39,402 bases of DNA from Zetaproteobacteria bacterium (GTDB lineage Bacteria > Bdellovibrionota_B > Oligoflexia > Oligoflexales > Bog-1112): the NCBI GenBank assembly GCA_947445855.1, contig CANFEH010000005.1:1-39402 (forward strand), given 5' to 3'. Both the position numbers and the translations under genes were made by a program. Within the stretch, counting starts at the first letter, position 1, and every line of letters starts with the position of its first letter. The notes under the pieces were generated by a model, which searched no databases, was not told the DNA's origin, and was given only the letters and a program-made list of their open reading frames with translations. Positions 1-39,402 of this stretch are shown here, in pieces.

Positions 1-1856
1 AGCTCAGGATAAGACGTATTTTGAAACCCTGCCATTAAGCTTAGTTTTCCGTCCCAACACCACCCTGGATTTGGATTCACTTCAAGGAGCATTGGTTTTC
101 CTTCAGCATTACAGCGAAAATCAAACCGAGCATAATCTCTACATTCAAAGCGTTCAAAGAGCTTTTTTGCGTAGTATTCAAGAGTTCTCACCATGTCATC
201 AGGCACTCTTGCAGGTATATATTTAATGTCTGTCCAAAAAGGTGATCCTGGTACCCACTTAGATTCATAAGATAAGATTTTAGGTAAATTTTTTGGTAAG
301 CCAGAGTAGTCAACTTCTAGAATTGGTAAAAACTCAAGGTTTTCTCTGTTCCCAATCACTCCAATGCTGTACTCAGGTCCACTTAAAAATTCTTGAATCA
401 GTAAATCTTGTCCTGGAAGTGTCGTGTTTAAAAAACTTAGGTAACTAAGAAACTCTTCTGCAGAGTGAATAAGAGCATCTTTAGTAATCCCTACAGAGCC
501 ATCACCACAGTTTGGTTTAACAAGCACAGGAAACTCTGTTGGAATATTAGCAGCTGAATCAGAAACGCTATAAAAAATTTCTGCAGGCACAGGAATATCC
601 ATCGACTCTGCAATGCTTCGCACCATAGATTTACGGTAACAGATACCAAGACTAGCAGGGCCTGCACCTGTGTAAGGAATTCCAAGCATTTCAAACATAG
701 CAGGCAAGTGCGGTTCTTTTAAAGGGTCGTTTCTAAAACCTTCGTCGCAAAGATTTAGAATGAGATCTGGACGTTTGCGTGTTGATAGTTTTTTGAAGAG
801 ATCATCATGATTGTCTAAAAATTCAAAGGAAGCTTCTTTCAAAGAGTTTAAAGCCTGTTTAAGTTTGCTGACTGTGTCGAGATCTTCTTGTGAAAATTTG
901 CCTTCTCTTTTGACCTTATCTTCTAAGCGTGGGTCTCCAAGGAGCACTAAAACAGAAGCTGGTGCTCTTTTAATTTGGCTAGCTTTGGAGTAGTGCTTTT
1001 CAGGAGCTACAGCTGTGATGATAAGTCTGTTTGCCATCATCCCGAGGTCTTGATTTCTTGTAGATATGGATTCCAAATTTCCGTGGCTTTGTACATTCAA
1101 GAAGCCAAGTTGTTTTAGGAGATCACAAATTTCGTCTTTGGAGTAAAGGCGCTCTGCATAAAACTGATCTGCTAGGACTCCTTTCTCAGCGTGAACAATT
1201 ACTTCTCTTGAGATGATTCGCTTACCGTCTTTTGCAAGTTCTCGCTCTCTATTGACAAAGTGATGCAGATCAATCCATTCCCAAGAACGTTTTTCGAAGT
1301 TTTTAGACATCCAGGAGCCATCTACAATGTCGAGAAAAAGTTTTCCACCCGTGCGAAGAACTTTTCTGACAGTGTTGAGCACTTCGATGTCGTCTTCTTC
1401 TTTGTTAAAGTAGCCGAAAGAGTTACCCATAATGATAACGAAATCTTTGCTGCTATGAGGAAGTCTGAGCTTTCTCGCGTCACCTTCTGAAAATTGTATT
1501 TTCATGCCAAGTCCAGCTGAGCGTTTACGAGCTAAGCGGATCAAATATTGAGATCTATCAATACCAGAGAGGTTGCTAAAGCCTCTTGAAGCAAGTTCCA
1601 GAGTGTGACGACCTTGTCCACAGCAAAGATCTAAAATTTGGTCTTCTGATTTGATGTCACAAAGCTTGATCACAAAGTCAATATCCTGGACTGTGTTCGC
1701 AGTATTTTCTACAACGTCTCCATCTGTCTTTAGATAGAGGCTGTTAAAAATGCTCTTCCACCAAGACATAGGTAGGTGCTGTTCTAGATTAGACACAGGG
1801 CCAATTGTCTTAAGTTTTTTAGGAGGGTTTTTTTTAGTCAATCTATCTTCTAGCAT
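1..1856 (-). CDS. SAM-dependent methyltransferase / D-Ala-D-Ala ligase-like ATP-grasp fusion (partial, 3' end outside window)
   Basis: I translated this by hand from the minus strand. It is one open frame from the ATG at 1856 to the window edge and is missing from the ORF track because no stop is present. Residues about 1-270 are a class I SAM methyltransferase: motif I reads LDLCCGQGRH and is followed by GIDRS, the acidic end of strand 2. From about residue 285 (APASVLVLLGDPRLED) a D-Ala-D-Ala-ligase-type ATP-grasp enzyme begins, with GIPYTGAGPASLGIC, FPVLVKPNCGDGSVGI and, near the edge, LLEVNPNPGW, the metal-binding end of the ATP site. An ATG six bases upstream (1862) is also in frame, but AAGGA sits six bases before 1856, so 1856 is preferred. 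The substrate is unknown; ligases of this subgroup need not make peptidoglycan dipeptide. The domain calls are firm and the joint function is not. Confidence 0.85.
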   Translation of the reverse strand, partial: MLEDRLTKKNPPKKLKTIGPVSNLEQHLPMSWWKSIFNSLYLKTDGDVVENTANTVQDIDFVIKLCDIKSEDQILDLCCGQGRHTLELASRGFSNLSGIDRSQYLIRLARKRSAGLGMKIQFSEGDARKLRLPHSSKDFVIIMGNSFGYFNKEEDDIEVLNTVRKVLRTGGKLFLDIVDGSWMSKNFEKRSWEWIDLHHFVNRERELAKDGKRIISREVIVHAEKGVLADQFYAERLYSKDEICDLLKQLGFLNVQSHGNLESISTRNQDLGMMANRLIITAVAPEKHYSKASQIKRAPASVLVLLGDPRLEDKVKREGKFSQEDLDTVSKLKQALNSLKEASFEFLDNHDDLFKKLSTRKRPDLILNLCDEGFRNDPLKEPHLPAMFEMLGIPYTGAGPASLGICYRKSMVRSIAESMDIPVPAEIFYSVSDSAANIPTEFPVLVKPNCGDGSVGITKDALIHSAEEFLSYLSFLNTTLPGQDLLIQEFLSGPEYSIGVIGNRENLEFLPILEVDYSGLPKNLPKILSYESKWVPGSPFWTDIKYIPARVPDDMVRTLEYYAKKLFERFECRDYARFDFRCNAEGKPMLLEVNPNPGWCWDGKLSLMAGFQNTSYPE

Positions 1857-2190
1857 GTTCATTCCTTGTTTAGTTTTTAAGACAGAAGGGGGCAAACGGC
1901 GTATTAACTATTAGAATGACAGCTTAGCCGTTTTTTAAAGAAAAAAAGCATCGTACTGTTTCAGCATGAAAGCTCAAGTTCTACTGCAGTGGCGATATGT
2001 GTTTTTTTCTAGTACTTTATCTTATCAGTGAGTTTTGATAACTTTGAGATTCAAGAATCAGGCATAAAAATAGGTGATTGAGTTCTATATTCCCCCTTCG
2101 TGATCTCGAAACTCTTTTTTTTAGAGGTGAAATTTTTCTAAAAAAAAGAGATTCTTTAAATGCTTGGCAGGTATTCCAGAGAGATTTTTT
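1857..2190. other. Divergent intergenic region, 334 bp, no gene seen
   Basis: This separates the minus-strand methyltransferase-ligase from the plus-strand NuoM-like gene, so it should hold both promoters; I cannot assign either with confidence. It contains a weak inverted repeat AAACGGC (1894-1900) with GCCGTTT (1927-1933) followed by T residues, which could be a long-loop terminator on the plus strand although no plus-strand gene ends here. It also holds the 14-bp repeat listed separately. The short minus-strand ORF in the track (2017-2202) has no family resemblance and no clear ribosome site. Confidence 0.5.
2112..2150. repeat. Perfect 14-bp inverted repeat upstream of the NuoM-like gene
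   Basis: CTCTTTTTTTTAGA at 2112-2125 is exactly complementary to TCTAAAAAAAAGAG at 2137-2150, with an 11-base loop. The repeat ends 40 bases before the preferred start at 2191. As RNA it would be a long, A/U-rich hairpin in the leader. It could equally be a bidirectional terminator-like element. Confidence 0.6.
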
Positions 2191-3621
2191 ATGACTTATC
2201 AATTTCTTTATGTTTTTGCCATCGTACTGCTTCCAGTCGTGTCTACGTTATTTATTATATTCAAAAATAACCATAGAGGTTTTTTTTATACTGTCTCACT
2301 AGCAGTTCCTTTAATTAATATTGGGATTTTGCTAAGTGTTGGTGTCATAGATTCACCAATTTTTGTTCCTCATCTCCCATTTTTTGTTTTCTCCCTCGAC
2401 CGCTTCTCTTATATGATTACTCTTCTTATTAATTTAGCTCTTTTTTTGACAATTTTGTATAGCATGTCTTATCTTCGTTACAATTTTGAAAACAAAAAAA
2501 AAGAATTTTACTTCTATCTTTATTTAGCAACCAGCGCATCATTAGCAGCAGGTTTAGCTGGTAATATTGCCACTCTTTTCTTGTTCTATATGGTGAATAT
2601 TCCAACTATTTACCCACTGATTCGTCTTCGAGGGTCAAAAGCTAGCAACAAAGCAGCTAGGATTTATGTAGCTTCCACATTTATTCCTGGACTTTTACTG
2701 ATCATACCTCTTACCTGGTATTTTTCAGGCAATATTTCTCTACCATTTCAAGAGATTTCAATCCAAAAAATGGGGATCACAGATTTTCAAGCTTCTCTGT
2801 TACTGTTTTTTTTGATGATTGGTTTTTCAAAAACCTGTGTTGCTCCTTTTCACTATTGGCTTCCCATTACAAGCTGTGCTCCTGCACCAGTCAGTGGACT
2901 CATTCACACAGTAGGAGCAGTGCAAACTGCATGTATCGGTATCTTTAAAATAGCTTTCTACATATACGGGAGTGAGTATCTAGGGAAGCTGAACTCAAAT
3001 TTTTTTCACACTGGTTGGTTGATTTATTTATGTGGTGGTACTGCTGTTTATACAGCCTATCGTGCGTATAAAACAAATGACCTCAAGGAGCGTTTCTCAA
3101 ATTCAACTGTAGGACAGTTGTCTTATATTCTGTCTTCAATTTTAATTGGAAGCGAAGCGTCTTTTCTTGCAGCAACAATCCATATCGTGACTCACTCTAT
3201 TGCTAAATTGAATCTGTTCTTTATTGCTGGAACTTTTTCAAGCCTCTTTAACACAACAAAGGCCTCTGAAGTTGCAAAGTTTGCACCTCACGCTAGGTTT
3301 CTTGTTTTGGCTACAGCAATTTGTGGTTTGTCTATTGCAGGGTTTCCTTTGTTTGTTGGACATATTAGTAAGGATCTTATGGTGACTGCAGACTTACAAA
3401 ATCACAACTACGGTGCTCTCACCTGTCTTGTTATAGGGAGTCTTCTAAATTACATTTATATTTTTCCTATTATCAAAGCAGGAATCATGGAAAAAAAAAT
3501 TCCAAACTATGTAGGGAAATCTATTCCTCTTTCAATGAAACTTGCTATATCTTTTTCCACGTTTTTGATTTTGATTACGTCCTATTATTCTTCATGGCTT
3601 GTCTCTTGGCTTAAGCTTTAA
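2191..3621 (+). CDS. NuoM/MrpD-like proton-translocating membrane subunit, stand-alone
   Basis: This is a polytopic membrane protein of the Proton_antipo_M family (NuoL/M/N, MrpA/D, HyfB, DabB). The diagnostic stretches are FSKTCVAPFHYWLP, with the conserved lysine of helix 7 (about K214) before the WLP motif, SGLIHTVGAV with the conserved His (about H239), STVGQLSYI, and HSIAKLNLFFIAG. The helix-5 segment reads FLFYMVNIPTIYPLI where NuoM/MrpD carry a glutamate before the conserved proline, so that acid seems to be missing. The track start (2164) is a TTG; the ATG at 2191 has a purine-rich GAGAGA just upstream and starts in the first hydrophobic helix, giving 476 aa. No other nuo or mrp gene is nearby. 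The next gene, 45 bases on, encodes a SulP transporter, so the two may form one ion-driven uptake system. Confidence 0.85.
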   Translation: MTYQFLYVFAIVLLPVVSTLFIIFKNNHRGFFYTVSLAVPLINIGILLSVGVIDSPIFVPHLPFFVFSLDRFSYMITLLINLALFLTILYSMSYLRYNFENKKKEFYFYLYLATSASLAAGLAGNIATLFLFYMVNIPTIYPLIRLRGSKASNKAARIYVASTFIPGLLLIIPLTWYFSGNISLPFQEISIQKMGITDFQASLLLFFLMIGFSKTCVAPFHYWLPITSCAPAPVSGLIHTVGAVQTACIGIFKIAFYIYGSEYLGKLNSNFFHTGWLIYLCGGTAVYTAYRAYKTNDLKERFSNSTVGQLSYILSSILIGSEASFLAATIHIVTHSIAKLNLFFIAGTFSSLFNTTKASEVAKFAPHARFLVLATAICGLSIAGFPLFVGHISKDLMVTADLQNHNYGALTCLVIGSLLNYIYIFPIIKAGIMEKKIPNYVGKSIPLSMKLAISFSTFLILITSYYSSWLVSWLKL

Positions 3622-3666
3622 TCTTTTCTTGATGAAATATTTTTAATTAGAAAAAAAGAGGAAAAA

Positions 3667-5295
3667 ATGGAACGGGCTTCGAAAAATGATGTGATCTCTG
3701 GCTTTCTCATCTTCTTAATTGCGCTTCCTCTTTGTATGGGAATTGCTATGGCCAGTGGTTTTCCTCCTGTTGCTGGAATATTAACGGCAATTGTAGGGGG
3801 AGGGGTTAGTTTTTTAGGTTCGTCAAGACTCACAATAAAAGGTCCTGCTGCAGGACTTATTGTTATTACAGTAGCTGCTGTTTCTGAGCTTGGAATGGGA
3901 GACCCCTTGCTAGGGTATAAAAGATGCCTTGCTGTTTGTTTTATGGCAGCTCTTTTTCAGATTGCTTTTGCATTTCTTCGCTTAGGTAGATTTGCAGAGA
4001 TTATGCCACCCTCTATCATTCATGGAATGCTTGCTGCTATTGGTGTTATCATTATGGCAAAACAAATTCATCTTCTCTTTGGGGTCAGTCCTGTAGGCAC
4101 GAGTCCTTTTGCTCTCTTAGTAGAAATCCCAAACAGTATAAAAAATTTAAACCCTGAAATTTTTAGTATTGGTTTTTTAGCTCTCTTTATTCTGATAGGT
4201 TTGCCTTTGATTAACAAACCATGGGCAAAGAAAATACCTGCACCTCTTGTTGCTATTTTGATTGGAATGCCTTTAGCGATGATCTTTGATTTTGAGCATA
4301 GTCACCACTACAAACTATTTGAACATGATTATATTGTCGGTCCAGAGTATCTCGTTACTTTGCCTGAAAATTTATTATCAGCCATTATGTTCCCTGATTT
4401 TTCGCAAATATTGACTCTCTCATCCTTCAAATATGTGATTATGTTTGCTTTGGTTGGAACGGTGGAATCTCTTCTGACTGTTTCTGCTGTTGATTCCATC
4501 GATCCTGAACAAAATGTTTCAGATCTTGATAAAGATCTTCTGGCTATAGGGCTTGGTAATGCTATAGCTTCTCTTATTGGTGGGCTTCCCATGATATCAG
4601 AAATTGTGAGGAGTAAAGCAAACATTGATAATGGAGCAAAGAGCTACTGGGCTAATTTTTTTCACGGATTATTTCTACTTCTGTTTGTGGCTGCTTTTCC
4701 AAGAGTTCTTCACATGATTCCTCTTGCTATATTAGCAGCCATGCTCGTGTACACAGGCTCTAGGCTTGCAGCTCCAGCTGAGTTTTTGCATATGTACAGG
4801 GTTGGAAAAGATCAATTTTTTCTTTTTTTTAGCACTTTTATGATGACCCTCTTTACAGATCTTCTTGTTGGGGTGTGTGTTGGAATTGTTCTAAAAATTG
4901 TACTTCATCTTCTAAGAGGAGCTCCTCTCAAAACAGCTTTTAAACCAATACTTGCTGTCACCAATCAAGATGGAGATGTAAGGCTTGAAGTGTCTGGACC
5001 CAGTCTTTTTTCAAACTATCTTTCTATAAAGAGGGAAATTCTAAAAAGACAGACTACTGCTAGAAGTCTCACTATTGACTTTAATCAAAGTAGTATTGTC
5101 GACCACACAACTCAAATAAAAATTAAAGACCTTCAACGGAGAATAGGTGCTGATAATCTTTGTATCATAGGTCTTGAAAAGCATTCATCGGCTTCAAGGC
5201 ATCCACATGCGACAAAGGTTCTTTTGTCTTCAAATAAACTACATCAGAAGAAGCTTTCTAAAGATCATTCTGTTATAACTCATAAAAATGGCTAA
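3667..5295 (+). CDS. SulP-family anion (bicarbonate/sulfate) transporter with STAS domain
   Basis: This is a 542-aa inner-membrane transporter. The N-terminal block, with IALPLCMGIAMASGFPPVAG and then LTIKGPAAGLIVI, is the SulP/SLC26 signature; about ten or more hydrophobic helices follow to about residue 420. The C-terminal 90 residues form a STAS domain (SLTIDFNQSSIVDHTTQIKI). AGAGG precedes the ATG at 3667. Family members carry bicarbonate, sulfate, C4-dicarboxylates or other anions, and the sequence alone does not decide between them. The genes on either side are in the same direction: the NuoM-like subunit 45 bases upstream, and rnhA overlapping the 3' end by 8 bases. The nearest analogy is the DAB bicarbonate systems, in which a NuoL-like subunit energises uptake, although their partner protein is unrelated to SulP. 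Confidence 0.9.
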   Translation: MERASKNDVISGFLIFLIALPLCMGIAMASGFPPVAGILTAIVGGGVSFLGSSRLTIKGPAAGLIVITVAAVSELGMGDPLLGYKRCLAVCFMAALFQIAFAFLRLGRFAEIMPPSIIHGMLAAIGVIIMAKQIHLLFGVSPVGTSPFALLVEIPNSIKNLNPEIFSIGFLALFILIGLPLINKPWAKKIPAPLVAILIGMPLAMIFDFEHSHHYKLFEHDYIVGPEYLVTLPENLLSAIMFPDFSQILTLSSFKYVIMFALVGTVESLLTVSAVDSIDPEQNVSDLDKDLLAIGLGNAIASLIGGLPMISEIVRSKANIDNGAKSYWANFFHGLFLLLFVAAFPRVLHMIPLAILAAMLVYTGSRLAAPAEFLHMYRVGKDQFFLFFSTFMMTLFTDLLVGVCVGIVLKIVLHLLRGAPLKTAFKPILAVTNQDGDVRLEVSGPSLFSNYLSIKREILKRQTTARSLTIDFNQSSIVDHTTQIKIKDLQRRIGADNLCIIGLEKHSSASRHPHATKVLLSSNKLHQKKLSKDHSVITHKNG

Positions 5296-6046
5296 AAAAA
5301 TGAAACAAGATTTTTTATATCTTTTCTCAGATGGTGCTTGTCAGAATAATCCTGGTAGAGGAGGCTGGGGCAGCCTTATTCTAGATTCCGATGGATTAGT
5401 AACAGAAATCGGTGGATTTGAAAATTTAACCACTAATAATAAAATGGAATTGAGAGCTATTTGTGAAGGGCTTTCTTTTGTTCTAAAATCTATAAGAAAC
5501 AAAAAAGATCTTCATGTTTATACAGACTCTAAGTATGTAGTAGAGGGAGTGAATAAGTGGCTTCCTGCTTGGGTTAAAAGTGGGTGGATAACAGCTGCAA
5601 AGAAAGAGGTTCAAAATCAGGAGCTTTGGAAGAGGCTTCTTAGTTTGCTTGCAGATTTAAAAGAAGAAAGAAAAATTTTTTTCCATCATGTTCCTGCCCA
5701 TGTGGGTCTTGTTCTAAATGAGCGTGTTGATAAGATAGCCTCAACATGTGCTGAGAAAGAAAAAAATTACTTCTATGAAAAAGAGCTTATCAACTATCCA
5801 TACAAAGAATCTTTAAAAACTCTTGGCTCAGATATTGAAAAAGCAAAAGGCTTGAAATCAAAATTATCTGAACATAAGAAAAAAATTGCTTTTTCTTATG
5901 TGAGTTTGGTGGAAGGAAAAGTCGAAACTCATAAAACTTGGGCAGACTGTGAAGCCAGAGTCAAAGGAGCAGCTTTTGCTCGCTTTAAAAAAGCTTCTTC
6001 AAAAGAAGAAGAAGAAGAAATTATTCGAAACTTTAACAAGTCTTAA
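5288..6046 (+). CDS. rnhA: Ribonuclease HI with C-terminal hybrid-binding (viroplasmin-like) domain
   Basis: This cytosolic enzyme cuts the RNA strand of RNA-DNA hybrids, as in primer and R-loop removal. The catalytic domain is intact: D15 in LFSDGACQNNPGRGGWG, E54 in TTNNKMELRA, D80 in VYTDSKYV, and H138 and D148 in HVPAHVGLVLNERVDKIA. After a charged linker, residues about 203-248 (YVSLVEGKVETHKTWADCEARVKG, then FARFKKASS) resemble the hybrid-binding/viroplasmin domain that in eukaryotic RNase H1 and some bacterial enzymes precedes the catalytic domain. Here it follows it. The gene overlaps the end of the SulP gene by 8 bases, so it is co-transcribed. It is convergent with the acylase gene and shares 4 bases with it. 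Confidence 0.93.
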   Translation: MAKKMKQDFLYLFSDGACQNNPGRGGWGSLILDSDGLVTEIGGFENLTTNNKMELRAICEGLSFVLKSIRNKKDLHVYTDSKYVVEGVNKWLPAWVKSGWITAAKKEVQNQELWKRLLSLLADLKEERKIFFHHVPAHVGLVLNERVDKIASTCAEKEKNYFYEKELINYPYKESLKTLGSDIEKAKGLKSKLSEHKKKIAFSYVSLVEGKVETHKTWADCEARVKGAAFARFKKASSKEEEEEIIRNFNKS

Positions 6047-8454
6047 ATATTTTTTCCAACAGGCGTGAGCACAAGTTTTTGATAATTTTGTTTTTTTATA
6101 AAATCAAAATCCATAATTTGTGGTCTATAGCCATCATGAAGATAAAGTTCAAATTGATCTTTGTAGTGCTTGTCAAAAAAGTATCCTGACTGTCCAGTTG
6201 GGTTAATTCCAAATGAGTGTCTCGTGTCTTCTAGATCAATGATTCTTCTTGTAGATGGGCCAGAGCGGATCTTGAAAGGAAGCTCTTTTGTGAGTGGAAA
6301 CTTTTGATTGTTCACAACTTCGTATCCACCAGTCATACCTCTTGGTCCAATATTGAAAATAAGATTCAAAGGTTTTTTGTTCCCTATGGCATGAACTTGT
6401 TCAAGCGTATGAGCTTTTTCCCAGTGCCAATGCCTAGGGTCATTTCCTATAAAACTGACAAGTGATACCAAAGTGTTTTTCCAAGTTTCTTTGAGTACAG
6501 ATTCTTGTGACTTATCTGTTTTATGATCATGCCACCAGACAGAATCACTTTTTTGTATAATGGATTCTAAAAAATTAGAAAGGTGATAGGTGAGAAGAAG
6601 AGAATCGTACATATCTTTTGATAATTTATCATGAAAAAAATAATGAATAAGATGACTGAGGAAGCTGTAGTAGATAGTTGGTCCAATATCGTCGAGTCTA
6701 TGAGTTCCTCCCCAATTTTTTAGATAGCTAAGACTCTTTTTTGATAAATCATCTAGTTCCTCTTCTTCTAAGATTTTACTCAATTTTTCTATGAGCTCTG
6801 TTCTAATCTGTTCTTCATCATCTAACTGAATTTTTTTCATATCTTCTGCTGTTAGCTTGCCACCACTGAAAGAAATCAAGTTTTGAATTCTTCTAAATCT
6901 TTGATCATGACAGTAATAGCCCGGGAGTGGATAATCACTTTTTCCTGTTAGCTTTGGATCATTATTAGCTGAAACAAGGTAACCATTTTCTGGATCTATT
7001 TTATTTGGTTTTTCTTTTTGAGAAAGAAACTCACGAATATCATTTTCACTTTTTGAGCCATCAATAAAAGCTTTTGTATTAAAATCAGGAGGTAGTTTTG
7101 GAATTTTTGCTGTAGGCCACAAAGCAATATGCCCTTCTTTATCAGCGTATAAAATATTCAAACCAGGGGCATAAATAGATTCTAGGGCGTCTGGAATTTC
7201 TTCAAACTTAGTTTCATGAGACAAGGTATAAAAAGCTGTTGCGATATCATTTTCTTTCAAAGAAAAAGTCCACCACATGCTAATTGGTGCTTTTTTATCT
7301 TTATAACCATCTGTGATGCTATTGATTATGGGTCCATGTGGGCTTACTTTTACGTTAAGAATCTCATCTGCTTTGCCTTTAATTTTTATAATTTCTCTTC
7401 TTTCTTTTAATTCTACCCAAGATCCATCACGTTCTACTTGGTTTGGATTATTTGGGTTCATTTTTTCTTTGTAAAAGAAAATATCATCATTTTGCAACAT
7501 GGTGATCCCCCAAGCCTTTTTTGGAGTGTGTCCAATAGGGGCGAAGGGGATGCCAGCTATGTAGTGACCATAGAGTTCTAAATCAGGTGTTTTTATATGA
7601 GCTTCATACCAGACAGAGGGGGAAGCAAAACCAATATGTGGATCATTAGCGAGTAAAGGGTAGCCTGATTTTGTTAGTTTTCCTGATATGACCCAAGCGT
7701 TACTTCCAATGAAAGTTGGGATTCCTGGAAGAAAACTACTAAGTGGGCTTGGAAGGTTGTTGAAAATTTTGCGGTTTGAGTCAAAAAAAGCATAAGATTT
7801 TTCTTCTTCTTTTTCTTGTAGCTTGGGCTCTAAATTCAAACTAAAGTCTTTGTAGTAGTCATAACCGATGTTTTTTTTGATGTGGTAGAGAAGGGGATCG
7901 ACCTTAAAAGCCTGACTGAAAGACAGAGCCATATAACCTGATATCGCAATAGTGTCTTCTAGTGTAAAAGGCTTTGGAGTAATGTTTAGGATTTTAAACT
8001 CTATGGTTTTATTTTCTTCCATAAAGCGATTAATCCCAAGTATGTAGCTTCTCAAAGCTTTAAACTGAGGTTTTGAAAAATCCATTTGTGATACAACATT
8101 TTTTGAAATTTCTTTTAGGCCTAATGTTCTAAAAAAAAGATCAACTTTGAGAAGTTTATCTCCCAGTATTTCAGAAAGTTCTCCTTTAGCTACACGTCTT
8201 AGGAGCTCCATTTGAAAAAGTCGATCTCCTGCGTGAGCATAACCTAAAGCGTAGAAAGCATCTGTTTCATGACGAGCTTCAATATGAGGGATCCCGTATT
8301 TATCATAGTAAATAGTCGTGTCTGTGTTAAGGTGCTCAACAAAAAGAGTTCCCGATCTTTTTATGACAAAAGACTCAAGATAGAGGTAAATAAGTCCCCC
8401 TGAGAGGAGGGCAAGACCTCCTAAAATGTAGCTTATGCGTCTTATTTTCTTCAT
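6043..8454 (-). CDS. Penicillin-acylase-family N-terminal-nucleophile hydrolase
   Basis: This is an 803-aa protein of the penicillin G acylase / acyl-homoserine-lactone acylase family, in which a secreted precursor cleaves itself to expose a serine nucleophile. A hydrophobic N-terminal segment (ISYILGGLALLSGGLIYLYL) would act as signal peptide or anchor. YYDKYGIPHIEA and ALGYAHAGDRLFQMELLRR are typical of the alpha chain. The nucleophile motif GSNAWVISG places the serine at about residue 251, after a spacer, and LANDPHIGFASPSVWYEAHI follows as in the beta chain. The track start is a GTG at 8460 that overlaps AGGAG; the ATG at 8454 lies five bases after AGGAG and is preferred. The barrel-protein gene ends 28 bases upstream, so the two are probably one operon. 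The substrate (beta-lactam, quorum signal, peptide amide) is unknown. Confidence 0.9.
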   Translation of the reverse strand: MKKIRRISYILGGLALLSGGLIYLYLESFVIKRSGTLFVEHLNTDTTIYYDKYGIPHIEARHETDAFYALGYAHAGDRLFQMELLRRVAKGELSEILGDKLLKVDLFFRTLGLKEISKNVVSQMDFSKPQFKALRSYILGINRFMEENKTIEFKILNITPKPFTLEDTIAISGYMALSFSQAFKVDPLLYHIKKNIGYDYYKDFSLNLEPKLQEKEEEKSYAFFDSNRKIFNNLPSPLSSFLPGIPTFIGSNAWVISGKLTKSGYPLLANDPHIGFASPSVWYEAHIKTPDLELYGHYIAGIPFAPIGHTPKKAWGITMLQNDDIFFYKEKMNPNNPNQVERDGSWVELKERREIIKIKGKADEILNVKVSPHGPIINSITDGYKDKKAPISMWWTFSLKENDIATAFYTLSHETKFEEIPDALESIYAPGLNILYADKEGHIALWPTAKIPKLPPDFNTKAFIDGSKSENDIREFLSQKEKPNKIDPENGYLVSANNDPKLTGKSDYPLPGYYCHDQRFRRIQNLISFSGGKLTAEDMKKIQLDDEEQIRTELIEKLSKILEEEELDDLSKKSLSYLKNWGGTHRLDDIGPTIYYSFLSHLIHYFFHDKLSKDMYDSLLLTYHLSNFLESIIQKSDSVWWHDHKTDKSQESVLKETWKNTLVSLVSFIGNDPRHWHWEKAHTLEQVHAIGNKKPLNLIFNIGPRGMTGGYEVVNNQKFPLTKELPFKIRSGPSTRRIIDLEDTRHSFGINPTGQSGYFFDKHYKDQFELYLHDGYRPQIMDFDFIKKQNYQKLVLTPVGKNI

Positions 8455-8482
8455 GAACACTCCTGGGGAAGAATTTTTGTAA

Positions 8483-9283
8483 TTAAAAATGAATACTAGT
8501 TCCTAAAGAAAAATGACAGGCTCTTAATATAATTTTTTCTAGATCTCTTTCAAGAGGCTTTAGTAGCACACTTTGATTTTCATCTATTTGAGAGATTAAG
8601 CGTGTCACTTCAAACCGTTCCCAGTCGGATTCTAAGAAAAAAGTTGTTTTCTTAGAAATTTTAAATTCTAAGGATGTTCTCACTCCAAGACCTTTGCTTT
8701 GGTTTGAATGAGAAACTTTTTCCTTGTGAATACTTAAAAGATAGGAAGACCAAAAAGGAAGAAGAAGAGAGGCTCTAATTTTTAGAAAATGCCAACGAAA
8801 AGAACCACCCACTTGGTATCCTAATTTGTAGATACGTGTGACGAGGTGCAAGTTTTGAAATAGATTTGTTGAGAAGTGCAAGGTAGATTCTAAAGATGCT
8901 TCTAAGTTTTCTGTTAAATTAAATTGGTAGCTTGCGCCTGTTTCTAAATTATAACGTGTATGAGTGGCTGAAAAAATTTCTTGATCAGAATGTAGAGTGC
9001 TTGTATGGCTTACTTCTCCTGATAGTAAAAAAGAAAATTGATTTTTTATGAGAAGTCCTTTTAGACCTAGTTGAAAGTAAGGACCTATTTGGTGGGCGAT
9101 TCTTTCTTGCATTTTAATGTGATCAATACCGATATGAGAACTTAAGGAGCTAGGAGGGGCTCCTGAGTAATCAAAAATGCCGACACCACTAGAAAGTCTT
9201 AGTTTTCCGCTTGGTTGCCAAGAGTAGGCTGCTTCTGTTTGACAAAGTATACAAACAACAATAAGGAAACATGAATAGCGCAT
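8483..9283 (-). CDS. Predicted outer-membrane beta-barrel protein, unknown function
   Basis: This is a 266-aa protein starting with a signal peptide (MRYSCFLIVVCILCQTEAAYS). The rest alternates polar and hydrophobic residues in repeated segments such as YNLETGASYQFNLTENLEASLEST and YQVGGSFRWHFLKIRASLLL, and it ends in an aromatic residue (SLGTSIHF), as expected for a barrel inserted by the BAM machinery. I recognise no named family. It is the first gene of a probable two-gene operon with the acylase, which it precedes by 28 bases. Export and barrel topology are inferred from pattern only. Confidence 0.65.
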   Translation of the reverse strand: MRYSCFLIVVCILCQTEAAYSWQPSGKLRLSSGVGIFDYSGAPPSSLSSHIGIDHIKMQERIAHQIGPYFQLGLKGLLIKNQFSFLLSGEVSHTSTLHSDQEIFSATHTRYNLETGASYQFNLTENLEASLESTLHFSTNLFQNLHLVTRIYKLGYQVGGSFRWHFLKIRASLLLPFWSSYLLSIHKEKVSHSNQSKGLGVRTSLEFKISKKTTFFLESDWERFEVTRLISQIDENQSVLLKPLERDLEKIILRACHFSLGTSIHF

Positions 9284-9487
9284 TGAATTTTTCTCAAAAG
9301 TAGTTTAAGTTTTCTCGTCACCTAATATTTAAAGGATTGAGTCTTTTTGGTGTAGCGATTCTTCTTTATATTTCGCGTTACATCTAGAGAGTCAAAGTAT
9401 GAACAAGGGTGCGTAAGTGCGGTTTTTTGGAAATCAAAGAGCCTTAAATCCCTGTTTTAGTATGTGTATATGAAAGGTTCTAAGCCA

Positions 9488-10012
9488 ATGATTTTTGAAA
9501 GGAATAAGGTTCATATCGTTTCAACAGGTGGAACCATTGAAAAAATCTATGACGAGAGGAGCGGTTTTTTAGGCAACAGAGAGTCTGTTGTTGAGAAAAT
9601 TATAGCCTCCGAACTCAGGCTTCCCTTTCTAAAAATAAAGTATCACCAACTTATGGCTAAAGACTCTCTAGATATGACAGAGAGAGATCGAGAGATAATT
9701 CTAGATTTTGTGAAGATTATATCGGCGAAGGAAGAGCCTGTGATTGTGTTGCATGGTACTGATACTCTCCAACGCACAGTCAGTTTTTTTGAAGAAAGTG
9801 GAGGAGTTGCTAAGAAAGCCCCTATCCTTTTCACAGGAGCTATGAAACCGATTGGATTTTTACAATCAGATGCTCTTCAAAACATAACAGAAGCTCTTAC
9901 TTTAGCGAGAGTTCTTCCGCCTGGTTTATACGTCACTTTTCATAATCAAGTCTTAGAAGGTTCTCAATTTAAGAAGAATTACGAACTAGGAACTTTTGAA
10001 AAAATTTCCTAG
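9488..10012 (+). CDS. Single-domain asparaginase-like protein (N-terminal domain only)
   Basis: This 174-aa protein corresponds to the N-terminal catalytic domain of L-asparaginase. IVSTGGTIEKIY carries the first catalytic threonine, HGTDTLQRT the second Thr-Asp pair, and PILFTGAMKP the third conserved block. Full asparaginases are about 330 aa; here the C-terminal domain is absent and fabI starts 45 bases later, so this is not a frameshift remnant. The track begins at a GTG (9464) with no ribosome site. The ATG at 9488 is preceded by AAAGG about ten bases back and is preferred, though the ATG at 9470 cannot be excluded. It is probably the first gene of an operon with fabI and prfB. Short one-domain asparaginase homologues exist in Proteobacteria; their activity is uncertain because the full enzymes work as two-domain subunits. 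Confidence 0.8.
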   Translation: MIFERNKVHIVSTGGTIEKIYDERSGFLGNRESVVEKIIASELRLPFLKIKYHQLMAKDSLDMTERDREIILDFVKIISAKEEPVIVLHGTDTLQRTVSFFEESGGVAKKAPILFTGAMKPIGFLQSDALQNITEALTLARVLPPGLYVTFHNQVLEGSQFKKNYELGTFEKIS

Positions 10013-10017
10013 AATGG

Positions 10018-10048
10018 CCCCCTAAATGAATCTAAAAAAACAAGGGGG
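10018..10048 (+). promoter_or_regulatory. Possible RBS-masking hairpin ahead of fabI
   Basis: CCCCCT (10018-10023) is complementary to AGGGGG (10043-10048), with a 19-base A-rich loop. The G run is the only good Shine-Dalgarno match for fabI, whose ATG lies nine bases later. The hairpin begins five bases after the asparaginase stop, so ribosomes finishing that gene would open it, which would suit translational coupling. Confidence 0.45.
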
Positions 10049-10057
10049 ATAGACGTT

Positions 10058-10840
10058 ATGAATCCTTTAGAAATAAGTAAAGGAGCTGTTGTTTTGGGAG
10101 TCGCTAATAGTCGTTCTTTAGCTTCGTTTGTAGCAGAGAAGCTTCACCTAGAAGGGACTCGATTAGCGATTAGTTATCTTGCTGATGAAAAAGGGCGATC
10201 AAGACGCCGTGTTGAGGAAGCTTGTGAGAAGTTTCCGCCTACCTTTTTAAGTCCTTGTAATTTAAACCGCGAAGAAGAAGTGAAAGCTTTTTTTAAAGAA
10301 GCTTTCGTTTCTCTTGGTTCTTTAGACTATCTTGTGCACGCTGTAGCCTTTGCCCCTCTAGAAGATATCCGTTGTGACACAATGCAGGTGAGTCGTGAAG
10401 GTTTTTTGCAAGCTATGGAATCTAGTGTTTATAGTTTGATAGCGAGTGTGAGGGAGGCTTCTTCTTATATGAAAGAGGGAGGTTCAATTGTTACTTTAAG
10501 CTACTTTGGGTCTGAGAAAGTTGTGCCTGGGTACAATCTCATGGGTGTTTGCAAAAGTGCTCTTGAAAGCGCGGTTCGTTATTTAGCAAGAGAGCTAGGA
10601 CCTCTTGGGATTAGGATTAACGCTGTGAGTGCAGGAGCATTGAAAACTCTAGCATCTTCTGCTATTCCTCACTTCAGTTCTATGTTAGAGGCACAAGAAA
10701 AAATATCTCCTCTTCGGACGAAGTTGCTCCCTGAAGATGTAGCAGAGAGTGTTCTGTATTTATTAAGTGACAGAGCTCGTGCTATTACAGGTGAAGTTCT
10801 TCACACTGATAATGGTTTTAATATTATGAGTGCCTCTTGA
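10058..10840 (+). CDS. fabI: Enoyl-[acyl-carrier-protein] reductase (NADH), FabI type
   Basis: This enzyme catalyses the last reduction in each round of type II fatty-acid elongation, trans-2-enoyl-ACP to acyl-ACP. It is a 260-aa Rossmann-fold SDR with the FabI-specific cofactor loop LGVANSRSLA in place of the usual TGxxxGIG. The catalytic Tyr-x6-Lys is at Y159 and K166 (GYNLMGVCKSALE), preceded by the second FabI tyrosine in SYFGSEKVVPGYN. IRINAVSAGALKTLASS is the substrate-loop region and the end (ITGEVLHTDNGFNIM) is typical. The length matches E. coli FabI (262 aa). It lies between the one-domain asparaginase and prfB, all in one direction with 45- and 41-base gaps. The only strong ribosome site, GGGGG, lies in a possible hairpin (see separate entry). 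Confidence 0.95.
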   Translation: MNPLEISKGAVVLGVANSRSLASFVAEKLHLEGTRLAISYLADEKGRSRRRVEEACEKFPPTFLSPCNLNREEEVKAFFKEAFVSLGSLDYLVHAVAFAPLEDIRCDTMQVSREGFLQAMESSVYSLIASVREASSYMKEGGSIVTLSYFGSEKVVPGYNLMGVCKSALESAVRYLARELGPLGIRINAVSAGALKTLASSAIPHFSSMLEAQEKISPLRTKLLPEDVAESVLYLLSDRARAITGEVLHTDNGFNIMSAS

Positions 10841-10881
10841 TTCAAGCTTAACTTTTAAGATTAGAAAAAGGGGGAGTGTCG

Positions 10882-11989
10882 ATGGATGTGTCATCACTCA
10901 GTTATGCCTACAAAGAAAAGAAAAAAAAGTTAGAACTTCTTTGGAGGTTACTTTGACCTCGAGAGTAAAAAAGTTCGTCTCTTAGAGTTAGAAGATGAAA
11001 TTTTAGGAAATCCTTCTTTCTGGGACGACACTGATCTTTCTACCAAAATTTTAAAAGAAAAAAAATCTTTGGAAGAGGCTCTTTTTCAGGGGAAAAGTAT
11101 TCGGGCTCTAGCTGAAGATATTGAAGCAGGGATAGAGCTTTCTGAAGAAGAAGAAGTTTTTGACGAAACTATTAAGCTTTTTCAAATTTTTTCTGACAAA
11201 GTAGAAGAGCTTGAAGTGGCAAGTCTTTTGAGTGACTCTAATGACAATAGTCATAGTCTCCTTACTATCAATGCAGGAGCAGGTGGCACTGAATCTTGTG
11301 ATTGGGCTTCTATGCTACTTCGTATGTATATTCGGTATGCAGAGTCGAAAGGGTGGGAAGTTACTTTTCACGATATGCAAGAGGGAGATGAAGCAGGCAT
11401 CAAGAGTGCCACAATAGAAATCTCAGGAGAAAAAGTTTACGGGCTACTAAAGGGAGAAAGTGGTGTTCATCGTCTTGTGCGTATTAGTCCTTTTGATTCT
11501 AATGCAAGAAGACACACAAGTTTTGCTTCCATTTATTTGTCTGCTGTAATTGATGATGCTATTGAAGTGTCTATCGATCCTTCGGATTTAAGAATTGATA
11601 CTTACAGGGCGAGTGGAGCAGGTGGTCAGCACGTTAACAGAACAGATAGTGCTGTGCGTATCACTCATAAAACAAGTGGTATTGTAGTGCAATGTCAAAG
11701 TCAAAGATCTCAGCATCAAAACAAAGATACAGCTATGAAAATGTTGAGAAGTAAGCTTTATGAAAAAGAACTTGAAAAAAGAAAACAAGAACAAAGTGAG
11801 TTAGAAGCTGGAAAGTCTGAAATTGGTTTTGGGAGTCAAATTCGTAGTTACGTTTTGCATCCTTATAAAATGGTGAAAGACCATAGAACAAGTCTTGAAA
11901 GTCATGCTCCCCAAAAAGTTCTTGATGGGGATATCACAGAGTTTATTACAGCTTATCTTGTTCACTCAAGAAGGAAGAACCATTCCTAG
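10882..11989 (+). CDS. prfB: Peptide chain release factor 2, with programmed +1 frameshift
   Basis: RF2 terminates translation at UGA and UAA. The track shows only the part from 11069. The real gene starts at the ATG at 10882, with GGGGAG upstream. A 24-codon leader (MDVSSLSYAYKEKKKKLELLWRLL) ends in an in-frame TGA at 10954. Shifting +1 at CTT-TGA continues as DLESKKVRLLELEDEILGNPSFWDD and joins the track ORF in the same frame, giving 368 aa against 365 for E. coli RF2. The catalytic GGQ lies in RASGAGGQHVNRTDSAVRITH. The domain before it (INAGAGGTESCDWASML) is also classic. The intact shift site means RF2 level is controlled by its own activity at UGA. It is probably co-transcribed with fabI, 41 bases upstream. 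Confidence 0.97.
10943..10957 (+). promoter_or_regulatory. RF2 programmed +1 frameshift signal
   Basis: GGAGG-TTA-CTT-TGA-C is the standard prfB recoding site: an internal Shine-Dalgarno-like GGAGG three bases before CTT, then the slow UGA stop followed by C. When RF2 is scarce the ribosome slips from CTT to TTT and reads GAC. The layout matches the E. coli site AGGGGGTATCTTTGAC. Confidence 0.95.
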
Positions 11990-12014
11990 TTTTTCTCTAT
12001 ATTTATTTATCTGA

Positions 12015-12043
12015 TTGACAGAGCCATTAGAGTTCTCTTTAAA
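12015..12043 (+). promoter_or_regulatory. Candidate sigma-70 promoter for the PiT operon
   Basis: A perfect -35 box TTGACA (12015-12020) is followed 17 bases later by TTTAAA (12038-12043), which matches four of six -10 positions. It sits 26 bases after the prfB stop and would give a leader of about 100 bases that includes the hairpin at 12050. Confidence 0.4.
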
Positions 12044-12049
12044 AGATAT

Positions 12050-12088
12050 AACTTGTACCGGGAAGCTAGTTCAAATGGCTTACAAGTT
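12050..12088 (+). promoter_or_regulatory. Leader hairpin upstream of the phosphate transporter gene
   Basis: AACTTGTA (12050-12057) pairs exactly with TACAAGTT (12081-12088). No T-run follows, so it does not look like a terminator. It lies between the candidate promoter and the ribosome site of the PiT gene. I recognise no known riboswitch class. Confidence 0.4.
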
Positions 12089-12151
12089 TGTATCTATTGG
12101 GCCATAGTTAATTCTTAATAAGAGACATTTTTTAGCTTCAGGAGGTTTCTG

Positions 12152-13678
12152 TTGGACCTGTTTTCTTTAACTATCACTGTTTTAGCTCTTTTTTTCCTTG
12201 TGAGCTCATGTATTGAGGTTGGTAGTAATGATGCTACAAACTTGGTGAATGCTATTTATGGTGCTCGTGTTTTAGATCATAAGAAAGCGATTTTATTAGC
12301 TGGTGTGTTTGTTATTTTAGGAGCTTCTTTTTCAAGTCCTGTTATTGACACAGTGAGAAAAGAAATTTTTGATATCAAGCTTCTTGATTTAGATATGTCT
12401 TTATCTGTTTTTATCACATCTTATTTTGTTAGTGTTGTCCTTCTTTATATCTATTCTTTGTTTGGTCTGCCTGTGAGTACCACAGCAATTTTTGTGTTTT
12501 GCTTAGCAGGAGGAGCTTGTGGAGTACTTGGCAGCACAGAAGCTGTTAATTGGTCTAAGTTTTCTGAAATTGTAATGGCTATTATCATGTCTATCTTTGT
12601 GAGTGGTGTCTTTGCCTTTGTAGCCCAGAAGGTTTTTAGACGTTACATTGGTTATAACTTAGAAAAAAAAGAACTTATGGTTCGTCATGGTTCTTGGATT
12701 TCTGCTCTCATGCTCGTATTTTTGTTTTGGTTTATGCTTGTAGAAGGTATGAAAAATATAAATTTTGTGGAAACTTTTCACGAGAGTATGAGCCCATTTG
12801 GATTTTATTCTTTTCTTCTTTTTCTTTGGATTCTTTTTACTCTTGTAATTCGCTTCTTTTTAAAACGCTCTGACAAAAAAAATGTTGTTAATCTTTTTCG
12901 CTACATTGCTATTCTTGGAATGGTGAGTATGGCTTTTGCTTTTGGTCAAAATGATTTAGCCAACTGTGCTTCTCCTGGTGTGGCTATATATATGATGTGG
13001 AGCCAAGGGTTAGCGAGTAGTATGAGTTTGAGTGTACCCATTTGGGCTCTTTCTGTTTGTGGTTTTTTAATGTTTCTAGGCATGCTGACTAAGAGAGCTA
13101 AAAATGTCACTATGGCAGAAATAAAAACAGGTTCACAAAAAGAGAATGTAGTTATCTACTCTCCTCGTTGGTGTCAAAGCCTTGGAAAAATGCTTATTTT
13201 AAGAAAAAAAAGAAGTGCAAAGACACTGAATAAGATTCATCACCATTCTCTCGACAGTCACTCTGATTATGATGCTCTCAGAGCCTCTGTGATTCTTTCT
13301 GTGAGTGCTTGTGTGATTGCTTTTGCTTCTGGTCAAGGGCTTCCTATTTCGACTACTTATGTGGCTTTTGCTTCTGTTGTTGCTACTGGTTGGGGAGATG
13401 GTGTGTACATAGATGGAAATTCTGAAGTAAAAGTTGGGCGTATTGTTTGGGTTGTGTCTGGATGGTTTATGAGTGCCTTTCTTGCTTTTGTTATAAGCTT
13501 TATTGTGGCTTTGGTTATCTACCACGGTCGTTTAGTAGGATTATCTCTTTGTTTGATTGTGTTTTTTCTAACACGCGTCATGAGTCAAAGAATGGAAAAA
13601 AAACATACGAAGAAATACAATAAAACTGTCAAAAAAGAGCAAATTGAAGTCAAAAAGTTACAACATCAGGAAGCTTAA
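12152..13678 (+). CDS. Inorganic phosphate transporter, PiT family
   Basis: This is a 508-aa inner-membrane carrier that imports phosphate (as metal-phosphate or with a cation). The two inverted PiT signature repeats are clear: GSNDATNLVNAIYGARVL near residue 25 and FGQNDLANCASPGVAIY near residue 270. Each is followed by the matching LPVSTT or LPISTTYVA element (residues about 108 and 397). The start is a TTG at 12152, confirmed by a perfect AGGAGG six bases upstream. A cytoplasmic loop of about 50 residues with histidines (INKIHHHSLDSHSDYDALRAS) precedes the second half, as in other long PiT proteins. The C-terminus ends in a charged tail. The next gene starts 3 bases after the stop and encodes a secreted CHAD-like protein. 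Confidence 0.92.
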   Translation: MDLFSLTITVLALFFLVSSCIEVGSNDATNLVNAIYGARVLDHKKAILLAGVFVILGASFSSPVIDTVRKEIFDIKLLDLDMSLSVFITSYFVSVVLLYIYSLFGLPVSTTAIFVFCLAGGACGVLGSTEAVNWSKFSEIVMAIIMSIFVSGVFAFVAQKVFRRYIGYNLEKKELMVRHGSWISALMLVFLFWFMLVEGMKNINFVETFHESMSPFGFYSFLLFLWILFTLVIRFFLKRSDKKNVVNLFRYIAILGMVSMAFAFGQNDLANCASPGVAIYMMWSQGLASSMSLSVPIWALSVCGFLMFLGMLTKRAKNVTMAEIKTGSQKENVVIYSPRWCQSLGKMLILRKKRSAKTLNKIHHHSLDSHSDYDALRASVILSVSACVIAFASGQGLPISTTYVAFASVVATGWGDGVYIDGNSEVKVGRIVWVVSGWFMSAFLAFVISFIVALVIYHGRLVGLSLCLIVFFLTRVMSQRMEKKHTKKYNKTVKKEQIEVKKLQHQEA

Positions 13679-13681
13679 ACT

Positions 13682-14716
13682 ATGAGACGAGTTCTTGTTT
13701 TTTGTGCAAATTTATTTTTGTTTTCATCCTTTCTATTTGGGTTAGAGCCGCTAGGGTATGAAAGACCTTATAGTGAATTGGCTCGGGAATTTAGTTACCC
13801 TACGTATCAGCAACTTGAAAAAAAAGTTATGGATTTACCTCCTTCTGTTTTGCCACATGAAGTCAAGCTTCTTAGGATTGAAGTAGGTAAAACTCGTTTT
13901 TTATTAGATTTCTTTATTTTTGCTTACCCTCAGTATGATAAGGGAGATCTTGCTGTTAGTTTTAGACGAAATTTAGATGAAGGTTATGCTGTCTTAGGAG
14001 TTTTTAAAGATCTTTTTGATTTCCTTCGTATTCCTAAAGATAAAATCAAAGAAGAAGACTACAAGCCTCTTCTTCATAAAGTGGAAGAAAGAAGAAAAGC
14101 TGTTTTTAAATGGCAAGAAGACTTAGTTAGGTTTTCTAGTAGAAATTTTCTGCAGAATTATTTTGAAAATCCTTTGAAAGAAAAGATACAAAATCGAGAT
14201 GAAAAAGATTTGTCTTCTTTTGTTTGGAAGTCTCTAAATCCTCCTCGTGTGTTAGAAGAAAATTTTCAGGAAATTTTAACAAGATTTCTTATTTCTTCTT
14301 TAGAAAGAGCAGAAAATCTCTATAAAAAAGTTTTGAAGATAGAAAATATTTTTGATCACTATGAGCAAGAAGTTTTTTTTCATGGATTTCGTAAGACTAT
14401 TCGTTATGTGGTAAAAATAGATCAGTATTTTAAAGGTTTTTTACCAAAAGCTTTGGTTGAAGGAGAGAGTTTTAAAGTTCTTTCTGAGAGTGTGGACCGT
14501 TATGGTAGTTTGAATGATCTTTTCATGATAGAGCAAACTCTTCTTCATGAATTAGAAGGAGCTTCTCTTGAGGAGGCTAAAGCTTTGATGGAAAAACTAG
14601 AAGAAGTGAAAAAAGAGGCCCATGCTGCTTGGCTCGCCTTGAACATTTGGCAAGAAAATTCTAAGGTTTTTTGTCATATAGAGAAGTTTAAAAAAGAAAT
14701 TTTGGGAACTTTCTAA
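13682..14716 (+). CDS. Secreted helical protein with CHAD-like repeats, unknown function
   Basis: This is a 344-aa protein with a signal peptide (MRRVLVFCANLFLFSSFLFG). The mature part is almost wholly helical and charged. Two segments resemble the conserved-histidine alpha-helical (CHAD) repeat: PHEVKLLRIEVGKTRFLLDFF near residue 58, and FFHGFRKTIRYVVKIDQYF near residue 233 followed by DRYGSLNDLFMIEQTLLHE, which looks like the usual LG..ND..v element. CHAD domains bind polyphosphate, and the gene starts 3 bases after a phosphate transporter with its ribosome site AGGAAG inside that gene, so a phosphate-related role is plausible. A cytosolic DUF47/PhoU-like protein is the usual PiT partner, and this is not one. 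The CHAD assignment is by eye and uncertain; the location outside the cytoplasm rests on the signal peptide. Confidence 0.55.
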   Translation: MRRVLVFCANLFLFSSFLFGLEPLGYERPYSELAREFSYPTYQQLEKKVMDLPPSVLPHEVKLLRIEVGKTRFLLDFFIFAYPQYDKGDLAVSFRRNLDEGYAVLGVFKDLFDFLRIPKDKIKEEDYKPLLHKVEERRKAVFKWQEDLVRFSSRNFLQNYFENPLKEKIQNRDEKDLSSFVWKSLNPPRVLEENFQEILTRFLISSLERAENLYKKVLKIENIFDHYEQEVFFHGFRKTIRYVVKIDQYFKGFLPKALVEGESFKVLSESVDRYGSLNDLFMIEQTLLHELEGASLEEAKALMEKLEEVKKEAHAAWLALNIWQENSKVFCHIEKFKKEILGTF

Positions 14717-14970
14717 AAATGAGAAATCATTTTGCTTGGGTCTTGAGAAGAGATAAAACATTCCTCTGATTTAAAATCATAGACAATCCAAGCTTTTTTC
14801 TCACGAATTTGTTTAAGCACAAGGGAGACTTTTTCTTCTAAAGAGTATTCTTCAGGGCCATAATCAGTTCCTTCTTGCAGCACATAGCTTTCAATAAGAG
14901 ACTCTAGGGTTTCTTTCTTCAAGTCTTTTTCTTCAACGGTCAAAAATGTATTTTCGCTGTTATTTGTCAT
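14713..14970 (-). CDS. yheU: YheU family (UPF0270) small protein
   Basis: This is an 85-aa cytosolic protein. The core ETLESLIESYVLQEGTDYG, followed by SLEEKVSLVLKQI, matches E. coli YheU (ETLENLIESFVLREGTDYG...LEQKVADVKRQL) nearly residue for residue, with an N-terminal extension of about ten residues. The biochemical role of the family is not established. AGAGGA lies six bases before the ATG. The gene is single and convergent with the CHAD-like gene, sharing 4 bases with it, and divergent from mlaE. The family is mainly proteobacterial, which helps place the organism. Confidence 0.88.
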   Translation of the reverse strand: MTNNSENTFLTVEEKDLKKETLESLIESYVLQEGTDYGPEEYSLEEKVSLVLKQIREKKAWIVYDFKSEECFISSQDPSKMISHF

Positions 14971-15022
14971 GCTAATCCTCTATAATGGTTTTATCAGTTT
15001 TCTCTAAAAAGGTTTATACAAG

Positions 15023-15814
15023 ATGATTCATTCTTTCTTGAAGCCTCTTCATCAGCTTGGGACTTTTGTTCTTCAGTTGGGACACGGTCTAGGTGGCTAT
15101 CTGATATTTACTTATAATGCTACAGTTCAAATTTTTTATCCTCGTTTTAGAGGAAAGCTTGTAGTGCAGCAAATGGAATTTATTGGCGCGAAAAGCTTTA
15201 TGATTGTCACTTTAGCAAGCTTCATTGTTGGTGCTGTTTTTGGGATCCAGTTTGGTGATGTTTTTAGTTTGTTTGGAGCAGAGTCTTTGATTGGTGCTGC
15301 TGCTTCCTACACTTTGTCAAAAGAACTTGGCCCTGTGCTCACTTCTTTTCTTGTGGCTGGACGAGCTGGATCTGCTATGACAGCTGAGATTGCTACAATG
15401 AAAGTGAATGACCAGATTGATGCTCTTCGGGTATCAGCTGTAGATCCGATTGGCTATCTTGCTAGTCCAAGGCTTATAGCCTCCTGTCTTGTTATGCCTA
15501 TTCTTGTTGGTTATTTTGTTTTTTTTGGAGTTTTATCGTCTTATTTGGTAAGTACTGCTCTCTTTGATATTGATCCAGGTGTGTTCTTCGAAAAAATCAG
15601 ATGGTCCAATAAGTCTAAAAATATTATCGAAGGGTTGCAGAAAGCAGTCTTATTTGGGTTTCTTTTTTCTTCAGTGAGCTGCTACTTAGGATTTAGCACA
15701 GAAGGTGGAGCTAAAGGTGTGGGAAGGTCTACGACGACAGCTGTTGTGATTTCTCTTATTTTCACTCTTCTTCTAGATTTTTTTGTAAGCTATATTCAGG
15801 TGACTTACCTTTAA
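15023..15814 (+). CDS. mlaE: MlaE-family ABC transporter permease
   Basis: This is a 263-aa inner-membrane permease of the MlaE/YrbE family, which moves phospholipids between inner and outer membrane in Gram-negative bacteria. The family core is intact: KELGPVLTSFLVAGRAGSAMTAEIATMKVNDQIDALRVSAVDP, then YLASPRLIA, and near the end EGGAKGVGRSTTTAVVISLI. AAAGG precedes the ATG. The usual partners (MlaF ATPase, MlaD substrate-binding protein, MlaB/C) are not in this window, so they must be encoded elsewhere or this is a split locus. leuS starts 140 bases later and is probably a separate unit. Confidence 0.92.
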   Translation: MIHSFLKPLHQLGTFVLQLGHGLGGYLIFTYNATVQIFYPRFRGKLVVQQMEFIGAKSFMIVTLASFIVGAVFGIQFGDVFSLFGAESLIGAAASYTLSKELGPVLTSFLVAGRAGSAMTAEIATMKVNDQIDALRVSAVDPIGYLASPRLIASCLVMPILVGYFVFFGVLSSYLVSTALFDIDPGVFFEKIRWSNKSKNIIEGLQKAVLFGFLFSSVSCYLGFSTEGGAKGVGRSTTTAVVISLIFTLLLDFFVSYIQVTYL

Positions 15815-15954
15815 AAGAGCGGCTATTTTTTCCTCAATAAATTTTCTCAATAATTTCAGGCGGCAAAGAAGACTGGATGTTTTTCTGCTGTCTTTTCTGA
15901 CACTTATGCTAGAGTCCCTCACTTCTATAAAAAATGTTAGCAGTCAGAGGGGTT

Positions 15955-18399
15955 ATGGAACACAAAGGGAATTATAATTTCACAGATATCGAGGCAAAGT
16001 GGCAAACCTACTGGGCAGAACACAATACATTTGAAACAAAAGATGAAGGTTCAGGAAAACCTAAGTACTACATTCTTGATATGTTCCCTTACCCATCAGG
16101 AAACGGTCTGCATGTAGGGCATGTAGAAGGTTATACAGCTACAGATGTGATGGCACGTTACAAGCGTATGTGTGGTTTCAATGTTCTTCACCCTATGGGG
16201 TGGGATGCTTTTGGACTCCCAGCAGAACAGTATGCTATTAAAACAGGACAGCACCCTGAACTGACAACGGAGCAGAATATAGCAACGTTTAAAGAACAGC
16301 TTCAAAAGATTGGCTACTCGAGTGATTGGTCAAAAGAAATTAGTACAACAGATCCCGACTACTATAAATGGACCCAGTGGATTTTTCTTCAGATTTACAA
16401 AAAAGGATTAGCTTACGAGTCTTTTGCACCTGTGAACTGGTGTCCAGAGCTTGGTACTGTGCTTGCTAATGAAGAAGTCATAGATGGTCGTTCTGAGGTG
16501 GGTGGTTTTCCTGTTGAGAAAAAACCTTTGCGTCAGTGGGTGCTTAAAATCACAGAGTATGCTGATCGTCTGCTTGATGATCTCGAACTTTTAGATTGGC
16601 CAGAGTCCACAAAAGAAATGCAACGCAACTGGATCGGTAGAAGCACAGGAGCTGAGATTACTTTTAAAGTGGATGGTACAGACCACACATTTGATGTTTT
16701 TTCTACACGGGCTGATACTTTGTTTGGGGCTACTTTTTGTGTGTTAGCTCCTGAACATCCTCTTGTGTCAGAAATTGTGACCTTAGATGAAAAAGATCGT
16801 GTTGAAGACTACTGTGAAGCAGCAAAAGATAAGTCTGAGGTCACAAGAACAGATGTAAAACGGGAGAAAACAGGAGTTGCTACAGGAGCTTTTGCAATCA
16901 ACCCAGTGAACGGTGAGAGACTTCCTATTTTTGTAGCAGACTATGTTCTTATGGGTTATGGCTCAGGAGCTATTATGGCTGTTCCTGGTCATGATGAAAG
17001 AGATCACATTTTTGCTAAAAAATACAATTTGCCTATTAAACGTGTACTTTCTCCAAAATCTTCTCACGAGTCTCTTATTTCAATTGAAGAAGAAGCTTTT
17101 CTTGGAGAGGGAATTCTTGTTCACTCTGATTTTCTTAATGGACTTGAAAAAGCAGAAGCTCTTGCAAGGATGCATCATGAAATAGAAAAAAGAGGTTTTG
17201 GTAAGAGAAAAGTGAATTACCGGTTAAGAGACTGGATTTTTTCAAGACAACGCTACTGGGGAGAGCCGTTTCCTCTTGCTCATGATAAAGATGGGAAGGT
17301 TCATCTCGTAGATGAAAAAGATCTTCCTGTGACTCTTCCTGAAATGAGTGATTTTAAACCGTCTAAAACAGGTGAGCCTCCCCTTTCAAAAGCAAAAGAG
17401 TGGTGTGAGGTCATCCTAAATGGGGTTCAGTGCCAAAGAGAAAGCAATATTATGCCTCAGTGGGCTGGCTCTTGTTGGTATTACTTACGCTATATTGATT
17501 CTCAAAATAGCAAAGAAGCATGGGGAAAAGAAAAAGAACGCTACTGGCTTCCTGTTGATCTTTATGTGGGAGGAGTGGAGCACGCTAACCTTCATCTTCT
17601 CTACGCTCGTTTTTGGCATAAAATTCTCTATGATTTAGGACTTGTTTCTACAAAAGAGCCCTTCAAAAAACTCATTCACCCAGGGATGATCTTAGGGCCG
17701 AATGGAGAAAAAATGTCAAAAAGTAGAGGTAACGTGATCAATCCAAATGATGTGATCAGAGAGTGGGGAGCAGATAGTCTTCGTCTTTTTGAAATGTTTC
17801 TTGGGCCTATTGATCAACCTAAAGCTTGGCAGACTCAAGGAATTTCTGGGACTCATCGTTTCTTAAAAAGAGTGTGGCGTCTTCTTGTTGAAGAAGATGG
17901 AACTCTTTCTTCTAAGATTTCACATAAAGAAGAGGATCTTGAAACAAAAAAATTGCTTCATAAAACCATCAAAAAAGTGACAGAAGACACAGAAAATTTT
18001 TCTTTTAACACTGCAATTGCAGCTATGATGGAGCTTCTTAATTTTTGTTACAAGAAAGAGAGCCTTTCTTTTACGACAGCAAAAAGCTTTGTTCTTTTAT
18101 TAGCACCTTATGCTCCTCACATAGCTGAAGAACTTTGGTTAAAGCTTGGCAATAAAAAATCCGTATCTGATGTTTCTTGGCCTTCTTATGAAGAAGGGCT
18201 TATAAAAGAAAAGACAGTAAAGCTTGCTGTTATGTTTTCAGGAAAAGCACGAGGTACAGTAGATGCGTCAGTAGAAGCTTCTCAAGAAGAAGTGATTTCT
18301 CTTGTTTCTTTTGATGAGAAACTAAGTAAATATCTTGAAGGTGAAAAACCTAAAAAAATTATTTACGTTCCTGGGAAAGTTATTAATTTTGTGATTTAG
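15955..18399 (+). CDS. leuS: Leucyl-tRNA synthetase
   Basis: This enzyme charges tRNA-Leu with leucine. It is a class I synthetase of 814 aa from the preferred ATG at 15955, which has GAGGGG just upstream; the track's ATG at 15934 adds seven residues and lacks a good site. The HIGH motif is HVGH at residues 53-56 (YPSGNGLHVGHVEGYTATD). Early landmarks include GWDAFGLPAEQYAI. The CP1 editing domain has DVFSTRADTLFGATFCVLAPEHPL and GYGSGAIMAVPGHDERD. KMSKS is in GPNGEKMSKSRGNVINP. The anticodon-binding domain follows (FNTAIAAMMELLN) and the short C-terminal domain ends the protein. The length is close to the bacterial norm (E. coli 860, B. subtilis 804). hemJ follows 31 bases later. Confidence 0.97.
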   Translation: MEHKGNYNFTDIEAKWQTYWAEHNTFETKDEGSGKPKYYILDMFPYPSGNGLHVGHVEGYTATDVMARYKRMCGFNVLHPMGWDAFGLPAEQYAIKTGQHPELTTEQNIATFKEQLQKIGYSSDWSKEISTTDPDYYKWTQWIFLQIYKKGLAYESFAPVNWCPELGTVLANEEVIDGRSEVGGFPVEKKPLRQWVLKITEYADRLLDDLELLDWPESTKEMQRNWIGRSTGAEITFKVDGTDHTFDVFSTRADTLFGATFCVLAPEHPLVSEIVTLDEKDRVEDYCEAAKDKSEVTRTDVKREKTGVATGAFAINPVNGERLPIFVADYVLMGYGSGAIMAVPGHDERDHIFAKKYNLPIKRVLSPKSSHESLISIEEEAFLGEGILVHSDFLNGLEKAEALARMHHEIEKRGFGKRKVNYRLRDWIFSRQRYWGEPFPLAHDKDGKVHLVDEKDLPVTLPEMSDFKPSKTGEPPLSKAKEWCEVILNGVQCQRESNIMPQWAGSCWYYLRYIDSQNSKEAWGKEKERYWLPVDLYVGGVEHANLHLLYARFWHKILYDLGLVSTKEPFKKLIHPGMILGPNGEKMSKSRGNVINPNDVIREWGADSLRLFEMFLGPIDQPKAWQTQGISGTHRFLKRVWRLLVEEDGTLSSKISHKEEDLETKKLLHKTIKKVTEDTENFSFNTAIAAMMELLNFCYKKESLSFTTAKSFVLLLAPYAPHIAEELWLKLGNKKSVSDVSWPSYEEGLIKEKTVKLAVMFSGKARGTVDASVEASQEEVISLVSFDEKLSKYLEGEKPKKIIYVPGKVINFVI

Positions 18400-18430
18400 T
18401 TCCTTTTGACTTATATGGAGTTGCAAGAAA

Positions 18431-18862
18431 ATGTATTTGTATCTGAAAAGTTTTCATGTGGTAGCTGTTATTTCTTGGATGGCAGGACTTCTCTATCTTT
18501 TTCGTTTGTTTGTTTATCATGCACAGTATGGACAAACTAGTCGTGATAAAGCTGAGCTTTTAGAGCTTATGGAAGCGAAGCTTTATAAAATTATCACAAT
18601 ACCTGCTATGCTATTTTCTTGGGCTCTTGGTTTGAGTTTGATTCACTTCAACACGACTGTGTTTTCTCAAGGTTGGTTTCACACAAAACTTTTTGCTTTG
18701 ATTCTTCTGACTGGAGTTACTCACTATGGTGGAGCTTTGATCAAAAAATTTAAGAAAGATATTTCCTTAGCTCCTAGTCATAAAACTCTTCGTATGATTA
18801 ATGAGATCCCAACAGTTTTGATGATCATTATTGTGATCATGGTGATTGTTCGACCTTTTTGA
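18431..18862 (+). CDS. hemJ: Protoporphyrinogen IX oxidase, HemJ type
   Basis: HemJ (UPF0093) oxidises protoporphyrinogen IX to protoporphyrin IX in heme synthesis, in the inner membrane. At 143 aa with four hydrophobic helices it has the expected size. The N-terminal signature KSFHVVAVISWMAGLLYLFRLFVYHA contains the conserved histidine (H9). WFHTKLFALILLTGVTHYGG and RMINEIPTVLMIIIVIMVIV also fit the family. TGGAG lies upstream of the ATG. It follows leuS by 31 bases with no terminator, so the two are probably co-transcribed. With ctaA in this window it indicates heme and heme A synthesis, hence aerobic respiration. Confidence 0.9.
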   Translation: MYLYLKSFHVVAVISWMAGLLYLFRLFVYHAQYGQTSRDKAELLELMEAKLYKIITIPAMLFSWALGLSLIHFNTTVFSQGWFHTKLFALILLTGVTHYGGALIKKFKKDISLAPSHKTLRMINEIPTVLMIIIVIMVIVRPF

Positions 18863-18867
18863 TATTT

Positions 18868-18883
18868 AAGGGGTCAACCCCTT
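18868..18883. terminator. Possible hairpin terminator after hemJ
   Basis: AAGGGG-TCAA-CCCCTT is a perfect 6-bp stem with a tetraloop, starting five bases after the hemJ stop. The T-run comes only about 12 bases later (GATTTTTT), so termination efficiency is uncertain; it may just be a stabilising 3' hairpin. Confidence 0.45.
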
Positions 18884-18965
18884 GTAGTTCTAGATTTTTT
18901 CATTATTTTCTTTTAATACTGAGTTCTTTCAGAGTATAATCCTCAAATTATATATGAATCATTTC

Positions 18966-18982
18966 TAGGGGCTTCCCCCCTA
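18966..18982 (+). promoter_or_regulatory. Leader hairpin upstream of the EamA transporter gene
   Basis: TAGGGG (18966-18971) pairs with CCCCTA (18977-18982) around a 5-base loop. It lies 27 bases before the ATG and just upstream of the ribosome site AAGGA. It is the second GGGG/CCCC hairpin in a 146-base gap. Confidence 0.35.
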
Positions 18983-19008
18983 ACTAGAATGTAAGGAATC
19001 TTTAATAG

Positions 19009-19923
19009 ATGGCACTTGTCATATTGCTTTATGCATTGTTTGCTAGTTTATTTGGTCTCGCTAAGGCTACTTTAGAGTACGGGGAAGCATTTTTTCTGAT
19101 TGGCTCAAGAATGGCTTTTGCTGGTTTAGCTATGTTCTTGTTTCAATTAGCAAGAAATCCTAAAGCTCTTAGAGTTTCACCTAAGAAGGTTTATCTTGTT
19201 TTCTTGATGGGGTTTTTTGCGATTTATCTCACAAATATTGCAGAAATTTGGGGACTTAGTCACATGATTTCTGCGAAAGCTTGTTTGATCTATTCGCTTT
19301 CTCCTTTTTTGTCTGCTCTTTTTTCTTTCTTTCTCTTTAAAGAGTCTCTTAGTTTTCGTCAAATACTAGCTCTTTGTGTTGGTTTCCTTGGGCTTGGTCC
19401 TTGTTTCTTTAGTGATTTGTCTTCTGTTTTCAGAGGAAAAGTTTCTTTCTCCCTTGCTGAGCTTGTGCTCTTAGTGGCTGTTGTGAGTAGCGTTTATGGT
19501 TGGATTGTTTTGAAGAAGCTTGTTTGGGAAGGGGAAGAAGAAGAAAAATGTTCTCCTATCACAGCTAATGCTTATGGGATGATGTTAGGTGGTGTTTTGG
19601 CACTCATTCATTCTTATTTAGCAGGAGAAAGCTGGACCCCACTTCCTGTGAGTCAGCCTTATTTTTTCATCCGAAATACAATTCTTCTTTGTTTGATTTC
19701 GAATATTATTTGCTACAATCTTTACGGTTATTTGTTGAAAAGATTTTCTGCAACTTTGATATCTTTTGCTGGGCTTGTCACTCCGCTCTTTGCTTCTCTC
19801 TTTGGTTGGTTTTTCCTAGGAGAGTCTGTAAATGGAAACTTCTTCCTTTCTCTTGCGCTTTTTAGCCTTGGTCTTTTTTTGTTTCATCAAGAAGAGCTTA
19901 AAATTTCTCGATCAGGGCGATAG
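19009..19923 (+). CDS. EamA/DMT-family transporter, substrate unknown
   Basis: This is a 304-aa inner-membrane protein with ten predicted helices in two EamA halves. The first half ends in IYSLSPFLSALFSFFLFKESLSFRQILALCVGFLGLGP and the second in SFAGLVTPLFASLFGWFFLGESVNGNFF; the repeated xPxxxxLxxxxFLxE pattern is the family hallmark. Family members move amino acids, nucleosides, S-adenosylmethionine and other metabolites, and in host-dependent bacteria such carriers often import host metabolites, but nothing here fixes the substrate. AAGGA lies about eleven bases before the ATG. The 3' end overlaps the convergent pdxH by 12 bases. Confidence 0.85.
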   Translation: MALVILLYALFASLFGLAKATLEYGEAFFLIGSRMAFAGLAMFLFQLARNPKALRVSPKKVYLVFLMGFFAIYLTNIAEIWGLSHMISAKACLIYSLSPFLSALFSFFLFKESLSFRQILALCVGFLGLGPCFFSDLSSVFRGKVSFSLAELVLLVAVVSSVYGWIVLKKLVWEGEEEEKCSPITANAYGMMLGGVLALIHSYLAGESWTPLPVSQPYFFIRNTILLCLISNIICYNLYGYLLKRFSATLISFAGLVTPLFASLFGWFFLGESVNGNFFLSLALFSLGLFLFHQEELKISRSGR

Positions 19924-20556
19924 ACGGCTTTGTTGCCAAGATTTTGAACCCTCTTTTTTTGTGTAAACAATTCGGTCGTGCAGTCTGTATAGACCTCCTT
20001 GCCAAAACTCAAACTCCTCAGGCACAAGAAGATATCCACCCCAAAATTCTGGGTAGGGTATTTTTTCTTTTTCCTTGAACTCTTCTTTATAATCTAAAAA
20101 TTGTTTTACAAGTTCTCTTTTACTTTCGATTTGCCTACTTTGTTTGGAGGCCCAAGCTGCAATTTGTGAATTCCTTGGCCGTTCATGGAAGTAAGTTTCA
20201 GAGTCTTTTTTTGAAAGAATTTTTGCTTTAGCTTTGATTCTTATTTGTTTTTCGAGAGTGCTCCAGTAGAAGAGGCAAGAGACCTGAGGATTTTCTTGAA
20301 TATTTTTAGCTTTGACACTTGTGTAATTTGTAAAAAAGCTAAGTCCTTTTTCATTAAAATCTTTGAGCAGAACCACTCGAGAGCTGGGTGTTCCTTGAGC
20401 AGTTGCTGTAGAAAGAACAAAGCAATTAGCATCATCTCTGTAGAGTTTTCTGGCTTCTTGAAACCAGAGTTGAAAGGTTTCAAAAGGACTCTCTGGAAGC
20501 TCTAGTTCTTCATCTAGTTGACTTCCAAACTCTTTTCTCATGTCATGGAGTTTCAT
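19912..20556 (-). CDS. pdxH: Pyridoxamine 5'-phosphate oxidase
   Basis: This FMN enzyme converts pyridoxine- or pyridoxamine-5'-phosphate to pyridoxal phosphate, the last step of vitamin B6 synthesis and salvage. At 214 aa it matches E. coli PdxH (218). The family blocks are clear: SSRVVLLKDFNEKGLSFFTNYTS (FMN phosphate contacts), VSCLFYWSTLEKQIRIKAKA, YFHERPRNSQIAAWASKQS, and the C-terminal PEEFEFWQGGLYRLHDRI, with RLSP at the very end as usual. The ribosome site AAGGAG lies in the 5' leader within a 10-bp perfect inverted repeat (separate entry), suggesting translational control. The gene is divergent from ctaA and convergent with the EamA gene. Confidence 0.95.
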   Translation of the reverse strand: MKLHDMRKEFGSQLDEELELPESPFETFQLWFQEARKLYRDDANCFVLSTATAQGTPSSRVVLLKDFNEKGLSFFTNYTSVKAKNIQENPQVSCLFYWSTLEKQIRIKAKAKILSKKDSETYFHERPRNSQIAAWASKQSRQIESKRELVKQFLDYKEEFKEKEKIPYPEFWGGYLLVPEEFEFWQGGLYRLHDRIVYTKKEGSKSWQQSRLSP

Positions 20557-20606
20557 CAGGTTTCTCCTTTGTGTTTTGAGGTAAGTGTTATTTTAAGAGA
20601 AACCTG
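20557..20606 (-). promoter_or_regulatory. 10-bp inverted repeat masking the pdxH ribosome binding site
   Basis: CAGGTTTCTC (20557-20566) and GAGAAACCTG (20597-20606) are perfect complements. In the pdxH mRNA the downstream arm reads AAGGAGAAACCTG immediately before the ATG, so the stem would bury the AGGAG Shine-Dalgarno sequence. The loop is 30 bases, and one wobble and one A-T pair can extend the stem inward. It may be a thermosensor, a ligand- or protein-controlled switch, or a DNA operator. Confidence 0.6.
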
Positions 20607-20662
20607 AAAAGATGAAAAGATAGATTTCTTGGACTTCTATTTAGACTCTAGACATTTCTCAG

Positions 20663-20698
20663 TATAGATTTTATATAGGGATCTTTGAAAAATCTATA
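20663..20698. repeat. Perfect 10-bp inverted repeat upstream of ctaA
   Basis: TATAGATTTT (20663-20672) is exactly complementary to AAAATCTATA (20689-20698) with a 16-base spacer. It ends 23 bases before the ctaA ATG and does not cover its GGTGAG ribosome site. It could be an operator or a leader hairpin. Confidence 0.5.
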
Positions 20699-20721
20699 TG
20701 ACTTGATCAGAATGGTGAGAA

Positions 20722-21639
20722 ATGAAAAGTGTTCCTAAAACAAAATTTAAAAAAGTTGCTGTGCTTAATCTTATTTATCTGCTCTTTGTGATTTGTTTTG
20801 GAGCTTATGTGCGCATGACTGGTTCTGGCGCAGGGTGTGGTAGTCACTGGCCACTTTGCAATGGAGTTATTATTCCAAGGGCTCCTGTTTGGCAGACAAT
20901 CATCGAGTTTACTCACCGTTTGACAAGTGGAGGCCTTCTTCTCCTTGCTTTTTATCTTGTTTATTTAGCGGTTAAATATTTTGAAAAAAAAGAGTTAATT
21001 AGATATCTTTCTTTCATCTATTTAGGTCTTCTTTTTCTAGAAGCTCTTCTTGGAGCTTTTCTTGTTAAATATGAACATGTGGCAGAAAATAAATCTGTGT
21101 ATAGAGGCTTTTCTGTTTCTATTCATCTTGTTAATACTTTTTTACTTGTTCTCGTTGCTAGTGGAATTCTCTTTTTTTTATCGAGAAAACCTATTGGTTT
21201 AAGAGCTCTGTCTTTTTTCAAAAAAACAAGTTTAGCTTTTGGTTTTTTTTTGATTGTCATTGTTGGTTTGAGTGGGGCTATTACAGCTCTTGGAGATACT
21301 CTTTTTCCTGTTCAAAATATGCGGGAAGCTTTTTTAAGAAGTGGTAATCAGGCAGAACATCTTTTTGTACGCTTAAGAGTTCTTCATCCTTTTCTTGCTG
21401 TTTTCAGTGCTTTTTATTTGATAGCTGTTTGTTTTTACCAAAAAAAAGAAGAGATCTTGCTCTCCTCTTTTTGGTCTTCTCTTACCATTGGAATTTTTGC
21501 TTTTCAGTTACTTCTTGGCTACCTTAATGTGTATTTTCACGCACCTCAAGGGTTACAGTTACTCCATCTTCTTGTCGCTCTCCTTGGTTTTCTGTCGTAT
21601 AGTATTTTTTGTGCTGTTATTTGCTTGAGAAATAAGTAA
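20722..21639 (+). CDS. ctaA: Heme A synthase, COX15/CtaA family
   Basis: CtaA oxidises the C8 methyl of heme O to make heme A for aa3-type cytochrome oxidases. This 305-aa membrane protein has eight hydrophobic helices. The first half has GAYVRMTGSGAGCGSHWPLCNG with the conserved cysteine pair (C39, C46) and the first heme histidine in EFTHRLTSGG (H65). The second half has RVLHPFLAVFSAF and LQLLHLLVALLG, the other histidine sites. GGTGAG lies just before the ATG. The hybrid kinase gene starts 24 bases after the stop. Two perfect 10-bp inverted repeats lie in the gap it shares with pdxH. Confidence 0.93.
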   Translation: MKSVPKTKFKKVAVLNLIYLLFVICFGAYVRMTGSGAGCGSHWPLCNGVIIPRAPVWQTIIEFTHRLTSGGLLLLAFYLVYLAVKYFEKKELIRYLSFIYLGLLFLEALLGAFLVKYEHVAENKSVYRGFSVSIHLVNTFLLVLVASGILFFLSRKPIGLRALSFFKKTSLAFGFFLIVIVGLSGAITALGDTLFPVQNMREAFLRSGNQAEHLFVRLRVLHPFLAVFSAFYLIAVCFYQKKEEILLSSFWSSLTIGIFAFQLLLGYLNVYFHAPQGLQLLHLLVALLGFLSYSIFCAVICLRNK

Positions 21640-21663
21640 ATTAAAAAAAATCAAGAAGTCATT

Positions 21664-23676
21664 ATGGTTAAAAATTTAAAAATTCTTCTTATTGATAATA
21701 ATGTAAGAGATCTTGAATCATTTGATGAAACTATTAGGAAGCATAATTTGAATGCTTCAGAAAATAATGTCTATCATCTTGTTACAAAAAGAAATCTTGT
21801 AGAAGCTTTTCAGTTCTTAGAGACCAAAGAAGGACAGTTTTTTGATGTTGTCGTTCTTGATCTGAGTCTTCCAGATAGCTGTGGCCTTAGGGGAGTAAAA
21901 ATATTCCGAGAAAAAATTCCATTTAAAGCTCTTATTGTTTTTACTTCAGCTTCGGATGAAGATTTAGCGCTCTCTGCTCTTAATGAAGGTGCCCAAGAGG
22001 TACTCTTGAAAGGGAATTATAATGTTTTTTTACTTAAACTTTCTTTAAATCATGCTATCACAAAAGCTAATCTTACTTATGAAATAAATAAAAAAAATTT
22101 AGAATTAGAAACATTGAATAAGAAATTAGAGAAAGCTTCTAAAGCAAAATCTTCTTTTTTAGCGAGTATGAGTCATGAAATGAGAACGCCTCTTAATTCA
22201 ATTTTAGGTATTGCTCAAATCCTAAAAGAAAATGTAAAAAGAAAAGAAAATATTGATTATATTGATATAATTATGCGTGCAGGTGACAATTTACTCGAAC
22301 TTATTAGTGATATTTTGGATTTATCAAAAATTGAAGCAGGTGAAGTTAAAATCGAAAACACTCTTTTCAATCTAGAAGAGGTGATTGAAAAAAGTGTTGA
22401 AATGATGGGAGTAAAAGCTTCTCAGAAAGACTTGGATTTAATTCTTAATTTAAAAAAACTTTCAAGTAAATTTGTCATTGGTGACAAAGGAAAAATTCAA
22501 CAAATTCTTTTAAATCTTATGAGCAATGCCATTAAGTTTACACAAGAAGGGGAAGTGGTTCTTAAAGTTGAGTCATATCAAGATTCAACTTCCCATAGTC
22601 ATATTTTTTTTTCTATATCGGACACTGGAATTGGAATTCCTGAAGATAAGCAAGAGCTTGTTTTTGAAAACTTTACTCAAGCTGATAGTAGTATTACCAG
22701 ACGTTTTGGAGGTACTGGGCTTGGGCTTTCTATTTCAAGGAATTTAGCAGAGCTTATGGGAGGGGCTTTAAAGCTCGAATCAATTGAAGGTCAAGGGTCT
22801 GTTTTTTCTTTTGATATTCCTTTTGAAGTAAATTATTCTTTAGACGCTTCTAGATCTTGTAGTGAAAATTTTTCGGCAGGTAAAAAAGTTCTTATTGTTG
22901 AAAAAAATAGAACCCAAATAAAAGCTTTAGAAGAAATTCTAGAAGAAAGTCTTTTAATTACTACATCTTTTCAGTCTGCCGAAGCTGCTACTCAATATTT
23001 AGACAAAACAGATCATTCTGAAATTGATATAATCTTGTTAGATGTTCGTTTTATTGAAGGAGATATTAAGTCTCAATTTGAAAAATTAAAAAAATATTCT
23101 AATCTTTCTTCTAAGCTTATTGTCATGTTGAGGTCAGATTATCAAGCTGAACATTTAAAAATGATTCGCTATTTTGGAGCAAAAAGGTATTTAATTAAGC
23201 CTCTATTGAAAAGTCATGTTAGAAAGTCTATTCAGAATATTTTGAAAATAAATCCTTTGATTGAAGAAGAAAAAAAAGAGCAAATAGTAGATGAGAAACC
23301 TCTTCGTCTTTTGTATGCAGAAGATTGTGATGTAAATCGAATGTTATTTCGTCTTTTTTTGAAATCAACCACACACACACTTCATTTCGCTGAGAATGGA
23401 AAAGAGGCTGTGGAAAAAACAGTAAATGGTAATTATGATATTGTTTTTTTAGATGTTCAAATGCCTGTGAAAGATGGTCTGACAGCGGCTAGAGAGATAA
23501 GAAAGTGGGAAGAAAAAAACAACAAAGAACCTGTTCCTATTTTTTCTCTAACAGCCCATGCTATGAAAGAAGATATTAAAAAAAGTTTAGACGCTGGGTG
23601 TAATCATCATATTACAAAACCAGTTAAAAAAGATGTTCTTTTAAATTATATTAGAAAATATTCAAGAGACTGTTGA
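21664..23676 (+). CDS. Soluble hybrid sensor histidine kinase (REC-HisKA-HATPase-REC-REC)
   Basis: This 670-aa cytosolic kinase has no membrane helix. Residues 1-125 are a receiver domain with D66 in VVVLDLSLPDS, FTSAS and K116 in LLKGN. A coiled-coil (about 130-160) leads to HisKA with H171 in SMSHEMRTPLNSILG. The ATPase has N-box NLMSNAIKFTQEG, G1 DTGIGIP, F-box and G2 RRFGGTGLGLSIS. The second receiver (about 407-530) keeps its aspartate (ILLDV) and lysine (LIKPL), but the acidic pair that binds Mg reads VEKN, so it may not be phosphorylated. The third (about 550-668) is complete: YAEDCDVNR, FLDVQMP, SLTAHA and ITKPVKK. No DNA-binding regulator is adjacent, so output probably goes through a phosphotransfer protein. 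ctaA (24 bases upstream) and a flavin reductase (28 bases downstream) suggest a redox or respiration link. Confidence 0.95.
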   Translation: MVKNLKILLIDNNVRDLESFDETIRKHNLNASENNVYHLVTKRNLVEAFQFLETKEGQFFDVVVLDLSLPDSCGLRGVKIFREKIPFKALIVFTSASDEDLALSALNEGAQEVLLKGNYNVFLLKLSLNHAITKANLTYEINKKNLELETLNKKLEKASKAKSSFLASMSHEMRTPLNSILGIAQILKENVKRKENIDYIDIIMRAGDNLLELISDILDLSKIEAGEVKIENTLFNLEEVIEKSVEMMGVKASQKDLDLILNLKKLSSKFVIGDKGKIQQILLNLMSNAIKFTQEGEVVLKVESYQDSTSHSHIFFSISDTGIGIPEDKQELVFENFTQADSSITRRFGGTGLGLSISRNLAELMGGALKLESIEGQGSVFSFDIPFEVNYSLDASRSCSENFSAGKKVLIVEKNRTQIKALEEILEESLLITTSFQSAEAATQYLDKTDHSEIDIILLDVRFIEGDIKSQFEKLKKYSNLSSKLIVMLRSDYQAEHLKMIRYFGAKRYLIKPLLKSHVRKSIQNILKINPLIEEEKKEQIVDEKPLRLLYAEDCDVNRMLFRLFLKSTTHTLHFAENGKEAVEKTVNGNYDIVFLDVQMPVKDGLTAAREIRKWEEKNNKEPVPIFSLTAHAMKEDIKKSLDAGCNHHITKPVKKDVLLNYIRKYSRDC

Positions 23677-23704
23677 TTAAAATCAATTTACTTAATAGGT
23701 GTAT

Positions 23705-24217
23705 ATGACTCAGGTAATTATTTTTGGATCTTCCCGCAGTTTTGGTCATACGAGAAAAGTTATAGATGATATTTTAGGGTCGCGAGGGATAAACTTATTT
23801 GACCTGAATAACTTTGATATCAGCCCTTTTGATTATGAACATCGAAATAGCAATGATGACTTTATTCCCTTAATAGAGAAACTTATTGAATATGATACCT
23901 GGATTATTGCGACACCTGTGTATTGGTACAATATGAGCACGCAACATAAAATATTTTTTGATAGATTTAGTGACTTGCTTAAGATTAGGAAAGATCTAGG
24001 TCGTAAATTGCATGGTAAAAAGTTGTTTGTTATAGCAAGTTTTGGAGATTCTTATCCTAAAGGTTTTGAAGATACTTTTGAGCAAATATGCAAATATCTT
24101 GGTATGGAGTATCTAGGCTCTAGTTTTATTTATAGTGGAACTGTACACGAAAAATACTTTGAAAAAAATAAAACTGAAGCTGATAAAGCAAAATTAAAAT
24201 TGGGAATAATTGAATAA
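23705..24217 (+). CDS. Flavodoxin-fold NAD(P)H:FMN/quinone oxidoreductase
   Basis: This 170-aa cytosolic protein belongs to the NADPH-dependent FMN reductase / NAD(P)H quinone oxidoreductase group. The phosphate-binding loop FGSSRSFGHTRKVIDDIL follows strand 1 and the second flavin-contact loop is IIATPVYWYNMSTQHKIFFDR. The substrate (quinone, free FMN, azo compound) is not determined. The track starts at a GTG (23699). The ATG at 23705 has AGG five bases ahead and is preferred. It is probably co-transcribed with the hybrid kinase, which ends 28 bases upstream, and is convergent with spoVR. Confidence 0.85.
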   Translation: MTQVIIFGSSRSFGHTRKVIDDILGSRGINLFDLNNFDISPFDYEHRNSNDDFIPLIEKLIEYDTWIIATPVYWYNMSTQHKIFFDRFSDLLKIRKDLGRKLHGKKLFVIASFGDSYPKGFEDTFEQICKYLGMEYLGSSFIYSGTVHEKYFEKNKTEADKAKLKLGIIE

Positions 24218-24275
24218 AAAAGGAATAAGGGTAATCAAAGTTAAAGGCACTAACCAACTAAATAAAAAGGATTAA

Positions 24276-25673
24276 TTATTTTTTTACAGATAGTTCTTCT
24301 CCATTGAAAGAGAGTATTTTTTTTTGATCTCCAACAACGGTTTCTATATGGACTGGTTTCTTCCAAATTTTATAAAGCCTTTTTAATGTTTCAAAGCTTT
24401 TTCCTTGATGAAGAAGTGTTCCATCATAAGAATGCTTTAATAAAAGCTCTCCTTTCGAATGGAAATTATTGTCAATTACTTTTATGATAGGCCATCCACA
24501 GTTTGTAAGAGCACTGAGAATTTGAGGTTTTATGTCTTTAAATTTTCGATCTGTTAAGATGTGTTCTCTTTTTTGTGGATCGTAGTCATAAAGAAACATT
24601 TTAGTTTCATGACAAAAATCTTCATCTAAAAAGTTATCAAGAAAACTCAAATCATTGTGAATTTTTCTGACTTCAAAAATTTTTTCAGTGCCGTTATGTG
24701 ACTTCTCATCCCATTTTTTATGAATGTTTTTAAAGAGTTCAAGACCAAGTCGGTAGGGGTTAATATGTCCTCCTTTGTTTTCAACAATGGAGGAGTATTG
24801 ACAGCAGTAGTCAATAATTTCAGAAATATCAAGAGGGCATATTTCTGTCATCATTTTGCTATGCCAGTAAGTAGCCCAGCCTTCATTTAAAATTTTTGTC
24901 TGTCTTTGAGGAAGGAAATAGTAAGCTTCGCTTCTTATTATATCTAAAATTTTGGATTGCCATATATTGATTTCAGCGTGTGAAGAAAGGAACTTTAAAA
25001 TATCACGTTCTTCATTGAAAATTTGTTTTTCTACTTTTTGAATCTCAACATTTGTTTGAATCTTTTTGTCTTTTAAGAAAGTTTCTAAATAACTTTTTGA
25101 AGGAACAGGAGGTATCTCTTTTTTTTCATCTCTATTTTTTTCTTTTGCAAAAGAGTAAGAAAAAAGTTCTCCTGGATCTATTAAGTTTTCAAGAGATAAA
25201 CAAGTGTCTATGAAATCTTCTACTTCAGAGTAGCTTACTGTTTGAATAATTTCTCTGATAATACTAGCGTTGTTAGCTGATTGATCTAGCATTTTTCGGT
25301 TTGTTTTTGAGAACCAAATATTATTTTTAAAAAAATCACTATGCCCATAAACATGAGCAATGACAGTTTTTTGAGTGCTTAGATGATTAGACTCTAACAG
25401 ATAGGCATAACAAGGGTCATTGTTTATAACCATTTCATAAATAGTAGCTAGACCATACTCATAATTTTTCATGAGTTTGTCATATTCCATTCCCCATCGC
25501 CAGTGAGGGTAACGTTTAGGAAGCCCTCCATAAGCAGCAACTTCATGAAGTTTTTTATAATCTACAAGCTCAAATATGGTTGTAAAAAAATCCAAACCAA
25601 CTTCTCGCGATTTTTTTTCCAAATCAGTGATTATTTTTTCCAAGTTTTCTGGGAGAGTTTTTTGTTTTGACAT
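24276..25673 (-). CDS. spoVR: SpoVR family protein
   Basis: This is a 465-aa cytosolic protein of the SpoVR/YcgB family. Typical blocks are PHWRWGMEYDKLMKNYEYGLATIYEMVINNDPCYAYLLESN, VIAHVYGHSDFFKNNIWF, LPQRQTKILNEGWATYWHSKMM and GHINPYRLGLELFKNI. The HxxGH-like and EGWATYWH histidine/glutamate clusters suggest a metal site, but the biochemical activity is unknown. The family was named for spore cortex formation in Bacillus; in Proteobacteria it is co-inherited with PrkA (YeaG) and YeaH and is linked to stationary-phase and nutrient stress. It is the last gene of the prkA-yeaH-spoVR operon, starting one base after the yeaH stop codon, which implies translational coupling. Confidence 0.93.
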   Translation of the reverse strand: MSKQKTLPENLEKIITDLEKKSREVGLDFFTTIFELVDYKKLHEVAAYGGLPKRYPHWRWGMEYDKLMKNYEYGLATIYEMVINNDPCYAYLLESNHLSTQKTVIAHVYGHSDFFKNNIWFSKTNRKMLDQSANNASIIREIIQTVSYSEVEDFIDTCLSLENLIDPGELFSYSFAKEKNRDEKKEIPPVPSKSYLETFLKDKKIQTNVEIQKVEKQIFNEERDILKFLSSHAEINIWQSKILDIIRSEAYYFLPQRQTKILNEGWATYWHSKMMTEICPLDISEIIDYCCQYSSIVENKGGHINPYRLGLELFKNIHKKWDEKSHNGTEKIFEVRKIHNDLSFLDNFLDEDFCHETKMFLYDYDPQKREHILTDRKFKDIKPQILSALTNCGWPIIKVIDNNFHSKGELLLKHSYDGTLLHQGKSFETLKRLYKIWKKPVHIETVVGDQKKILSFNGEELSVKK

Positions 25674-25674
25674 T

Positions 25675-26778
25675 TTAGCGCCCCCGTCCTAGGAAAATTT
25701 TTAAGGAATCTATTATTGCATTGCGATCTTTGATTGCAGCTAGTGCTATTTTTTCTTGGGATTCACCAAATTTTTTGACTAATTCTCTTAAAAACTGTCC
25801 AGAGCCATAGCGAGATTCTACTTGACCATAACAAAACAGGTTGACGACATTTATCATTTTTTCTTCGATAAGCTTGAGACATTCAAGAGTGTCGTTACCG
25901 GACCAGTTGTCTCCATCAGAGAAATGAAAAAGATAAACATTCCAGTCATCGTTTTGATAATTTTTTCTGATGATCTCAAGAGCTAACTTATAAGCTGAGC
26001 TGATAAGTGTTCCGCCAGATTCTTTTGTCCTGTAAAAAACATTTGAGTCTACTTCTTTTGCTGTTGCATCATGTATAATGTAGCGTTTTGCAAGGCCTTT
26101 GTAATATTTTGATAACCAAGTATCGATCCAAAAACTTGTGAGTCGAACGATTTCTTTTTGTTCATCTCCCATTGAGCCTGAAACATCCATCATGTAGATA
26201 ATTGCTGCATTGCTGCATTGTTTAAATGTTTCTTTTGCTGTTAAAAATCTCCTATCTTCTTTAATAGGAATTATTTTTGGATTTTGAGCATTGTATTCAC
26301 CTGAGCTGATAGATCTTTTGAGAGCTTTTAAATAAGTTTGTCTGAAAATATTAAGTGAATTGGGCCCTTCTTTATGAACACTCGTGTAGCGATAACTTTT
26401 GTTACTAGCTTCTCCGTAACCACTTGATCGGATGTTGGGAAGCTCTAATTCTTCGCCTAGGATATCAGCTAGTTCTTCTAATGGCACATCCATTTCAAGG
26501 GAGTGCTCACCTTCTTCTTCTCCTGCGCCAGTAGATTTTCCTTTTTGTCCGGAATCTTTTTCTGATTTATTTCCACTTGAATTTTTTGAGGCTCCTCCTT
26601 CTCCAGATTTTTCTTCGTCTCCAAAAGAAAAAGTTGGGATTTCAATACTAGGCATTGGGATAGTTATATTTTTCCCAGATTTTCTTAAGATTATCCCACC
26701 ATTTGAGATAAATTGACGGAGTTCTTCTTTTATTTTTCCACGGATAATTTCTTTGAAACGTCTGAGATCAGATTCCAT
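25675..26778 (-). CDS. yeaH: YeaH/DUF444 family protein with VWA domain
   Basis: This 367-aa cytosolic protein belongs to the DUF444/YeaH family. The N-terminal half is basic and then low complexity (GEGGASKNSSGNKSEKDSG), as in other YeaH proteins, and includes LRRFKEIIRGKIKEELRQFI. The C-terminal half is a von Willebrand A-like domain whose metal site DVSGSMG lies at residues 198-204, followed by YIIHDATAKEVDSNVFYRTKESGGTLISSAY. It is thought to work with the kinase PrkA. GAGGT precedes the ATG. It sits between prkA (49 bases upstream) and spoVR (one-base gap). Confidence 0.93.
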   Translation of the reverse strand: MESDLRRFKEIIRGKIKEELRQFISNGGIILRKSGKNITIPMPSIEIPTFSFGDEEKSGEGGASKNSSGNKSEKDSGQKGKSTGAGEEEGEHSLEMDVPLEELADILGEELELPNIRSSGYGEASNKSYRYTSVHKEGPNSLNIFRQTYLKALKRSISSGEYNAQNPKIIPIKEDRRFLTAKETFKQCSNAAIIYMMDVSGSMGDEQKEIVRLTSFWIDTWLSKYYKGLAKRYIIHDATAKEVDSNVFYRTKESGGTLISSAYKLALEIIRKNYQNDDWNVYLFHFSDGDNWSGNDTLECLKLIEEKMINVVNLFCYGQVESRYGSGQFLRELVKKFGESQEKIALAAIKDRNAIIDSLKIFLGRGR

Positions 26779-26827
26779 TTATTTTGACCTCTTTTTTTTA
26801 TTTTAATCTTTTTTGCTCAGAGTTTTT

Positions 26828-28897
26828 TTAAGAATTTTTTGCAGGATTGTGAAGAGAGTCACCTCTTGCAAAAATACTTGCGACAAAGCTTAGTACGTCA
26901 CTTGCACAAGTTTCACAATACCCATGGTTTTTGATAAGTCTATTTTTAACAACATTGATTTTTTCTTCAGTGTTACGGTCTACTACTTTTGAAACAAGAG
27001 TTGTTAGTTTTATAGAGTCTTTTTGATCTTCAAAAAGTTTCAGCTCAAGAGCTTTGTGGAGTCTTTCATTTGCTTTGAAATCAAAGTTTCTACCATCAAG
27101 AGCAAGCGCTCCAATGTAATTCATTATTTCACGCCTAAAATCTTCTTTTCTGTTTTCAGAGATATCAATTTTTTCTTCGATAGATCTCATGAGGCGTTCG
27201 TCAGCTTCTTCAGCAAGTCCTGTGTAATGGTTTTTAATTTTGTCTTTTTGTACAAAAGCTTTTACATTGTCAATGTAGTTTGCGCATATTTTTTCTATAG
27301 CACCTTCATCAGCTGATATAGCTTGTTGTACTTCGTATTTGACTATATCTTCGTACTCTTTTTTTACAATAGAAATGAGTTCTATGTATTTTCTTTTTGT
27401 TTCTGTGTCAGTTATTAGAGAGTGGTGTTTTAAGCCGCTTTCTAATTCATTAAGAAGAATGAATACGTTTAAGCAACCTTCTCCTTTGTTGACAATAAGA
27501 GCGTGAGAAATTTTGTCTTGTACATAACGAGGACTGATCCCGTGAAGCCCTTCTCTTAAGGACTCTTTTCTTAGTTCTTTAACACTATCCTCTGTGTAGT
27601 TTTGATTTGTTTTTCCGTTATAAAGTTTAAGCTTTTGAAGAAGGGATAAATTTGATTTTTTAGGTTCTTCAAGTCTTGTTAAAATAGACCACATAGAAAC
27701 CATTTCTAATGTATGTGGTGCTATATGAATATCTCCAACTGTTTTTTTATTGTAGTCTTTTTCGTAAATACGAACTTCATCTTTTAGTTTTGTGATATAA
27801 GGTATGTCTATTTTTATTGTACGATCGCGGAGAGCTTCCATGTATTCATTATTTTGAAGTTTTCTGTATTCAGGTTCATTTGTATGACCAATAATGACCA
27901 GGTCAATGTCGCTTTGGGCATATTTTTTTGGTTTAATCTTGTGTTCTTGACTGGCTGTTAGAAGATCATAGAGAAAAGCAACATCAAGTTTAAGAACCTC
28001 TACAAATTCAATGAGTCCTCTATTAGCAACATGGAACTCACCGTCAAAGTTGAAAGCTCTTGGGTCTGAATCTGAACCATATTCAGCAATTTTTCTGTAG
28101 TTGATGTCACCTGTTAGCTCTGTCGAGTCTTGATTTTTTTCATCTTTTGGTTGGAATGTGCCAATACCAATTCTGTCTTTTTCTGAAATTAAGACACGGT
28201 GAACTTTAATATGTTCTGTGATGATTTTTTCCCAATTACCTTGGTAATGTTCCATAAGATTTTTATACATGAAACGACAAGCAGGGCAAAGGTCTCCTTC
28301 TATATGAAGGTGCTTTTCTTTAGGAAGTTTCTCGTTCAAAGTTTCCATGAAAAGATTTCTTTTTTCCTGAGGAATGAGATGGAGAGGGTCCTCGTTAATA
28401 GGACATTTCATTACATTTTCCATGGAAAGAATTTTTCCGACATGAGTCCAACTGTAAGAGTAGAGTGCTCCTTCATTTGTGCGTGAATAGTTTTCAATCC
28501 CTTTTTTTAGAAGACGAACAATTGTTGATTTAGAAGAGCCTACAGGCCCATGAAGAAGGATCAGTCTTTTTTCAGGGCCGTAGCGATAAGCAGCTGCTTT
28601 TAGAATGTTCATAAGCTTCATGAGGCTTATATCAAGGCCAAAGACTGCATCTTTTCCATTGTCTAAAGGGTCACTAAAAAATTTCCACCGGATGATTTTT
28701 TTCTTATTGTCAATATAGGTTTCAAAGCCATGGGAGGCTACCATGTCATATATTCGCTTAAAAGCTGTTCCGGTCACCTCAGGGTGCTCAAGCACTATAT
28801 CTAAATAGTCTTTGAAGCTACCTTGCCAGTAATTTTTAGCATCAGCTTCGCTTAATTTTTTTTGAGATAATAGGTCGAAGATATGATCTGAGTTCAT
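26828..28897 (-). CDS. prkA: PrkA/YeaG AAA+ serine protein kinase
   Basis: This 689-aa cytosolic protein has an N-terminal AAA domain and a C-terminal kinase-like PrkA domain. Walker A is [10 protein letters not shown] at residues 116-125; [23 protein letters not shown] is the family's Walker B/sensor region and [34 protein letters not shown] is highly typical. Cysteine pairs occur in [11 protein letters not shown] and near the C-terminus ([13 protein letters not shown]). The length matches E. coli YeaG (644) with a slightly longer N-terminus. The family phosphorylates proteins in nutrient-stress responses. It heads the operon, with GAGG before the ATG and a strong extended -10 about 145 bases upstream. 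The order prkA-yeaH-spoVR is the one widely conserved in Proteobacteria. Confidence 0.95.
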
Positions 28898-29041
28898 TTT
28901 TCTACCTCTTGATTTTTTTGTTGATCTAAAAAAATCGTTTCCGAAGAATTTTTCTTCCCAGTATTAAACTCTTAAAACCCTCACTGTGATTAGGAGATTT
29001 AAATAATAAATCATCAGGTTTTTGTATTTATATCTTCTTCT

Positions 29042-29050
29042 ATTATAGCA
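29042..29050 (-). promoter_or_regulatory. Extended -10 promoter element for prkA
   Basis: On the minus strand the sequence reads TGCTATAAT, a perfect -10 with the TGn extension. There is no good -35, as is usual for extended -10 promoters. It would give prkA a leader of about 140 bases. The remaining gap to the ferredoxin gene is A/T-rich with no gene seen. Confidence 0.5.
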
Positions 29051-29167
29051 TAAAAAATGAAAAAGCGACTTTTTGTTTAGATGACTAAGGATTTGAATTT
29101 TTAGAAGAGGATTTGCACTCGTTTTTTGAAAAGAAAAAAAATCTTTTAGAGATGACAGAAAGGAGCC

Positions 29168-29449
29168 CTATTCGCTGACCTCAAGGACAACATCTCCTTT
29201 GACTTTACATTGGCAAGCTAGTCGTTCATCTGCCTCAGCAGCCATGGTTTCTAAGAAGTCTCTTTCATCTTCACCCATGGGGCTTAGGTTTTCCATGCCT
29301 TCTTTAACTCTGATCATGCAAGCACCACAGGCACCATCACGGCAGCCAAATAAAATGGATGTGTCATAATCTTCACACATATCGATAAGCGGGTAGTTTT
29401 TTTTAACCTCGACTGTGAGGTTATCTGTTGTAATTGTAACTTTTGGCAT
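29168..29449 (-). CDS. 2Fe-2S ferredoxin, plant/adrenodoxin-fold type
   Basis: This is a 93-aa electron carrier. The cluster ligands fit C-x4-C-x2-C plus a distant Cys: C36, C41 and C44 in GCRDGACGACMIRV, and C79 in LACQCKV. The size and fold are those of small [2Fe-2S] ferredoxins. The partner reductase is not in the window. AAGGAG does not precede the ATG, and the site is weak (GGTTTTTACCATT). It lies between the nucleotide translocase (190 bases upstream on this strand) and the prkA operon downstream, and may be a single gene. Confidence 0.9.
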   Translation of the reverse strand: MPKVTITTDNLTVEVKKNYPLIDMCEDYDTSILFGCRDGACGACMIRVKEGMENLSPMGEDERDFLETMAAEADERLACQCKVKGDVVLEVSE

Positions 29450-29639
29450 AATGGTAAAAACCTATTTAAAAATTCTTAATTCATGATATCTGAATATTTT
29501 TTCTATAGTTGATAAGGTTATTCAAGAACTGGGTAAAAACGAACAAACTTCTCAGTTTATGAGACGATTAAGACTTACTATCACAGACGGCGAGGTTAAC
29601 ATAAAGCCGCTTTAAGGTAAAGCTTAAATCAAGCACCCT

Positions 29640-31193
29640 CTAAGTGTTAGAGCTGCCTTCTTCTTCTGTTTCGCTATTTTCAAAAACATTAGAAATATGG
29701 CGAATAGAATAGAACCATCCTGAAAGCATAGGAATGAGTAAAACAAGAAAGAAAGGTGCCATGGCAGAAACTGTTGGTAAGAAAAGGACAAGCACTTGTA
29801 CAGCAATAGCTCCCCCTGATTTTCCAAGTCTTGAACCTACTCCATCAATTACAGCTTTAGCTTTAATTTTATCATCCTTTGACAAGGGGATAAATGCGAG
29901 CTCTTTTGTAGTGTCAAAGAAAGTAAACTTTGCTGAACGACAAAGGCTATTTTGAATACCCCCTGTGAAAACAACCACAGCTAAAGGAGTTAAACCCGAT
30001 AAACCGATTGTGTCAAAAAAAGATGAGTACCCAAAGTAATGAAGGAAAAAAGCAAAGAAAAACAAAATAGAAGTTAAAGATAGAATAATAGGGGTGAATA
30101 GAGCTGTGTTTTTCCACTTAAATATTTGTAAGAAAGTTGAAATAGCAAGACCAAATATGATTGAAAAGACTCCAAGTAGCATAGCTATATAACTCATATA
30201 ATTATGATAGTCTGAAACTTTTGGGTAAAGAACATTGGTTTGATCTTTCCAGAGAATTTCTAGAATATTCATACTCAGGTTGTAAGCTAACACTATAAAA
30301 GCGATAGAAAAAATATATTTAGACTGAAAGCATTTAGCAAAAGCTTCACGCATTCCCATGTGTGAACTTTTTTGTTCATCTGAAACAAAAGTGACTTCAT
30401 TAGGGGATGGAAATTTCTTGTACGTAAAGTGAAAGATTCCTAGAATAAGAATGCTTGAAATAATAATAAGAGCCATTAAACCATAAAGCGTGTGATCCCA
30501 AGCACAACAAGCGTTGAAGACTAGATTGTCTTGGCTATAAGTATTAAAGTAGTAAGAAACCATCCCTGCAACAAAACCTGAAACATTTCCAAGGAGATTG
30601 ATAACACCGTAGAATCTCTTTGCTTGATAAAGAGGAGTTATATGGTTAGCAAATCCCCAGAAGAGAACAGAAAGAACAATGCTACTCCACAGTTCTGCCA
30701 TCACATAAAAAGTGGAGAGAGGCCAGTAGTACAAAAGAATGAAAAATGTTCTAAAAAAAGCAGAGTAGTTCAACCATGAATCTTTGCTTGCAGAAGGATT
30801 TTCTAAGAGGAGAGCTTGACTACCTAAATAGATTGAATCTTTGTTTGGATAAAGAATGAATGTGAAGAGGATAAAGTAAGCAAGAAAAAAAGAAATAAGA
30901 ACATAAAAAGTTTTTTGGAAACCGAATCGGTTGCAGAGCCAAGTGAAAAGAGTTGCTCCAATTAAAGCAGAAGGAAGAACAGCCCAGGTTTTTAAGAAGG
31001 GGAGAACAAGAGCTGTCGAGTTTTCTGCTGTTATAATGAGAGGGTCTTTTAAAGCCTTTAATATTGTGTAGTTAAAGGAAATAAGAAAGACAAGAGCAAT
31101 AAGTAAGAGACACTTTAGTGTTTCCTCCGGCTCAATTGGCCATAGAAAATTTGAAAGTGACTTCAAGTAAGAACTCTTTTTTTTTATTGGCAT
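29640..31193 (-). CDS. ATP/ADP (nucleotide) translocase, Tlc/NTT family
   Basis: This is a 517-aa inner-membrane carrier of the family found in plastids, Chlamydiae, Rickettsiae and a few other intracellular bacteria, where it exchanges host ATP for bacterial ADP or imports other nucleotides. The family start is clear: FLWPIEPEETLKCLLLIALVFLISFNYTILKALKDPLIITA, followed by LPFLKTWAVLPSALIG. Later come YVMAELWSSIVLSVLFWGFANHIT and FFDTTKELAFIPLSKDDKIKAKAVIDGVGSRLGKSGG, the latter highly diagnostic. Twelve or so helices are expected. The track starts at a TTG (31202); the ATG at 31193 has AGAGG about ten bases ahead and is preferred. It is divergent from udk. Whether it trades energy (ATP/ADP) or nets nucleotides cannot be read from sequence by eye. 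Confidence 0.95.
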   Translation of the reverse strand: MPIKKKSSYLKSLSNFLWPIEPEETLKCLLLIALVFLISFNYTILKALKDPLIITAENSTALVLPFLKTWAVLPSALIGATLFTWLCNRFGFQKTFYVLISFFLAYFILFTFILYPNKDSIYLGSQALLLENPSASKDSWLNYSAFFRTFFILLYYWPLSTFYVMAELWSSIVLSVLFWGFANHITPLYQAKRFYGVINLLGNVSGFVAGMVSYYFNTYSQDNLVFNACCAWDHTLYGLMALIIISSILILGIFHFTYKKFPSPNEVTFVSDEQKSSHMGMREAFAKCFQSKYIFSIAFIVLAYNLSMNILEILWKDQTNVLYPKVSDYHNYMSYIAMLLGVFSIIFGLAISTFLQIFKWKNTALFTPIILSLTSILFFFAFFLHYFGYSSFFDTIGLSGLTPLAVVVFTGGIQNSLCRSAKFTFFDTTKELAFIPLSKDDKIKAKAVIDGVGSRLGKSGGAIAVQVLVLFLPTVSAMAPFFLVLLIPMLSGWFYSIRHISNVFENSETEEEGSSNT

Positions 31194-31251
31194 ATTAAGC
31201 AAGCCTCTGCCATACTAGCGAATTACAGACGAGCTCATCCAACACTAGCAT

Positions 31252-31265
31252 CTCACCAGTGTGAG
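31252..31265. repeat. Operator-like palindrome between the nucleotide translocase and udk
   Basis: CTCAC-CAGT-GTGAG is a perfect 5-bp inverted repeat, 59 bases upstream of the translocase start. Around it, AACACTAGC (31241-31249) recurs as its exact complement GCTAGTGTT at 31348-31356. It lies just downstream of a candidate translocase promoter, where a repressor could act. Confidence 0.35.
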
Positions 31266-31304
31266 TATGACCGCAAAATGTGTAGATGAAGACCTAGCCC
31301 TAGT

Positions 31305-31333
31305 TTTGTACCTGACAGATACCATCTTTTCAA
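31305..31333 (-). promoter_or_regulatory. Candidate promoter for the nucleotide translocase
   Basis: On the minus strand TTGAAA (31333-31328) is followed after exactly 17 bases by TACAAA (31310-31305). These match five of six and four of six consensus positions. The leader would be about 105 bases. Confidence 0.3.
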
Positions 31334-31435
31334 GTGTGAAAAAATAAGCTAGTGTTATTATTTGTTTTTTAAAAAATATACCTAATATATTGAGTTTTTT
31401 GGGGCACTATTTTTGTGTTTAAAAGAGGAAAAGCC

Positions 31436-32056
31436 ATGAGAGGGAAGAAACCTTTTATTATAGCTATATCTGGGGGCTCAGGTTCAGGAAAATCCACTGT
31501 AACAAATCTTCTTCTAGCTAAACTGGGGCAAGACAAAGCCTCTGTTATTCACCAGGACTCTTATTACGAAGATCTTTCCTACATGCTTCTAGAGGAGAGA
31601 AAAAAAGTAAATTTTGATGCTCCTAGTTCTATTGATAAAGATCTTCTCATAAAGCATGTGAAAACTCTTGTCCAAGGTCATCCTATTGAAAAACCTTGCT
31701 ATGATTTTATTAGTTGTACGAGGATGAAGAAGACAGAAAAAGTGGAGCCCACAGAGTATCTTATATTAGAAGGGCTTTTTAGTCTTTGTTTTGAGGAACT
31801 CATCCCTATCTTTAATTTAAAACTCTTTGTTGATGTTCCTGATGATTTAAGACTTCTTAGGCGTATTGATAGAGATACGAAGGTGAGGGGGCATACTTTA
31901 GAAAGTGTTATTCAACAATATCAAGAAACAGTAAGGCCCATGCATCATAAGCATATTGAGCCTTGTCGTAATGTGGCTGACTTTGTTGTTCCTTGGATTC
32001 ATATTGACGATAAACTTATAAGTGGACTTGCAAGCTATATCGTTTCGTTGGTTTGA
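31436..32056 (+). CDS. udk: Uridine kinase
   Basis: This enzyme phosphorylates uridine (and cytidine) to the monophosphate in pyrimidine salvage. The 206-aa P-loop protein has Walker A ISGGSGSGKST at residues 11-21, the substrate loop HQDSYYEDLSYM with NFDAPSSIDKDLL, and the lid RRIDRDTKVRGHTLESVIQQY; HIEPCRNVADFVVPW is the typical late block. The track starts at a GTG (31415); the ATG at 31436 is five bases after AGAGGAA and is preferred. It is divergent from the nucleotide translocase, a sensible pairing if the cell scavenges host nucleosides. It ends 5 bases from the convergent MFS gene. Confidence 0.92.
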   Translation: MRGKKPFIIAISGGSGSGKSTVTNLLLAKLGQDKASVIHQDSYYEDLSYMLLEERKKVNFDAPSSIDKDLLIKHVKTLVQGHPIEKPCYDFISCTRMKKTEKVEPTEYLILEGLFSLCFEELIPIFNLKLFVDVPDDLRLLRRIDRDTKVRGHTLESVIQQYQETVRPMHHKHIEPCRNVADFVVPWIHIDDKLISGLASYIVSLV

Positions 32057-32061
32057 TTTTT

Positions 32062-33297
32062 TTAAGAAGTAGATAAGGATTCAAGGCCTTTATTCCGTGT
32101 TTTTTTCTTTAGAGGAGAGTTTTTAAGGAGAAGAAATGCTAGTAAAACAAATGCTAGGAATGAAAAAATTCCACCAGAGAGAAAAATAAATTTAATTCCA
32201 AAACGATCAGATAATGATCCTGCTAAAATATTTCCAAAAAAAATGCAAACACCTGTCACAAGATAGAAGAGTGCAAAGCTCGTTCCTCTTAAGTCTTTTG
32301 GAATATTCTCAGCTAGTACTGATTTGATAAGGCCTTGGGTGAGCCCCATATGAATCCCTACAAGAGCAAAGCCGATAAAAACTTCTACAAGAGTATCTGA
32401 AGTGTAAAACCAGATATTGTTGAAGACGAGTAAGAATAGGCCAAAAAGAAGAATTTTTTTTGGTTCATAAATATCAGTTAATCTCCCAGAATAAGCAGCA
32501 ATTCCAGCATGAAAGAGATCCATAATAATAATAATGAGAGGAAGCAGTGTGTGGGGACAACCAAATTCTTTAGCATATAAAGTGAGAAACGCTTCGCTAA
32601 AACGAGCTACCATGAGGAAGCTTAAGACGCCTAAAAACTTCCAAAAAAATGGGGGTAGTTTTTTAAAATCTTTTATATTTAAGCTATAGGTTTTTTTTGC
32701 TGGAAAAAAAACTTCTTTAGATTTTCCAAGGAATATAAAAAAAATTAGGATAGCTAAAATATTAGGGATGATAGAAAGCCAAAAAATAAGTCGTAAGTCG
32801 TTTTTATTAAAGTAGAGTACTATCATAGAGCACATGGCTCCAAAAACTGCTCCTAGGGTATAAAGGCTTTGGCGAAGAGAAAAACTTTTTGAATACTCGT
32901 GTTGTAAACTAATATCAGCAATGAAAGCATCTGTTGGTGCCGAGCGCACTCCTTTGCTCATGCGGTCCATAAAGCGAGCGAGTAGAATAAAAGAAAGGCT
33001 TGAAGCAAGCGCAAACATCGGCTTACTTAACATGCTTAAAAAGCTACCAAGTAAAATGAAAGGTTTTCTTTTTCTGAAGTAATCGCTCAGGATGCCTGAG
33101 AATACTTTTGTTATAAAGGAAGAACTTATAGCAAGGCCTTCAATCATGCCAATTTGGGTATGAGAAATACCAAGTTCTTCTGAAAGAAAAACAGGAAGAA
33201 CAGCAAAAACCATTAAGCTAGCCGAGGACCAGAAAAAACTAATCCAAGAAATGGCCTTGATTTCTTTTCCATTTTTAAAACAATTAAACAAAGCCAT
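32062..33297 (-). CDS. Major facilitator superfamily transporter, substrate unknown
   Basis: This is a 411-aa, 12-helix inner-membrane carrier. The MFS loop-2/3 motif appears as GILSDYFRKRKPFILLG, and the second half repeats it as AYSGRLTDIYEPKKILLFG. DRMSKGVRSAPTDAFIADI is characteristic of a subgroup of bacterial MFS proteins with no assigned substrate. The track start is a TTG at 33324; the ATG at 33297 has GAGGAG nine bases ahead and is preferred. It overlaps the end of comM by 14 bases, so the pair is an operon, although there is no obvious functional tie. Confidence 0.85.
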   Translation of the reverse strand: MALFNCFKNGKEIKAISWISFFWSSASLMVFAVLPVFLSEELGISHTQIGMIEGLAISSSFITKVFSGILSDYFRKRKPFILLGSFLSMLSKPMFALASSLSFILLARFMDRMSKGVRSAPTDAFIADISLQHEYSKSFSLRQSLYTLGAVFGAMCSMIVLYFNKNDLRLIFWLSIIPNILAILIFFIFLGKSKEVFFPAKKTYSLNIKDFKKLPPFFWKFLGVLSFLMVARFSEAFLTLYAKEFGCPHTLLPLIIIIMDLFHAGIAAYSGRLTDIYEPKKILLFGLFLLVFNNIWFYTSDTLVEVFIGFALVGIHMGLTQGLIKSVLAENIPKDLRGTSFALFYLVTGVCIFFGNILAGSLSDRFGIKFIFLSGGIFSFLAFVLLAFLLLKNSPLKKKTRNKGLESLSTS

Positions 33298-34909
33298 AAG
33301 CGAGGTCTCCTCTGCTTTTTGCACAACTATCTGATGTCCAACTGAGAGCTTTTAAAAGATCTTGTTCGCGTACTTTTGAACAAAGATCTAAATCACTCAG
33401 AGTTCTCGCTACTCTCAAGACCTTCAGCACAGAACGGTTCGAGAGCTTATCGAGATTAAACTGCGAAAGCAATAACTTAAATTCATGCGTGCTTAGCTCA
33501 GTGGCTTCAATAAGGTGCTCTGTTTTAAGTTCAGCGTTAGAGTTTATTCCCCACTTTTTATTTCGCATAGCGCTAAACTCTCTTCCCTGAGCGATAATTT
33601 CATACAGATTTCGTGAGGTTTGCGGTTGGCTATTCTTACGACGATCAAGAGAGTCAAGGAGATAGGAGCTTTTTGTTTGGCGTTCATCGATATTGATATG
33701 GATATCTATACGATCAAGAATTGGCCCAGAAAGCCTTCGTTTGTAGTGAATAATTTTGCTGCTTGGGCATGAGCAGCGGCGTATTGAGCTACCAAGCCAA
33801 CCACAAGGGCAATTATTTGCTGCGATCACAAGGATGAATTTAGATTTCCAGGACACTTTTGTTTTTGATCTCGATACTGTGATATTGCCTGTTTCAAGAG
33901 GTTCTCTGAGAGATTCAATCACATCTTTTCTGAACTCAGGAAACTCATCAAGAAAAAGGAGCCCATTATGAGCTAGAGAAATTTCACCTGGGCTATATTC
34001 CGAACCAAGGATAGCGCTTGCACTACTGCTGTGGTGGGGAGAGCGAAACGGAGGGGCTCCTTCCAAGATATGTCGTTCAATTTTTCCTGAAAAAGAACTA
34101 TGGATTTTTAAAACTTCTAATTTTTCATACTGAGTTATTTTTGGAAGAACACTTGCAATACGATGAGAAAACATAGATTTTCCAGTCCCTGGAGCTCCGC
34201 TTATAAAAAGATTGTGCCTCCCACAACCAATAGATGCAGCTACTTCTGTGAGAAGTGGGTTGAGACACATATCATCAAAGTTTAGTTGATCAATCTTTTT
34301 ATATTCTTGTTGAACAGTAGGTATAAGTTCGATTTTTTCGAAACTTTTTCCACTATCTTTTTGTCTGATCCACAAGAGAACTTCTGCGAGATCTTTAAAT
34401 TTTAGGATTTGAAAATCATCACAGGCGAGCCCTTCTACTTTTGTTAGTTCTTTTAATTCTGCAAAGTTTTCTTCGCTTACAACAATCCCCTGGAGTTTCT
34501 CTTCCATCGCAGCTAAAGCAAAATTGATAGCACCTTTTACTCCGTTTAGTTTACCGTCTAAGCTTAATTCAGAAGCAAATAGCCACTGGTCAAGATCAGT
34601 TCTCAGATTTTCTCCTGCTTCTTTTGCTTGAGTGAGATAAAAAAGGCAGACGGCAAAGGCTAGGTCAAATTGATTCCCTTCTTTTTTGTGACCGGCTGGA
34701 AAAAGACTAACGATAATTTTCCGTTGGGGAATTTTGATCTCACAGGCTTCTAGAGAGGCTTCTGCTCTTAGGAGGCCTCCTCGGCAAACATCAGAACTGC
34801 TACCAATAAGACTTAACCCACTGAAACCTCTCATAAAACTAGATTCAATAGAGACTATTTGGCTATTTGTTGAGCCTAATTGAGCGCTTTTGACTTGAAC
34901 AGATGTCAT
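33284..34909 (-). CDS. comM: ComM/YifB family Mg-chelatase-like AAA+ ATPase
   Basis: ComM is a hexameric DNA helicase that promotes branch migration when incoming single-stranded DNA is integrated during natural transformation. This 541-aa protein has the N-terminal Lon-protease-like domain (SFMRGFSGLSLIGSSSD, then KIIVSLFPAGHKKEGNQFDLAFAV), Walker A SGAPGTGKS at residues 237-245, HHSSSASAILGSEYSPGEISLAHNGLLFLDEFPEF with Walker B, and the cysteine cluster NCPCGWLGSSIRRCSC. The C-terminal Mg_chelatase_C domain ends with RVARTLSDLDLC. The start at 34909 is unambiguous. The family is very widespread, so its presence alone does not prove competence. Confidence 0.95.
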   Translation of the reverse strand: MTSVQVKSAQLGSTNSQIVSIESSFMRGFSGLSLIGSSSDVCRGGLLRAEASLEACEIKIPQRKIIVSLFPAGHKKEGNQFDLAFAVCLFYLTQAKEAGENLRTDLDQWLFASELSLDGKLNGVKGAINFALAAMEEKLQGIVVSEENFAELKELTKVEGLACDDFQILKFKDLAEVLLWIRQKDSGKSFEKIELIPTVQQEYKKIDQLNFDDMCLNPLLTEVAASIGCGRHNLFISGAPGTGKSMFSHRIASVLPKITQYEKLEVLKIHSSFSGKIERHILEGAPPFRSPHHSSSASAILGSEYSPGEISLAHNGLLFLDEFPEFRKDVIESLREPLETGNITVSRSKTKVSWKSKFILVIAANNCPCGWLGSSIRRCSCPSSKIIHYKRRLSGPILDRIDIHINIDERQTKSSYLLDSLDRRKNSQPQTSRNLYEIIAQGREFSAMRNKKWGINSNAELKTEHLIEATELSTHEFKLLLSQFNLDKLSNRSVLKVLRVARTLSDLDLCSKVREQDLLKALSWTSDSCAKSRGDLAYGFV

Positions 34910-35060
34910 AGAGTGATCTTTCTTTTGTGAGTTTTTATTTTTGCATGAGCCATTAAGTATTCTTTATTTAAAGGGAAGAAGCCAATGACAAGAAGTTTCA
35001 TTTTTGGTAAGTATTAGGTTCTAATTATCACAATGAATTTATTGTTAGGAAGTAAACACA

Positions 35061-36872
35061 ATGACAAAGCATGAAGACATAAAGATCCCTTTTACAAGCT
35101 TTGATTCTGTAAAAACAAAACTTGGATCTTTGTTGATGAGAGCCTTTGAAGAGCTTTCTAAAAATATAAATTTAAAAGACGAAGAACTTTCTTTAGAAGA
35201 TTTAGTGAACATTTTAGAGCGCCCTCCTGAAAGCTCTCTTGGTGATTATGCTTTTCCTTGTTTTCGTTTCGCTAAAGTTTTAAGGAAAAAACCTCAAGCT
35301 ATTGCTGAAGAATTAAAAGGAAATCTTTTATCTCTTCAAAGTTCTCTTGTGAAAGAGGTGAAAGTTGTAGGGGCTTTTTTAAATATTTTTATTTCTCACT
35401 CAGAAGTAGCAGAAAAGTTTTTACCTGAAATTTTTTCGAGAGAGTACTTTAAAATTTTAAGCTCTAATGAGAAAAGATCAAAAACAAAGACGATGATTGA
35501 ATTTTCTCAACCTAATACTCACAAAGAATTTCACGTTGGACATGGACGTAATGTTTGTTTGGGAGATTCTATTTGTCGTATTTATCAGTACTGTGGATTT
35601 GATCTCATTCGTGCAAATTATTTAGGAGACGAAGGAACTCATGTGGCTAAAGCTCTTTGGGAGATTAAAAAAGCTGGTAGTGTTCCAAAAGGATTGAGTC
35701 CAGTTGAATTTTATGGATCTTGTTATACAAGAGCTAGTGAATATTTAAGAGAATCCTCAGAAGAAGATAAAAAAAATGCAGAACAAGAAATTTCTGAAAT
35801 TCTAGCAAATCTAGAGAAGCAATCTGGAGAAGATTACACTCTTTGGCAAAAAACAAGAAAAGAGTGTTTAGATGACTTTGACAGCATATACAAGTGGCTT
35901 GATGTGTCTTTTGATAAGGTTTATTATGAGTCAGAAGTTTCAGAAGAAAGCCAAAAGATTGTCGATGAGTACGTAGCAAAGGGACTGTTTAAAGAGTCTG
36001 AAGGAGCTATTGGGCTTGATTTAGAGGATGTTAATTTAGGTTTTTTTATGGCAAGAAAATCTGATGGAACAACTCCTTATATCACAAAAGATCTAGCTTT
36101 AGCGCAAGAAAAGTTTAGAGATTCTCACATTGATCGTTCTATTTATGTAGTGGGGAGCGAACAGAAGTTTCATTTTGAGCAACTTTTTGAAGCTTTAAAG
36201 AGAATGGGTTTTGAGCAAGCTTCAAGATGTTATCATTTGAGTTATGCTCATGTTGTTCTTCCTGAAGGGAAAATGTCTTCTAGGAAAGGAAATACTTTTA
36301 CTTTTAAACAGCTCATCTCGATTATGGAAGAAGAAATCTATAAAAAACTTGACCGTTACAAAGAGACTTGGGATGAAAAAGAAATAGCAGAAACGGCTCA
36401 TAGACTCTCTTTAGGAGCTATCAAATATGGTATGCTGTCTTCTGATCCCAATAAAGAAATTATTTTTGATCCTGAACTTTGGACAAGCTTTGAAGGGAAT
36501 ACAGGCCCCTATCTGATGTATAGCTACGCAAGAACTCGGTCTATTTTAACGAAAGCGGGTACTTGTGCTTTAACTTTAGAAAAAAAATCTTTTGATTCTC
36601 TTAGCAAAACAGAAGAGTATGATCTCCTCTCAAAAATGTATGATTTTAATGATGCTGTGAGACATTCTATTGAGCAGCATAAGCCATCTGTTCTTGCTCA
36701 CTATCTGTATGAGTTGTCTAAGTGTTTTAATCGCTTTTATGTGAATGTATCAGTGCTCAAAGCTGAAACTGAAGATCTTAAACGTGCTCGTCTTAATTTG
36801 TTAGAGGGGTTTTCAATCGTTTTAAAAGAAGGGCTTCGTCTTCTTGGAATTACTCCACCAGAGAGAATGTAG
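35061..36872 (+). CDS. argS: Arginyl-tRNA synthetase
   Basis: This enzyme charges tRNA-Arg with arginine. The 603-aa class I synthetase has an N-terminal Add1 domain (SSLGDYAFPCFRFAKVLRKKP; GAFLNIF), then EFSQPNTHKEFHVGHGRNVCLGD with HVGH at residues 158-161, YLGDEGTHVAKALWEI, TPYITKDLALAQEKF, and the KMSKS-equivalent PEGKMSSRKGNTFTF. The C-terminal anticodon-binding (DALR) domain includes GPYLMYSYARTRSIL and ends LLGITPPERM, as is standard. GGAAG lies about eight bases before the ATG. It is divergent from comM and convergent with the FliF/FliG-like gene, with a 14-base gap. Confidence 0.96.
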   Translation: MTKHEDIKIPFTSFDSVKTKLGSLLMRAFEELSKNINLKDEELSLEDLVNILERPPESSLGDYAFPCFRFAKVLRKKPQAIAEELKGNLLSLQSSLVKEVKVVGAFLNIFISHSEVAEKFLPEIFSREYFKILSSNEKRSKTKTMIEFSQPNTHKEFHVGHGRNVCLGDSICRIYQYCGFDLIRANYLGDEGTHVAKALWEIKKAGSVPKGLSPVEFYGSCYTRASEYLRESSEEDKKNAEQEISEILANLEKQSGEDYTLWQKTRKECLDDFDSIYKWLDVSFDKVYYESEVSEESQKIVDEYVAKGLFKESEGAIGLDLEDVNLGFFMARKSDGTTPYITKDLALAQEKFRDSHIDRSIYVVGSEQKFHFEQLFEALKRMGFEQASRCYHLSYAHVVLPEGKMSSRKGNTFTFKQLISIMEEEIYKKLDRYKETWDEKEIAETAHRLSLGAIKYGMLSSDPNKEIIFDPELWTSFEGNTGPYLMYSYARTRSILTKAGTCALTLEKKSFDSLSKTEEYDLLSKMYDFNDAVRHSIEQHKPSVLAHYLYELSKCFNRFYVNVSVLKAETEDLKRARLNLLEGFSIVLKEGLRLLGITPPERM

Positions 36873-36886
36873 ATGTGTTGAGAGGT

Positions 36887-38578
36887 TTATTCTTTTTTCT
36901 CAGTAAATTCTCTTTTTTCGTTTTTTATTTTAGAAATAGCTTCTTGAGCAATTGATCTATAGAGTTTAAGAAAAGCTTGTTTTGCATCAGTTCTGAATTC
37001 ATCTGTTATTTTTAAATTTTTCCTTATAGAGGCAATTATTTTTTGTCTTGTGAGTGGTAGGAGGTTTAAAAAATCTTTTTCTTTTTCATTCCCAAGAGCT
37101 GATAAACAAGCAATGACAATATTGTTATCTAGTTCAGTTAAAACTTTTTTAACTTCTTTAATATTTTCTGCTTTTATAGCTTTTTCAAAGGTAATTGTGA
37201 AGACACTATAATTTTCACCTAGATTTATTTTGTGATCAGATTTTGCCACTTCTAAAGTCAAAGCAACTTCTTTATCATTGTTAAGCATGAGGTCTAGAGA
37301 ATTTTTTTGTGAATTTTTATCATAACCAACTTTTGATTTTTCTTCATCATAGAGACCTCTTAATTTAACCTCAAGTTCTGTGATCATCTGAGCTTTACCG
37401 TCAAAAAAATCTTCTTTTGTCAGAATTGATAAAATTTCCGCTTTTTTTCCAATCCCCATAATACTTAAAAGTTGTTTCACTTGGCTATCACTGAGAAAAC
37501 TGATAACAAGAGCCAGCTCTTCTTTTGAATCTTTTAATTTATCGTAGATGACTTCTGCATCTAAGCGGTTTAAAAAACCAAAAGGAGTGCTCAAAGAAAC
37601 ATTATGAAGAGCTACATAATCATTAAGATTTTGTGTCAGTTTTTCTATGGTGTTTTTTTCAAAACTTTCATTTTCTAAATCACTTGAAATAACAATGTCA
37701 GAATATTTTGTAATTTGATCATAAAAAATAGAGTCTAGCATAGACTTTGCTATAATTTTTATATTTTTTTCGTTTAATCCTTTTATGAAGCTTCTTAAAG
37801 AATCGTTATCTTTTTTATAGGCAATGAGAATAGATCTGCGGAGATTTTCTAAAGTTTCTTCGATTGTCACTTCTTTTTCTGCATTTTTAGCAGGTGAAAA
37901 TTCTCTTGGAGTTGTTGATTCCTCTGATTTAGAGGCTTTTTTGCGCCGATTTAGCTTAAAAAAAAAGAGTGCAAGAATCAGGATGACCCCTATAAGAAGA
38001 TAGAGAAGTTGTAGAAGATTTTTTTGTAAAAAATTGCTCCAATAACTTCCTGTTAAGATTGGGTCATAAGCAAGAAGGTCTGAAATTTCTGTACGAAGAC
38101 TTGCTTTTGTGTCAAAGTTTTTTTCCATTTTGCTTGTCAATGCATTTTTTGCAAGAATTTGTAAGGATTCTGGAAGAGTTTTTTCAAGCACTAGAAAAAA
38201 TTCAACTGATTCAAGTTTGATTTCGTTTTGTACCGCAAAATCTTCTTCAGACGAATTGTCTTTTTCTGGGGTGTTTGGAACAGTAAGAGCACTCTCAAAG
38301 CCAGGTCTTGATTTAGTTATCGTTTCATCTTGAGATTCTTGTTTTTTAATTTTTTTACCAATTAAAACATCAACTTTTTCAACTGATAGTTGAACGTTGA
38401 CAACAAGGCTAAAAGTTTTTTCTGGTAGAATTTTCTTTAAAACGCTATTAAATCTTTCGTGAATTTGGTTTTCATACTTAACTCGTGTGTCTTCAGGGTC
38501 ATTGTTTTTAGTTTCAGGTAAAAGGTTAAGAGAATGTAAGAGTAAAATAGAGATTAAAGTTAACTTTAATAAGTTCAT
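36887..38578 (-). CDS. FliF(C-terminal)-FliG-like fusion protein, non-flagellar context
   Basis: This is a 563-aa protein I do not recognise as a named family. A signal-like helix (1-20) is followed by YENQIHERFNSVLKKILPEKTFSLVVNVQLS (35-65), which resembles the FliF segment before its second membrane helix, and by KLESVEFFLVLEKTLPESLQILAKNAL (121-147), similar to the last FliF ring-building part. One membrane helix (188-207) leads to the cytoplasm. Residues 331-390, PFGFLNRLDAEVIYDKLKDSKEELALVISFLS, resemble the FliG middle domain, although the EHPQ motif is replaced. Residues 485-540 (NNIVIACLSALGNEKEKDFLNLLPLTRQKIIASI) resemble the FliG torque domain; acidic torque residues seem not conserved. 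It overlaps the TPR gene by ATGA. The FliG match is the stronger of the two. A repurposed rotor-like ring is an inference. Confidence 0.6.
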   Translation of the reverse strand: MNLLKLTLISILLLHSLNLLPETKNNDPEDTRVKYENQIHERFNSVLKKILPEKTFSLVVNVQLSVEKVDVLIGKKIKKQESQDETITKSRPGFESALTVPNTPEKDNSSEEDFAVQNEIKLESVEFFLVLEKTLPESLQILAKNALTSKMEKNFDTKASLRTEISDLLAYDPILTGSYWSNFLQKNLLQLLYLLIGVILILALFFFKLNRRKKASKSEESTTPREFSPAKNAEKEVTIEETLENLRRSILIAYKKDNDSLRSFIKGLNEKNIKIIAKSMLDSIFYDQITKYSDIVISSDLENESFEKNTIEKLTQNLNDYVALHNVSLSTPFGFLNRLDAEVIYDKLKDSKEELALVISFLSDSQVKQLLSIMGIGKKAEILSILTKEDFFDGKAQMITELEVKLRGLYDEEKSKVGYDKNSQKNSLDLMLNNDKEVALTLEVAKSDHKINLGENYSVFTITFEKAIKAENIKEVKKVLTELDNNIVIACLSALGNEKEKDFLNLLPLTRQKIIASIRKNLKITDEFRTDAKQAFLKLYRSIAQEAISKIKNEKREFTEKKE

Positions 38579-39177
38579 TCTTTTTTCTCCGTCCTTTCTT
38601 TTGTGATCTTGTTGATTTCGATTTTAAGATCATCTTGTTCAGGGTTGTTTTTTAAAGACTCTTGGTAAAACTGAAGACCAAGTTCTTTGTTGCCTTGTTC
38701 CATATAAACAGAGCCAATCATTTTGTTTATGAGTGCTGAGTTTGGTTCTGTTTCTTTAGCTTGCCTCAGGTATTCAAGTGCATTTGATAAATCACCTGCG
38801 ATATAGCTTCCCTTGGCTTTTTCAAGTAGAAGAAGAACCATTTTGTTTTCAGAGCTGTCACCCAGGTTCTTTTTGTTTTCTTCTTTTTCTTTTGCCAATT
38901 TTTCTTCTTTTTCTTTTTCTTCTGCTTTTTCCTCTAGTTCTTGTTCATGTTGTTCTTCAAAATCTTCTGGAAGTGGAAGCTTTATAATGACACCAGGGGC
39001 ATAACTATTGAAATTTTTTAAGCGATAACTTTTAGAAAATCTTTTGTCATAAACAACAATATCATTTCCTACTATTTGGTAATCATAATAGTCCACTGTG
39101 TTTGCTATAAGAAAATATGAAAAGAAAATAAGGGATAAATAAAAAATAGTTTTAGTTTTTTTTATTTTAGCCAACAT
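38575..39177 (-). CDS. Membrane-anchored TPR protein of the FliF/FliG-like operon
   Basis: This is a 200-aa protein with an N-terminal signal or anchor (KTIFYLSLIFFSYFLIANT), so it probably faces the periplasm. A short beta-rich domain follows (YYDYQIVGNDIVVYDKRF, then APGVIIKLPLPEDFEE). Next is a long charged, E/K-rich coiled segment (about 75-105) and two tetratricopeptide repeats (KAKGSYIAGDLSNALEYLRQAKETEPN and GSVYMEQGNKELGLQFYQESLKNNPEQ). No specific family is recognised. The start overlaps the end of the upstream barrel gene by 11 bases and the stop overlaps the FliF/FliG-like ATG as ATGA, so the three are translated together. This fits a periplasmic link between an outer-membrane barrel and an inner-membrane ring. 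Confidence 0.75.
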   Translation of the reverse strand: MLAKIKKTKTIFYLSLIFFSYFLIANTVDYYDYQIVGNDIVVYDKRFSKSYRLKNFNSYAPGVIIKLPLPEDFEEQHEQELEEKAEEKEKEEKLAKEKEENKKNLGDSSENKMVLLLLEKAKGSYIAGDLSNALEYLRQAKETEPNSALINKMIGSVYMEQGNKELGLQFYQESLKNNPEQDDLKIEINKITKERTEKKE

Positions 39178-39402
39178 CGATACCGACTCCTAAAAGAATT
39201 GAATAAGGAAATTTTCCGTTAAAATTAAGAGCATCCGTGTTGTTAGCTGTTTTTGCTGCGGATCCACCGATTAAGTTAATGTAGAACCTAGCTTCTGATA
39301 GTAAATAAAAAAATGTTCCAAGCTTTAGCTTCAAACCAAGACCTGTGTGGATATGAGTGGAAATAAGAGAAGTCGAAATCCCTGCTTTTAGAAGTCCATG
39401 AA
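39167..39402 (-). CDS. Outer-membrane beta-barrel protein, C-terminal part only
   Basis: This is the last 78 residues of a gene whose start lies beyond the window; it is not in the ORF track. The hand translation gives HGLLKAGISTSLISTHIHTGLGLKLKLG, then FFYLLSEARFYINLIGG and, at the end, FPYSILLGVGIDVG and a stop. Alternating hydrophobic residues, paired short strands and the GVGIDVG ending are typical of outer-membrane barrels. It overlaps the TPR gene start by 11 bases, making it the upstream member of the same operon. The function cannot be read from this fragment. Confidence 0.65.
   Translation of the reverse strand, partial: HGLLKAGISTSLISTHIHTGLGLKLKLGTFFYLLSEARFYINLIGGSAAKTANNTDALNFNGKFPYSILLGVGIDVG

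Follow-up and report, generated by a model that had tools for sequence, protein, structure and literature searches.

A putative FliF-FliG fusion rotor encoded with MotAB stator proteins and a barrel-like outer-membrane protein in Oligoflexia with and without flagella

Can the rotor and the stator of the flagellar motor stay together in a bacterium that has no flagellum, and what would they then drive? The question is raised by a small gene cluster at the end of the window, the whole stretch of DNA analysed here (39402 nucleotides), which is the entire contig C5 of a 1.79 Mb assembly (G000) estimated to be 84% complete. The original prediction, made from the letters of this sequence, proposed that a ring or switch module resembling FliF and FliG had been rebuilt as one protein and linked through the periplasm to an outer-membrane barrel. 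The homologies of the fusion protein, the gene order and the stator genes described below support this interpretation, while ring formation, contact with the barrel and the biological task still rest on inference. Our own reading, to which we give a probability of about 0.7, is that the core of the flagellar motor has here been made into an ion-driven machine of the envelope, one that is not part of a flagellum and delivers torque to the outer membrane.

The putative single-chain rotor protein is encoded on the reverse strand by one open reading frame of 563 amino acids (36887-38578), as had been reported. Its signal-peptide-like N-terminus (residues 1-24; 38507-38578) is followed by a periplasmic domain resembling FliF RBM3, located by a profile-profile match to the FliF C-terminal domain (residues 28-172; 38063-38497), by a membrane helix at the position of FliF TM2 (residues 188-206; 37961-38017) and by a FliG middle and C-terminal domain, delimited by family-profile and profile-profile matches (residues 334-543; 36950-37579), all on the same strand. 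The signal-like helix and the one membrane helix of the original prediction were both recovered: topology and the alignment to FliF agree on the segment 188-206, which is the single strong membrane helix, and the hydrophobic segment at residues 3-21 is weaker. Because more positive charge follows the membrane helix than precedes it, the FliG part is predicted to be cytoplasmic. AlphaFold models computed from the single sequence without alignment were poor for the whole fusion and for the periplasmic domain (pLDDT 38 and 42, respectively). A Foldseek search with the weak model of the latter returned FliF or SpoIIIAG as five of the top six matches, none of them significant and none with an E-value below 0.19, which amounts to a hint and no more.

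The assignment to FliG depends on the relatives of the window protein and not on this protein alone. Pfam, NCBIfam and PDB searches conducted with the single sequence found neither FliG nor FliF, and its best Pfam match was a sub-threshold one (4e-4) to MgtE_N, a domain whose fold is known to resemble FliG. Only the profile of the family, whose members are tied to the window protein by E-values of 1e-71 and 1e-32, gave a match: FliG ranked first among solved structures (1lkv, E 3e-18) and nothing other than FliG and MgtE rose above noise, FliG being ahead by 16 orders of magnitude. Set against flagellar FliG, the family gave a profile-profile E-value of 1e-8 across the M and C domains, the reversed control not being significant, and two relatives passed the Pfam cut-off for FliG_C (1e-6 and 9e-9). 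The family profile and these FliG_C matches bear out the FliG-like segments first suspected, and homology of the cytoplasmic part to FliG M and C is strongly supported.

The likeness to FliF is of moderate strength. Compared with six close FliF sequences, the periplasmic domain gave no significant match (probability 0.4), and the FliF claim was at first rejected. A diverse FliF set, with the membrane helix included, raised the probability to 84% with a co-linear alignment to RBM3 and TM2 and a PG motif shared in the insert; this restored the claim only in part, the score being inflated by the helix (reversed control 29 of 49). With the helix excluded, the window family alone and without a bridge matched weakly (probability 4%, p 0.01), yet above all shuffles, and the claim was accepted once a bridging Marinamargulisbacteria protein was added (probability 70%, p 4e-5; the score was 37.7, and no shuffle out of 40 exceeded 17.4). 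The domain shows, in order, a helix, a strand, a long insert with a conserved PGF motif, a strand, a helix and a strand. On the diverse set and the bridging protein, we consider its match to RBM3, the last ring-building domain of FliF, moderately supported, and with it the original description of segments like the C-terminal periplasmic part of FliF. A lack of any significant FliF or FliG profile match would have refuted that description; profiles match both. No match to RBM1/2 (the YscJ/SctJ region, PF01514) was found in the genome of the window.

The fusion gene does not stand alone. Next to it on the reverse strand lies the gene for a TPR protein of 200 amino acids (38575-39177; Pfam TPR_1, 1e-6) comprising a hydrophobic signal-like N-terminus (residues 10-28), an acidic linker and TPR repeats, which is conserved at all readable loci. 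The third gene, also on the reverse strand, encodes a barrel-like outer-membrane protein and runs off the contig at 39402. Its last 77 codons (39167-39402) are left, and these align to residues 279-352 of a paralogue. As originally stated, the fusion and TPR frames overlap by ATGA and the barrel frame, ending at 39167, overlaps the TPR start by 11 bases; overlaps of 4 bases are found in many copies of the cluster. Judging from this arrangement, the fusion gene is translationally coupled to those of the TPR and barrel-like proteins. The barrel-like protein has no Pfam or PDB match, an amphipathicity test for barrel strands gave z values from -0.1 to 2.5 over seven members, and a barrel fold is suggested by the texture of the sequence, without confirmation.

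The first half of the interrupted gene was recognized on another contig of the same assembly. Contig C40 breaks off within a barrel gene, the first 255 codons of which are present and align to residues 12-276 of the barrel on contig C27; this half is preceded by divergent genes for MotA, MotB and an outer-membrane protein, as on C27. We place C40 next to the window in the genome, an inference that relies on complementary gene halves with no shared bases and is not proven. The original remark that no other flagellar gene is nearby therefore holds within the window, and does so only through the contig end, MotA and MotB being on C40. A paralogue of the fusion is encoded on C27 (E 7e-69), and divergent copies of the whole system were located on C27 (L006, 7084-11792) and C40 (L170, 13148-17000). 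Because C40 and the window are inferred to be adjacent, the genome would hold two complete sets. On C27 the genes for the outer-membrane protein, MotB and MotA run in one direction and those for the barrel, TPR and fusion proteins in the other, and each copy in this genome carries a DUF5723-like outer-membrane protein gene beside MotB. In six other genomes (G003, G007, G017, G023, G024 and G033) the order is barrel, TPR, fusion, MotA, MotB. The succession barrel-TPR-fusion is thus kept at every readable locus, and the question of whether stators accompany it is answered by MotAB genes at every locus with a readable neighbourhood.

How far does this cluster depend on flagella? A protein search detected relatives in two genomes from the family to which that of the window belongs, and a profile search added another four of full length, from other families of the order, plus one truncated at a contig end. 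The genomes searched are assigned to Oligoflexia, the class that includes Silvanigrellales, on the identity of G056 with the named record L069. The fusion set is present in eight of the approximately 56 (56-58) of them; full-length barrel and rotor occur in exactly the same eight of 56, and the gene order is preserved between families at 20-35% identity. Two of these genomes, G000 and G003 (84% and 93% complete), are without FliF, FlhA and FliM/N, yet retain the set, and in G007, G023 and G024 it is present in addition to a flagellum (FliF, FlhA, FliM/N). Homologues always sitting in ordinary flagellar operons would have spoken against the original prediction; none of those found lies inside one. 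The clusters contain no partner of filament, hook or rod type, and no FlhA-family protein, with its association with type III secretion, was encountered in the genome of the window. At the level of gene content, these genomes demonstrate that the system is independent of flagella. The full-length type A fusion is absent from nine genomes reached through the loci (other groups and one already-sampled Oligoflexia), a scan of contigs from genomes with the single window protein gave no match, and a MotA-alignment scan brought up mostly other MotA/TolQ proteins, with a full-length fusion in none of 80 loci among the matches listed.

Elsewhere on the reverse strand of the window, SpoVR and PrkA genes with one open reading frame between them (24276-28897) form a pair that we take to be a common stress-kinase cluster. 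Positions 29640-31202, also on the reverse strand, encode a TLC-family ATP/ADP transporter (PF03219, E 7e-132), here in a small genome without a flagellum. Carriers of this kind are a hallmark of intracellular energy parasites, and their presence suggests an intracellular or host-associated life style for the organism; host contact is therefore as open a task for the system as gliding.

The stator proteins are of the flagellar type. MotA matches solved MotA/PomA at 2e-29, compared with 6e-8 for TolQ. A tree of 36 sequences separates MotA from TolQ/ExbB with a support of 100/100; the eight MotA sequences of the system fall on the MotA side, where they make up a single clade (100/100) distinct from the flagellar MotA encoded in these genomes. 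MotB retains the invariant channel Asp in its membrane helix and an OmpA-like peptidoglycan-binding domain. The residues by which rotor and stator, or rotor and switch, would meet are a different matter, and alignment confirmed the original observation that the EHPQ motif and the acidic torque residues are altered. EHPQ, the motif of the FliG middle domain that binds FliM, is absent from all eight family members; flagellar FliG proteins of this class have it. Among the positions of the flagellar FliG-MotA contact pairs (PMC12505986), the Arg aligned with FliG R281 (R511 in the window protein) is invariant (8/8), and the acidic pair D288-D289 is missing from the window protein and most relatives; R281 and D288-D289 follow E. 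coli numbering. No MotA of the eight has an Arg at the aligned R90 column, and the equivalent of Glu98 is not conserved in an alignment that falls in a divergent region. With neither the FliG Asp pair nor an equivalent of MotA Arg90 in place, fusion and MotA cannot touch in the flagellar manner, and possibly do not touch at all. That both partners have lost such residues points to a stator and a rotor rewired for each other, an inference that is only as good as alignments of divergent regions.

Other rotor types with FliG domains are encoded in the same class. Type C, to which locus L069 from the MotA-alignment scan was the first pointer, measures 770-880 amino acids and combines two periplasmic C-x3-C domains, a membrane helix and FliG M and C, with matches to both FliG_M and FliG_C. 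It is found in 27 of 56 Oligoflexia genomes, adjoining MotAB in L069 (2503-5145) and L210 (9635-12148); the flanks of L029 (253-2565) are too short. The N-terminal domain of the barrel-like protein is found again in a second barrel, the occurrence of which goes together with that of this rotor: 25 of the 56 genomes have both, two the rotor only and two the barrel only, and in G048 barrel, MotA, MotB and type C rotor adjoin one another. Fisher p values for rotor-barrel co-occurrence (7e-10 and 3e-11) ignore shared ancestry and overstate independence. Type B, of about 740-780 amino acids (L026, 1-2205; L037, 1390-3603, reverse strand; L038, 1-1854), consists of a periplasmic and coiled-coil part, a membrane helix and FliG_C, and is followed by MotA and MotB in G017, G036 and G052. 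The FliF_C-SLH-FliG protein of Candidatus Marinamargulisbacteria (825 amino acids; L213, 6793-9270, identical to L200, 574-3051) matches Pfam FliF_C at 1e-9 and FliG_C at 6e-15 in one chain. Its genome also has an ordinary FliF and FliG.

No structure, expression or phenotype data stand behind the machine that we propose, whose working can be pictured as follows. MotA and MotB would form the stator, anchored to peptidoglycan by the OmpA-like domain of MotB; ion flow past the conserved Asp of MotB would drive MotA, which would push on the FliG domain of the fusion protein. Held by its one membrane helix, the fusion protein would assemble through its RBM3-like domain into a ring, the formation and rotation of which are both inferred. 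Torque may then cross the periplasm to the barrel-like protein, a coupling likewise inferred, in which the TPR protein would act as an adaptor or in assembly, and rotation or cycling of the barrel-like protein would perform work at the surface. Since RBM1/2 (export) and EHPQ (reversal) are absent, neither export nor FliM/FliN-type switching is expected. Among possible tasks, moving a surface or adhesive structure during gliding, attachment or host contact seems the likeliest, though our confidence in it is low. Tentatively, and with slightly less than even confidence, the locus could also stand for a class of torque-generating machines that are neither flagellar nor of the ExbBD/TolQR/Agl kind, in which MotAB turn single-chain FliF-FliG rotors that drive outer-membrane barrels, with several independent versions in Oligoflexia and perhaps in Margulisbacteria, serving surface movement or host contact.

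The same genes can be read without a rotating ring. The fusion protein could be a static scaffold, or a linear energizer driven by MotAB in the manner of TolQR or ExbBD, with conformational cycling for import, secretion or envelope integrity. The rewired torque-contact residues, the resemblance of the barrel and TPR proteins to parts of transport systems and clusters devoid of filament, hook or rod partners all agree with this reading; it is nevertheless improbable in our opinion, if far from dismissed, as MotA groups with flagellar-type MotA and not with TolQ/ExbB, and the domains combined here, FliG M and C and one like RBM3, are those that build the ring of a rotor and take up torque. No use of FliG is known for ExbBD/TolQR systems.

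Two further readings deny the cluster a motor of its own. Most relatives of the organism have a flagellum (FlhA in 45 of 56 genomes), and the genes might be the decaying remains of one that drift has preserved, or might supply the ordinary flagellum with additional stator and rotor parts. Genomes without a flagellum nevertheless have the set intact, one of them twice over; it has its own MotA clade, keeps its order between families at 20-35% identity and has lost the FliM-binding motif; drift, moreover, would not keep the channel Asp and the OmpA domain. This reading was rejected on these grounds and retains very little plausibility. The sub-threshold MgtE_N match of the window protein alone would be explained if the likeness extended only to the MgtE_N/FliG helical superfamily, in a membrane sensor or regulator lying beside unrelated stator genes. 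This is barely credible in view of the 16 orders of magnitude by which FliG beats MgtE, the matches of both FliG_M and FliG_C in a second rotor type and the recurrence of MotAB linkage in unrelated arrangements.

Under the preferred reading of an ion-driven envelope machine, the locus is a tangible example of genes for rotor and stator being retained side by side where no flagellum exists, and, if true, an undescribed machine bringing torque to the cell surface. It bears on how flagellar motor parts may work before or after the flagellum, because the missing parts are those of export and switching. The motor behind gliding in Bdellovibrionota has been described as an open challenge (PMC13104615); the system is a candidate for it, although these species are not known to glide.

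MotAB-linked FliF-FliG fusions were not found described in the open-access literature; most subscription papers and all preprints were outside this scope, and the absence is not proof of novelty. Within it, the nearest described case is the FliF-FliG fusion of Chlamydia, a shortened FliF fused to FliG sequence in a non-swimming bacterium for which FliF, FliL and FlhA are listed as flagellar genes, and discussed beside an injectisome (PeerJ 2016, PMC4768692). That protein is reported to be homologous to the M region only of FliG in its cytosolic part and keeps part of the SctJ region (PMC4768692), whereas the window system keeps FliG M and C, loses the export part and has linked MotAB and barrel genes. 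The Marinamargulisbacteria protein likewise unites a FliF C-terminal domain, a membrane helix and FliG M and C in one chain, and its gene is followed by those of two proteins with C-terminal TPR and barrel-like central parts; it differs by S-layer homology domains inserted in the FliF part, by the lack of adjoining MotAB and by belonging to another phylum. With the flagellar motor core (FliF MS ring, FliG and MotAB) the system shares FliG M and C, an RBM3-like domain followed by a membrane helix, MotA, and MotB with its Asp and peptidoglycan-binding domain. Here, in contrast, the rotor is in one chain without RBM1/2 (PF01514) and linked to an outer-membrane protein, the genome of the window has no FliM/N, FlhA or FliF, and EHPQ, the FliG Asp pair and MotA Arg90 are missing. 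AglRQS, GldLM, ExbBD and TolQR, which are 5:2 ion-driven complexes, resemble it in that a MotAB-like complex acts on the envelope outside flagella (PMC9389320, PMC12505986, PMC13104615), but unlike it they have no FliG-type rotor. AglRS, ExbBD and TolQR have been placed in the generic (GIT) clade (PMC12505986), whereas the MotA of the system described here groups with flagellar-type MotA.
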